DNA of 35,172 bases from a virus. Every line of letters begins with the position of its first letter. Within the stretch, counting starts at the first letter, position 1. Under the pieces are notes generated by a model. It did no database searches. It was not told where the DNA came from and saw nothing but the letters and a program-made list of their open reading frames with translations. Location of the stretch: positions 1 to 35,172 of IMG/VR virus record IMGVR_UViG_3300025104_000003; one strand, written 5' to 3'. Made by a program: the position numbers and the translations under genes. Of this stretch, positions 1 to 35,172 are shown piece after piece.

Positions 1-782
1 CGCTTATACATCTCGGGGCGCTTGGCATTGATCTTGTCGATGAAACAAAAATAACCCTTGCCCGTAACCATCTTGAGCTTCATTGCCTTTTGGAAACGGC
101 GAATAGCGTCTGGTTCTTTTGCCTCTAGCGCATCCACAAATGAATTGGGAATAATCCATCCAACGTTCGCATCATCAGGTTCCGCCATGATGTAATCTGC
201 AAGCTCATCAAAGTCACCGTGGGTGATTTCAAGATAGCCGGCCCATGCGCCACGGCGAGCTGTCCCTTGAGCAACATCACGCATATCAGCAACGTGACCC
301 TTGAAAACAGGAACAACGCCAGAGGCCTTGCCGCCGACGCTGATCTTAGAACCTCTTGGACGAATGTTACCTAGATATGAGCTTGTACCGAAACCCATCT
401 TGGTTAGAATAGCAGTCTCTAGGCGATTTGAATAGAATCCATAGATGCTGTCATGAATGACTCCGCCTGAACATGAAACGGGTAGGCCCCGATTTGTACC
501 CATGTTCGCTAGAACTGGGGTTGAAGGGCTTAGCCAACCCTTCCAAAACAGGTCAAAGAATTTTTGCTCGGCCTCAGCCTCATATTTTGTACCTTTGAGG
601 TGCTTTGCCGCCGTCTTGGCAATACGTTCAAATTGACCCCTTACAGAACGACCTTCGGTTTGATATTCATACTTTTCTTTGAATAATTGGTATCCGCCCG
701 TACTATACCATGCAGGGACAAGACCTTTAGCTTGAAGTTCTTTTCGTTCTTCACTCAGTTTGTCATAAATGCTTGTGCTCAT
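1..782 (-). CDS. nrdA: Ribonucleotide reductase large (alpha) subunit, class I, partial (cut by window edge)
   Basis: Reduces ribonucleotides to deoxyribonucleotides with the beta subunit, feeding phage DNA synthesis. I translated the frame by hand; about 260 N-terminal residues are visible and the rest lies off the left edge. It begins MSTSIYDKLSEERKELQAKG and carries the alpha-subunit segment STPVLAN followed by PVSCSGG, whose Cys (about residue 104) matches the first redox-active cysteine, then GTSSYLGNIRPRGSKIS and RRGAWAGYLEI, typical of the catalytic barrel. The protein starts directly in the catalytic part, so no N-terminal ATP-cone is present, which suggests loss of dATP feedback inhibition. 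The start ATG overlaps the nrdB stop (ATGA), indicating translational coupling. Identification is firm; activity cannot be judged without the C-terminus. Confidence 0.93.
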   Translation of the reverse strand, partial: MSTSIYDKLSEERKELQAKGLVPAWYSTGGYQLFKEKYEYQTEGRSVRGQFERIAKTAAKHLKGTKYEAEAEQKFFDLFWKGWLSPSTPVLANMGTNRGLPVSCSGGVIHDSIYGFYSNRLETAILTKMGFGTSSYLGNIRPRGSKISVGGKASGVVPVFKGHVADMRDVAQGTARRGAWAGYLEITHGDFDELADYIMAEPDDANVGWIIPNSFVDALEAKEPDAIRRFQKAMKLKMVTGKGYFCFIDKINAKRPEMYK

Positions 783-1753
783 GCCGTAACCTCTTCTGCT
801 GATTTCCAGACGAATGCCGTTTCATCCCAATTTCTATGATATTGATTCCCCATACCACTGAAGAAATCGTTGAATGAATAATCATTTATGGCTTTATAGA
901 ACCATTCAGCAATTGGATTATATTTTACATCAAAGAGCTTCTTGAAGCCCAGCTGTTTCAGACATTCATTAATGCGCGACTCAACAAAATGAGTTAGCTG
1001 TTTTTCGGTGATTCCTTCAATCGTTCCCTTCTCAAAGATCATCTTGATGATTTCAACCTCATGCTCGTACAGCTTCTTGGCACCCTCGATGATCTTGGCT
1101 TCTACCTCTTCTAGTTGTTCCTTGGTGTAGTCTTTGGTCTTTTGTCTGAAGCACCACGCGCCCGCAACAGCATGTAGGTTTTCGTCACGTAAAGAGAAAT
1201 TGATACCACGGACAAGGTTCATTAGTTTGTTCTTGCCCTGAGACTGGAAGTGTTTTAGGAAAGCGAATGATGAATACAAGATCACGCCTTCAACCATAGA
1301 GAACATTGCCAGTGAAACGGCATCGTCCTTGTCATTGATGATTTGATCAATGTGCTCGATACGGGATTTTAGAATTTCATTGTCCTGATAAGATAGGTAG
1401 AATTCTGGAGTATCAATGTGTAATAGCTGATTAATCTTATTATAGAACGGAGCATGAACTGCCAACTCAAACATGGAAAAAACCGATGCCATACGATGGA
1501 ACTCCGCTCCATGAAACATTTTCTTGAATCTTCCACCCCAGTATTCGTCACCTGCATGGGTTTCGTACAACGAGAAAAGCTTTAGTGTAGAAATTACACC
1601 GTGCCTCTCAGATTCTGAAAAGTTTACCAAAACGTCTTGAATGTCCTTCTCAACCTTCACTTCATCAGGTAGCCAAAAAATCTTGAGTTGTTGATTTGCA
1701 AACTCAACTGGTTCCTTGTGTTCTTCTACTGGCAGCAAATGCTTCTTAAGCAT
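779..1753 (-). CDS. nrdB: Ribonucleotide reductase small (beta) subunit, class I
   Basis: The di-metal radical subunit that activates NrdA. The 324-residue length suits the family. Visible metal-site elements are YETHAGDEYWG (about residues 63-73), FELAVHAPFYNKI with the His and the Tyr four residues later in the place of the radical Tyr, and SLRDENLHA with Glu and His ligands near residue 190. In the second helix the Glu is four residues before the His (E-x3-H) rather than three as in E. coli NrdB, so this is a divergent beta subunit. The start has a good AAGGAG site five bases upstream. It lies upstream of and overlaps nrdA, so the order is nrdB-nrdA, with no intron in the gene. Confidence 0.95.
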   Translation of the reverse strand: MLKKHLLPVEEHKEPVEFANQQLKIFWLPDEVKVEKDIQDVLVNFSESERHGVISTLKLFSLYETHAGDEYWGGRFKKMFHGAEFHRMASVFSMFELAVHAPFYNKINQLLHIDTPEFYLSYQDNEILKSRIEHIDQIINDKDDAVSLAMFSMVEGVILYSSFAFLKHFQSQGKNKLMNLVRGINFSLRDENLHAVAGAWCFRQKTKDYTKEQLEEVEAKIIEGAKKLYEHEVEIIKMIFEKGTIEGITEKQLTHFVESRINECLKQLGFKKLFDVKYNPIAEWFYKAINDYSFNDFFSGMGNQYHRNWDETAFVWKSAEEVTA

Positions 1754-1761
1754 AAAAACTC

Positions 1762-1769
1762 CTTAAATA
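1762..1769 (+). promoter_or_regulatory. Possible T4-type late promoter (CTTAAATA)
   Basis: CTTAAATA matches 6 of 8 bases of the T4 late consensus TATAAATA and lies about 45 bases before the structural gene at 1812. This is the weakest of the six late-like sites in the window. Confidence 0.3.
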
Positions 1770-1811
1770 TAGTACAAATACATCAAATTCTCTCTAAGGA
1801 ACATCATATAT

Positions 1812-2339
1812 ATGGAACTGAATCAGCTAAACATCAACGGATTTGTCATGGAAGTGGCAAGAATCCCCGTGCTGAAATACGCCATCCAAGAGGTAACTTT
1901 CCCTGACATTTCATTGCCAGAAGTTAAACAACCTACGCCATTTCAGGCTATCAATCAAGTAGGCGACCACATCATCCATGAAGACCTATCTTTCACGTTC
2001 TTGGTTGATGAACAAATGAACAATTACAGAGCTATCTATCATTGGATGAGAGGGCTCGCTTTCCCTGAGAAGTTTGAGGAATTTGAACGCTTTGTCCGAG
2101 GCATTACAGGTGATGATAACATTGAAACCTTTGGTTCGTCTAGGCGTTTGAACCAGTTCTCAGACGTCACCATCACCATCTTGTCAAACCACAAAAATCC
2201 TATCTTCAAATATAGACTTCTTGACGCTTTTCCTGTATCATTGACGGGGTTTAGTGTAAGTGTTACCGAATCTGATACACAACCTATCACAGCAACTTGC
2301 TCTATGAAATTCACTGGCTTTGAAATTGAACCTGCATAA
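1812..2339 (+). CDS. T4-like tail-tube / baseplate tube-initiator type structural protein
   Basis: A 175-residue protein with a beta-rich pattern. The stretch IPVLKYAIQEVTFPDISLP, then QPTPFQAINQVGDHI, and DLSFTFLVDEQMNNYRAIYHWMRGL resembles virion proteins of T4-like phages in the tail tube / tube-initiator group (gp19, gp48, gp54 fold), from my memory of the family. That group builds or nucleates the inner tail tube. The start ATG has AAGGA about ten bases upstream. It sits just before uvsY; in T4 the uvsY neighbourhood also leads into baseplate genes. Which T4 gene it corresponds to cannot be decided here, but a structural role is likely. Confidence 0.55.
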   Translation: MELNQLNINGFVMEVARIPVLKYAIQEVTFPDISLPEVKQPTPFQAINQVGDHIIHEDLSFTFLVDEQMNNYRAIYHWMRGLAFPEKFEEFERFVRGITGDDNIETFGSSRRLNQFSDVTITILSNHKNPIFKYRLLDAFPVSLTGFSVSVTESDTQPITATCSMKFTGFEIEPA

Positions 2340-2351
2340 AAGGAGTTTGCT

Positions 2352-2780
2352 TTGAAGTTAGAAGATATTATGGATGAAGCAGAAAAGTATCTGCAGATTG
2401 ATGAAACAAATTTGGCGAAGGAGTCTCTTGAAACGCCCAAGATGTATGGCAAGCTCCTTCGTATAAGAACAAACGAATCGATGCTATTGCAGCGTTATCG
2501 TTTTCAATTAAAAAAGCTCTATCAAGACAAACGTGATTATTACCTTGGTCGAGCCGATCCTGAAGTCTATAAAGCAAAACCGTTCGATCTCAAGATTCTG
2601 AAATCTGAGGTTGATTCGTACATTGAAGCTGATGATGAAATTCAGGATTTGACCTTGAAGATTGAAGTGCAAACTGAAAAATTGAATTATCTAGATAATG
2701 CTTTGAAGCAGGTTGCTAATCGAGGTTTCACTATTAGAAATGCCTTGGATTTCCAGAAGATGATGAATGGGGGCTATTGA
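2352..2780 (+). CDS. uvsY: Recombination mediator UvsY
   Basis: UvsY loads the UvsX recombinase onto gp32-coated single-stranded DNA. The 142-residue protein starts with TTG (MKLEDIMDEAEKYLQIDETN) preceded by AGGAG at a good distance, and its first residues parallel T4 UvsY (MRLEDLQEELKKDVFIDSTK). Other shared features are the basic RDYYLGRADPE segment (T4 RLDYYSGRGDGD) and a C-terminus GFTIRNALDFQKM like T4 GFAIKHIQDMRAF. Length is close to T4's 137. It is followed two bases later by a small gene and then uvsW, so the recombination genes are clustered as in T4. Confidence 0.88.
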   Translation: MKLEDIMDEAEKYLQIDETNLAKESLETPKMYGKLLRIRTNESMLLQRYRFQLKKLYQDKRDYYLGRADPEVYKAKPFDLKILKSEVDSYIEADDEIQDLTLKIEVQTEKLNYLDNALKQVANRGFTIRNALDFQKMMNGGY

Positions 2781-2781
2781 T

Positions 2782-3000
2782 ATGGCTAGTATAAATAGAA
2801 ACAAAGTTGGAAAATTTAAGATTCAGGATATAGTGATTGAAACCCAACCTGAGATCGTTCTTGACGTTATGTCTCGAGTAATTGTGCTTAATGCAAAGTA
2901 TCTCGAAATTGAAGGCGCTTATGAATATTATGGATATAGTGAAATGTTTGACGAGATCGCCAGGGGGGTGAAATTGTGCCCGAGTATGAATTCATCATAA
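2782..3000 (+). CDS. Small conserved protein between uvsY and uvsW
   Basis: A 72-residue protein that I do not recognise. ATG at 2782 follows the uvsY stop by one base, so translation is probably coupled. The sequence has a short basic N-terminus, a central hydrophobic/acidic helix region (DVMSRVIVLNAKYLEIEGAY) and several Tyr. No Cys pairs or membrane segment are apparent. T4 also has small genes around uvsY, but I cannot claim homology. Its position suggests co-expression with recombination genes. Confidence 0.6.
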   Translation: MASINRNKVGKFKIQDIVIETQPEIVLDVMSRVIVLNAKYLEIEGAYEYYGYSEMFDEIARGVKLCPSMNSS

Positions 3001-3053
3001 CTAGGCACCCTAGATTGGGATTTTACTTGACAGATGTTCGACGTAGAAATTAG
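2976..3053 (+). CDS. Possible 25-codon ORF overlapping both neighbours
   Basis: GTG at 2976 opens a 25-codon frame (VPEYEFIITRHPRLGFYLTD...) that overlaps the end of the preceding gene and the first 20 bases of uvsW. A strong purine-rich site (AGGGGGG) lies 7-8 bases before the GTG. It could be a leader peptide coupling translation to uvsW, whose own ribosome site is poor. It may equally be chance. Confidence 0.2.
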   Translation: MPEYEFIITRHPRLGFYLTDVRRRN

Positions 3054-4533
3054 AAAAGTAAATAATGTATTCATTCAAGTCATTGCCGATGCGAGTATTC
3101 GTATGGGCATGTCTGAACACTTCGCTCGTTATGTCAAAGGGTATCAATTCCAACCCAAATACAAGGCCAGGATTTGGGACGGCAAAATCCGTTTCTTCCA
3201 ATATCAAAACGGCTTCATCTATTGCGGTTTGATTAAGGACGTCCTCGAATATTGCAAAGAGAACGGTCTTAAGGTTAAAGTTGATGATGAAGTCAAAAGC
3301 CTATTCTATTTCAAGAACAATTGTTCTGAATACATTGACAGGCTTGAATTGTCGGCCCACGGAAACAAAATCGAATTCCGTGACTATCAGAAAAAGGCTA
3401 TTGTGGCCGCAATCTCCCAAAAGCGAAAGCTAATCCAATCACCTACCAGTTCAGGTAAATCGTCTATCATCTACGGCATCACAAGATATCTGCTTGATAA
3501 CGTTTTTGAGCATGAGCGTATCCTAATTGTTGTGCCTACTATTGGCTTGGTGACACAGCTCAAATCCGATTTCAAAGATTACTCTACGCTGAACGGATGG
3601 GACGTAGATGAATATGTCAGCACGTCCACTGAAAGACACAGCAACAGAAACAAACGTGTTCTGATTACAACATGGCAATCAATCTACAAGAACGACCCTG
3701 AATGGTTCTTGCCGTTCCGTGCCTTGATTGTGGATGAGGTGCATCAAGCGACTGCAAACAGCTTGGTTGGCATTGGCAAGAAATGTGATGCCGAATTCCG
3801 AATTGGTTTGTCTGGCTCAATCAACGATGAAGACGAAACCTCAGAGATGACCTTGAGGGGTCTGTTCGGATTCAAAATGGTTACGACAACCACCAAGCAA
3901 TTGATGGAAGATGGAACCATCGCTAAGCTTAAGGTGAATTGTGTTCATATCAAATATGACACAACGGTTAGACTACCTAAAGATTATCAGAAAGAGATAG
4001 ACTGGCTTATCAAACAAAATGAGCGCAACAAATTTATCATAGAGCTTGCCAATAATCTAGATGGCAACGTTTTGATTCTGTTCAGCTTGGTCGAGAAGCA
4101 CGGCAAGGTCCTAAGAGAATTGGCTAAGAAATATGACAAGGAACTTTTCTTCGTCTACGGTGGAACAGATGCAGATCAACGTGAGAAAATTCGTCAGATC
4201 GCTGAAACCCACAAAGGATGTATTATCCTTGCATCATATCAGACTTTCTCAACGGGTGTCAACATCCGGAACATAAGACACATCGTTTTTGCTTCACCCA
4301 CAAAGTCTTTCTCTAGAGTGATCCAATCAATCGGTCGTGGTCTTCGCATCAGCGCAACAAAGACCGAATGTGATGTCTATGATCTGTTTGACGAAATCTA
4401 TGGATCATCAAAAGACCCTAATACATATAATTTTTCATTCAAGCATTTCATTGAGCGAGTGAAAATCTATATCAAAGAAGGTTTTGAGTACAAAATTGAT
4501 AAAGTTAACCTTGAGGTAACATTATGCAATTAG
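3034..4533 (+). CDS. uvsW: UvsW-type DNA/RNA helicase (superfamily 2)
   Basis: An ATP-dependent branch-migration and R-loop-unwinding helicase; in T4 it ends origin-dependent replication initiation and promotes recombination-dependent replication. The 499-residue length matches T4 UvsW (503). In order: an N-terminal domain containing GYQFQPKYKARIWDGKIRF, like T4's substrate-recognition domain; Q-motif region FRDYQKKAI; Walker A SPTSSGKS (about 136-143); DEVH box LIVDEVHQA (about 232-240); motif III GLSGSI; and motif VI QSIGRGLRIS. It stops with TAG, one of few TAG stops in the window, and the next gene starts inside its last codons. Confidence 0.93.
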   Translation: MFDVEIRKVNNVFIQVIADASIRMGMSEHFARYVKGYQFQPKYKARIWDGKIRFFQYQNGFIYCGLIKDVLEYCKENGLKVKVDDEVKSLFYFKNNCSEYIDRLELSAHGNKIEFRDYQKKAIVAAISQKRKLIQSPTSSGKSSIIYGITRYLLDNVFEHERILIVVPTIGLVTQLKSDFKDYSTLNGWDVDEYVSTSTERHSNRNKRVLITTWQSIYKNDPEWFLPFRALIVDEVHQATANSLVGIGKKCDAEFRIGLSGSINDEDETSEMTLRGLFGFKMVTTTTKQLMEDGTIAKLKVNCVHIKYDTTVRLPKDYQKEIDWLIKQNERNKFIIELANNLDGNVLILFSLVEKHGKVLRELAKKYDKELFFVYGGTDADQREKIRQIAETHKGCIILASYQTFSTGVNIRNIRHIVFASPTKSFSRVIQSIGRGLRISATKTECDVYDLFDEIYGSSKDPNTYNFSFKHFIERVKIYIKEGFEYKIDKVNLEVTLCN

Positions 4534-4856
4534 ATGAGGATTTAATCATGCTTTTTAAGCTAATCACTGGTGAGTTAATCCTTGGTGTACTAGATCGTGA
4601 TTTGACCGAAGAGAATAAGAGCAGTGGGGTGTTGTATGTCAAATATCCTGTTGTAATAGGCGTGTCTCAAGATTTGATGTACCTAGCTAAATACAATCAA
4701 TTCTCGAAATTGAATCTCATCATGATAATGGAAAATAATGTCGTCTATGTGGACATACCAGATGACAGGATAACGACATTATACAAGAAAATGTTGGAAC
4801 CCAAGGTACAGCTATCGAAGATAGATGATGAAGGTGTAGAACATTCCGTTCATTAA
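4524..4856 (+). CDS. Small conserved phage protein, possibly Sm-like fold
   Basis: A 110-residue protein beginning inside uvsW's last codons, with GAGG six bases before ATG 4524. A second ATG at 4551 (MLFKLITGELILG) also has a GAGG site, and MxKLxTGExxxG is a common true start in T4-like phages, so the real start may be 4551. The pattern of TGELILGVLDRD, then YPVVIGVSQD and NNVVYVDIPDD, resembles small beta-barrel phage proteins that I associate loosely with the Lsm/Sm shape. Function is not known. Confidence 0.6.
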   Translation: MQLDEDLIMLFKLITGELILGVLDRDLTEENKSSGVLYVKYPVVIGVSQDLMYLAKYNQFSKLNLIMIMENNVVYVDIPDDRITTLYKKMLEPKVQLSKIDDEGVEHSVH

Positions 4857-4942
4857 TATATCACCCCCACCCCCATCCCCCATTGATAATCTGCTATAGT
4901 TTGAAAATTTTTCAATAAAATCAACAAGTTGCCTGAGATCGG

Positions 4943-4960
4943 AGCCTCTAGAAAGAGGCT
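4943..4960 (+). terminator. Stem-loop overlapping the -35 region of the next promoter
   Basis: AGCCTCT - AGAA - AGAGGCT forms a 7-bp stem followed by TCTCT. It lies between the uvsW operon and the polymerase-like gene and overlaps the -35 region TAGAAA, so one element may both end upstream transcripts and form part of the next promoter. Confidence 0.45.
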
Positions 4961-4977
4961 TCTCTCATCTGTATAAT
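4949..4977 (+). promoter_or_regulatory. Sigma70-like promoter, transcript nearly leaderless
   Basis: TAGAAA, 17-base spacer, perfect TATAAT (4972-4977). The ATG of the next gene is at 4986, only eight bases past the -10 box, so transcription would begin at or within a base or two of the start codon. Confidence 0.6.
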
Positions 4978-4985
4978 GGGCGCAT

Positions 4986-6104
4986 ATGAAAAGATTTGAC
5001 GATTGTCTCACCTTTAGCCACAGCAGACATCTTGAAGTCAAGCAAGAGCACATGTCTCGACTGTTTGCTGAATCGTGTCTTTCCAAAGGGTACTCCTCGA
5101 AATCGAAGATGGCTGCCCACCATTACATTGGCAGTCTAGTAGGTAACCTAGTTGAGGCATTGCTCTTACATCGGAACCTTGCAATCAAAATTTCTGAGAC
5201 TGATCCCACACCTAGCGTCAAGAACAAAATCTTGGAAGGCATGAAACGGCTTCAGATGATTGGCGAGGTGCGAAAGGGTTATTCTTTCAAAACGACAACC
5301 TTGGAGATTCCCAAAAGTGACTTGACTAAGATAGAACCTAACCACTCGATTCTGAACGTCTTTGACCCAACCCGTATTAAACCCAGTAAAGCGTGGTCTG
5401 TCATTGTAAGAAAGGGCAACGAAGAAATTCCGGAGAAATCTTTGGCAGAAGAACATTCCTTGTTGTATCGCTGCGCTTTGAAATTTCAGAAACAAGTGAA
5501 TGTGCCGATTCGTTCATTCAGACGAATCTTCAACGATGACCTAGAGTCGGGCGGGCGCGTATACAGCAACTACCAACAGATGAGCAAAGACATGCGCTCA
5601 TTGATTACAATCGGAGGGGAAAGGACTGTAGAGCTAGACTATCGCTACAATCAGATTCGAATGCTGTTTGCTTTGTCGGATGTTGAGGATGACGGCGATC
5701 CCTATTCGTGGTTTGATGAAGTGGACAGAAACACTGTCAAGAAAGCGATGAATACACTCATAAATTCGGAAAATCCAAAACGAGTGTTTTGCGACATGCG
5801 CTGGGATGCTCCTTTCAGATGGTCTTCTGAAAAAGCTGACCGATTCATTGCAGAAGCATACTCTCGTTATCCCATCCTTCAGAAGATGAAGGGTTCGGGT
5901 GTTGGTTTGAAGCTTCAGAAGATTGAGGGCGACATTTCGCTTGCAATCATGCGCCATGCACTGTATAATGACACGGTGGTGCTTCCGATCCACGACTCTT
6001 TTATTGTTCGAGAATCAGAGGCCGAGCATTTTAGATATATAATGGAAGAAACATGGAATCAAATCGTAGGGTATGTCAAAAAATCGGCAAAAATGCCGTT
6101 GTAA
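4986..6104 (+). CDS. Polymerase-like protein with polA/T7-RNAP-type motifs A, B and C
   Basis: A 372-residue protein of an uncharacterised family that I have seen in phages and mobile elements. The C-terminal half has, in order: GGRVYSNYQ and a basic segment MSKDMRSLI (about 189-208); ELDYRYNQIRMLFAL (216-230), like motif A with Asp218 and Arg225; DRNTVKKAMNTLIN (about 247-260), like motif B with Arg then Lys-Lys; and LPIHDSFIV (333-341), like motif C, where HDSF is the form used by T7-type RNA polymerase (PolA has HDE). The order and spacing suit the palm/fingers of the polA-T7 RNAP superfamily, but the protein is far smaller. The N-terminal 100 residues are helical and basic. No exonuclease motifs are seen. 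It could be a primase-polymerase, a terminal transferase or an inactive relative. Confidence 0.55.
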   Translation: MKRFDDCLTFSHSRHLEVKQEHMSRLFAESCLSKGYSSKSKMAAHHYIGSLVGNLVEALLLHRNLAIKISETDPTPSVKNKILEGMKRLQMIGEVRKGYSFKTTTLEIPKSDLTKIEPNHSILNVFDPTRIKPSKAWSVIVRKGNEEIPEKSLAEEHSLLYRCALKFQKQVNVPIRSFRRIFNDDLESGGRVYSNYQQMSKDMRSLITIGGERTVELDYRYNQIRMLFALSDVEDDGDPYSWFDEVDRNTVKKAMNTLINSENPKRVFCDMRWDAPFRWSSEKADRFIAEAYSRYPILQKMKGSGVGLKLQKIEGDISLAIMRHALYNDTVVLPIHDSFIVRESEAEHFRYIMEETWNQIVGYVKKSAKMPL

Positions 6105-6202
6105 CTTGTTGATTCTAAAGAGCTTTTTTGGTCGATTTTTCCAATTCTGACTTAAAAGTGATGGTTTTTAGTGTTCTTGATCAATGACACAGAGGTTCTT
6201 AA

Positions 6203-7090
6203 ATGAAGCAAATTTCCAGCATGTTTTTGCGTAACGTAACCTGCATTGACCACGCCTTCGTGAACAACAAGGGTTTTATCGAGGGTTGTTCTTATCATCA
6301 AGAAATAATCGTGACGGGTGAAGTTGATGAATATGAACAAGTTGTGGTTGACTTCTCAGCAGTTAAGAAGCAAATCAAGGCAATCATTGATGCCAAAGAA
6401 ACAGGCTTCGACCACAAGCTATGGATTATCAAGGGTTGGTCTGATTGTCAAGTAATTGACCTAGAGAACGGGTATGTTCGAGTTGTGACCCCGCACCACA
6501 TCTTGGTTGCACCTTGGAACGCACTCAAGATTGTAGAAGGATTTCACAAGTATCAGACGAATCCTTTTGATGCAGTTGAAACCCAAATGTCTAAAGAAGT
6601 TGAAGCTGGTCTTAATGAGGCGAACGGTGTTGATTGCATAAAGGTTCAAATCAAATTGACAAAGCAGGTCTTTGGAGAAGATGCAGTTAAGTTCACTTAC
6701 TTTCACGGTCTGAAGCATTCAAGCTCTTGGGGCTGCAACAACATCGCCCATGGTCATACCTCATTCGTTGAAGTGTATGATGACCTAGGACAGAGAATCA
6801 AGGAAGTCGAAAAAGTTATCGCTCATTACCTCGATGGCGCAATGTTGATTTTCAAGGAGAACCTTGAGACTCCCAACAAAATCTCCTATGAGACCCCTCG
6901 AGGCAAATTCAGTTTGTCATTCACCGAAGATGTCAAGACGATTGTCATGGAACAAGAAACCACAATCGAAAATATTGTGGAGCATGTCTGTGAGCGAATG
7001 AAACCTGTTCTTGACTTCTATGCGGTCTCTAAAGTATTCATTTCAGAGGGCCTACAAAAAGGAGCTCTTAAGCAAATTGTTCATAAATAA
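6203..7090 (+). CDS. Tandem QueD/PTPS-like (6-pyruvoyl-tetrahydropterin synthase fold) protein
   Basis: QueD makes 6-carboxytetrahydropterin on the route to preQ0 and 7-deazaguanines, which some phages put into DNA. The 295-residue protein looks like two related halves. The first has a His near residue 17, SYHQE near 31, then VVVDFSAVKKQIK and FDHKLWII, matching the family's GxVxDF...K and DHxxLN blocks. The second has YFHGLKHSSSWGCNNIAHGH (about residues 165-184), matching the Cys...HGH zinc/catalytic block, though with C-x4-HGH instead of C-x3-HGH. Single-domain QueD is about 120-150 residues, so this is double length with motifs shared unevenly between halves. Start ATG follows GAGG by seven bases. 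No other queuosine genes are in view, so the role is open. Confidence 0.5.
   Translation: MKQISSMFLRNVTCIDHAFVNNKGFIEGCSYHQEIIVTGEVDEYEQVVVDFSAVKKQIKAIIDAKETGFDHKLWIIKGWSDCQVIDLENGYVRVVTPHHILVAPWNALKIVEGFHKYQTNPFDAVETQMSKEVEAGLNEANGVDCIKVQIKLTKQVFGEDAVKFTYFHGLKHSSSWGCNNIAHGHTSFVEVYDDLGQRIKEVEKVIAHYLDGAMLIFKENLETPNKISYETPRGKFSLSFTEDVKTIVMEQETTIENIVEHVCERMKPVLDFYAVSKVFISEGLQKGALKQIVHK
7082..7089 (+). promoter_or_regulatory. T4-type late promoter candidate (CATAAATA)
   Basis: CATAAATA matches 7 of 8 bases of the T4 late promoter TATAAATA. It overlaps the stop of the QueD-like gene and lies about 65 bases before the membrane-protein/fibre operon. Confidence 0.45.
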
Positions 7091-7155
7091 TATTATTAGA
7101 ATACCTATCAAGAAAGAGCAGGAAAAACATGTAGAAAGGAAGCCCATTAAATAAA

Positions 7156-7545
7156 ATGAAAAGGATTATTGATATCCTAACTGACAATCTAACAGTAGTT
7201 AGATTCTTTATGGCCATTTTGTCGGCTATATGGGCAATAGGATTTTTCATAGTTGATGTTGATAGCACCAACTATAAGCAAATCATCAGTTTGGCTGATA
7301 AGAAAATCTGGGGTTTCATATTTCTAATCCTTGTCATCTCTTTAATCATGACCGTGGTTTATGATTTACCCGTTCATTTGAAGAGATTTTTGAATGTCTT
7401 TGGTATTTGGGTTTGGTTTTATGTTTTCTTGAGTTTCACATTCTACGACACCTCTCCTGCGGAGCCGACAGAATGGATGTTAGTTATGCCTGTGATTTTA
7501 GAGTTTTTGCTACTAACCGAAAGAGTTTCAGAGAATAAAAAATGA
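7156..7545 (+). CDS. Multi-pass membrane protein, unknown
   Basis: A 129-residue inner-membrane protein with about four hydrophobic segments (roughly residues 15-34, 52-68, 78-97 and 106-122) and a basic N-terminus. I do not recognise the family. Its stop overlaps the next gene's start (ATGA), and it opens the operon that leads into tail-fibre genes, so a holin-like or envelope role is possible but unproven. The ribosome site is weak: AAGGA lies about 15 bases upstream. Confidence 0.65.
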   Translation: MKRIIDILTDNLTVVRFFMAILSAIWAIGFFIVDVDSTNYKQIISLADKKIWGFIFLILVISLIMTVVYDLPVHLKRFLNVFGIWVWFYVFLSFTFYDTSPAEPTEWMLVMPVILEFLLLTERVSENKK

Positions 7546-7838
7546 ACACAGCAATTTGGCAAATGGCAAGTGGGATTACTTTGTTCTTCATAATCCTTTC
7601 TGTTATTTTACAATACCTAGCAAATAGATCATCCCATCAAGACGCAGGAAAGATGGATGATTTAATTTCACAAAACAAGAAGCTTTTTGACATTATTTTA
7701 GATTTGCATACTCTGATTTCCAATCTAAATAAAGATTTAGAAAGATTGACTAGAGAGAACGAAATTCTGAAACAAGAAGTTAGAGCCTTGCATGATAGGG
7801 TAAATAATTTGCAGATTCAAATGACACCCAAGGAATAA
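7542..7838 (+). CDS. Single-pass membrane protein with long coiled coil
   Basis: A 98-residue protein: N-terminal membrane segment (about residues 8-26, N-out/C-in or the reverse not decidable), then a long heptad-rich helix from about 40 to 95 (ISNLKDLERLTRENEIL type repeats). The architecture resembles an inner-membrane spanin or a membrane-anchored tether. It overlaps the upstream membrane protein by the ATGA arrangement, so the two are probably made together and may form a complex. No lysozyme is adjacent, so a lysis role is only a guess. Confidence 0.65.
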   Translation: MNTAIWQMASGITLFFIILSVILQYLANRSSHQDAGKMDDLISQNKKLFDIILDLHTLISNLNKDLERLTRENEILKQEVRALHDRVNNLQIQMTPKE

Positions 7839-7842
7839 GACA

Positions 7843-8199
7843 ATGCAACCAGCAACAATTGATTTGACAATCTATCAAGGTAGCACTTTCTCTCAAGCAT
7901 TTCAATGGAAAACCGGAAATCCTCCAACGCCAGTTAATCTGACAGGTTACACTGCCAGAATGCAAATTCGAGAGAAATTGACTTCTCCAAACCCGATCAT
8001 TACAATGACTACAGAGAATGGCGGAATCGTGATCACTGATGCTGAGAATGGTTCATTTTCATTAGAAATTTCTGCAACAGATACAGCCGCCTTTACTTTC
8101 AAAAGTGCAGTGTATGATCTGGAATTCATAAGCCCATCAGGATTCGTGAGGCGCCTATTTGAAGGTAGCGTTTCATTGTCACCGGAGGTAACTAGATGA
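7843..8199 (+). CDS. Baseplate/fibre adaptor-type beta-sandwich protein
   Basis: A 118-residue protein of a kind common in phages and prophages next to tail fibres (BppU N-terminal-like). Diagnostic pieces are [47 protein letters not shown] and [20 protein letters not shown], ending in SLSPEVTR. In homologues this domain attaches fibres to the baseplate or neck. It overlaps the following collagen-like gene by the ATGA arrangement, which supports stoichiometric synthesis with the fibre components. Confidence 0.7.
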
Positions 8200-8570
8200 C
8201 AACCGATGTGATTGTCTTGGTTCAACCCGAGCAGGTTGTTGTAAACACTCGAGACAAAGTAACGGTAATTGAATCATCATCTGCTCCCGTTGTTATTTCA
8301 CAACTATCGGAAGGCCCCCAAGGTCCACCAGGACCTTCGGGCAGAGATGGTTTAGATGGAGCTGTTGGGCCCGTAGGTCCGCCGGGTCCGCCGGGTCCGC
8401 CGGGTCCGCCGGGTCCGCCAGGTCCCATCGGGGACGCCAACGGCGCACTGCTGGTTAGCAATGCCCTTTCAGAGCTGGCCACGGACCCCGACACCCAAGT
8501 CCGAGCCCAAACCAATCTTGGACTGGGTAATATTGATCCTCTTGCATATTACATTCTAGCTAAGTCATAA
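8196..8570 (+). CDS. Collagen-like tail-fibre protein
   Basis: A 124-residue protein with about 13 uninterrupted Gly-X-Y triplets (residues about 40-78), including five consecutive GPP triplets, flanked by a beta-rich N-terminus (about 35 residues) and a short C-terminus with the fibre motif [15 protein letters not shown]. Collagen triplets form a triple helix, so the protein is expected to be a trimeric rod or hinge in the fibre. The GPP run is encoded by a nearly perfect 9-base DNA repeat, which may vary in copy number. Base composition becomes GC-rich from here on. Confidence 0.75.
8377..8425 (+). repeat. 9-bp tandem repeat coding GPP triplets
   Basis: Near-identical copies of GTCCGCCGG encode consecutive Gly-Pro-Pro triplets. 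The last copy differs by one base. In-frame gain or loss of 9 bases would lengthen or shorten the fibre rod. Confidence 0.8.
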
Positions 8571-8589
8571 CCATATAAAGGAAAAAATC

Positions 8590-9123
8590 ATGTCTCTTGA
8601 AACCCGTATTGTCGCCCTGGCACAAGCCATTGGCAATGATGTTAAAACACTGACCGCAGCGCAAGGCAATTTGTCTGCGCTGAACACCACAACCAAAATC
8701 AGCCTCGTCGCTGCCATCAATGAGCTGGTCACGCTCGTCAATAACGCAGGCGTTAGAATCAACGACAACGCAGGCAACGGCGACACTGACGTCACCTGGT
8801 CGGCCGACAAGATTTTCGACAGCATTGAGGCGGCGAAGGCAGCCGTTAAAAACGAGCTGGTCAATGGCGCTGCCGCCGCGCTGGATACCCTCAGTGAGCT
8901 TGCTACCGCCCTCAGCAATGACCCGAACTTTGCCACCACCATCGCGACCGAAGTGGCGAATCGCGTGCGCTACGACGCCGCGCAGACGCTTACGTCGCTC
9001 CAGCAGGCACAGGCGCGGTCCAACATTGGTGCTGCAGCCGCGAGTGACCTGAACACGCTCACCACGGGCTTGGGCAACTACGACCGCGATTACGTCGCTG
9101 ACTACACCGCAGCCAAGGCCTGA
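8590..9123 (+). CDS. Tail-fibre linker protein (coiled-coil and fibre repeat)
   Basis: A 177-residue GC-rich gene. The N-terminus (LETRIVALAQAIGNDVKTL) is a short coiled coil that recurs at the start of the next gene. The middle contains DVTWSADKIFDSIEAAK and LDTLSELATALSNDPNFATT, both common in phage fibres as linker modules, and the C-terminal part has VRYDAAQTLTSLQQAQARSN, a classic fibre repeat. It has no recognisable enzyme domain, so it is probably a shaft or adaptor. An AAAGGA site precedes the start. Confidence 0.7.
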   Translation: MSLETRIVALAQAIGNDVKTLTAAQGNLSALNTTTKISLVAAINELVTLVNNAGVRINDNAGNGDTDVTWSADKIFDSIEAAKAAVKNELVNGAAAALDTLSELATALSNDPNFATTIATEVANRVRYDAAQTLTSLQQAQARSNIGAAAASDLNTLTTGLGNYDRDYVADYTAAKA

Positions 9124-9125
9124 CC

Positions 9126-10292
9126 ATGACGCTGCAGAGTCGCGTTACAGAGCTGGCGCAAGCCATCGGCGCAGACATCAAAGCGCTTCGGGACGGGGTT
9201 TACGGTGCGGTGCCCCCTCTCAAGCCACTGCTTGTCTATTACGGGTACCCCATCGCGTACAAAGGCTTGTGGAACACGGAGGCGGTGATCTCTGAGATCG
9301 CGGCTAACTACTCCGTGTGGGTGGTGGGCGACACGTACAATGATCCAGCACACGAAGAGTACGCCACCACGACCGCCATCGTGAGTGGCGTGCGCTCATC
9401 TGGGGTGAAGGTCTATGGTTACGTTCCTATCGGCCAGAACACTTCGGGCCTTTCGCTGGAACAGATGCAAGTGCGCGTAGACCGGTGGGTCACTATCGGT
9501 GTTGACGGTATCTTCCTAGACGAGTTCGGCTTCGACTACGGGAACACGCGCACCCGCCAGAAGGACATCGTCGACTACGTGCACAGCAAAGGCTTGCCTG
9601 TCTGCGCCAACGCATGGACGGCCGAAGATTTCATGTGCGACAACGTAAATGAGCTGCCCTGGCCGTCGAGCGACTGGCGCTATCAGAACTTCGTGACCAG
9701 CAACCCGACGAACCTCCCGCTTACACGCACGGCAGGTGACAGCTATCTGATTGAGAACTTCTGCTTCGAAAACACCGGGCCAGGAAATGTCTTTAACGTC
9801 CAGGGGCGCGCCGAACTCACGATGGCCCTGGCCGCCAGCAAGAACGTAGAGGTGTGGGCGCTGGCTGTGTTCGGCGAGACCGCACCAGGCACGCTCGATC
9901 CAACGAAGCTGGGCCACCTGGGTAATTTGACCAACGCGGGCGCCTACATCGCGGCCAATGCCTACCTGTTCGGGATTGAGGTCGTCGGGTCGGGCGGTTT
10001 TTCGTTCGGCTCCAACGGCACGCCGATATGGGCACCACTGCCCTCAATGCCTGTGTCTGCAGCGCTGCCTGCAATGCCCGCGACGACTAACTACGCCACG
10101 GGCGTTGCAACGCGCAATTTTGGTCCTGTGCAAGTGCGTGTGACGAACACCTCATCAGTCCAATCCGTATCTGTCAGCAACGCCAGCCCGTTTGTCCTGT
10201 CTGGCAACTACCCAGGACAGGGGCAGACAGTGATCGTCTCGCCGACGGCTCCTGAAAATCCTGAACTCAACCAACTTTGGATTCAAATATGA
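9126..10292 (+). CDS. Tail fibre/tailspike with GH114-like TIM-barrel glycosidase domain
   Basis: A 388-residue protein. Residues 1-24 repeat the coiled-coil module of the preceding protein. Residues about 35-260 look like a TIM barrel of the GH114 type (endo-alpha-1,4-polygalactosaminidase-like). The first strand is LLVYYGYP, a later one is VKVYGYVPIG, and GVDGIFLDEFGFD holds the acidic residues expected at the active site, followed by RQKDIVDYVHSKGLPVCANAW. The C-terminal 120 residues are beta-rich and repetitive in Thr/Ser/Val. It probably binds and may cut a host surface polysaccharide. The substrate cannot be inferred. Its stop overlaps the next start. Confidence 0.6.
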   Translation: MTLQSRVTELAQAIGADIKALRDGVYGAVPPLKPLLVYYGYPIAYKGLWNTEAVISEIAANYSVWVVGDTYNDPAHEEYATTTAIVSGVRSSGVKVYGYVPIGQNTSGLSLEQMQVRVDRWVTIGVDGIFLDEFGFDYGNTRTRQKDIVDYVHSKGLPVCANAWTAEDFMCDNVNELPWPSSDWRYQNFVTSNPTNLPLTRTAGDSYLIENFCFENTGPGNVFNVQGRAELTMALAASKNVEVWALAVFGETAPGTLDPTKLGHLGNLTNAGAYIAANAYLFGIEVVGSGGFSFGSNGTPIWAPLPSMPVSAALPAMPATTNYATGVATRNFGPVQVRVTNTSSVQSVSVSNASPFVLSGNYPGQGQTVIVSPTAPENPELNQLWIQI

Positions 10293-11125
10293 CTATCACT
10301 ACACGCGACCAACTCATCAATGCCTTGGCTAACAACAGCTCGAACATCATCATCAACAAGGCCAGCATCGCCAACACGGCGGCTGGGCAATCCCACTCCC
10401 TTTGGCGCGCCACTGGGCAGCCCGGACAGGGCTCAATTCCTACCAATGTGACCAACTGCAACCAATCGACGGTCGGAGGCATAACGTTTACCCAACAGAC
10501 AGCCCCAGCAAAGTCTTACCTTGCCTACCTTGGTGTCTCAAACAGCAACGGTGCGACAACGATGGAGGTGCATGACCGCCTCAGGCACATGGGCGGACTC
10601 AGTGGCACGCTTACCACAGCGCAGACGGTAGGGATGGACTTCAATGGAGTCACCTCTGACAACATGGTTGAGCGCATCGGCGCTGCGAACTACTCCAACA
10701 TTATCTGGTGGCTGGAGTGGTACACCGACACCGGCGCAACCGCGGTAACAGCCACCGTCTCCGTTACGTACAACGACGGAACCACTGGAGACCTGATTGG
10801 GGTTAGCCTCGCCGCTACCAGGCGCGCGTCATTTATGCAGCCGCTGAACGGCTTGATTCCAGCCGCCGACTCGGGCAAGTTCATCCGCGCGGTCAATACT
10901 GTGCGGCTCTCAGCCAGCACCGGTACGGCTGGCAACTTCGGCGTCACGGCCACGCGCCTGCTCGGGACGCTTTTCATGCCCGTTGCAAATGCAGTATACA
11001 AGGATGACTGGGCGAGTCTGCCGATCAACACGATCCCGAATGATGCGTGCCCTTTCATCATCGTGCGGGTCAGCGGCACCAGCACTGGTAATCTGTATGG
11101 TTTCGGAAAGATAGCTCATGGCTAA
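10289..11125 (+). CDS. Phage virion structural protein, fibre-associated
   Basis: A 278-residue beta-rich protein. The start at 10289 overlaps the upstream stop (ATGA) and is preferred to the in-frame TTG at 10277. The pieces AGQSHSLWRATGQPGQGSIP, DRLRHMGGLSGTLTTAQTV and WWLEWYTDTGATAVTATVSV belong to a widespread phage/prophage structural family in my memory. Its function is uncharacterised, and it typically lies beside tail-fibre genes. It is GC-rich like the rest of the cassette. Confidence 0.65.
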   Translation: MTITTRDQLINALANNSSNIIINKASIANTAAGQSHSLWRATGQPGQGSIPTNVTNCNQSTVGGITFTQQTAPAKSYLAYLGVSNSNGATTMEVHDRLRHMGGLSGTLTTAQTVGMDFNGVTSDNMVERIGAANYSNIIWWLEWYTDTGATAVTATVSVTYNDGTTGDLIGVSLAATRRASFMQPLNGLIPAADSGKFIRAVNTVRLSASTGTAGNFGVTATRLLGTLFMPVANAVYKDDWASLPINTIPNDACPFIIVRVSGTSTGNLYGFGKIAHG

Positions 11126-11342
11126 GATGTTCGAGCTCGCGCCGCTAGACGCATCTGAAGATGCTTGGGACGGTCTTGCTGGGGCGCTCATCGCCGAAGA
11201 CTATTTTGACGCTGCGCCCGCCACTGGCCTGGTGAAAGTATTCGCCGCCGCTGGCTGGGAGGAGCGTGCTGTGAAGGTCTGGACGGGCTCGGTGTGGCAA
11301 CAGTTGCCTGTACGTCGGTGGACAGGTGATAGTTGGACATGA
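11118..11342 (+). CDS. Small fibre-cassette protein with W-G/D-S-W repeats
   Basis: A 74-residue protein overlapping the preceding gene by eight bases. The N-terminal half is acidic (LDASEDAWDGLAG). The C-terminus has two imperfect copies of a KVWTGSVWQQLPV-type motif, which is common at the ends of phage tail and fibre proteins. It is probably a capping or accessory structural protein. It ends the GC-rich cassette and is followed by a strong hairpin. Confidence 0.55.
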   Translation: MAKMFELAPLDASEDAWDGLAGALIAEDYFDAAPATGLVKVFAAAGWEERAVKVWTGSVWQQLPVRRWTGDSWT

Positions 11343-11384
11343 CAGCCAACCAATTTTCGCTTCATGCCCTTCATCGAAATCTCC

Positions 11385-11416
11385 CGAGAACTCTCGCCTT
11401 CAGGCGAGAGTTCTCG
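11385..11416 (+). terminator. Strong hairpin ending the fibre cassette
   Basis: A perfect 14-bp inverted repeat (CGAGAACTCTCGCC and complement) with loop TTCA. There is no U-tract on either side, so it is either a transcript 3' end stabiliser or an imperfect terminator. It separates the fibre cassette from the clamp-loader promoter. Confidence 0.65.
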
Positions 11417-11425
11417 CTGGGACGC

Positions 11426-11454
11426 TTGATAGTCGCCACTATATCCGTTACAAT
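11426..11454 (+). promoter_or_regulatory. Sigma70-like promoter of gp44-gp62-regA
   Basis: TTGATA, 17-base spacer, TACAAT (11449-11454), 31 bases before the gp44 start. Unlike the 19-26 kb promoters it lacks the TAGAC element. Confidence 0.6.
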
Positions 11455-11484
11455 AACATTTTTAATGTGTGAGGTGTATAACAT

Positions 11485-12441
11485 ATGAGCATGAATTTTG
11501 ATCCTACTCAGGCCCTTTGGGTTGAAAAGTATCGTCCCTCGACCTTGGACGATTGTATCCTTCCAGAACGTATCAAGAAAGACTTCCGAGGGTTCATCAA
11601 TGATGGTGAATTCCCCTCGTTGCTGCTTTCTGGTTCTGCAGGAATTGGTAAGACGACTGTAGCTAAAGCTCTGTGTCAAGAGCTAGGCATGGATTGGATT
11701 CTAATCAACGCTTCAAATGAACGGGGTATTGACGTTCTACGAAATCAAATTACCCAATTCGCTACGAGCGTGTCGTTCAATGATTGCAAGATCAAGTGCA
11801 TCATCATGGACGAGTTCGACCAAGCCACAAACCTCTTGCAAACAGCCATGCGTGCAGCAATCGAGGATTTCTCCAAGACTTGCCGATTCATCTTCACCTG
11901 CAATTATCCCAACAAAATCATCGAGCCGATTCATTCACGTTGCGCTAACATCTCCTTGGCATTGGAAGGTGACGAGAAGCAGGAGATTGCAGTGGCGTTC
12001 CTACGCCGTATGGAATCGATGCTGAAGAACGAGGGTGTAGACTTTGAGCGCAAAGCAGTGGCCTCGTTGATTCAGAAACATTTCCCAGATTTCCGCCGAG
12101 TTATCAACGAGCTTCAACGTGCCTCTAAGGCTGGTGGCAAGATCGATATGGAGCTTATCTCGAACGTAGGCGAAGATGTCAACATCGCCAAGCTGACGAA
12201 ATATCTCCGAGAGAAAGACTTTCCTGCCATGCGTCAATGGGTTGCTCAAAATGCAGGCAATGATGTGAACCTGTTGTTCCGTAAGGTTTATGATCAGCTA
12301 AGCAACTTCATGCAGCCCGCATACATTCCTGATGCCATCATCAAGATTGCAGAGTATCAATATCGAAGCACAACATGCCCTGATCCTGAAATCAATTTTG
12401 TGGCGTTCTGTATCGAAATGATGGGCATGGAGTATAAGTGA
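11485..12441 (+). CDS. 44: Sliding-clamp loader large subunit (gp44, AAA+ ATPase)
   Basis: Loads the gp45 clamp on primer-template DNA together with gp62. The 318-residue length matches T4 gp44 (319). Motifs: WVEKYRPSTLDDCILP (RFC box II), Walker A SGSAGIGKTT (about 50-59), Walker B IIMDEFDQA, sensor 1 FIFTCNYPNKI, the arginine-finger motif HSRC, and FPDFRRVINELQ near sensor 2. GAGG lies ten bases before the ATG. Its stop overlaps the gp62 start. Confidence 0.95.
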   Translation: MSMNFDPTQALWVEKYRPSTLDDCILPERIKKDFRGFINDGEFPSLLLSGSAGIGKTTVAKALCQELGMDWILINASNERGIDVLRNQITQFATSVSFNDCKIKCIIMDEFDQATNLLQTAMRAAIEDFSKTCRFIFTCNYPNKIIEPIHSRCANISLALEGDEKQEIAVAFLRRMESMLKNEGVDFERKAVASLIQKHFPDFRRVINELQRASKAGGKIDMELISNVGEDVNIAKLTKYLREKDFPAMRQWVAQNAGNDVNLLFRKVYDQLSNFMQPAYIPDAIIKIAEYQYRSTTCPDPEINFVAFCIEMMGMEYK

Positions 12442-12851
12442 TGGAATTTGACCTATTTAAAGAATGGCTCCCGTCAATAACGGAGAAGAAAGGATATTTG
12501 TTTGAAAAGGGTAAAGAGGAGGAGATTGAGCGCAAATATCCGTCGTTTATGATTAACCGCGCTTTGTCTCAGTATGAAGACACGGTTCTGTTGGCTAACG
12601 AAGTCAATAGAATGAGTGCGAGTCTTGATCCTAAGTTGCAATATGATTTTCTCTATCACCTTGTTCCTAAGAAACGTCGATTCTCAAAATGGGCTAAGGC
12701 GCAGAAGTCTGACACCATAAATATGATCGTCGAAGCTTATAACATCTCTGTCCGTAAGGCAGAGGAGATTAGCGACCTGCTCAGTGAAGACGACATTGAG
12801 AATTTGAGAACATATCTATGCAAAGGTGGTAAAGATGGACGAAAATCTTAA
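12441..12851 (+). CDS. 62: Clamp loader small subunit (gp62)
   Basis: The non-ATPase partner of gp44. At 136 residues it is shorter than T4 gp62 (187), but YPSFMINRALSQYEDTVLL corresponds to T4 SKFMVENALSQFPE, and PKKRRFSKWAK to PRGKRYGKWAK. ATG 12441 overlaps the gp44 stop; GTG at 12438 is also in frame. The position directly after gp44 and before regA is diagnostic. Confidence 0.88.
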   Translation: MEFDLFKEWLPSITEKKGYLFEKGKEEEIERKYPSFMINRALSQYEDTVLLANEVNRMSASLDPKLQYDFLYHLVPKKRRFSKWAKAQKSDTINMIVEAYNISVRKAEEISDLLSEDDIENLRTYLCKGGKDGRKS

Positions 12852-12894
12852 TTTTGGGCTGCGCTTGAAGATGTTTGGAGATAAGCATGAATGA
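12835..12894 (+). CDS. Possible 19-codon ORF bridging gp62 and regA
   Basis: ATG 12835 opens a 19-codon frame (MDENLNFGLRLKMFGDKHE) that overlaps the end of gp62 and the first bases of regA, preceded by GGTGGT. It may simply couple translation through to regA. Coding status is not supported beyond position. Confidence 0.2.
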   Translation: MDENLNFGLRLKMFGDKHE

Positions 12895-13291
12895 ACAACT
12901 AGTAGAAAAAATCCTATCCCAAATGGTTGAAGTAGAACTCCCTAAACGAGATTCATTTCTAATCTTGAAGGAAACATTGACTAGGATCGGTGTAGCTTCA
13001 ACTCAGACAAAAACCCTTTCTCAAAGCTGTCACATTCTCCATAAGCGCGGAAAATACTATATCACTCATTTCAAGTTGCTTTTCGAATTGGATGGTAAGA
13101 CATCAAACTTTGATGAACAAGACCGTGCCAGAATGAATACCATTGCAACTCTATTGGAATCATGGGGTCTTTTGAAAATCAAGAACAAAACCGCATTGAA
13201 GAATTTTGTTCCCATCAAAAAAATCAAGATCATCCCTTCAAGCGAAAAGCATGAATGGAATTTGGTGGCTAAGCATCGAATTGGCACATAA
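12887..13291 (+). CDS. regA: RegA translational repressor
   Basis: An RNA-binding protein that represses translation of early phage mRNAs by covering their initiation regions, including in T4 its own, gp44 and gp45. The 134-residue product aligns by eye with T4 RegA (122): KETLTRIGVASTQTKTLSQS against KETLTRMGIANNKDKVLYQS, then CHILHKRGKYYITHFK, LLESWGLLKI, and KHEWNLVAKHRIGT against KHEWKLVPKYTIGN. ATG 12887 has GGAG six bases upstream and is preferred to TTG 12875. Confidence 0.95.
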   Translation: MNEQLVEKILSQMVEVELPKRDSFLILKETLTRIGVASTQTKTLSQSCHILHKRGKYYITHFKLLFELDGKTSNFDEQDRARMNTIATLLESWGLLKIKNKTALKNFVPIKKIKIIPSSEKHEWNLVAKHRIGT

Positions 13292-13296
13292 TACAA

Positions 13297-13324
13297 GGAG
13301 GAAGGGCAGTAATGCCCTTCCTCC
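13297..13324 (+). terminator. Hairpin after regA
   Basis: A perfect 12-bp stem GGAGGAAGGGCA with loop GTAA, followed by a weak AT-rich tail. It closes the 44-62-regA operon just before a late-promoter-like site. Confidence 0.7.
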
Positions 13325-13330
13325 AAGTCA

Positions 13331-13338
13331 AATAAATA
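13331..13338 (+). promoter_or_regulatory. T4-type late promoter candidate (AATAAATA)
   Basis: Seven of eight bases match TATAAATA. It lies directly after the regA hairpin and before the frame that leads to the ADP-ribosyltransferase, suggesting late expression of that locus. Confidence 0.5.
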
Positions 13339-13477
13339 CAAAAGTCGCCAATCGGAATTAACTATAGATCATATTACAAATCAAATTGCAGAGAATAGCC
13401 TTTACACAAACCCTACAGAGCTAGCCGATCTTCTGAAAGACAAAGAGAAAGTTGCTAGTGCGTTCTTCATTAACTTC

Positions 13478-14758
13478 TTGGGTACACTTGGCTTATTTGC
13501 CATTTCAAGCACCCGAGGCATTATGAAAACCTATTTCCCAGATGACGGGAAACTCCAAATTGTCAATATTGGCGACGCAAACAAAGACATCTCTTTGGCT
13601 ACTAAGCTATACCATGATATTGGTGGCCTTAAGCCAGATACCGCAAACAAAATTACTCGTCTATTGTTCAAGCTAAAGTCTCGAGCAATCACATCTAAAA
13701 GCTTTGGTGAGAACATTGTTCGTGAACTCATCAAAGAGATTCAATATCTGTCACATAGACCGCACCCTGTTATCTTGAATGTGGTTAAGCAGTTTGAGTC
13801 AGGTGCTGCAAACATCAAACAAGTTGCTAAAGCATTCTTCATGCTGATCAAAGCGCGTAAGAAAGACTTTGGTCCCATCTCTCAAGAATTTTACGGCATC
13901 GCTCGTCAATATCAAATCTATCTGAAGGACATTCCCGACATTGGTTTGGCTCCAGCAGACGCTGTTTCAACCGCTGCAATTAACACCGCCGTTCCCCATT
14001 CAACAAATGGCACCGCGCCTGTTGCTCCAGTTTCTGCCGTTGTCAATCAAAAACCCAAAGCAGACAAAATTCAAACCGTTGCAAAACCTGCAACAGTTTC
14101 AGATGAAGATTTCTATTTGATGCTGTGGAAGGCGACCTCACGTAGCGAAATCACAAAGCTATTGAAAGAGCGCGGCTATACTGATCTATTTGGTGATCTT
14201 CTTAAGAAAGCGACCGACTATTTGATCCCTTCAACAAGCGACCGAGAAGAACATTTCAAGATGATTATGTCCGTCATGCCTGATATTGAGACATTCAATA
14301 AGGCATTCGGCTACTTTATGAAGAAAGACGTTAACTCTGAACATCTTTGGCGCATGATTCTTCTTTACAAGGTTGCAATGGGTAAGAACGCTGCTGAAAT
14401 CAAGGCAGGTTTGACCGCTGCAAGTCTACCTCTACGTAAGTTGTTCTCAGCCCGTACAATAGGTACAATCAACGGCAAGACTAAGGAAACTTTGAAGCGC
14501 ATGGTGTTCGATGTAGTTATCAACGAATTCCAGCGTAAGATTGTTTCGGCCGGACCTACAGACGACATTGATGCATTGTTTGAGTTGGCTGAAAAAGAAT
14601 TGGATTTAATGGCGAATGCTTTCAGAGAAAACAAATGGCTCGGCAACTTATCATCCTTCCCTAATGAAAGCACGCTAACAGAAAAAGAGAAGCTAAAGTA
14701 TTTGATTGCTTTCTTAAGCAAGGCCCGCGTTCACATTACAAGGAATATGTTGAGATAA
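13478..14758 (+). CDS. Large uncharacterised protein, N-terminal part of the putative ADP-ribosyltransferase locus
   Basis: A 426-residue frame if TTG 13478 is the start, but the coding-like sequence continues in frame upstream to 13313 without any ATG, GTG or TTG (ITNQIAENSLYTNPTELADL then KDKEKVASAFFINF), so the true start is probably earlier and unusual or disrupted. The protein is mostly helical and basic, with a Pro/Ala/Thr-rich low-complexity linker near residues 153-200 separating two helical domains. No catalytic motif is seen. It ends at TAA 14756 while coding continues in the +1 frame into the next ORF, so the two may be one gene. Late-type promoter upstream. Function unknown. Confidence 0.6.
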   Translation: MGTLGLFAISSTRGIMKTYFPDDGKLQIVNIGDANKDISLATKLYHDIGGLKPDTANKITRLLFKLKSRAITSKSFGENIVRELIKEIQYLSHRPHPVILNVVKQFESGAANIKQVAKAFFMLIKARKKDFGPISQEFYGIARQYQIYLKDIPDIGLAPADAVSTAAINTAVPHSTNGTAPVAPVSAVVNQKPKADKIQTVAKPATVSDEDFYLMLWKATSRSEITKLLKERGYTDLFGDLLKKATDYLIPSTSDREEHFKMIMSVMPDIETFNKAFGYFMKKDVNSEHLWRMILLYKVAMGKNAAEIKAGLTAASLPLRKLFSARTIGTINGKTKETLKRMVFDVVINEFQRKIVSAGPTDDIDALFELAEKELDLMANAFRENKWLGNLSSFPNESTLTEKEKLKYLIAFLSKARVHITRNMLR

Positions 14759-14816
14759 CTTTGAAAAAAATTATTCAGACATTACAAGCCCAGCATTCAA
14801 GCAATCATTTGATGGT

Positions 14817-16478
14817 TTGAATGAAAAGGATAAAGAAGAACAGCTAGATTATCTGAAGAAAAACATTTTCAGAAAATCTGCTTATACAGACGGTTTGATG
14901 GGTGTTGTTCAACTACCTTTAAAACGTTTCACATATCTTGTAGGGAAAGAAAAGGCAGACGCTTATCTAAATGCTTTGGGTGTGGAAGAGAAGAAAGCAT
15001 TGCTGGTTTCGGCTTCAGATTTATTCTTCAACCATATGACGGCATCAAACATGAACGAGACTATCGTTCTTGTTCTGGATGATCCGCTTTGGTCAAAGAA
15101 CATTCCAAAGGACGTCCTTATCTCCCATGCACGGAAGCGCAAAGATGAATTGACTCTTGAAGTTGCTAAGAAACTAACCGATTTCTATTCACGGTATGAC
15201 CGCGGATTGAAACCTTCTGAAAGGCGTGAATTCGAGCACATGTACTTTGGCGCAATCGAAATCTTGTTAAGCAAGAGCAAAGATGCTGCTGATGATATTT
15301 TCTTGCAGATGCCTTTGAATGAGCGCCGCTCATTGGTTGGATATTTAATTCATGGGCGTTTCATGGCCGAAGCTTTGAAGAAAGTTCAAGGCGATGATGC
15401 TCTCATTAAGCCTTTGACTCCTGTTACCGAAGAGCGTCTAGTTCAGATTCTTAAGTACAATGACATTGAGACACCTCGTCGTCCTAGCGTAAAAGAGAAA
15501 GACAAGCTATCTGAAGTGTTGAGCAGAACGGTTGTCCAGCAGCCATCGGTCAACGATCTTCATGTGGATATCATTGAATTGGATGATGAGGCTCTTGAGA
15601 GAATGTCTGTTGAGTATGATGCATTCAACCGCTATGCTCACGGTGAGATCGCTTTGAAAATCAAACGAGCTTTCAACGTTAGTGTTCCTTTGCAGGAAGA
15701 AGGTTTCAAGCGTTGGTTGCAGAAGATGGCAGACGAGGGGATTGATCCTAAAGTAATGAAACCAATCTTCTACGGCACAGGTTCTATTGGCGCATCGATG
15801 ATCCTACGCTACGGGTTCAAAGTTATCAAGTCCAATGACCCATCAGTTGTTGGCCGTATGTTGGGAGACGGTATCTACTTCTCAAACGTTTTGGACAAAG
15901 TTGCTCAATATATTGGTGACGAAGGTTATAGCCGTCGTCGCGGCACACAAGGTTATATTTTTGAGATGGAAGGTTCACTAGGCATGCACCGCCGGGACTA
16001 TCGTTGTGCTGGAACAGGCGCAAAAGAAGATGAACGTGATACCGTGTCACCGGAATGGGCGGTGTTTAACCCCAATGAACAGTTGCGTATTTACAAGGCT
16101 TATCATGTTGAACTAATCGGCAAAGAAGAAATGAACAAAATGAAGGCAAAGCATCTTGGAACGAATGAATCAACGGCAATTGAGATCAAGAGCTTCAAAG
16201 AATTTATCAATGAAGGAACAGGCGACATGCCACACTGCATCACTTACATTTTCATGGATGGCAACATTCCAATCAGCGAAAAACAAGCCGTTGACTTCAA
16301 GGACTTCCAGGCCAAGAAGATGGGCAGAAACGTCAAACTCGACTGGACAGGTTCGGGCCCCGCTGTTATGATTTACAACAGAAAAGAGTCAAAAACGTAT
16401 GTGGTTCGTTATACCCGAGAGTTCATGGAGAATAGGGAAGGCGAATTGACAGAGTATTTGAAGTTGATTAAAAAGTGA
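14817..16478 (+). CDS. PARP-like ADP-ribosyltransferase domain protein
   Basis: A 553-residue frame if TTG 14817 is used; it is open back to 14754 with no standard start. Residues about 1-230 are helical and unrecognised. Residues about 245-435 resemble a PARP catalytic domain: YAHGEIALKIKRAFNV (like PARP1 THNAYDLEVIDIFKI), then PIFYGTGSIGASMILRYGF (319-322 YGTG at the HG[ST] position), GDGIYFSNVLDKVAQYI (GIYFS 352-356) and FNPNEQLRIYKAYHVELI with Glu421 in the place of the catalytic Glu. The triad would be Tyr-Tyr-Glu instead of His-Tyr-Glu. T4 packages its own ADP-ribosyltransferase (Alt) and injects it to modify host RNA polymerase; this protein could be analogous. The C-terminal 90 residues are a separate small domain. 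Confidence 0.65.
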   Translation: MNEKDKEEQLDYLKKNIFRKSAYTDGLMGVVQLPLKRFTYLVGKEKADAYLNALGVEEKKALLVSASDLFFNHMTASNMNETIVLVLDDPLWSKNIPKDVLISHARKRKDELTLEVAKKLTDFYSRYDRGLKPSERREFEHMYFGAIEILLSKSKDAADDIFLQMPLNERRSLVGYLIHGRFMAEALKKVQGDDALIKPLTPVTEERLVQILKYNDIETPRRPSVKEKDKLSEVLSRTVVQQPSVNDLHVDIIELDDEALERMSVEYDAFNRYAHGEIALKIKRAFNVSVPLQEEGFKRWLQKMADEGIDPKVMKPIFYGTGSIGASMILRYGFKVIKSNDPSVVGRMLGDGIYFSNVLDKVAQYIGDEGYSRRRGTQGYIFEMEGSLGMHRRDYRCAGTGAKEDERDTVSPEWAVFNPNEQLRIYKAYHVELIGKEEMNKMKAKHLGTNESTAIEIKSFKEFINEGTGDMPHCITYIFMDGNIPISEKQAVDFKDFQAKKMGRNVKLDWTGSGPAVMIYNRKESKTYVVRYTREFMENREGELTEYLKLIKK

Positions 16479-16483
16479 GGAAC

Positions 16484-16508
16484 GGGGGCTTGACAGGCCC
16501 CTTTTTTT
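16484..16508 (+). terminator. Rho-independent terminator whose loop is the gp43 -35 box
   Basis: GGGGC - TTGACAG - GCCCC stem (plus a G-T pair) followed by seven T. It is six bases past the ADP-ribosyltransferase stop. The loop carries TTGACA, the -35 hexamer of the next promoter. Confidence 0.85.
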
Positions 16509-16518
16509 GTCATATACT
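16490..16518 (+). promoter_or_regulatory. Sigma70 promoter of DNA polymerase gene
   Basis: TTGACA (perfect -35), 17-base spacer, TATACT (16513-16518), 36 bases before the gp43 ATG. The -35 box is the loop of the preceding terminator. Confidence 0.8.
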
Positions 16519-16553
16519 ATCGTTTTGATTGGTATCTCTACGTGAAGGATGAC

Positions 16554-19082
16554 ATGTCTTTTTATACTCATTTTCATAATCGTGGCGGCGCAATTTTCCT
16601 ACGTTGGATTGACGAGCAAGGGCGTCGCCGTTCAACGGTGGTTAAGGATTTTCAGCCTACCTTGTATGTCAAAACCAATGAAGAAACGAAATATCAAACT
16701 CTCGAAGGATTCTACCTAAAGCCCGTCCGGACCGAATCTATCAGCGATGCAAAGCGATTCATTGAAGAGTATTCAGACGTTGAAGGCTTTGAGGCTTACG
16801 GCAACACCAATTGGGATTATTCCTACATCAACCAACGTTGGGAACAAGACATCAAATATGATGAGTCGTTGATTCTCACATATTACCTTGACATTGAGAC
16901 GGAAGTGTCTGACGAGTTCCCCGACCCCTATCTGGCTAAGGAACGCATCAACGTCCTGACAATCTTTGACGGCAAGAAGTTTCATTGTTGGTGTTTCCAA
17001 GACGCACGTCCTGGAATGAAACATCCGTTCCCTGTGGAGTTGAAGGTGTTCTCGGATGAGGATTCGATGCTCAGGAACTTTGTGGCGTTTTGGGCGGGCA
17101 ACTACCCTGATGTAGTGACAGGTTGGAACACGGAGCGTTTCGATATTATCTACCTCTTGAATCGTATTCGCCAACGTCTGGGTGAAGACAAGATGAAGTC
17201 CTTGTCGCCTGTTGGAATGATTCGTGAATACAACATCGACCAGAAGTCAACCTCGTTTGAAATCAAGGGCATTGAGCATCTGGACTACCTTCAGTTGTTC
17301 AAGAAGTACATGCCAGGCGAACGGGACTTTTCATTGGATGCAGTGTGTGAAGACTTCCTCGGCGAACAGAAGCTAGAGAACCCCTATTCGACATTCAGAG
17401 AATTCTATGAGAAGTCGTTTGATTTGTTCGTGGATTATAACATCCACGACGTTTCCCTTGTCTACAAACTAGAACAGAAGTTGAAGCTGTTGAGCCTCAC
17501 GTTCTCGATTGCATATCTGGTTAAGATGAACTACTCAGATGTGTTTGGAACCGTCAAGCCGTGGGACATTTTCATTCAGAACTCCCTTTACAAAGAAAAC
17601 AAGTTCGTTCGTTGCAAGACAAGCCCAGGTGTTGCAGACCGTCAAATCATGGGCGGTTTCGTTATGACACCAGTTCCCGGTCGATATGAATGGGTTGTGT
17701 CTTTTGATGCAAACTCCCTATATCCTTCAATCATTCGGACATGGAACATTTCGCCAGAGACAATCTTGTCAGAGCATGAGGTGCCTGATGAGCTAATCAA
17801 GTATTATGACAAGATTCAGATTGATGAGTTGTTGAAGGATATGAGCGAACTATCTGCGCTCTTAAAGAAGTACAATCTTACAATGACGGCAAACGGTCAT
17901 TTTTTCCGTCGAGACAAACAAGGCATCCTGCCTCTCCTAACGGGCATGGTATATAACGGTCGCGTGGATGCGAAGAACGAGATGAAGAAATACAAGAAGG
18001 CTCTCGTGAATGAGACAGATCCTGTCAAGCGAGAGGATCTCGAGGCGCGCATTGCATCTCTTGATAACAAACAGCTGGCTCTAAAGATTCTACTAAATTC
18101 TCTCTACGGCGCAATGGCGAACGCTTACTTCCGATTTTTCGATTTCCGATGTGCCGAGGGTATCACGTCTACGGGCCAATTCTTCATTCAGAAGGTTGGT
18201 CGTATGGCGTCAAGTTATATTAACAAGATGAGTGGCGTGGAAGATTCGTTGGTCTATATCGACACTGACTCAAACTACTTCTCATTGAAGTCGTTGATAA
18301 AGCGTGCGGGTTTGGATAAACTACCCACAGCCAAGCTGGTTGATGCACTGGACAAGGTGTGTGAGGAAAAGATCGGTAAGAAGATCGATGAGGCATGTAA
18401 GTGGATTGGCGACGAGCTAAACGTCTTTGACAATCAGTTGGCAGTCAAGCGTGAGAAGATTTGTGAATCTGCGATTTGGGTTGCGAAGAAGCGCTACGCT
18501 TTGTATGTATGGGACAACGAGGGTGTTCGCTACAAGGAGCCCGAGATTGCAGTGACGGGTTTGGAGGTCAAGCGTTCAAGCACCCCTAAGATATGCCGTG
18601 ATTCATTGAATGATGCGCTTAGAATCTTCCTTGTCGGCACGGAACAAGAGCTGCAAGAGTTCGTTAAACAGACCCGTGAGAAGTTCTTCAAGCAGGATCC
18701 TTATACAATTGCAATGCCCTCGGGCGTCAAGGGGTTGGACAAGTATGGCGATGCGAAAACCATCTACAAGCAAGGTTGCCCCCAGCATGTCCGAGCATCA
18801 TTGATCTACAACCATTTGCTTAAGACCCACGGCATTGCAGGCAATTACAACCCGATCATGGAGGGCGGCAAGATGCGTAGGGTACCACTTCGTATGCCAA
18901 ACCCTATCGGTGAAGATGTGATTGGGTTTGTGGACAAGCTGCCTAAAGAGTTCGGCCTCCATGAATATGTTGATTATGATGATTTGTTCCAGAAGACCTT
19001 CATGAGTGCTCTTGAGCGCATTGCAGGCGCCGTTCGTTGGCAAACAGAGAAGAAAGCAACTCTGGATGACTTCTTTTGCTGA
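16554..19082 (+). CDS. 43: Family B DNA polymerase (gp43), with 3'-5' exonuclease
   Basis: The replicative polymerase, 842 residues from ATG 16554 (T4 898). That start has AAGGA five bases upstream, and MSFYTHFHNRGGAIFLRWID aligns with the start of T4 gp43 (KEFYISIETVGNNIVERYID); GTG 16542 is less likely. Exonuclease motifs: YLDIETE (Exo I, near residue 113), TGWNTERFD (Exo II) and YNIHDVSLV (Exo III). Polymerase motifs: SFDANSLYPSII (A), KILLNSLYGAMAN (B), YIDTDS (C) and AKKRYAL (KKRY). The C-terminus ends in TLDDFF, fitting a sliding-clamp-binding peptide. It is transcribed from its own promoter rather than as a simple read-through of regA as in T4. Confidence 0.97.
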   Translation: MSFYTHFHNRGGAIFLRWIDEQGRRRSTVVKDFQPTLYVKTNEETKYQTLEGFYLKPVRTESISDAKRFIEEYSDVEGFEAYGNTNWDYSYINQRWEQDIKYDESLILTYYLDIETEVSDEFPDPYLAKERINVLTIFDGKKFHCWCFQDARPGMKHPFPVELKVFSDEDSMLRNFVAFWAGNYPDVVTGWNTERFDIIYLLNRIRQRLGEDKMKSLSPVGMIREYNIDQKSTSFEIKGIEHLDYLQLFKKYMPGERDFSLDAVCEDFLGEQKLENPYSTFREFYEKSFDLFVDYNIHDVSLVYKLEQKLKLLSLTFSIAYLVKMNYSDVFGTVKPWDIFIQNSLYKENKFVRCKTSPGVADRQIMGGFVMTPVPGRYEWVVSFDANSLYPSIIRTWNISPETILSEHEVPDELIKYYDKIQIDELLKDMSELSALLKKYNLTMTANGHFFRRDKQGILPLLTGMVYNGRVDAKNEMKKYKKALVNETDPVKREDLEARIASLDNKQLALKILLNSLYGAMANAYFRFFDFRCAEGITSTGQFFIQKVGRMASSYINKMSGVEDSLVYIDTDSNYFSLKSLIKRAGLDKLPTAKLVDALDKVCEEKIGKKIDEACKWIGDELNVFDNQLAVKREKICESAIWVAKKRYALYVWDNEGVRYKEPEIAVTGLEVKRSSTPKICRDSLNDALRIFLVGTEQELQEFVKQTREKFFKQDPYTIAMPSGVKGLDKYGDAKTIYKQGCPQHVRASLIYNHLLKTHGIAGNYNPIMEGGKMRRVPLRMPNPIGEDVIGFVDKLPKEFGLHEYVDYDDLFQKTFMSALERIAGAVRWQTEKKATLDDFFC

Positions 19083-19088
19083 TTCTTG

Positions 19089-19116
19089 TAGACGTGACTG
19101 AGAACTCTGATATAAT
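19089..19116 (+). promoter_or_regulatory. TAGAC-family promoter
   Basis: TAGACG, 16 bases, TATAAT (19111-19116), preceded by TTCTTG. The next ATG is at 19123, so the transcript would be leaderless or nearly so. Confidence 0.75.
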
Positions 19117-19122
19117 CGAGGT

Positions 19123-19335
19123 ATGAAAAAGACATTGGCCCAAAAGCGAGCGGAAGACAAAGCATTCTATGAGAAGTGTGCAAGACAAGCTCTCATGGAT
19201 GCTGAGAATCCTAAAAATACGGACGCCCAGCGCCAATATGCTATGGACGTATATCGTAGAGCCTTTCGAGCAATCGAAGTTTCAAAGCTTGACCCGATTG
19301 CAGCGCATCGGGTCTTTACAGGTGTTGATCTTTAA
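19123..19335 (+). CDS. Small basic protein, unknown
   Basis: A 70-residue protein rich in Lys, Arg and Ala, probably all-helical (MKKTLAQKRAEDKAFYEKCA...). I do not recognise a family. GAGGT lies directly before the ATG but too close for a normal site, and the promoter's -10 ends six bases upstream. It is the first of a run of small genes downstream of gp43. Confidence 0.6.
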   Translation: MKKTLAQKRAEDKAFYEKCARQALMDAENPKNTDAQRQYAMDVYRRAFRAIEVSKLDPIAAHRVFTGVDL

Positions 19336-19348
19336 GCAGGAGTTATAA

Positions 19349-19540
19349 GTGAGCAAGAGTCTGAAACGTCACCGCGTTGCCGATAGTGACGAGTATAGCG
19401 ATCACAAAGTAAAAGTTATGAAAAGGCGTGAGGTCGAGCGAAAGATGGCCGCGTTGGACGAGGAATACTACAAAGAAGAAGTTCCCGAAGAGTATATGAA
19501 TGACCCAAAATTTTACCGAGCCATCAAGAATTATCGTTAA
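19349..19540 (+). CDS. Small charged protein, unknown
   Basis: A 63-residue protein starting with GTG after a good AGGAG site. It is highly charged (Lys/Arg/Glu/Asp with Tyr) and likely helical. No known motif. Its TAA stop overlaps the dUTPase start (TAATG), so the two are translationally coupled. Confidence 0.65.
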   Translation: MSKSLKRHRVADSDEYSDHKVKVMKRREVERKMAALDEEYYKEEVPEEYMNDPKFYRAIKNYR

Positions 19541-19584
19541 TGATTGGAATGATTGGAATGATTGAAATGATTGAAATGATTGAA
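19540..19584 (+). repeat. 9-bp tandem repeat ATGATTGRA, five copies
   Basis: Two copies of ATGATTGGA and three of ATGATTGAA at the very start of the dUTPase frame. Copy-number change would not shift the frame but would change the number of start codons and the N-terminal length. Confidence 0.85.
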
Positions 19585-20043
19585 CAAAAACCATTTTTCT
19601 TCCGTATCCCAGTCGAGATCGTTCTAGTTCATCCTCTGGCAGAAGTTCCCTTCTATGCAACAGAGGGCTCAAGCGGGTTTGACTTGAAGGCGTGCATTGA
19701 TGCGCCAATCACCCTGAAGAAGCGCACCTGGCAACTCATCTCTTCAGGTTATCGAGTGTCTGTTCCTTATGGTTTCGAGATTCAGATTCGCCCTCGGTCA
19801 GGCCTTGCCCTGAAGAAAGGCATCACCGTCAAGAACACCCCAGGTACCGTTGATGCCGATTACCGCGGTGTCATGGGCGTGATCCTTTACAATGAAAGTG
19901 ACGAGGATTTTGTCATCGAGCCAGGCGAACGCATTGCCCAAGCGGTGGTGTGTCCAGTGTATCATGCAGAGTTCTATGTGGTGAAGGAGCTGTCTGAGAC
20001 CTCTCGAGGTGAAGGTGGTTTTGGTTCAACGGGGACGAAATGA
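19540..20043 (+). CDS. dut: Trimeric dUTPase
   Basis: Hydrolyses dUTP to dUMP and pyrophosphate, keeping uracil out of DNA and supplying dTMP synthesis. All five motifs are visible: SSGFDLKA (44-51), RPRSGLA (84-90), NTPGTVDADYRGVM (99-112, with the catalytic Asp), GERIAQ (129-134) and RGEGGFGSTG (156-165). The first 15 residues are an odd run MIGMIGMIEMIEMIE from a 9-base tandem repeat, which gives five in-frame ATGs; the conserved domain begins near residue 20. The stop overlaps a small ORF start (ATGA). Confidence 0.95.
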   Translation: MIGMIGMIEMIEMIEQKPFFFRIPVEIVLVHPLAEVPFYATEGSSGFDLKACIDAPITLKKRTWQLISSGYRVSVPYGFEIQIRPRSGLALKKGITVKNTPGTVDADYRGVMGVILYNESDEDFVIEPGERIAQAVVCPVYHAEFYVVKELSETSRGEGGFGSTGTK

Positions 20044-20126
20044 GCCAATACACCCCAGACCATTGGGTGGTCATAGGGATTACCAATCCTGAAAGTGAAT
20101 CTCATAGGCGTGTCCTAGTGAGATAG
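20040..20126 (+). CDS. Short ORF, probably truncated member of a phage small-protein family
   Basis: A 28-codon frame, MSQYTPDHWVVIGITNPESE..., whose start overlaps the dUTPase stop. The first dozen residues (YTPDxWVVxxI) match, from memory, the start of a small phage protein usually about 90 residues long, so this is probably a truncated copy. A different frame stays open after about 20113 (EIVVVEGYDPDKEN...) up to the next promoter, so a frame change is possible. Confidence 0.4.
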   Translation: MSQYTPDHWVVIGITNPESESHRRVLVR

Positions 20127-20169
20127 TTGTGGTAGAAGGCTACGATCCCGACAAGGAAAATTCTTCAAG

Positions 20170-20193
20170 ACACCCCTTGACAGGGGTGTTCTT
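20170..20193 (+). terminator. Terminator hairpin whose loop is a -35 box
   Basis: ACACCCC - TTGACA - GGGGTGT perfect stem, then TCTTT. It ends the dUTPase transcript, and its loop is exactly the -35 hexamer of the next promoter. Confidence 0.75.
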
Positions 20194-20204
20194 TGCTGTA
20201 TAAT
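20177..20204 (+). promoter_or_regulatory. Sigma70 promoter in terminator loop
   Basis: TTGACA, 16 bases, TATAAT (20199-20204), followed by TGAGTCAT, the downstream element shared with other promoters here. Confidence 0.85.
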
Positions 20205-20234
20205 TGAGTCATGATCAAACAAGGAGCAAGCAAA

Positions 20235-21278
20235 ATGGCGCGCGGTAAACGAATGAGCGCAAAGATTCAAGCTGCTGTGGATAACCTGTTGAATGGCGCT
20301 TCGGAACCGAAATTCACCGCTCTGAACAGCGACAAGATTAACCTTGTGCGTGGTCTGAACCACTACGCCGTTCATGCAAAGCAAGAGCACTCCAAGAAGT
20401 GGGCCATTGAATGGGCCAAGAAGAACATGCCTGAAATCGTTGCAGGTTTGCGTGACCAGAAGGATTGGCGTTTCAGCAATCTCGGTTATGTGCTCCGCAT
20501 GGTCGAGAACGGGTTCCTCCTGGAAGAGGGTCAACTGGAACGCATCAAGGCAGAGCTGGTTCAAATTTCCAAGTTCGTTGAACCTGTAGTCGAAGAGAAG
20601 AAGGTTGTTATCAAGAAGGCTGTAGTTGCCCCCAACAAAGCCCTTGAAGATTTCGATTACGCCGTGGACGATGTGCTGATGGGACAAGAGCCCCGTAGCA
20701 TCGCTTTTGGTACGGACAAGAAGCACCACGCTGAAGTCATCGCCCAATGCGACAAGATTCTTCGTGAGATGGAAGAAGCCCCTGAGAATTTCGCCAAGGA
20801 CAAGATTCGTCCTATGAAGAAGTTCCTCAATGCAGTGAAGAAGCAGTTGGACACGGTGGTCCAGGTTGTTAGGCAACAGCGTGTCCGAAAGGTTGCTCCT
20901 AAGAAAATCAACCCTGTCAAGATGGTAAGCAAGATGCCGTACAAGAAGAAAGACGAAGCGTTGGGTCTGGAGTCCCTACGTCCCGAGGTGTTGATAGGTG
21001 CAAAACAGGCTATCGTCTACAATACCGAATATCGCTTCCTGATGTACTTCAAAGCAGCTAGCGATGACGGGTTCATGGTGACGGGTTCGACCTTGAAGAA
21101 CTATGACCTCGAGAAGTCGGTGTTCAAGAAGATTCGTAAGCCTGAAGATATGGTGAAGGCCATCAAGGGTTCGACCTTGGCAGCGATGCGGAAGTACCTG
21201 GACACGGTTAAGGGCAAAGAGTTTGCGTGTAAGGGTCGCTTCAACGAGAACACGATGATCCTGAAAGTTTCGGGTTAG
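20235..21278 (+). CDS. Conserved basic protein, unknown
   Basis: A 347-residue protein from ATG 20235, chosen because AAGGAG precedes it at nine bases; ATG 20211 sits at the transcription start. It is Lys-rich throughout. The N-terminal 100 residues are helical (SAKIQAAVDNLLNG...), the middle is a basic linker (VRKVAPKKINPVK) and the C-terminal 100 residues appear to be a compact alpha/beta domain. I have no family assignment. The strong basic charge suggests nucleic-acid binding, as inference only. It ends with TAG and has its own promoter, with a hairpin just after. Confidence 0.65.
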   Translation: MARGKRMSAKIQAAVDNLLNGASEPKFTALNSDKINLVRGLNHYAVHAKQEHSKKWAIEWAKKNMPEIVAGLRDQKDWRFSNLGYVLRMVENGFLLEEGQLERIKAELVQISKFVEPVVEEKKVVIKKAVVAPNKALEDFDYAVDDVLMGQEPRSIAFGTDKKHHAEVIAQCDKILREMEEAPENFAKDKIRPMKKFLNAVKKQLDTVVQVVRQQRVRKVAPKKINPVKMVSKMPYKKKDEALGLESLRPEVLIGAKQAIVYNTEYRFLMYFKAASDDGFMVTGSTLKNYDLEKSVFKKIRKPEDMVKAIKGSTLAAMRKYLDTVKGKEFACKGRFNENTMILKVSG

Positions 21279-21287
21279 AATCAGCAA

Positions 21288-21314
21288 GAAGTTCTAGACA
21301 GACACTAGAACTTC
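21288..21314 (+). terminator. Perfect 10-bp inverted repeat overlapping a promoter
   Basis: GAAGTTCTAG - ACAGACA - CTAGAACTTC followed by CCTTAT. It contains TAGACA of the next promoter across arm and loop, so it may act as terminator, operator, or both. Confidence 0.7.
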
Positions 21315-21323
21315 CCTTATAAT
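21295..21323 (+). promoter_or_regulatory. TAGAC-family promoter
   Basis: TAGACA, 17 bases, TATAAT (21318-21323), followed by GAAGGCAT. The -35 lies in the inverted repeat. Confidence 0.75.
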
Positions 21324-21350
21324 GAAGGCATGTTGAATGAGGTGTTAAAC

Positions 21351-21548
21351 ATGGACAGGGACATGAACAAGGTGAATCGTTACAAGGCAGCTGGTTACAC
21401 CCATTACATTTCATGGGAAAACTACCACAAGGGGCTGGGCATGAATGTGAAGAAGGGGTTCCATACGACAGCCGATGCCGTCAAGATTCATCTTGATGCT
21501 CTTCGTCGGAAGAAGGATACTCTCAACCTTAAGGTGGAAGAGCTCTAA
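21351..21548 (+). CDS. Small phage protein, unknown
   Basis: A 65-residue protein. ATG 21351 is preferred because GAGGTG lies eight bases upstream; ATG 21330 is only six bases past the -10 box. The sequence (NRYKAAGYTHYISWENYHKG...) is rich in Tyr/Trp/His at the N-terminus and ends in a basic helix. No family recognised. Confidence 0.6.
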   Translation: MDRDMNKVNRYKAAGYTHYISWENYHKGLGMNVKKGFHTTADAVKIHLDALRRKKDTLNLKVEEL

Positions 21549-21567
21549 TAAAGGCCACGAGCGGATT

Positions 21568-21795
21568 TTGAAGGACATTGAACAGCAGCTCTCGGAGATT
21601 CGCTTTGGAGGGTTTTAGCGCATCGCCAACAACATCGAACTGTCCTCCACAGAAGAAGGATACCTCAGAGACTACCTTAATAGCCTGGTGTTTGATAACA
21701 GGGGCAACCGATCGGGGTTTCCCAAGCCTGTTATGAAGGCCATTATTGAAATTTATTTGAAACTTCCTGAGCAAAAGAGAGACATCGGGTCCTAA
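21568..21795 (+). pseudogene. Small phage gene interrupted by an in-frame TAG
   Basis: The frame reads ERILKDIEQQLSEIRFGGF, TAG at 21616, then RIANNIELSSTEEGYLRDYL and on to SGFPKPVMKAIIEIYLKLPE, ending at TAA 21793. Both halves look coding, and the C-terminal half matches my memory of a small helical phage family ending in a KIYxK-like helix. The start is also unclear (TTG 21568, weak site). Probably a nonsense-mutated gene; stop-codon read-through is an alternative. Confidence 0.45.
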
Positions 21796-21799
21796 AATT

Positions 21800-21828
21800 T
21801 TGGAAGATGAAACCCGTAGGAGTATAAT
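21800..21828 (+). promoter_or_regulatory. Possible promoter before small membrane ORF
   Basis: TTGGAA, 17 bases, TATAAT (21823-21828). The TATAAT also forms the spacer between AGGAG and GTG 21830, so it may be fortuitous. Confidence 0.4.
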
Positions 21829-21829
21829 C

Positions 21830-22029
21830 GTGGAGCTTTTACCAAAACCTTTCTTTTCTTTAGCATCGCCTTCTTAGTGCTCTACCTCTTGGGTTGGGTG
21901 GTGGCCCTCGTGGAGTACTGCAGGTTGACACCTGCTCAAAGACGATACACTAGTATCGAGGTTTCTATTCCTGGAATGCTAGGATTCATCTTGTCTGCAT
22001 GTTATAATGTGGCATATTGGATGATGTGA
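21830..22029 (+). pseudogene. Small two-helix membrane protein, frame-disrupted near its start
   Basis: GTG 21830 has an ideal AGGAG seven bases upstream and reads MELLPKPFFSLASPS before TAG at 21875. A one-base frame change in the T-rich run at 21850-21861 continues as FSIAFLVLYLLGWVVALVEY, then a polar segment and GMLGFILSACYNVAYWMM, ending at TGA 22027. The joined product would be about 65 residues with two membrane helices. The downstream frame has no good start of its own. Confidence 0.45.
21980..22008 (+). promoter_or_regulatory. Promoter of RNA ligase 1 gene
   Basis: TAGGAT, 17 bases, TATAAT (22003-22008), followed by GTGGCAT as in other promoters of this set. It lies inside the end of the preceding small membrane ORF. 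Confidence 0.55.
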
Positions 22030-22039
22030 GGAAAATGTG

Positions 22040-23191
22040 ATGAAGCAACTAGAAGTCCAGAAGTTTTTGAAAAACAAGGTTGCTTCTGGATTGACCAATC
22101 TGGAAGCATTGCAGTCGTTGAGCACCGAACTTGGCATAAAGGTCAAGGTGTATGATGATCCTCAAGACCGAATGGTGCTTCTGGATTACGATCAGTTTGA
22201 ATCTCCTAAGACTCACCCTATCGTCATTGAGTGCCGCTCGCTTATCCTTTGCTTGGATACTTTCGATCTGGTGTCACAGAAGTTCAATCGTTTCTTCAAC
22301 CTGGGTGAATGCCCTGAATTCTACTCGGACTTTCAGTTTGAAGGTTCGTATGTGATGGAGAAGGTTGATGGTTCGTTGATCGGTGTTTACAACCGAAACG
22401 GCGTGTGGCAGATCTCAACCCGGGACATGGCAAAGGCCGAGGGCGAGCATATCCTGGGTGGAACTTTCCGTGAGAAGGTTCTGGCTGCTTTCGGATTCCA
22501 TTCGGAGCAAGCCTTCCAGAGCTTCTTCAATGCAAAGCTTAAGCCCGGCAACACCTTTGTGTTTGAATACATCTCTCCTGAGAATCGTATCGTGACCAAG
22601 TATGAGAAGGCTGAGATGGTTCTGTTGGGTATCAACAACATGGGCGAGGAGCTTCGCTTCCAGACCATGAAAGACCTTTCGGCTTTCTTCAAGTCCTATG
22701 GGTTCAATGTTCGTTTGCCTGAGCTGTATGATGCAACCCGAGACATTGAGCAATTGGTTGAGGCAGCTAACTCTTTTAAGAACCTAGAAGAGGGGTTTGT
22801 TGTCTGGGATCCCTTTTCGGGCAAGCGCGTCAAGATCAAGGCCAAAACCTATCTTGCGGCTCATAAGCTCCGCGGTGAAAACGCCATACCGACCCGCAAG
22901 AATCTTCTGAGCCTTGTGCTGGAAGGTGAAGTGGACGAATTCTTGGCATATTTCCCTGAATGGACTGAAGCCGTTGCTGCTCTGCAAAAAGAGGTTGCTG
23001 ATTTCGAGGCATATCTGTTGGAAGTGTGGTTTGACGTTTGCAACATTCAAGACCAAAAAGAGTTCGCTCTGAAGGTCAAGGATCTGCGTGGTTCGGGCTT
23101 CTTGGTCGAGGCTAAGAAGAAGAAAAAGTCACCTGTGGCGATCTTCCGTGAGACCGACGTGAATAAAAAGATGCGCGTTTTTGGAGTATGA
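22040..23191 (+). CDS. rnlA: RNA ligase 1 (T4 RnlA family)
   Basis: ATP-dependent ligase that seals RNA ends; in T4 it repairs tRNA cut by host anticodon nucleases, after end-healing by Pnkp. The 383-residue length is near T4 RnlA (374). Nucleotidyltransferase motifs: motif I EKVDGSL with Lys108 as the AMP acceptor, motif III FVFEYISPENRIV, motif IV EEGFVVWD and motif V VKIKAK. The C-terminal about 100 residues are helical, as in Rnl1. ATG 22040 has GAGGA seven bases upstream and is preferred to GTG 22037. No polynucleotide kinase is in this window. Confidence 0.92.
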   Translation: MKQLEVQKFLKNKVASGLTNLEALQSLSTELGIKVKVYDDPQDRMVLLDYDQFESPKTHPIVIECRSLILCLDTFDLVSQKFNRFFNLGECPEFYSDFQFEGSYVMEKVDGSLIGVYNRNGVWQISTRDMAKAEGEHILGGTFREKVLAAFGFHSEQAFQSFFNAKLKPGNTFVFEYISPENRIVTKYEKAEMVLLGINNMGEELRFQTMKDLSAFFKSYGFNVRLPELYDATRDIEQLVEAANSFKNLEEGFVVWDPFSGKRVKIKAKTYLAAHKLRGENAIPTRKNLLSLVLEGEVDEFLAYFPEWTEAVAALQKEVADFEAYLLEVWFDVCNIQDQKEFALKVKDLRGSGFLVEAKKKKKSPVAIFRETDVNKKMRVFGV

Positions 23192-23192
23192 T

Positions 23193-23414
23193 ATGGTAAC
23201 TAGAACCCGAGTAGTTGTTGTTAGCAACAAGTGTCAGTGTAGACATTGTGGTGACATTATTGAGAGCAAGCACCGACATGATTTCGTATCATGCAAGTGC
23301 GGCGCGATCTTCACCGATGGTGGCAAGAGCTACATTCGCCGTGGTGCCAAAGACCCAAGTGACATTATTGATCTCAGCGAAACCTATGAGGAAGAGTATG
23401 AAGCTGATTGGTAA
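23193..23414 (+). CDS. Small zinc-ribbon-like phage protein
   Basis: A 73-residue protein with KCQCRHCGDIIESKHRHDF followed by SCKCGAIFTDGG: three Cys, two His and two more Cys in a pattern typical of a zinc knuckle/ribbon. The tail is acidic (EEEYEADW). Similar short proteins (DUF7695-like) are widespread in phages, from memory, with no defined role. ATG 23193 follows GGAG and comes just after the RNA ligase stop, so the two are co-transcribed. Confidence 0.75.
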   Translation: MVTRTRVVVVSNKCQCRHCGDIIESKHRHDFVSCKCGAIFTDGGKSYIRRGAKDPSDIIDLSETYEEEYEADW

Positions 23415-23433
23415 AGAATTTTTCTGAAAGTTC

Positions 23434-23461
23434 TAGACAACCCACTTTGTTCCTGTATAAT
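23434..23461 (+). promoter_or_regulatory. TAGAC-family promoter
   Basis: TTCTAGACA, 16 bases after TAGACA, TATAAT (23456-23461), then GTAGTCAT. Confidence 0.8.
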
Positions 23462-23492
23462 GTAGTCATACAGTGAACGAAAGGGTTTTATT

Positions 23493-23992
23493 ATGAAATT
23501 GGTCATTTGCACTCAGTATCGTGAGAATTACGGTACCGAAGACCGACCGTACTGGAAGATGAAGGGCGGCAACGTGTATGTTGTCGAGAATCTTACCATG
23601 TCCCAGGCTCAAAAAGCCATCGCGAGTGGGTGCCCACTCTTTCGGGTTTGATTGAGCACATAGGCCCTATGCTCGAGGAATACATTATCGACATTGCTGC
23701 GGTGTCGGATGACAAGGTTGTTTGCAAACCTTGGGAATCCGTTGTCAAGCTATCCTATGTTCAAGGCGTTTGGAAAGCTCTGCTGACCAAGGAAAATAAC
23801 TACAGTAACATGAGAAGAGACATCGCCCGTAGAGTGGAGGAATGGACCTTGGGCGACAAGAGTTCGGTGAAAGTGATGTTTGAATTGGTTGATGGTCGGA
23901 AGATGTCTTATAATGAGTATGTTGCAGAAATTCGGTCAAAGCTGTGGTTGAGGACACTACCAAGTAACCCAGAACAATACTCGGTTTTCTGA
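23493..23992 (+). pseudogene. Phage protein gene with a -1 frame change at about 23630
   Basis: ATG 23493 reads MKLVICTQYRENYGTEDRPY then WKMKGGNVYVVENLTMSQAQ and stops at 23651. The next frame, 23630-23992, continues with PTLSGLIEHIGPMLEEYIID and so on to YNEYVAEIRSKLWLRTLP. Joined at the GGGTGCCC around 23628-23633 they give one protein of about 165 residues. Phage homologues that I recall begin MKxVICTQYRENYG, continue YWKxKGG, and then have the PTLxxLIE segment in one frame. One missing G in GGG(G)TGCC would explain it. No classic slippery heptamer is present at the join. Confidence 0.65.
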
Positions 23993-23998
23993 TTCTTC

Positions 23999-24026
23999 TA
24001 GACGTGTTCTAAAATCCTGCTATAAT
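23999..24026 (+). promoter_or_regulatory. TAGAC-family promoter
   Basis: TTCTTCTAGACG, 16 bases, TATAAT (24021-24026), then TGAGTCATCAGAC. Confidence 0.8.
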
Positions 24027-24053
24027 TGAGTCATCAGACAAGAAGATTGAACG

Positions 24054-24326
24054 ATGCGGTACACGGTAGCTAAAGTGGAATTCGGTAACATCAAGGTCGG
24101 CACGATCTTTGCAACCCGCAAGGCCGCTGACGGTGCTGTTTTGGTCAGCCGCGTGAAGTTCTCGGATGATCCCAAATCGCTTGAAATGGTGGTTGATCCG
24201 ACATACGAGCCAATTCGTCTCCCTCAGTCGGATGCCCGTCAACTTTTATCTCCCCCGTCTAAGGACCTTGCTGCGATTGTGGAAGCATCTATCTCTATCA
24301 TGCTGAGTGAAAGCGCATACCGCTAA
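24054..24326 (+). CDS. Small phage protein, unknown
   Basis: A 90-residue protein, beta-rich at the N-terminus (YTVAKVEFGNIKVGTIFATR) and helical at the C-terminus. The sequence KVGTIFATRKAADGAVLVSR suggests a small SH3-like or other barrel, but this is weak. It starts about 21 bases downstream of the predicted transcription start and is followed by a second small gene with a good AAAGGAG site. Confidence 0.65.
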   Translation: MRYTVAKVEFGNIKVGTIFATRKAADGAVLVSRVKFSDDPKSLEMVVDPTYEPIRLPQSDARQLLSPPSKDLAAIVEASISIMLSESAYR

Positions 24327-24338
24327 AAAGGAGAAAAC

Positions 24339-24590
24339 ATGTCTAATTCGATTCGCTACGAGATTGCTTCTGCTCTTCGAGACACGGTCTATTTCAGCGG
24401 TCATGCACCCAAGATCGAAAAGGTCAATCTGGGTGACAAGGATGTCTGGCGGGTGTCTGCCAAAGACGTTATTACCATAGACGTGGTTTCACCCCACAAC
24501 ATTGTGGTCTACACCGATGGCAAGTGTAAAACTTTCAATTCAGAATACACTGCCAAGACTTACATCCTTAGCGAAATCTTGGAGGAATAA
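24339..24590 (+). CDS. Small phage protein, unknown
   Basis: An 83-residue mixed alpha/beta protein, not recognised. AAAGGAG lies before the ATG. It ends one base before the next ATG, so it forms a three-gene unit (24054, 24339, 24592) under one promoter. Confidence 0.65.
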   Translation: MSNSIRYEIASALRDTVYFSGHAPKIEKVNLGDKDVWRVSAKDVITIDVVSPHNIVVYTDGKCKTFNSEYTAKTYILSEILEE

Positions 24591-24591
24591 C

Positions 24592-24723
24592 ATGCGCCTT
24601 CGTCGCTTCTGGTGTTGGTTGTTTGTCGGGCATGTGTGGGATAAAACCAACAGCAACAAAATGGCTAGCCGTCAAATGAACCGCTGTTCCGTGTGCGGTG
24701 CGTATGAAGCAGGCTCCGATTGA
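24592..24723 (+). CDS. Short Trp/Cys protein, DUF1660-like
   Basis: A 43-residue protein: basic, aromatic N-terminus (RRFWCWLFVGHVWD) and C-terminal NRCSVCGAYE. The GH-x-W plus CxxC layout matches small prophage proteins of the DUF1660 kind (LLGHKW...CKRCG), from memory. It probably binds zinc through the Cys pair and the His/Cys near the N-terminus. ATG 24592 has GAGGA upstream, inside the end of the preceding gene. Confidence 0.65.
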   Translation: MRLRRFWCWLFVGHVWDKTNSNKMASRQMNRCSVCGAYEAGSD

Positions 24724-24752
24724 AGAATCAGAAAAATTCTTGCTGATTCTTG

Positions 24753-24781
24753 TAGACGATGTAGAATAGTTCTGTCATAAT
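24753..24781 (+). promoter_or_regulatory. TAGAC-family promoter with upstream hairpin
   Basis: TTCTTGTAGACG, 17 bases, CATAAT (24776-24781), then ACAGTCAT. An 8-bp inverted repeat AGAATCAG...CTGATTCT (about 24724-24750) lies just upstream and may be the terminator of the preceding operon. Confidence 0.75.
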
Positions 24782-24834
24782 ACAGTCATCGGTAAACAAT
24801 ATTTCATCATTGAACTCTGAAAGGAACGTGAAAA

Positions 24835-25794
24835 ATGGCACATCAGATCGCAATTGTTAAGGGTAAGGCTTCTATGGCTTATGTGGGCGACAAGCCGTGG
24901 CATGGTCTCGGTCAAGAGCTGACCCCAGATGCTTCCATCGAAACCTGGAAGAAGGAAGCAGGCATGGATTGGGAAATCAAGGATTCCCCGATCTATTTCA
25001 ATGACGGTTCTGGCTCTAAGGTTTATACAGGTAGCCGTGTTCTGTACCGAGGCGATACTCGTGAGCAGCTCTCCATCGTCTCGGACGAGTATCGTATCGT
25101 TCAGCCTGGTCAGGTTCTGGATTTCTTCCAAGACCTTGTTTCCCTGCAAGGCATGAAGCTGGCAACCGCTGGTGTGTTGTATGGGGGTCGCCGTTTTTGG
25201 GCCCTGGCTGATACGGGACGAGCAGCAGATGTTCTCGGCAATGACCGGGTGAAAGGCATGTTGCTTCTGACTACGTCTTGTGATGGTACTATGGCGACCA
25301 GTGCCATGTTCACCGCGGTTCGTGTGGTGTGTAACAATACGCTGACCCTTGCAATGAACAAGGACGGCAAGAGTGCCACTCGAGTGACCCATCGTTCAGT
25401 GTTTGATCCCACGAAGGTGAAGGCTGATCTGGGTCTCCTGGATACCGCTTGGGAGACCTTCAAGGCTAACATCACCGCTATGGGTAAGGTCAAGATGTCG
25501 GACAACGATGCCTATGATTTTGTCAAGAAGCTCCTGGTCAACCCCGACCGTGAGGCTGATAAGCAACCTTACACCCTGGAACGTGACGTTCAGGCTATCC
25601 TGAACCGTGCAAAGAATGGTATGGGTGCGGACAAGACCTACGGCACTCTGTGGGGTGTTCTGAACGGTGTGACGGAGTTTGTGGATCATGATAGCCGTGC
25701 TCGCATTCCGGACCACGCCCTTTGGAGTTCGTGGTTCGGCAAGGGTTCGAACCTGAAGACCAAGGCTTACGAGGCGGCTCTGGAACTGATTTAA
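24835..25794 (+). CDS. DUF932 phage/plasmid-like protein
   Basis: A 319-residue protein of the DUF932 family (TIGR03299), common in phages and plasmids, with no established biochemical role. Family hallmarks: MASMAY-like lead, then KPWHGLGQEL near residue 20, YRGDTREQLSIVSDEYRIVQ, GGRRFWALADTGR and TTSCDGTMATSAMFTAVRVV, with VCNNTLTLAM after it. AAGGA lies about ten bases before the ATG. It has a dedicated promoter and a clean terminator, so it is an independent unit. Confidence 0.9.
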   Translation: MAHQIAIVKGKASMAYVGDKPWHGLGQELTPDASIETWKKEAGMDWEIKDSPIYFNDGSGSKVYTGSRVLYRGDTREQLSIVSDEYRIVQPGQVLDFFQDLVSLQGMKLATAGVLYGGRRFWALADTGRAADVLGNDRVKGMLLLTTSCDGTMATSAMFTAVRVVCNNTLTLAMNKDGKSATRVTHRSVFDPTKVKADLGLLDTAWETFKANITAMGKVKMSDNDAYDFVKKLLVNPDREADKQPYTLERDVQAILNRAKNGMGADKTYGTLWGVLNGVTEFVDHDSRARIPDHALWSSWFGKGSNLKTKAYEAALELI

Positions 25795-25800
25795 GCAACT

Positions 25801-25820
25801 AGGGGCTCCGGCCCCTCTTT
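25801..25820 (+). terminator. Rho-independent terminator after the DUF932 gene
   Basis: AGGGGC - TCCG - GCCCCT stem followed by CTTTT, six bases past the stop. Confidence 0.85.
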
Positions 25821-25833
25821 TGGAGATTGTTAT

Positions 25834-26046
25834 ATGAGCTTTGACCGATTTGATTTTGAACAAGCTATTATGATTGCTTGGTCTGGCACCGATGACTTGG
25901 ACCTTGTGCTGGAAGCCATGGACGACGGCGCAAGCCAGAATGAAATTCGGAACATGCTTATTGGCATCAAGTTCTTGCAGGATCGGAAGTTCCGTAAGGT
26001 CTTCTCAATGCTCGAGGCGGGTGTAGCGGACAGAAAAATTCTCTGA
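25834..26046 (+). CDS. Small helical phage protein, unknown
   Basis: A 70-residue protein, acidic in the middle (GTDDLDLVLEAMDDGASQNE) and basic towards the end, probably a helical bundle. GGAG lies about nine bases before the ATG. It follows the DUF932 terminator, so it depends on read-through or an unseen promoter. Not recognised. Confidence 0.6.
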   Translation: MSFDRFDFEQAIMIAWSGTDDLDLVLEAMDDGASQNEIRNMLIGIKFLQDRKFRKVFSMLEAGVADRKIL

Positions 26047-26052
26047 TTCTTG

Positions 26053-26080
26053 TAGACACGGGAAAGTTCTGTGTTATAAT
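26053..26080 (+). promoter_or_regulatory. TAGAC-family promoter
   Basis: TTCTTGTAGACA, 16 bases, TATAAT (26075-26080). Confidence 0.8.
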
Positions 26081-26111
26081 ACATTATCAGCAAACGAAAC
26101 GAGGAAAGAAA

Positions 26112-26297
26112 ATGTTCTTGAACAAGGTGAACAAGGTTGGTAAAACTGCCAAGGTCGTGAGTAAGATCACGGGTGAGACCTTCAATGTTCGGCTTCTTGC
26201 AAAAAGTGAACTGACCCCGAAGATGGATCTGTTCATCATCTCGGGCAGGTCGGTTGTGTGGCGCGACAGCATCCGTCGTCGCTATCATGAAAAGTGA
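26112..26297 (+). CDS. Small basic phage protein, unknown
   Basis: A 61-residue strongly basic protein (about a quarter Lys/Arg), beta-rich in pattern: AKVVSKITGETFNVRLLAKS. GAGGAAAG precedes the ATG. The composition suggests RNA or DNA contact, as inference only. Followed by a strong terminator-like hairpin. Confidence 0.65.
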   Translation: MFLNKVNKVGKTAKVVSKITGETFNVRLLAKSELTPKMDLFIISGRSVVWRDSIRRRYHEK

Positions 26298-26315
26298 GGT
26301 GTTCTGAGGTCAACC

Positions 26316-26337
26316 GCCCCAGGCTTCAGCCTGGGGC
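26316..26337 (+). terminator. Strong hairpin terminator
   Basis: GCCCCAGGC - TTCA - GCCTGGGGC, a 9-bp GC-rich stem followed by TTGTG. It ends the early-type gene block. Confidence 0.75.
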
Positions 26338-26367
26338 TTGTGAGGAGTAGGTAGATGCTCTTAGACA

Positions 26368-26404
26368 CCCCTCGGTGTCATGATAAATAAATGATACCGA
26401 GGGG
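26368..26404 (+). promoter_or_regulatory. 14-bp stem-loop carrying a late-promoter motif in its loop
   Basis: Arms CCCCTCGGTGTCAT and ATGATACCGAGGGG (one G-T pair), loop GATAAATAA. The loop contains GATAAATA (26382-26389; 7 of 8 to T4 late TATAAATA). A TAGACA also sits just 5' of the stem. It may control the gp2-like gene. Confidence 0.5.
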
Positions 26405-26414
26405 GTTTCCACAA

Positions 26415-27002
26415 ATGGCATACAATAATCTACGAAAGAAGTTTGAAGAATACAAGCGCAAGAAGGGCGTGGAAACCATGTCCAAGGAAGCGCTAAACTG
26501 GTTCTACGACTACACCAACAAATACGCCAAGGGAGCCTCGTTCTCCAAAACGGTGGGTGCAGGTTCATTCACAAACAAGCCAGTCCCTGGTCGATTCTAC
26601 TTGTACCAATATGACCCCAAGACCAAGGAACAGATGCCGTACTATGATGCAATGCCCTTGGTGTTGATAACAGACGTGACAACAGACGGTTGGTACGGTA
26701 TCAATTTCCACTACATGCCTCCAGCGGTGCGTCTTAAGATCATGGAGGGGTTCTATGATACACTGAAGAACCCAGCCTTGACCGATGGCGTCAAACTGAA
26801 GGCAAACTGGAAGCGCGCTGTGGCCGTGGCTAAAGCTGCATCGGCACATCGATTCTTGAAGCATAGCATCAAACGATACCTAGCCGATCATATAGCTAGT
26901 CCTTTGATTGAGCTTGATCCCGAGTATTGGGCAATATGCATCTTTTTGCCCTTGTCAAGGTTCAAGAAGAAATCCGCATCATTCGTTTGGAGCGACTTCT
27001 AA
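26415..27002 (+). CDS. T4-like late protein, possibly DNA end protector (gp2-like)
   Basis: A 195-residue protein from ATG 26415, with AGGGGG upstream; the frame is open to 26391. The order KPVPGRFYLYQYDPKTKEQM, PYYDAMPLVL, GWYGINFHYMPPAVR, a helical part with HRFLKHSIKRYLADHI, then YWAICIFLPLSRFKK and VWSDF, matches a family in T4-like and cyanophage genomes that I remember as the gp2 DNA end protector, which blocks host RecBCD on injected DNA ends. The gp2 label is uncertain; a virion-associated late protein is likelier than not. Late promoter motif directly upstream. Confidence 0.5.
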   Translation: MAYNNLRKKFEEYKRKKGVETMSKEALNWFYDYTNKYAKGASFSKTVGAGSFTNKPVPGRFYLYQYDPKTKEQMPYYDAMPLVLITDVTTDGWYGINFHYMPPAVRLKIMEGFYDTLKNPALTDGVKLKANWKRAVAVAKAASAHRFLKHSIKRYLADHIASPLIELDPEYWAICIFLPLSRFKKKSASFVWSDF

Positions 27003-27074
27003 GTCCTCCAAGGAGAGGCTAAAGGTGCAGGCCTTCTACCAAAGAGTGGGCTGAGAGTCACCTTGTATCTTGTT

Positions 27075-27104
27075 GGTGTTTCCCTGCAGATTGGGAGAAG
27101 CACC
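27075..27104. other. Imperfect stem-loop between convergent genes
   Basis: GGTG-tt-TCCC / GGGA-gaag-CACC with an 8-base loop, in the 116-base gap between convergent genes. It could be a bidirectional terminator; support is weak. Nothing else was seen in the gap. Confidence 0.25.
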
Positions 27105-27118
27105 ACTGACACTTTCTT

Positions 27119-28417
27119 TTAAACAGGAACAGGAACGACTCGGTCGTAAATCTTAGCGTTCATGTCTTCATTTTCATTGGGAAAACAAACGACATAGACT
27201 GGATCGGGGCTTACAAATCCAATTGAGTAGAATCCTGTTGTTTCGTCACTAATCGCAGATCCCAAGAATTCGTTTGTGGTCTTTGAAAAAACACAGACCT
27301 TTCTTGCAATCGGATTCCCTTGTTGGTCATAAACTTTACCCTCGACCTTGTAGTTATTAACTACAATGTCTGCATCAAGAACAAAATTGATAACATTTGG
27401 TGAAAACACCTCAGTAAGAATTCTGCTTTGATTTGAATACCAATCATCCAGGGTAATTACGTATTTAATTGAAGGGTCTAACTTTTCAATTGAAAAATAA
27501 CCATTTGTGGGAATTGATTGTCTATAAACATAACTGTTTGTTTGTTTAGCCAATCTAATAACTGCGCCATCATAAGGAACCAGTACGCCATTGATGTATT
27601 TCTTAACTGTTCCTGTTATTGAGGTAAGACCACCAATCTCATACCCGCCTGGTTTTCCTTCTTTTTCTATTTTATTTTCTACGAGTATTTGAGGGGTTTC
27701 GGAATCTCTAGGAATCAAATGGGTTGGTTCAAATCCTTCAACAAACACGTTAGGGGTATAGGATTCAACTGTTAGTTCGGCGGCAGGTGGCGTAAAATTC
27801 TCGGTGTATTTACAGACATAGGTAATTAGATGAACGTCATCTAATTCGCCTTTTAGGAAAGTGCCTGCAGAGGAAGAGTACATTCTACCAATCATGAAAC
27901 GATCAAGGTGGTTCAAGTTGATTGTGCTCTGGGCAGTTTGTTTCAAAACGCCATCCAAGAATGCCAAGAAGCTATCGCCGTTTCTACAGAAAGCAAAATG
28001 ATGCCAATTGCCGTCATTGATAGGATCAACCAAACTTACTATTGGTGCAGAACCACCGGGTGAAAACTCTAAAGTACTAGCAAAACTATTCGTTTGTGTG
28101 GGTGACGTTGGCGAAAACCAAAATTGAAGAAAATTTCCCGGGTTGGTTGATGAAGCAGGCGCCAAGAGTCTCTGATATCCTGATGCATGTGCCGAGGTTG
28201 TTTTGAACCATCCTTCAAACGTAAACGCAGATCTTCCCAAAGTAAACTGAAAAGGAGAAATCACCCCCGATGATGTTCCGTTGAATGCTGCAGAAGCTGA
28301 GCCGTACTTTTGTGTAGTCGTGTTGTAGGTAATGTCTGTAGCATTCCACGGTTGAAGATTTACAGAATCTTCAACCGTGCCGTTAAACGGCAAAAGGAAA
28401 GTTGAGCGTATTTCCAT
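27119..28417 (-). CDS. Tail adhesin with LamG/concanavalin-like domain and carboxypeptidase-regulatory-like domains
   Basis: A 432-residue structural protein. Residues about 1-215 form a LamG/ConA-like jellyroll: SAFTFEGWFKT, GNWHHFAFCRNGDSFLAFLD and GELDDVHLI, ending KYTENFTPP. Two carboxypeptidase-regulatory-like beta domains follow: SITGTVKKYINGVLVPYDGA with NGYFSIEKL, then VEGKVYDQQGNPIARKVCVF with TTGFYSIGF and YDRVVPVPV. Such proteins bind sugars on the cell surface. The start overlaps the stop of the upstream gene by one base (TAATG). A 14-bp perfect inverted repeat lies in its early codons. Confidence 0.7.
   Translation of the reverse strand: MEIRSTFLLPFNGTVEDSVNLQPWNATDITYNTTTQKYGSASAAFNGTSSGVISPFQFTLGRSAFTFEGWFKTTSAHASGYQRLLAPASSTNPGNFLQFWFSPTSPTQTNSFASTLEFSPGGSAPIVSLVDPINDGNWHHFAFCRNGDSFLAFLDGVLKQTAQSTINLNHLDRFMIGRMYSSSAGTFLKGELDDVHLITYVCKYTENFTPPAAELTVESYTPNVFVEGFEPTHLIPRDSETPQILVENKIEKEGKPGGYEIGGLTSITGTVKKYINGVLVPYDGAVIRLAKQTNSYVYRQSIPTNGYFSIEKLDPSIKYVITLDDWYSNQSRILTEVFSPNVINFVLDADIVVNNYKVEGKVYDQQGNPIARKVCVFSKTTNEFLGSAISDETTGFYSIGFVSPDPVYVVCFPNENEDMNAKIYDRVVPVPV
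28347..28379. repeat. Perfect 14-bp inverted repeat inside a coding region
   Basis: CACGGTTGAAGATT - 5-base loop - AATCTTCAACCGTG, within about codons 13-24 of the LamG adhesin gene. It would form a strong mRNA hairpin close to the start. Confidence 0.8.
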
Positions 28418-29565
28418 TAGTTATTCCACTTTGTTGCATTGATGAATATGTAGCCCGGATTTCCCAAAGTATTAGTAACAGAATAAGGCACAATGAACAT
28501 CAAAGAATCAGGTGCCATGTCGGTGATGTTTTCTACAATTCTGACTATGTTGTCTTGACCCAGTTTACCTCTAAGATTTTGAGGAGAAACATACATGCCA
28601 GGAATCTTTCCTCTCAAAGCTAAGTTTACTTCTTCTAAGACAAATGTCTCAAACAGAACCAGACCAAAGTCAGGGCCGTTTGGAAAATTGATCAACCCAT
28701 AATCGCCTGAGTTCCAAGAAGAGGCGGCAGATACGCTTACTGTTCTGACGTCAGTCGGACCACCCAACGAGGTATATGATTTTTGGATTTTTAAAGAAAT
28801 TCCTCCAATACTGCCAATTGAATATGAAGAGTTGGTTGGGCTAGTATAACTAGCTGAACTATTATTCCCTCGAATAATTGACCTAAAGCTATCATTTTGC
28901 TTTCTGCTTTCAATATCACCAAAAACTCCAACCGTGTTATCGTAGCTGGTAGATGATTGGTTGATGATATAGACGAAATTAGCGTTAGCTATAATTGTCC
29001 AAGGTTTGTTGTTTGAATCGCTTGATTTAAAGAACCAACGGTATTGAGAAAGCATTTCGTTTGAGCCAACTGAAACACTAGTCATAGATTCATAGCAACG
29101 AATTTCATAGATTTGTGACGTTGTATCAATTACTCTGAAAAATGCAAAACTAGCGCCTACCTTATTTGGGGCATATACTGCTTCGTTTGTTCCGGTGTAT
29201 GGTTTAGTCCAACCCGCAGGTGCCATTTTTGATGTAATTGTACCTGTGGCGGTTTGATCTGCAATACCCGTTGTCTCGAAGGTAAATGTTGTTCCGGTCG
29301 TTGAGGTGATTCGATGTTGGCCGTTCAATTCAGAAGGGGTGGCTCCTGAAATTTCTATGACTGCATACTTTCTATATGAGTGGCCTGCAGCAATTGTAGC
29401 TGTTGCAACGTTTGATGATACAACAAGAGAGTCTAGAGTTTTGGTATCGAAACCGTTTACTAAACATGCATCCAAAACAGGAATAATTGACCCAGCCGCA
29501 TTATTAAGGGCAGGGGCTCCTGGCATGGCGCTAGTAAAAAATTTCACATCTGTTTGTAGTGGCAT
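28417..29565 (-). CDS. Phage tail structural protein, common prophage/phage family
   Basis: A 382-residue protein. The N-terminus (VKFFTSAMPGAPALNNAAGS), DACLVNGFDTKTLDSLVV, then GHSYRKYAVIEISGA, GIADQTATGTIT and KMAPAGWTKPYTGTNEAVY are hallmarks of a very widespread but functionally undefined virion family that I have often seen in siphovirus, myovirus and prophage tails. AAGGAATTC precedes the ATG, and a late-promoter motif lies about 37 bases upstream. It sits in a structural cluster with two LamG adhesins. Confidence 0.75.
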   Translation of the reverse strand: MPLQTDVKFFTSAMPGAPALNNAAGSIIPVLDACLVNGFDTKTLDSLVVSSNVATATIAAGHSYRKYAVIEISGATPSELNGQHRITSTTGTTFTFETTGIADQTATGTITSKMAPAGWTKPYTGTNEAVYAPNKVGASFAFFRVIDTTSQIYEIRCYESMTSVSVGSNEMLSQYRWFFKSSDSNNKPWTIIANANFVYIINQSSTSYDNTVGVFGDIESRKQNDSFRSIIRGNNSSASYTSPTNSSYSIGSIGGISLKIQKSYTSLGGPTDVRTVSVSAASSWNSGDYGLINFPNGPDFGLVLFETFVLEEVNLALRGKIPGMYVSPQNLRGKLGQDNIVRIVENITDMAPDSLMFIVPYSVTNTLGNPGYIFINATKWNN

Positions 29566-29601
29566 TTTTAGAATTCCTTAATAGTGTTCACTATGTTTGA
29601 G

Positions 29602-29609
29602 TATTTATG
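29602..29609 (-). promoter_or_regulatory. T4-type late promoter candidate (CATAAATA, minus strand)
   Basis: The minus strand reads CATAAATAC, 7 of 8 to TATAAATA, about 37 bases before the start of the structural gene. A small ATAGTG-TT-CACTAT hairpin lies between it and the start. Confidence 0.5.
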
Positions 29610-29721
29610 ATGTTACTTCAATAGGTACGACTCTAGCTATTAGGTAGTTATATGTCGGTTCTGTTAGTCGCCCGAAGAAATAACGTAACATTATGAAGCG
29701 GAGTCCGTGGTTGTGTCTGGT

Positions 29722-30621
29722 TCATGCAGGAATAGTTCTCAGGATGAGATCGTTGTAGGTTGTCCCTTCGCTATCGTCCAAACAGATGACATTGCACTCA
29801 CCTGTGTAGGTAGTGGTGATTTCATATTTGCCAAGCGGTAAGGGCGTCGCTGTTTCTGGAAACGGCGCAGTAGGCGGGGTGAAGTTTGCAGTGTAACGGG
29901 CTACGCCTTTGGTGATTCTAAATGAATCCAGATAGCCATTAAGCGGTCGGGAGGCTGCTCTCTCAGACCCTATGTCAGCTACTGCTGTAGAATTAAAGTT
30001 AGTGGTGAGCGCCCCTTGGTAACCCATGACGCCATCAACGAACATCCGCAGAACCCCACTCTCTCGAACGAATGCAAAGTGAGACCATTTGTTAGTCGGC
30101 ACAGGTATACTGCTAACAGGTGCGGTGTTACCGTCCCAGAGAGACGGGGCGTTGTCTCTCCTATCGAGGAAAAAATTCATATCAGGGTTGAAGTCAAACG
30201 CTCCAAATATTGACCGATCATTATCCACCCCGCCCCCGGGTGGAGGCCCAACGTAAATCCACCCCTCAACAGTAAAGTCCCCTGTCCCAAAAGAAAAATC
30301 AAGAGTCGGGGCCGTATCAATACGGCTACCAACCCCGAAGAATTTACCACTGGTATTTCCGAACTTGGCCTGTTCACTTGAGATAATCGCACCGCCCTTA
30401 GCTGTCCACAAGCGGCCAGTTTCATCAATGAAGGATGTACTGCCGTTAACGCCGTCAAAATGCAGCAGCGACACAACCTTGTCCCAGTGCGGGTCTGATG
30501 AGCCGTCCGATGATAGTGTCCACCCAAGCAGCTCTCCGGTGTCTCGTCGATAGGCACGCACGATCCGACCAGCGACAGGGTTCCCAGAATCATCAAAAAC
30601 TGTACCGCTAATAATGGGCAT
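29722..30621 (-). CDS. Adhesin with a LamG domain inserted in a carboxypeptidase-regulatory-like domain
   Basis: A 299-residue protein. Residues 1-40 (IISGTVFDDSGNPVAGRIVR, then TGELLGWTLSSDG) are the first half of a carboxypeptidase-regulatory-like beta domain. Residues about 45-255 are a LamG-like jellyroll: VVSLLHFDGVNG, GDFTVEGWIYVG, KWSHFAFVRESGVLRMFVDG, GYLDSFRITKGVARYTANFT. The last 40 residues (LGKYEITTTYTGECNVICLD, then YNDLILRTIPA) are the missing second half. So LamG is inserted into the beta domain and presented on a loop. Likely a fibre or baseplate adhesin, paralogous in parts to the gene at 27119-28417. Confidence 0.7.
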   Translation of the reverse strand: MPIISGTVFDDSGNPVAGRIVRAYRRDTGELLGWTLSSDGSSDPHWDKVVSLLHFDGVNGSTSFIDETGRLWTAKGGAIISSEQAKFGNTSGKFFGVGSRIDTAPTLDFSFGTGDFTVEGWIYVGPPPGGGVDNDRSIFGAFDFNPDMNFFLDRRDNAPSLWDGNTAPVSSIPVPTNKWSHFAFVRESGVLRMFVDGVMGYQGALTTNFNSTAVADIGSERAASRPLNGYLDSFRITKGVARYTANFTPPTAPFPETATPLPLGKYEITTTYTGECNVICLDDSEGTTYNDLILRTIPA

Positions 30622-30728
30622 CGCTCACCTCTTATAATAACCTAAACTCACCACTCGACCAAGAACGTTATTTGTCGTACAAGTGAGAGATGATTTGAAA
30701 GAAATCTTGTCTCGGTGAATATCAACCA

Positions 30729-32864
30729 TCATTCCACCTTCTCCCATTCGCCTGATTGAACATCATCCATCCCATCAAAGAACCCAATAGGGCTCAATTC
30801 TTCCATCAAATCCTCAGAGCTTTCTTCAATGAACGTCTTACGGAAATCTTTCTGCATGATTTCCTTGAAAAACTCTTGTCCCGTTGCCCAAGCAAAAACA
30901 ACAAGCGCCATGACCGTATCATCGTGGCACATCTCATCAGCTTCGTATGAATTGTTCTTTGAGATGAATGTGCTGAATTCTTGAATCGTTGTCCAATCTC
31001 GCAATTCATATTTATTCGACTCAATCAATGCCTTGATGATAGAACAACCTTCGCGCTTTGTAGACTTTGTGGTGCGAACACCATTACGTCCGTTCTTCCA
31101 AGATCCGAGAACAATTTTGCCTTTCGATTCACCTGTGGTCAATAGGTTTTCATATTCCTCATCAAAGTAAATTGCATCAGCTACCGCCTCACCAATGTCA
31201 TTGATTTCCACAAGGACATAACCGTTGTTGTATTTCTTAGCAATCTCCACAATGATTCGAGGCAAGAGATAGTGGTTTGTCTTGTTATCACGGAACATTG
31301 CCACTTGTTTGAACGGATACTCTGTAATGTCCGTGACTTGGATAACAGAGTAGTCAATGCCCGCACCTCGAGAACAATCTACACTTAGGAAGTAGACATG
31401 ATCTGGCTTTGGGTGTTCATACACCTTCAATGAACCGCTTTGAGCCACAGGTTCACGGTGCACCAATCGTCTCAATGTTGCAGGTGATAGCAACGTGCTC
31501 GCTGATCCTAGGAACTGCGCTTCGAATTCTTGTTCCCACGATTCTTGACCAATGTTAGCAATAGTCTTCTCTTTCCATGCCTCATCACGGCCAGGAACGT
31601 CATACCAGCTGATTTCAAACGGAACGAATTCAGAACGACCCGTAGTTGCCTCGACCCACATCTTGTAGAAGTGGTTCATACCCTTAGGCGTAGAGAACAC
31701 CGATATCTTTGACTCCTTACCAGATGAAATGGTAGGATACACGGACTCGAAGAACTCTGTCGCTTGGTTTGGCGGGACGAAGGCGAATTCATCAAGAACC
31801 AACCAGCTTATGCTTGTGTTCGAAGATATTACATCATTGGCAAAATAACACTGGTCACCAACATTTCCTTCAATTATTTCCCAATCTTCTGATGGCTTCT
31901 CTAAAAGATTAAGACTGACAATCTCATCTGTTTTCTTGTTCTTTGCAAATTGAACCCTACCCTCATTGCCCGTCTCAACATATGCGGGATCGTACATAAA
32001 CCCCCGTTCTTCAATCTCCTCGCATTCCAAAATCTCGGCTTTTCCAGTTGCAGTGATGACTTCCATCCCTACTGTCAAATCTTCAGCGTTAATCCAACCC
32101 AGACTGGTAAATAGAGGATGGTTTTTACTTAATCTCAACTCTTTACCGTGACTCAAAAATAACCTGATATGGGATTCACTCGGATAACGAATCACTGAAG
32201 AGAAGTTACTCCAACCTGAAGGCGTTTTTAACAGGTAATCCTTATTCAAAGAAACATCGGGTGAGGATTTATCCAACATCTCAAAGAGACCTTCTATTTC
32301 AATGTCAAACTCCTCACCTGAAGATATTTTCTTGACATTTAATATGATACTACCGTGTATGCAACCACGAATCGCGCTTGATGATGTTGAAGCAGCAATG
32401 ACCTTACATCCGTTGCCTAGGCTGAATGAACCTTTGTTCCAAGATGTGACGCCGACCTGCATCCACAAAGGCAGATGTTCGTACATCATTTGGATACGGC
32501 TCAAAATTTCACGAGCGGTCGCTGCCTTGTTTGCAAGGATGGCAACGGTCTTATGTTCTTGGAACAGAATGTAGTGCAGGATACAGGCTGCGGTTGTGGT
32601 AGACTTACCAGATTGTCTAGGCAACTTCAAGAGAACGTAACGGTTCTCCATTGTCAAGCGAACAATGTCTTTTTGATAATAGTAGAGCTTGAACGGCACA
32701 AGACCTTTGTCAATATGCACAATCTTGGCATAGTTTTCAATGAAGTAAATTGGATCGCTGTAACACTTCACCAACTCTTGAACCTGCCACGGCTCGAAAT
32801 TGATTTCGACACCCGCCGCTTTCAGGTTCGGGTTGTTTAGGTAAACTTTAACGTCTTGATTCAT
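30729..32864 (-). CDS. 17: Terminase large subunit (gp17) with an intein
   Basis: The DNA-packaging ATPase and nuclease. The 711-residue precursor includes a 182-residue intein; the spliced product would be 529 residues. N-terminal ATPase: YYYQKDIVRL (adenine region), Walker A LPRQSGKSTT (81-90) and VAILANKAATAREIL; after the intein, Walker B WLVLDEFAFVP (354-364) and FSTPKGMNHFYKMW (motif III region). C-terminal nuclease: VDCSRGAGIDYSVIQ, VLVEINDIGEAVADAI, and a DEMCHDDTVMALV segment with the acidic metal ligands. It is transcribed opposite to the replication genes with a late-promoter motif upstream. Confidence 0.95.
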   Translation of the reverse strand: MNQDVKVYLNNPNLKAAGVEINFEPWQVQELVKCYSDPIYFIENYAKIVHIDKGLVPFKLYYYQKDIVRLTMENRYVLLKLPRQSGKSTTTAACILHYILFQEHKTVAILANKAATAREILSRIQMMYEHLPLWMQVGVTSWNKGSFSLGNGCKVIAASTSSSAIRGCIHGSIILNVKKISSGEEFDIEIEGLFEMLDKSSPDVSLNKDYLLKTPSGWSNFSSVIRYPSESHIRLFLSHGKELRLSKNHPLFTSLGWINAEDLTVGMEVITATGKAEILECEEIEERGFMYDPAYVETGNEGRVQFAKNKKTDEIVSLNLLEKPSEDWEIIEGNVGDQCYFANDVISSNTSISWLVLDEFAFVPPNQATEFFESVYPTISSGKESKISVFSTPKGMNHFYKMWVEATTGRSEFVPFEISWYDVPGRDEAWKEKTIANIGQESWEQEFEAQFLGSASTLLSPATLRRLVHREPVAQSGSLKVYEHPKPDHVYFLSVDCSRGAGIDYSVIQVTDITEYPFKQVAMFRDNKTNHYLLPRIIVEIAKKYNNGYVLVEINDIGEAVADAIYFDEEYENLLTTGESKGKIVLGSWKNGRNGVRTTKSTKREGCSIIKALIESNKYELRDWTTIQEFSTFISKNNSYEADEMCHDDTVMALVVFAWATGQEFFKEIMQKDFRKTFIEESSEDLMEELSPIGFFDGMDDVQSGEWEKVE
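31818..32363 (-). mobile_element. Mini-intein (182 residues) in terminase, no homing endonuclease
   Basis: Precursor residues 168-349. It begins Cys-Ile-His-Gly (CIHGSIILNV, block A). Block B is about LRLSKNHPLFTSLGWINA with the conserved His. Block F is GDQCYFANDV, and the C-terminus is ISSN before extein Thr. The flanks AIRG | TSISWLVLDE rejoin exactly at the terminase Walker B, as in T4 (AVRG-NSFAMIYIDE). No LAGLIDADG or HNH sequence lies between blocks. Penultimate Ser replaces the usual His. Confidence 0.88.
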
Positions 32865-32895
32865 GCTATAGATATTCTATATGGTTGTTTATTAG

Positions 32896-32903
32896 TATTT
32901 ATT
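32896..32903 (-). promoter_or_regulatory. T4-type late promoter candidate for terminase (AATAAATA, minus strand)
   Basis: The minus strand reads AATAAATA, 7 of 8 to TATAAATA, about 32 bases before the terminase start. Confidence 0.5.
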
Positions 32904-32919
32904 AGCGAGACTTGATAAA

Positions 32920-33258
32920 ATGAAAACTGCCAAGGTCACTTGCAAATGCGGCAAGCAAGTCGCTTACATTGAAGAATTCCTAGAACACGGAGACCTCCAG
33001 CAACGAGAGTTTGACCTCTTGACAGAGCAAGGGTATCATGTTATCATTGGTGATGATTTACCCAAATCACCACTTTGTCTTGAACCTTGTTTTGAAAGGT
33101 ATGACTGTGCCTTCAAGAATTGTTTCTCCACCAAGCCAGGCTTTCACAATGTCTACACCTGGAGACACAAGAACTGTAGTCAGAGCTTTGGCGACGAACT
33201 ACATTCAGGAAGCTCTGGAAATACTTCAACGGACGACAAAAAAGCGTCTACGCTTTGA
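32920..33258 (+). CDS. Cys-rich small protein upstream of a SprT-like gene
   Basis: A 112-residue frame. The N-terminal 80 residues look conserved: VTCKCGKQVAYIEEFLEHG, IGDDLPKSPLCLEPCFERYD and CAFKNCFSTK, with seven Cys arranged as possible zinc knuckles. The C-terminal about 30 residues overlap the SprT-like gene in another frame and look unstructured, so the protein may really end earlier or be read through a frame change into the metalloprotease. The start has only a weak GAGA site. Function not known. Confidence 0.55.
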   Translation: MKTAKVTCKCGKQVAYIEEFLEHGDLQQREFDLLTEQGYHVIIGDDLPKSPLCLEPCFERYDCAFKNCFSTKPGFHNVYTWRHKNCSQSFGDELHSGSSGNTSTDDKKASTL

Positions 33259-33568
33259 TGAGTTGATCCTGAGCGGAAGGTTGTCTTCAACCATGGGACT
33301 CGCAAACTATCGCATGGTCGGAAACCGCTATTACTACACCATCACAATTTCCTCTAAGATTTTCAAACGTGATAGTATAGCCCTAAAAGAAACCTGTTAC
33401 CATGAGGTTGCCCATCTAGCAGATTGGCAGATCTACAGGAAGTGGGGGCATGGCGACACGTGGTGCCGCCTCATGCGTAAGTTGGGGCTGGAACCTAAGG
33501 TTTACATAGAGCCAGAAGAATATGTTGAGGCTGGTTACATTTCTGTAGACGAACGCCCAATCTCTTGA
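33149..33568 (+). CDS. SprT-like zinc metalloprotease
   Basis: A 139-residue protein from ATG 33149; the frame is open to 33038, but that upstream part is not protein-like. YHEVAHLADWQIYRKWGHG has the zinc site HExxH (His85, Glu86, His89) with the third ligand in WGHG about ten residues on, followed by WCRLMRKLGL, as in SprT/Spartan families. Spartan-type proteases cut DNA-protein crosslinks; phage versions are uncharacterised. Its first 110 bases overlap the preceding ORF in another frame. The N-terminal helix RTVVRALATNYIQEALEIL fits the family. Confidence 0.75.
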   Translation: MSTPGDTRTVVRALATNYIQEALEILQRTTKKRLRFDELILSGRLSSTMGLANYRMVGNRYYYTITISSKIFKRDSIALKETCYHEVAHLADWQIYRKWGHGDTWCRLMRKLGLEPKVYIEPEEYVEAGYISVDERPIS

Positions 33569-33574
33569 TATGAT
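33546..33574 (+). promoter_or_regulatory. TAGAC-family promoter inside the end of the SprT-like gene
   Basis: TTCTGTAGACG, 17 bases, TATGAT (33569-33574), then GTAGGCAT. A hairpin ACGGTG-AAA-CACCGT (33586-33600) lies at the expected 5' end of the transcript. Confidence 0.65.
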
Positions 33575-33621
33575 GTAGGCATGAAACGGTGAAACACCGT
33601 GGCAAAGAAAGGATCATCAGA

Positions 33622-33906
33622 ATGAACGTAGCAAAGACCATCCTGAATCAAATCAAAGCGATCGACGCTTGTGCCATGTTGGCATGGGGTGCCAAGGATC
33701 TTGTCTATACGAGCAAAGGCCTCCAGTTTCGCGTCGGTGGTTTGGCAAAGTTCAAGGGTCTAGTTCATGTTCGCTACGATGAAGGCAACGACCTTTACGA
33801 TGTTGAGATCATCAAGATCAAGAAAGGCATGCCCGAGGTCGTGAAGAAAGTCGAAGGCGTGTTCGGTGAATGTTTGGTGGACGCCATTGACGCTACGGTG
33901 CAGTGA
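33622..33906 (+). CDS. Small phage protein, unknown
   Basis: A 94-residue protein from ATG 33622 (MNVAKTILNQIKAIDACAML), chosen because AAAGGA precedes it; GTG 33589 lies in the 5' hairpin. The N-terminal helix is followed by a beta-rich middle (SKGLQFRVGGLAKFKGLVHV). Similar small proteins occur in phages, from memory, without known role. Confidence 0.65.
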   Translation: MNVAKTILNQIKAIDACAMLAWGAKDLVYTSKGLQFRVGGLAKFKGLVHVRYDEGNDLYDVEIIKIKKGMPEVVKKVEGVFGECLVDAIDATVQ

Positions 33907-34038
33907 TGTAAGACATTTACTATTATCGCCCTTGGGGTTTGGGTTGAGTTGGTTCTTGATGCTGGGGGCAATCGGGTAGGAGAATGTGAGTATTTTTCTA
34001 CAAAGGCCATTGCAAAGTCGTGGCAAGTTGATGTATAA
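33907..34038 (+). pseudogene. Coding-like remnant lacking a start codon
   Basis: Directly after a TGA the frame reads CKTFTIIALGVWVELVLDAG then NRVGECEYFSTKAIAKSWQV and stops at TAA 34036. It looks like a small phage protein starting MKTFTI, but the ATG is followed by TAAG (ATGTAAGACA), so one or two base changes would restore a start. No usable ATG, GTG or TTG is present before the conserved-looking part. Confidence 0.35.
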
Positions 34039-34039
34039 T
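34010..34039 (+). promoter_or_regulatory. Sigma70-like promoter of second RNA ligase
   Basis: TTGCAA, 18 bases, TATAAT (34034-34039), then GCGGCATTG. It overlaps the end of the preceding remnant. Confidence 0.6.
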
Positions 34040-34060
34040 GCGGCATTGTGATTGGGGGAT

Positions 34061-35125
34061 ATGAAGATGCGTAAGCTGGCAAGCATTCGTAAAATTGATG
34101 AGATTCGTCCTATTGAGGGTGCAGACGCAATCGAGTGCGCAGTTGTTGGCGGATGGACGGTTGTGGTGAAGAAGGGTGAGTTCAAACCCGGCGATGTGGG
34201 TGTTTATCTTGAAATTGATAGCTGGGTTCCGACAGAGCTTGCTCCTTTCCTATCTAAAGGTAATGAACCTAAAGAATATAATGGTGTAAAGGGTGAACGC
34301 CTTCGGACTGTTAAGCTCCGTGGTCAACTTTCTCAAGGTCTTTTGCTTCCTGTAGATGAAGTAAATGGAACCAAATTCATAACCGGATACTTCCGGGAAG
34401 ATGGTGTGGGTTCTATGATTATTGTCAAGGAAGGCGATGACGTAACGGAAGCTCTAGGAATCCAGAAGTGGGAAGCCCCTGTTCCTGCACAACTGGCAGG
34501 ACAAGTTCGTGGCAACTTTCCAACGGCCGTTCCTAAGACCGACCAGGAAAGAATTCAGAACTTGAAGAAGGAATTCGAGGAATGGAAGGCTCAAAACCTT
34601 GTCTTTGAGATCACTGAGAAGTTGGATGGCTCTAGCTGCACAATGTACCTTGACCTTGAAGGCGATTTCCATGTCTGCAGCCGCAACCTTGATCTGAAGC
34701 GTGATGAAAACAACAGCTTCTGGAAAGCAGCCATTCAGAACGACGTTGAGAATCGTATGGTCGCGGCAAACTTGCAAGGTTTGGCCATCCAGGGTGAATT
34801 GGTTGGTGAGGGCATTCAAGGCAATCAGTACAAGATTCGAGGTCAGAAGTTCTACGTCTTTGACATCTACGATACCAAGACTGGTGCGTACTTGAACAGC
34901 GAACAGCGAATCAAACTTTGCCAACAGTTGGGTCTGGAACATGTACCCTTGGTTTCGGTGAAGGCTATCACCGCTGAAGACATTGCGGGTATCCTGCAAG
35001 AAGCGGAAGGTAAGAGCCTTCTGAATGATAGCGAACGCGAAGGTTTGGTGTGGAAGTGCATTAGCGATCCGAGCATCAGCTTCAAGACCATTTCGAACCG
35101 GTGGCTCCTGAAGAACAAAGAATAA
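34061..35125 (+). CDS. RNA ligase of the Rnl5/DRB0094 type
   Basis: A 354-residue protein that would join RNA ends using ATP. Residues 1-120 form an N-terminal OB-like domain (MRKLASIRKIDEIRPIEGAD, WTVVVKKGEFKPGDVGVYLE, LRGQLSQGLLLP) typical of DRB0094-like ligases. The catalytic domain has EKLDGSSC with Lys187 as adenylation site, VCSRNLDLKR (motif Ia/III region), IQGELVGEGIQGN and EGLVWKC (motif IV), with ISFKTISNRWLLK ending in the motif V Lys. ATG 34061 has GGGGGA just upstream; ATG 34067 is an alternative. It is a second, distinct RNA ligase beside RnlA at 22 kb. Confidence 0.88.
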   Translation: MKMRKLASIRKIDEIRPIEGADAIECAVVGGWTVVVKKGEFKPGDVGVYLEIDSWVPTELAPFLSKGNEPKEYNGVKGERLRTVKLRGQLSQGLLLPVDEVNGTKFITGYFREDGVGSMIIVKEGDDVTEALGIQKWEAPVPAQLAGQVRGNFPTAVPKTDQERIQNLKKEFEEWKAQNLVFEITEKLDGSSCTMYLDLEGDFHVCSRNLDLKRDENNSFWKAAIQNDVENRMVAANLQGLAIQGELVGEGIQGNQYKIRGQKFYVFDIYDTKTGAYLNSEQRIKLCQQLGLEHVPLVSVKAITAEDIAGILQEAEGKSLLNDSEREGLVWKCISDPSISFKTISNRWLLKNKE

Positions 35126-35140
35126 GGAAATTCTTTGACA

Positions 35141-35164
35141 AGGGGCTAGGCATCTAGCCCTTTC
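35141..35164 (+). terminator. Terminator hairpin at window end
   Basis: AGGGGCTAG - GCAT - CTAGCCCTT stem followed by T/C-rich tail. A TTGACA lies just 5' (35135-35140) and TATAA begins at 35168, so another hairpin-promoter unit probably runs off the window. Confidence 0.7.
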
Positions 35165-35172
35165 TGTTATAA

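Follow-up and report, generated by a model that had tools for sequence, protein, structure and literature searches.

Profile comparisons show that the 372 aa protein encoded at positions 4986-6104 of the window (the whole 35,172-nucleotide stretch of viral DNA analysed here) belongs to the divPolA2 family, being homologous to the family representative AUR84708, and structural modelling predicts with good confidence that it contains a palm and fingers fold. The family was defined in a 2024 Virol J paper on DNA polymerase swapping (PMC11348598), and the window protein is therefore a new member of an already published, uncharacterised family; what we add is the spread of the family in bacteria with its link to integrases and resolvases, a probable winged helix, the pair of residues at the sugar-selecting positions, evidence of purifying selection and a degenerate paralogue. 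The explanation that we favour overall, with moderate confidence, is that this divPolA2 minimal polymerase is an accessory template-directed enzyme that would be started at the sites bound by its N-terminal domain.

Family membership and selective constraint

The open reading frame begins with ATG and occupies exactly 4986-6104 on the plus strand. The features to which we refer throughout, all on this strand, are the following:

4986..6104 (+): divPolA2/PHROG 4756 gene, minimal PolA/T7-RNAP-type polymerase (PHROG 4756, E=2e-35; homology to AUR84708)
4986..5360 (+): residues 1-125, forming the N-terminal domain, a probable winged helix (AF2 model, weak profile and structure matches)
5361..6101 (+): predicted palm and fingers catalytic core, residues about 126-372 (structural matches)
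5550..5558 (+): GGR hairpin G189-G190-R191, putative counterpart of the PolA TGR motif (invariant R191; low-score profile alignment)
5637..5639 (+): motif A, catalytic Asp218 (Asp in 18/18, 40/40 and 49/50 homologues)
5652..5654 (+): Gln223 at D+5, the sugar-selecting ("steric gate") residue (most homologues have His)
5727..5765 (+): motif B, R248-x3-K252-x7-N260, carried by helix 248-260 (conservation, model)
5991..5996 (+): motif C, H336-D337 (conservation; profile alignment to T7 RNAP H811-D812-S813-F814)

Search of the PHROGs placed the window protein in family 4756, annotated as of unknown function (E 2e-35), and a literature search on phrog_4756 returned no paper. The PHROG 4756 match of genome MG592441 is AUR84708 itself (E 1.5e-93), a protein that is matched by the profile of the window-protein family (2.9e-40) and also by the profile of the window clade alone (5.4e-6). 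The Pfam scan of the window protein gave no match at E<=10 and the NCBIfam scan of protein and family no match of note, while the PADLOC scan of both yielded sub-threshold matches only, thus lending no support to a defence system. When PDB was searched with the single window sequence only chance matches were retrieved, and nothing was found with an 18-member profile.

Homologues were identified by tblastn in 126 phage records, mostly of Vibrio, Aeromonas and Pseudoalteromonas phages (ICP1 gp100 being among the Vibrio phage homologues), and also in alphaproteobacterial plasmids. In the phylogenetic tree the window protein and two close relatives formed a separate clade comprising three phages (support 100/100, branch 1.8), which was placed, with weak support (85/61), near other phage members. 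Among the genomes of the host phylum searched (400 and 300), matches were found only in the contig bearing the window and in one other genome, where the match carries one in-frame TGA.

Comparison with the closest relative, from which the gene has come close to saturation at synonymous sites, gave a dN/dS of about 0.07 (0.15/2.14), similar to the value of 0.056 for the neighbouring UvsW-like helicase gene, and judged from these substitution rates the window gene is under strong purifying selection. The gene order UvsY, UvsW-like helicase, 110 aa protein, window gene and 295 aa protein is kept in three phages; the relatives that share it are 76% and 62% identical to the window protein and lie in other viral contigs. 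A fragment or a decaying gene is ruled out by the dN/dS together with this conserved synteny. The 295 aa neighbour (window 6203-7090, PHROG 14221), syntenic in the three phages, weakly matches a QueD-like 6-pyruvoyl-tetrahydropterin synthase. Elsewhere in the window, the ORF at 8196-8570 encodes a small protein in which a GPP repeat resembles collagen.

Predicted catalytic core and sugar-selecting positions

The sequence-only reading had assigned the protein to the PolA/T7-RNAP superfamily on the strength of three strings, ELDYRYNQIRMLFAL for motif A, DRNTVKKAMNTLIN for motif B and LPIHDSFIV for motif C, all of which are present and in this order. A loose A-B-C pattern nevertheless arose in 221/20,000 composition-preserving shuffles, so that the motif evidence from a single sequence is weak and it is conservation among homologues that settles the motifs. 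In 18 homologues, phage and plasmid sequences obtained from plain tblastn with no motif patterns used, the invariant residues besides the start Met were R191, R204, D218, Y240, R248, K252, N260, H336 and D337. These include the counterparts of the TGR arginine, the motif A Asp, the motif B R-x3-K and the motif C HD of Klenow and T7 RNAP. Larger sets of 41 and 50 homologues agreed on the conserved motif residues, motifs A and C being partly ascertained in these sets because most members were fetched with patterns including A or C.

The window family could be aligned to the PolA block TGR...NLQN...R...DYSQ with low scores, and residues R627, K631, Y639, H811 and D812 of T7 RNAP share local spacing with the window-protein motifs; the likeness of HDSF in motif C to T7 RNAP, noticed from the sequence, is supported, and the profile alignment pairs motif C with H811-D812-S813-F814. 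Profile-profile comparison aligned the matching motif blocks in the right register with low probability, the scores being 35 for the window family against RNAP and 19 against PolA, neither of them significant. The control comparison between RNAP and PolA, which are known relatives, scored no better (19.0, with an unrelated helicase at 16), so this method is too weak to decide here.

The AlphaFold2 model built from the 41-sequence alignment (mean pLDDT 90, pTM 0.88) contains the palm domain on which the sequence-only reading had made its assignment depend, together with the fingers. D218 ends strand 212-218 and H336-D337 lie in the turn of hairpin 333-335/338-342, the canonical places for these residues. 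The best structural match in VIA-align was the yeast mtRNAP 6ymw (Z 14.8, rmsd 3.3 Å, 235 residues), mitochondrial RNAPs coming first and being followed by T7 RNAP 8dh3 (Z 13.3) and the apicoplast PolA apPol 5dkt (Z 13.0), with matches spanning residues about 126-370, whereas family A DNA polymerases topped the list in Foldseek against PDB (best E 1.3e-4). As the differences in Z are only of about 1-2, structural matching does not separate DNA from RNA polymerases. Conserved catalytic residues and predicted fold thus support both the superfamily assignment and the register of the motifs. The opinion that the protein lacks room for a full polymerase is not supported in that form, since its 245 C-terminal residues model as palm and fingers, equivalent to the TV-Pol minimal core (PMC2579912). 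An exonuclease is missing from the window protein, and a canonical thumb is absent in divPolA2 according to PMC11348598. From the conserved residues we infer an active two-metal nucleotidyltransferase, in which R248 and K252 would hold the triphosphate and D218 and D337 the metals.

The residue five positions after the motif A Asp (D+5) selects the sugar in this superfamily, being Glu in PolA and Gly in T7 RNAP. It is Gln223 in the window protein and mostly His in the homologues (H 37 and Q 3 in set A4; H 37, Q 9 and N 4 in set A7). The position eight residues after the motif B Lys (K+8), counterpart of PolA Tyr766 and T7 RNAP Tyr639, is Asn in the window protein (Asn260) and in the family, while G542 and Y639 were invariant in 7 phage RNAPs. 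The window protein hence has neither the Glu at D+5 and Tyr at K+8 that form the family A signature nor the Gly and Tyr of single-subunit RNAPs. At the level of aligned residues, the combination of His/Gln/Asn at D+5 with Asn at K+8 matches neither the DNA nor the RNA polymerases compared, and because it fits neither class the use of dNTP or NTP is unreadable from sequence.

These observations bear on the possibility that the protein is a compact DNA-dependent RNA polymerase whose N-terminal domain would recognise the promoters of some of the phage genes and so direct their transcription, which we regard as unlikely. In structure the protein comes nearest to the mitochondrial and T7 RNA polymerases, RNAP outscores PolA in the profile-profile comparison, RNA_pol was the most frequent sub-threshold Pfam match (3/41 members, best E 0.011), motif C reads HDS as in T7 RNAP, and an RNA polymerase is one of the options put forward in PMC11348598. 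However, D+5 is occupied by the bulky His, Gln or Asn rather than by the Gly of T7 RNAP, the counterpart of Tyr639 is Asn, the protein is too short to accommodate either an N-terminal promoter domain of the T7 type or a specificity loop, neither the RNAP nor the PolA profile match reached significance, and in phage KASIA a family member coexists with a true T7-like RNAP encoded by the same phage.

Genomic setting and proposed role

The N-terminal domain (residues 1-125) lies mostly outside the structural matches to polymerases. Residues 1-150 modelled alone with AF2 gave a mixed alpha/beta fold (pLDDT 85), and a 62-sequence profile of the domain matched PadR/MarR regulator chains (best E 0.006). 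Structural matches of the N-terminal model were led by MarR-type proteins with weak Z values of 5-6, Foldseek with this domain giving no significant match. Taken together, the model and these matches indicate that the domain is probably a winged helix.

The window belongs to contig C7 of genome G000 (128,635 bases), which has the appearance of an almost complete genome of a T4-like phage; this contig had been binned into the MAG of a bacterium. The claim that the phage already encodes gp43 was confirmed by a gp43-type PolB at 16542-19082 (E 5.9e-271). The same phage encodes a DNA primase (C7:89675-90730, 4e-70), a DnaB-like helicase (8.6e-113), a clamp loader, a UvsX-like recombinase, UvsY and a UvsW-like helicase. 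The presence of PolB rules out the role of phage replicase, and that of the primase rules out a stand-in for a missing primase. With PolB, primase, helicase and clamp loader of its own in the phage, it is reasonable to consider the window gene as accessory to the phage replication machine. A separate PolA signal (E<=1e-3) was found in 12/14 other carrier phages, in 7 of them over the Pfam cut-off. A 553 aa ORF (window 14817-16478) matches PHROG 18612, of unknown function, and weakly a "polymerase" PHROG (E 1.8e-4); the ORF preceding it (13478-14758) matches the N-terminal part of PHROG 18612, and because the two match the same PHROG they may represent a single gene that has been split.

A repair or translesion DNA polymerase, filling gaps or extending recombination intermediates, is a further reading, in our judgement an improbable one. 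The UvsY and UvsW-like helicase neighbours are kept in the three related phages, the bulky side chain at D+5 would suit dNTP selection, the exonuclease is absent as in error-prone enzymes, and PMC11348598 proposes such a role. Set against this, the genes that surround the homologues in other phages and in bacterial elements do not make up repair loci.

Scanning of GTDB species representatives gave 135 confirmed family matches, of which 80 loci were kept; judged by homology, the family occurs widely among bacteria. Most bacterial members are in Alphaproteobacteria, others being found in Gamma- and Deltaproteobacteria, Mycolicibacter, Bacteroidetes, Lentisphaeria and Oceanobacillus. Of these loci, 39/80 (a raw count) have a tyrosine integrase or a serine resolvase within 6 kb, and in 26/80 a tyrosine integrase is upstream on the same strand. 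PF00589 was the commonest family among the 108 upstream neighbour proteins scanned (13/108), and D5 helicase was not among their 25 commonest Pfam families. No integrase or resolvase was recognised beside the window gene in the T4-like phage.

One locus of a Pseudodesulfovibrio MAG (L116:4166-7089) carries two tandem family copies, of which one is intact (D, HDS), whereas in the second neither catalytic Asp is left, Gly standing in place of D218 and Glu in place of D337 (GY...HES). Such joint loss is expected if the two Asp act as a pair, and the degenerate copy is possibly a pseudo-enzyme partner. The existence of this copy would also accord with the family being a catalytically inactive palm protein that serves as a DNA-binding regulator, yet almost every member, the window protein among them, keeps both Asp, R248 and K252, which is not expected of a non-catalytic family and makes this reading very improbable. 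Two or three family-profile matches each, whole or partial, were seen in loci L026, L033, L107, L125 and L137, those of L026 at 3087-4394 and 7816-8370 flanking a DNA methyltransferase; paralogues are also reported for divPolA2 in PMC11348598.

Placing these results into the explanation that we favour, an accessory template-directed polymerase, the winged-helix-like N-terminal domain may bind particular DNA sites and the palm and fingers core may start or extend short strands at the bound sites, both steps being put forward more weakly. In integrated elements such site-directed starting would serve the element's own replication start, whereas in virulent phages with their own replisome it would contribute to priming, repair or transcription as an accessory step; a connection with recombination-dependent replication is conceivable, UvsY and the UvsW-like helicase being neighbours of the window gene. 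Against this explanation, the phage has its own primase and general priming is therefore not lacking, the surroundings of the gene differ from phage to phage, as PMC11348598 also states for divPolA2, and the scores behind the winged helix are weak (Z near 6, E 0.006). A broader and more tentative proposal, which we offer as a doubtful but testable one, is that divPolA2 and the integrase-linked bacterial proteins constitute one family of site-directed starter polymerases, in which the winged helix would pick the DNA site and the core, with its own sugar-selection pair, would begin strands without a primase for the element's replication or transcription.

The link between the divPolA2 of virulent phages and the integrase-linked bacterial proteins offers a testable common role. 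The family is an extra polymerase kept under selection by many large phages (ICP1 and phages of Aeromonas, Vibrio and Rheinheimera) and by many bacterial integrative elements; it illustrates how compact a functional PolA/RNAP core may become and is relevant to the divergence of RNA and DNA polymerases within the superfamily.

Comparison with known systems

With the T7-like and mitochondrial single-subunit RNAPs (PF00940) the window protein shares the predicted palm and fingers fold, the order of the motifs and the HDS of motif C; unlike them it has no T7-type N-terminal domain and is half the size, and the PF00940 model gave no match over the cut-off for the window protein (best family member E 0.011). 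The family A DNA polymerases (PF00476) show the same order of motifs, including the TGR-like motif, RxxxK and HD, and structural matches of Z 11-13, but differ in having an exonuclease; the PF00476 model had no match to the window protein (E<=10), nor was one listed for the 18 or the 41 members. The CcPol-MP primase of SCC elements (PMC10061031) resembles the present family, by description, in being an element-borne A-family polymerase outside the replisome. CcPol acts with the SSB-like partner MP (PMC10061031), whereas no SSB-like partner was identified for the window protein.

TV-Pol proteins (Iyer, Abhiman and Aravind 2008) are described in PMC2579912 as minimal enzymes resembling PolA and T7 RNAP that mobile elements carry together with integrases, resolvases or D5 helicases; a primase-polymerase function was predicted for them. 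The window protein is like them in its minimal core with the hairpin Arg, two Asp and RxxxK in the fingers: R191, D218, D337 and R248/K252 are present, and D238 in the fingers corresponds to the conserved Asp of the TV-Pol core. The loci of its bacterial homologues fit the TV-Pol description, with integrases or resolvases near the gene and with many bacterial groups in common. The window protein has no D5 fusion, and no D5-like helicase was recognised beside its gene; its N-terminal domain gave a mixed alpha/beta model, that of TV-Pol having been predicted to be all-helical (PMC2579912). The TV-Pol-bearing phage Ma-LMM01, the one published TV-Pol member compared, gave no match to the window-family profile, so that divPolA2 is at most a possible branch of TV-Pol.

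The closest known system is divPolA2 itself, described in PMC11348598 as having an active palm and an N-terminal globular domain but neither an exonuclease nor a known thumb, as being carried besides a regular polymerase, with a Dali Z of about 12 to mtRNAP, and as a proposed "repair polymerase or RNA polymerase". The paper, whose PSI-BLAST was run against Caudoviricetes, names no relative for the N-terminal domain, and the part consulted describes no bacterial members. As in divPolA2, the window protein has palm motifs A, B and C with the catalytic Asp, has mtRNAP among its top structural matches, lacks an exonuclease, bears its own N-terminal domain rather than a canonical thumb and occurs beside a regular DNA polymerase. 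It differs in being shorter (372 aa), in having Gln instead of His at D+5, in the recombination-gene neighbourhood of its gene and in belonging to the separate clade of three phages.
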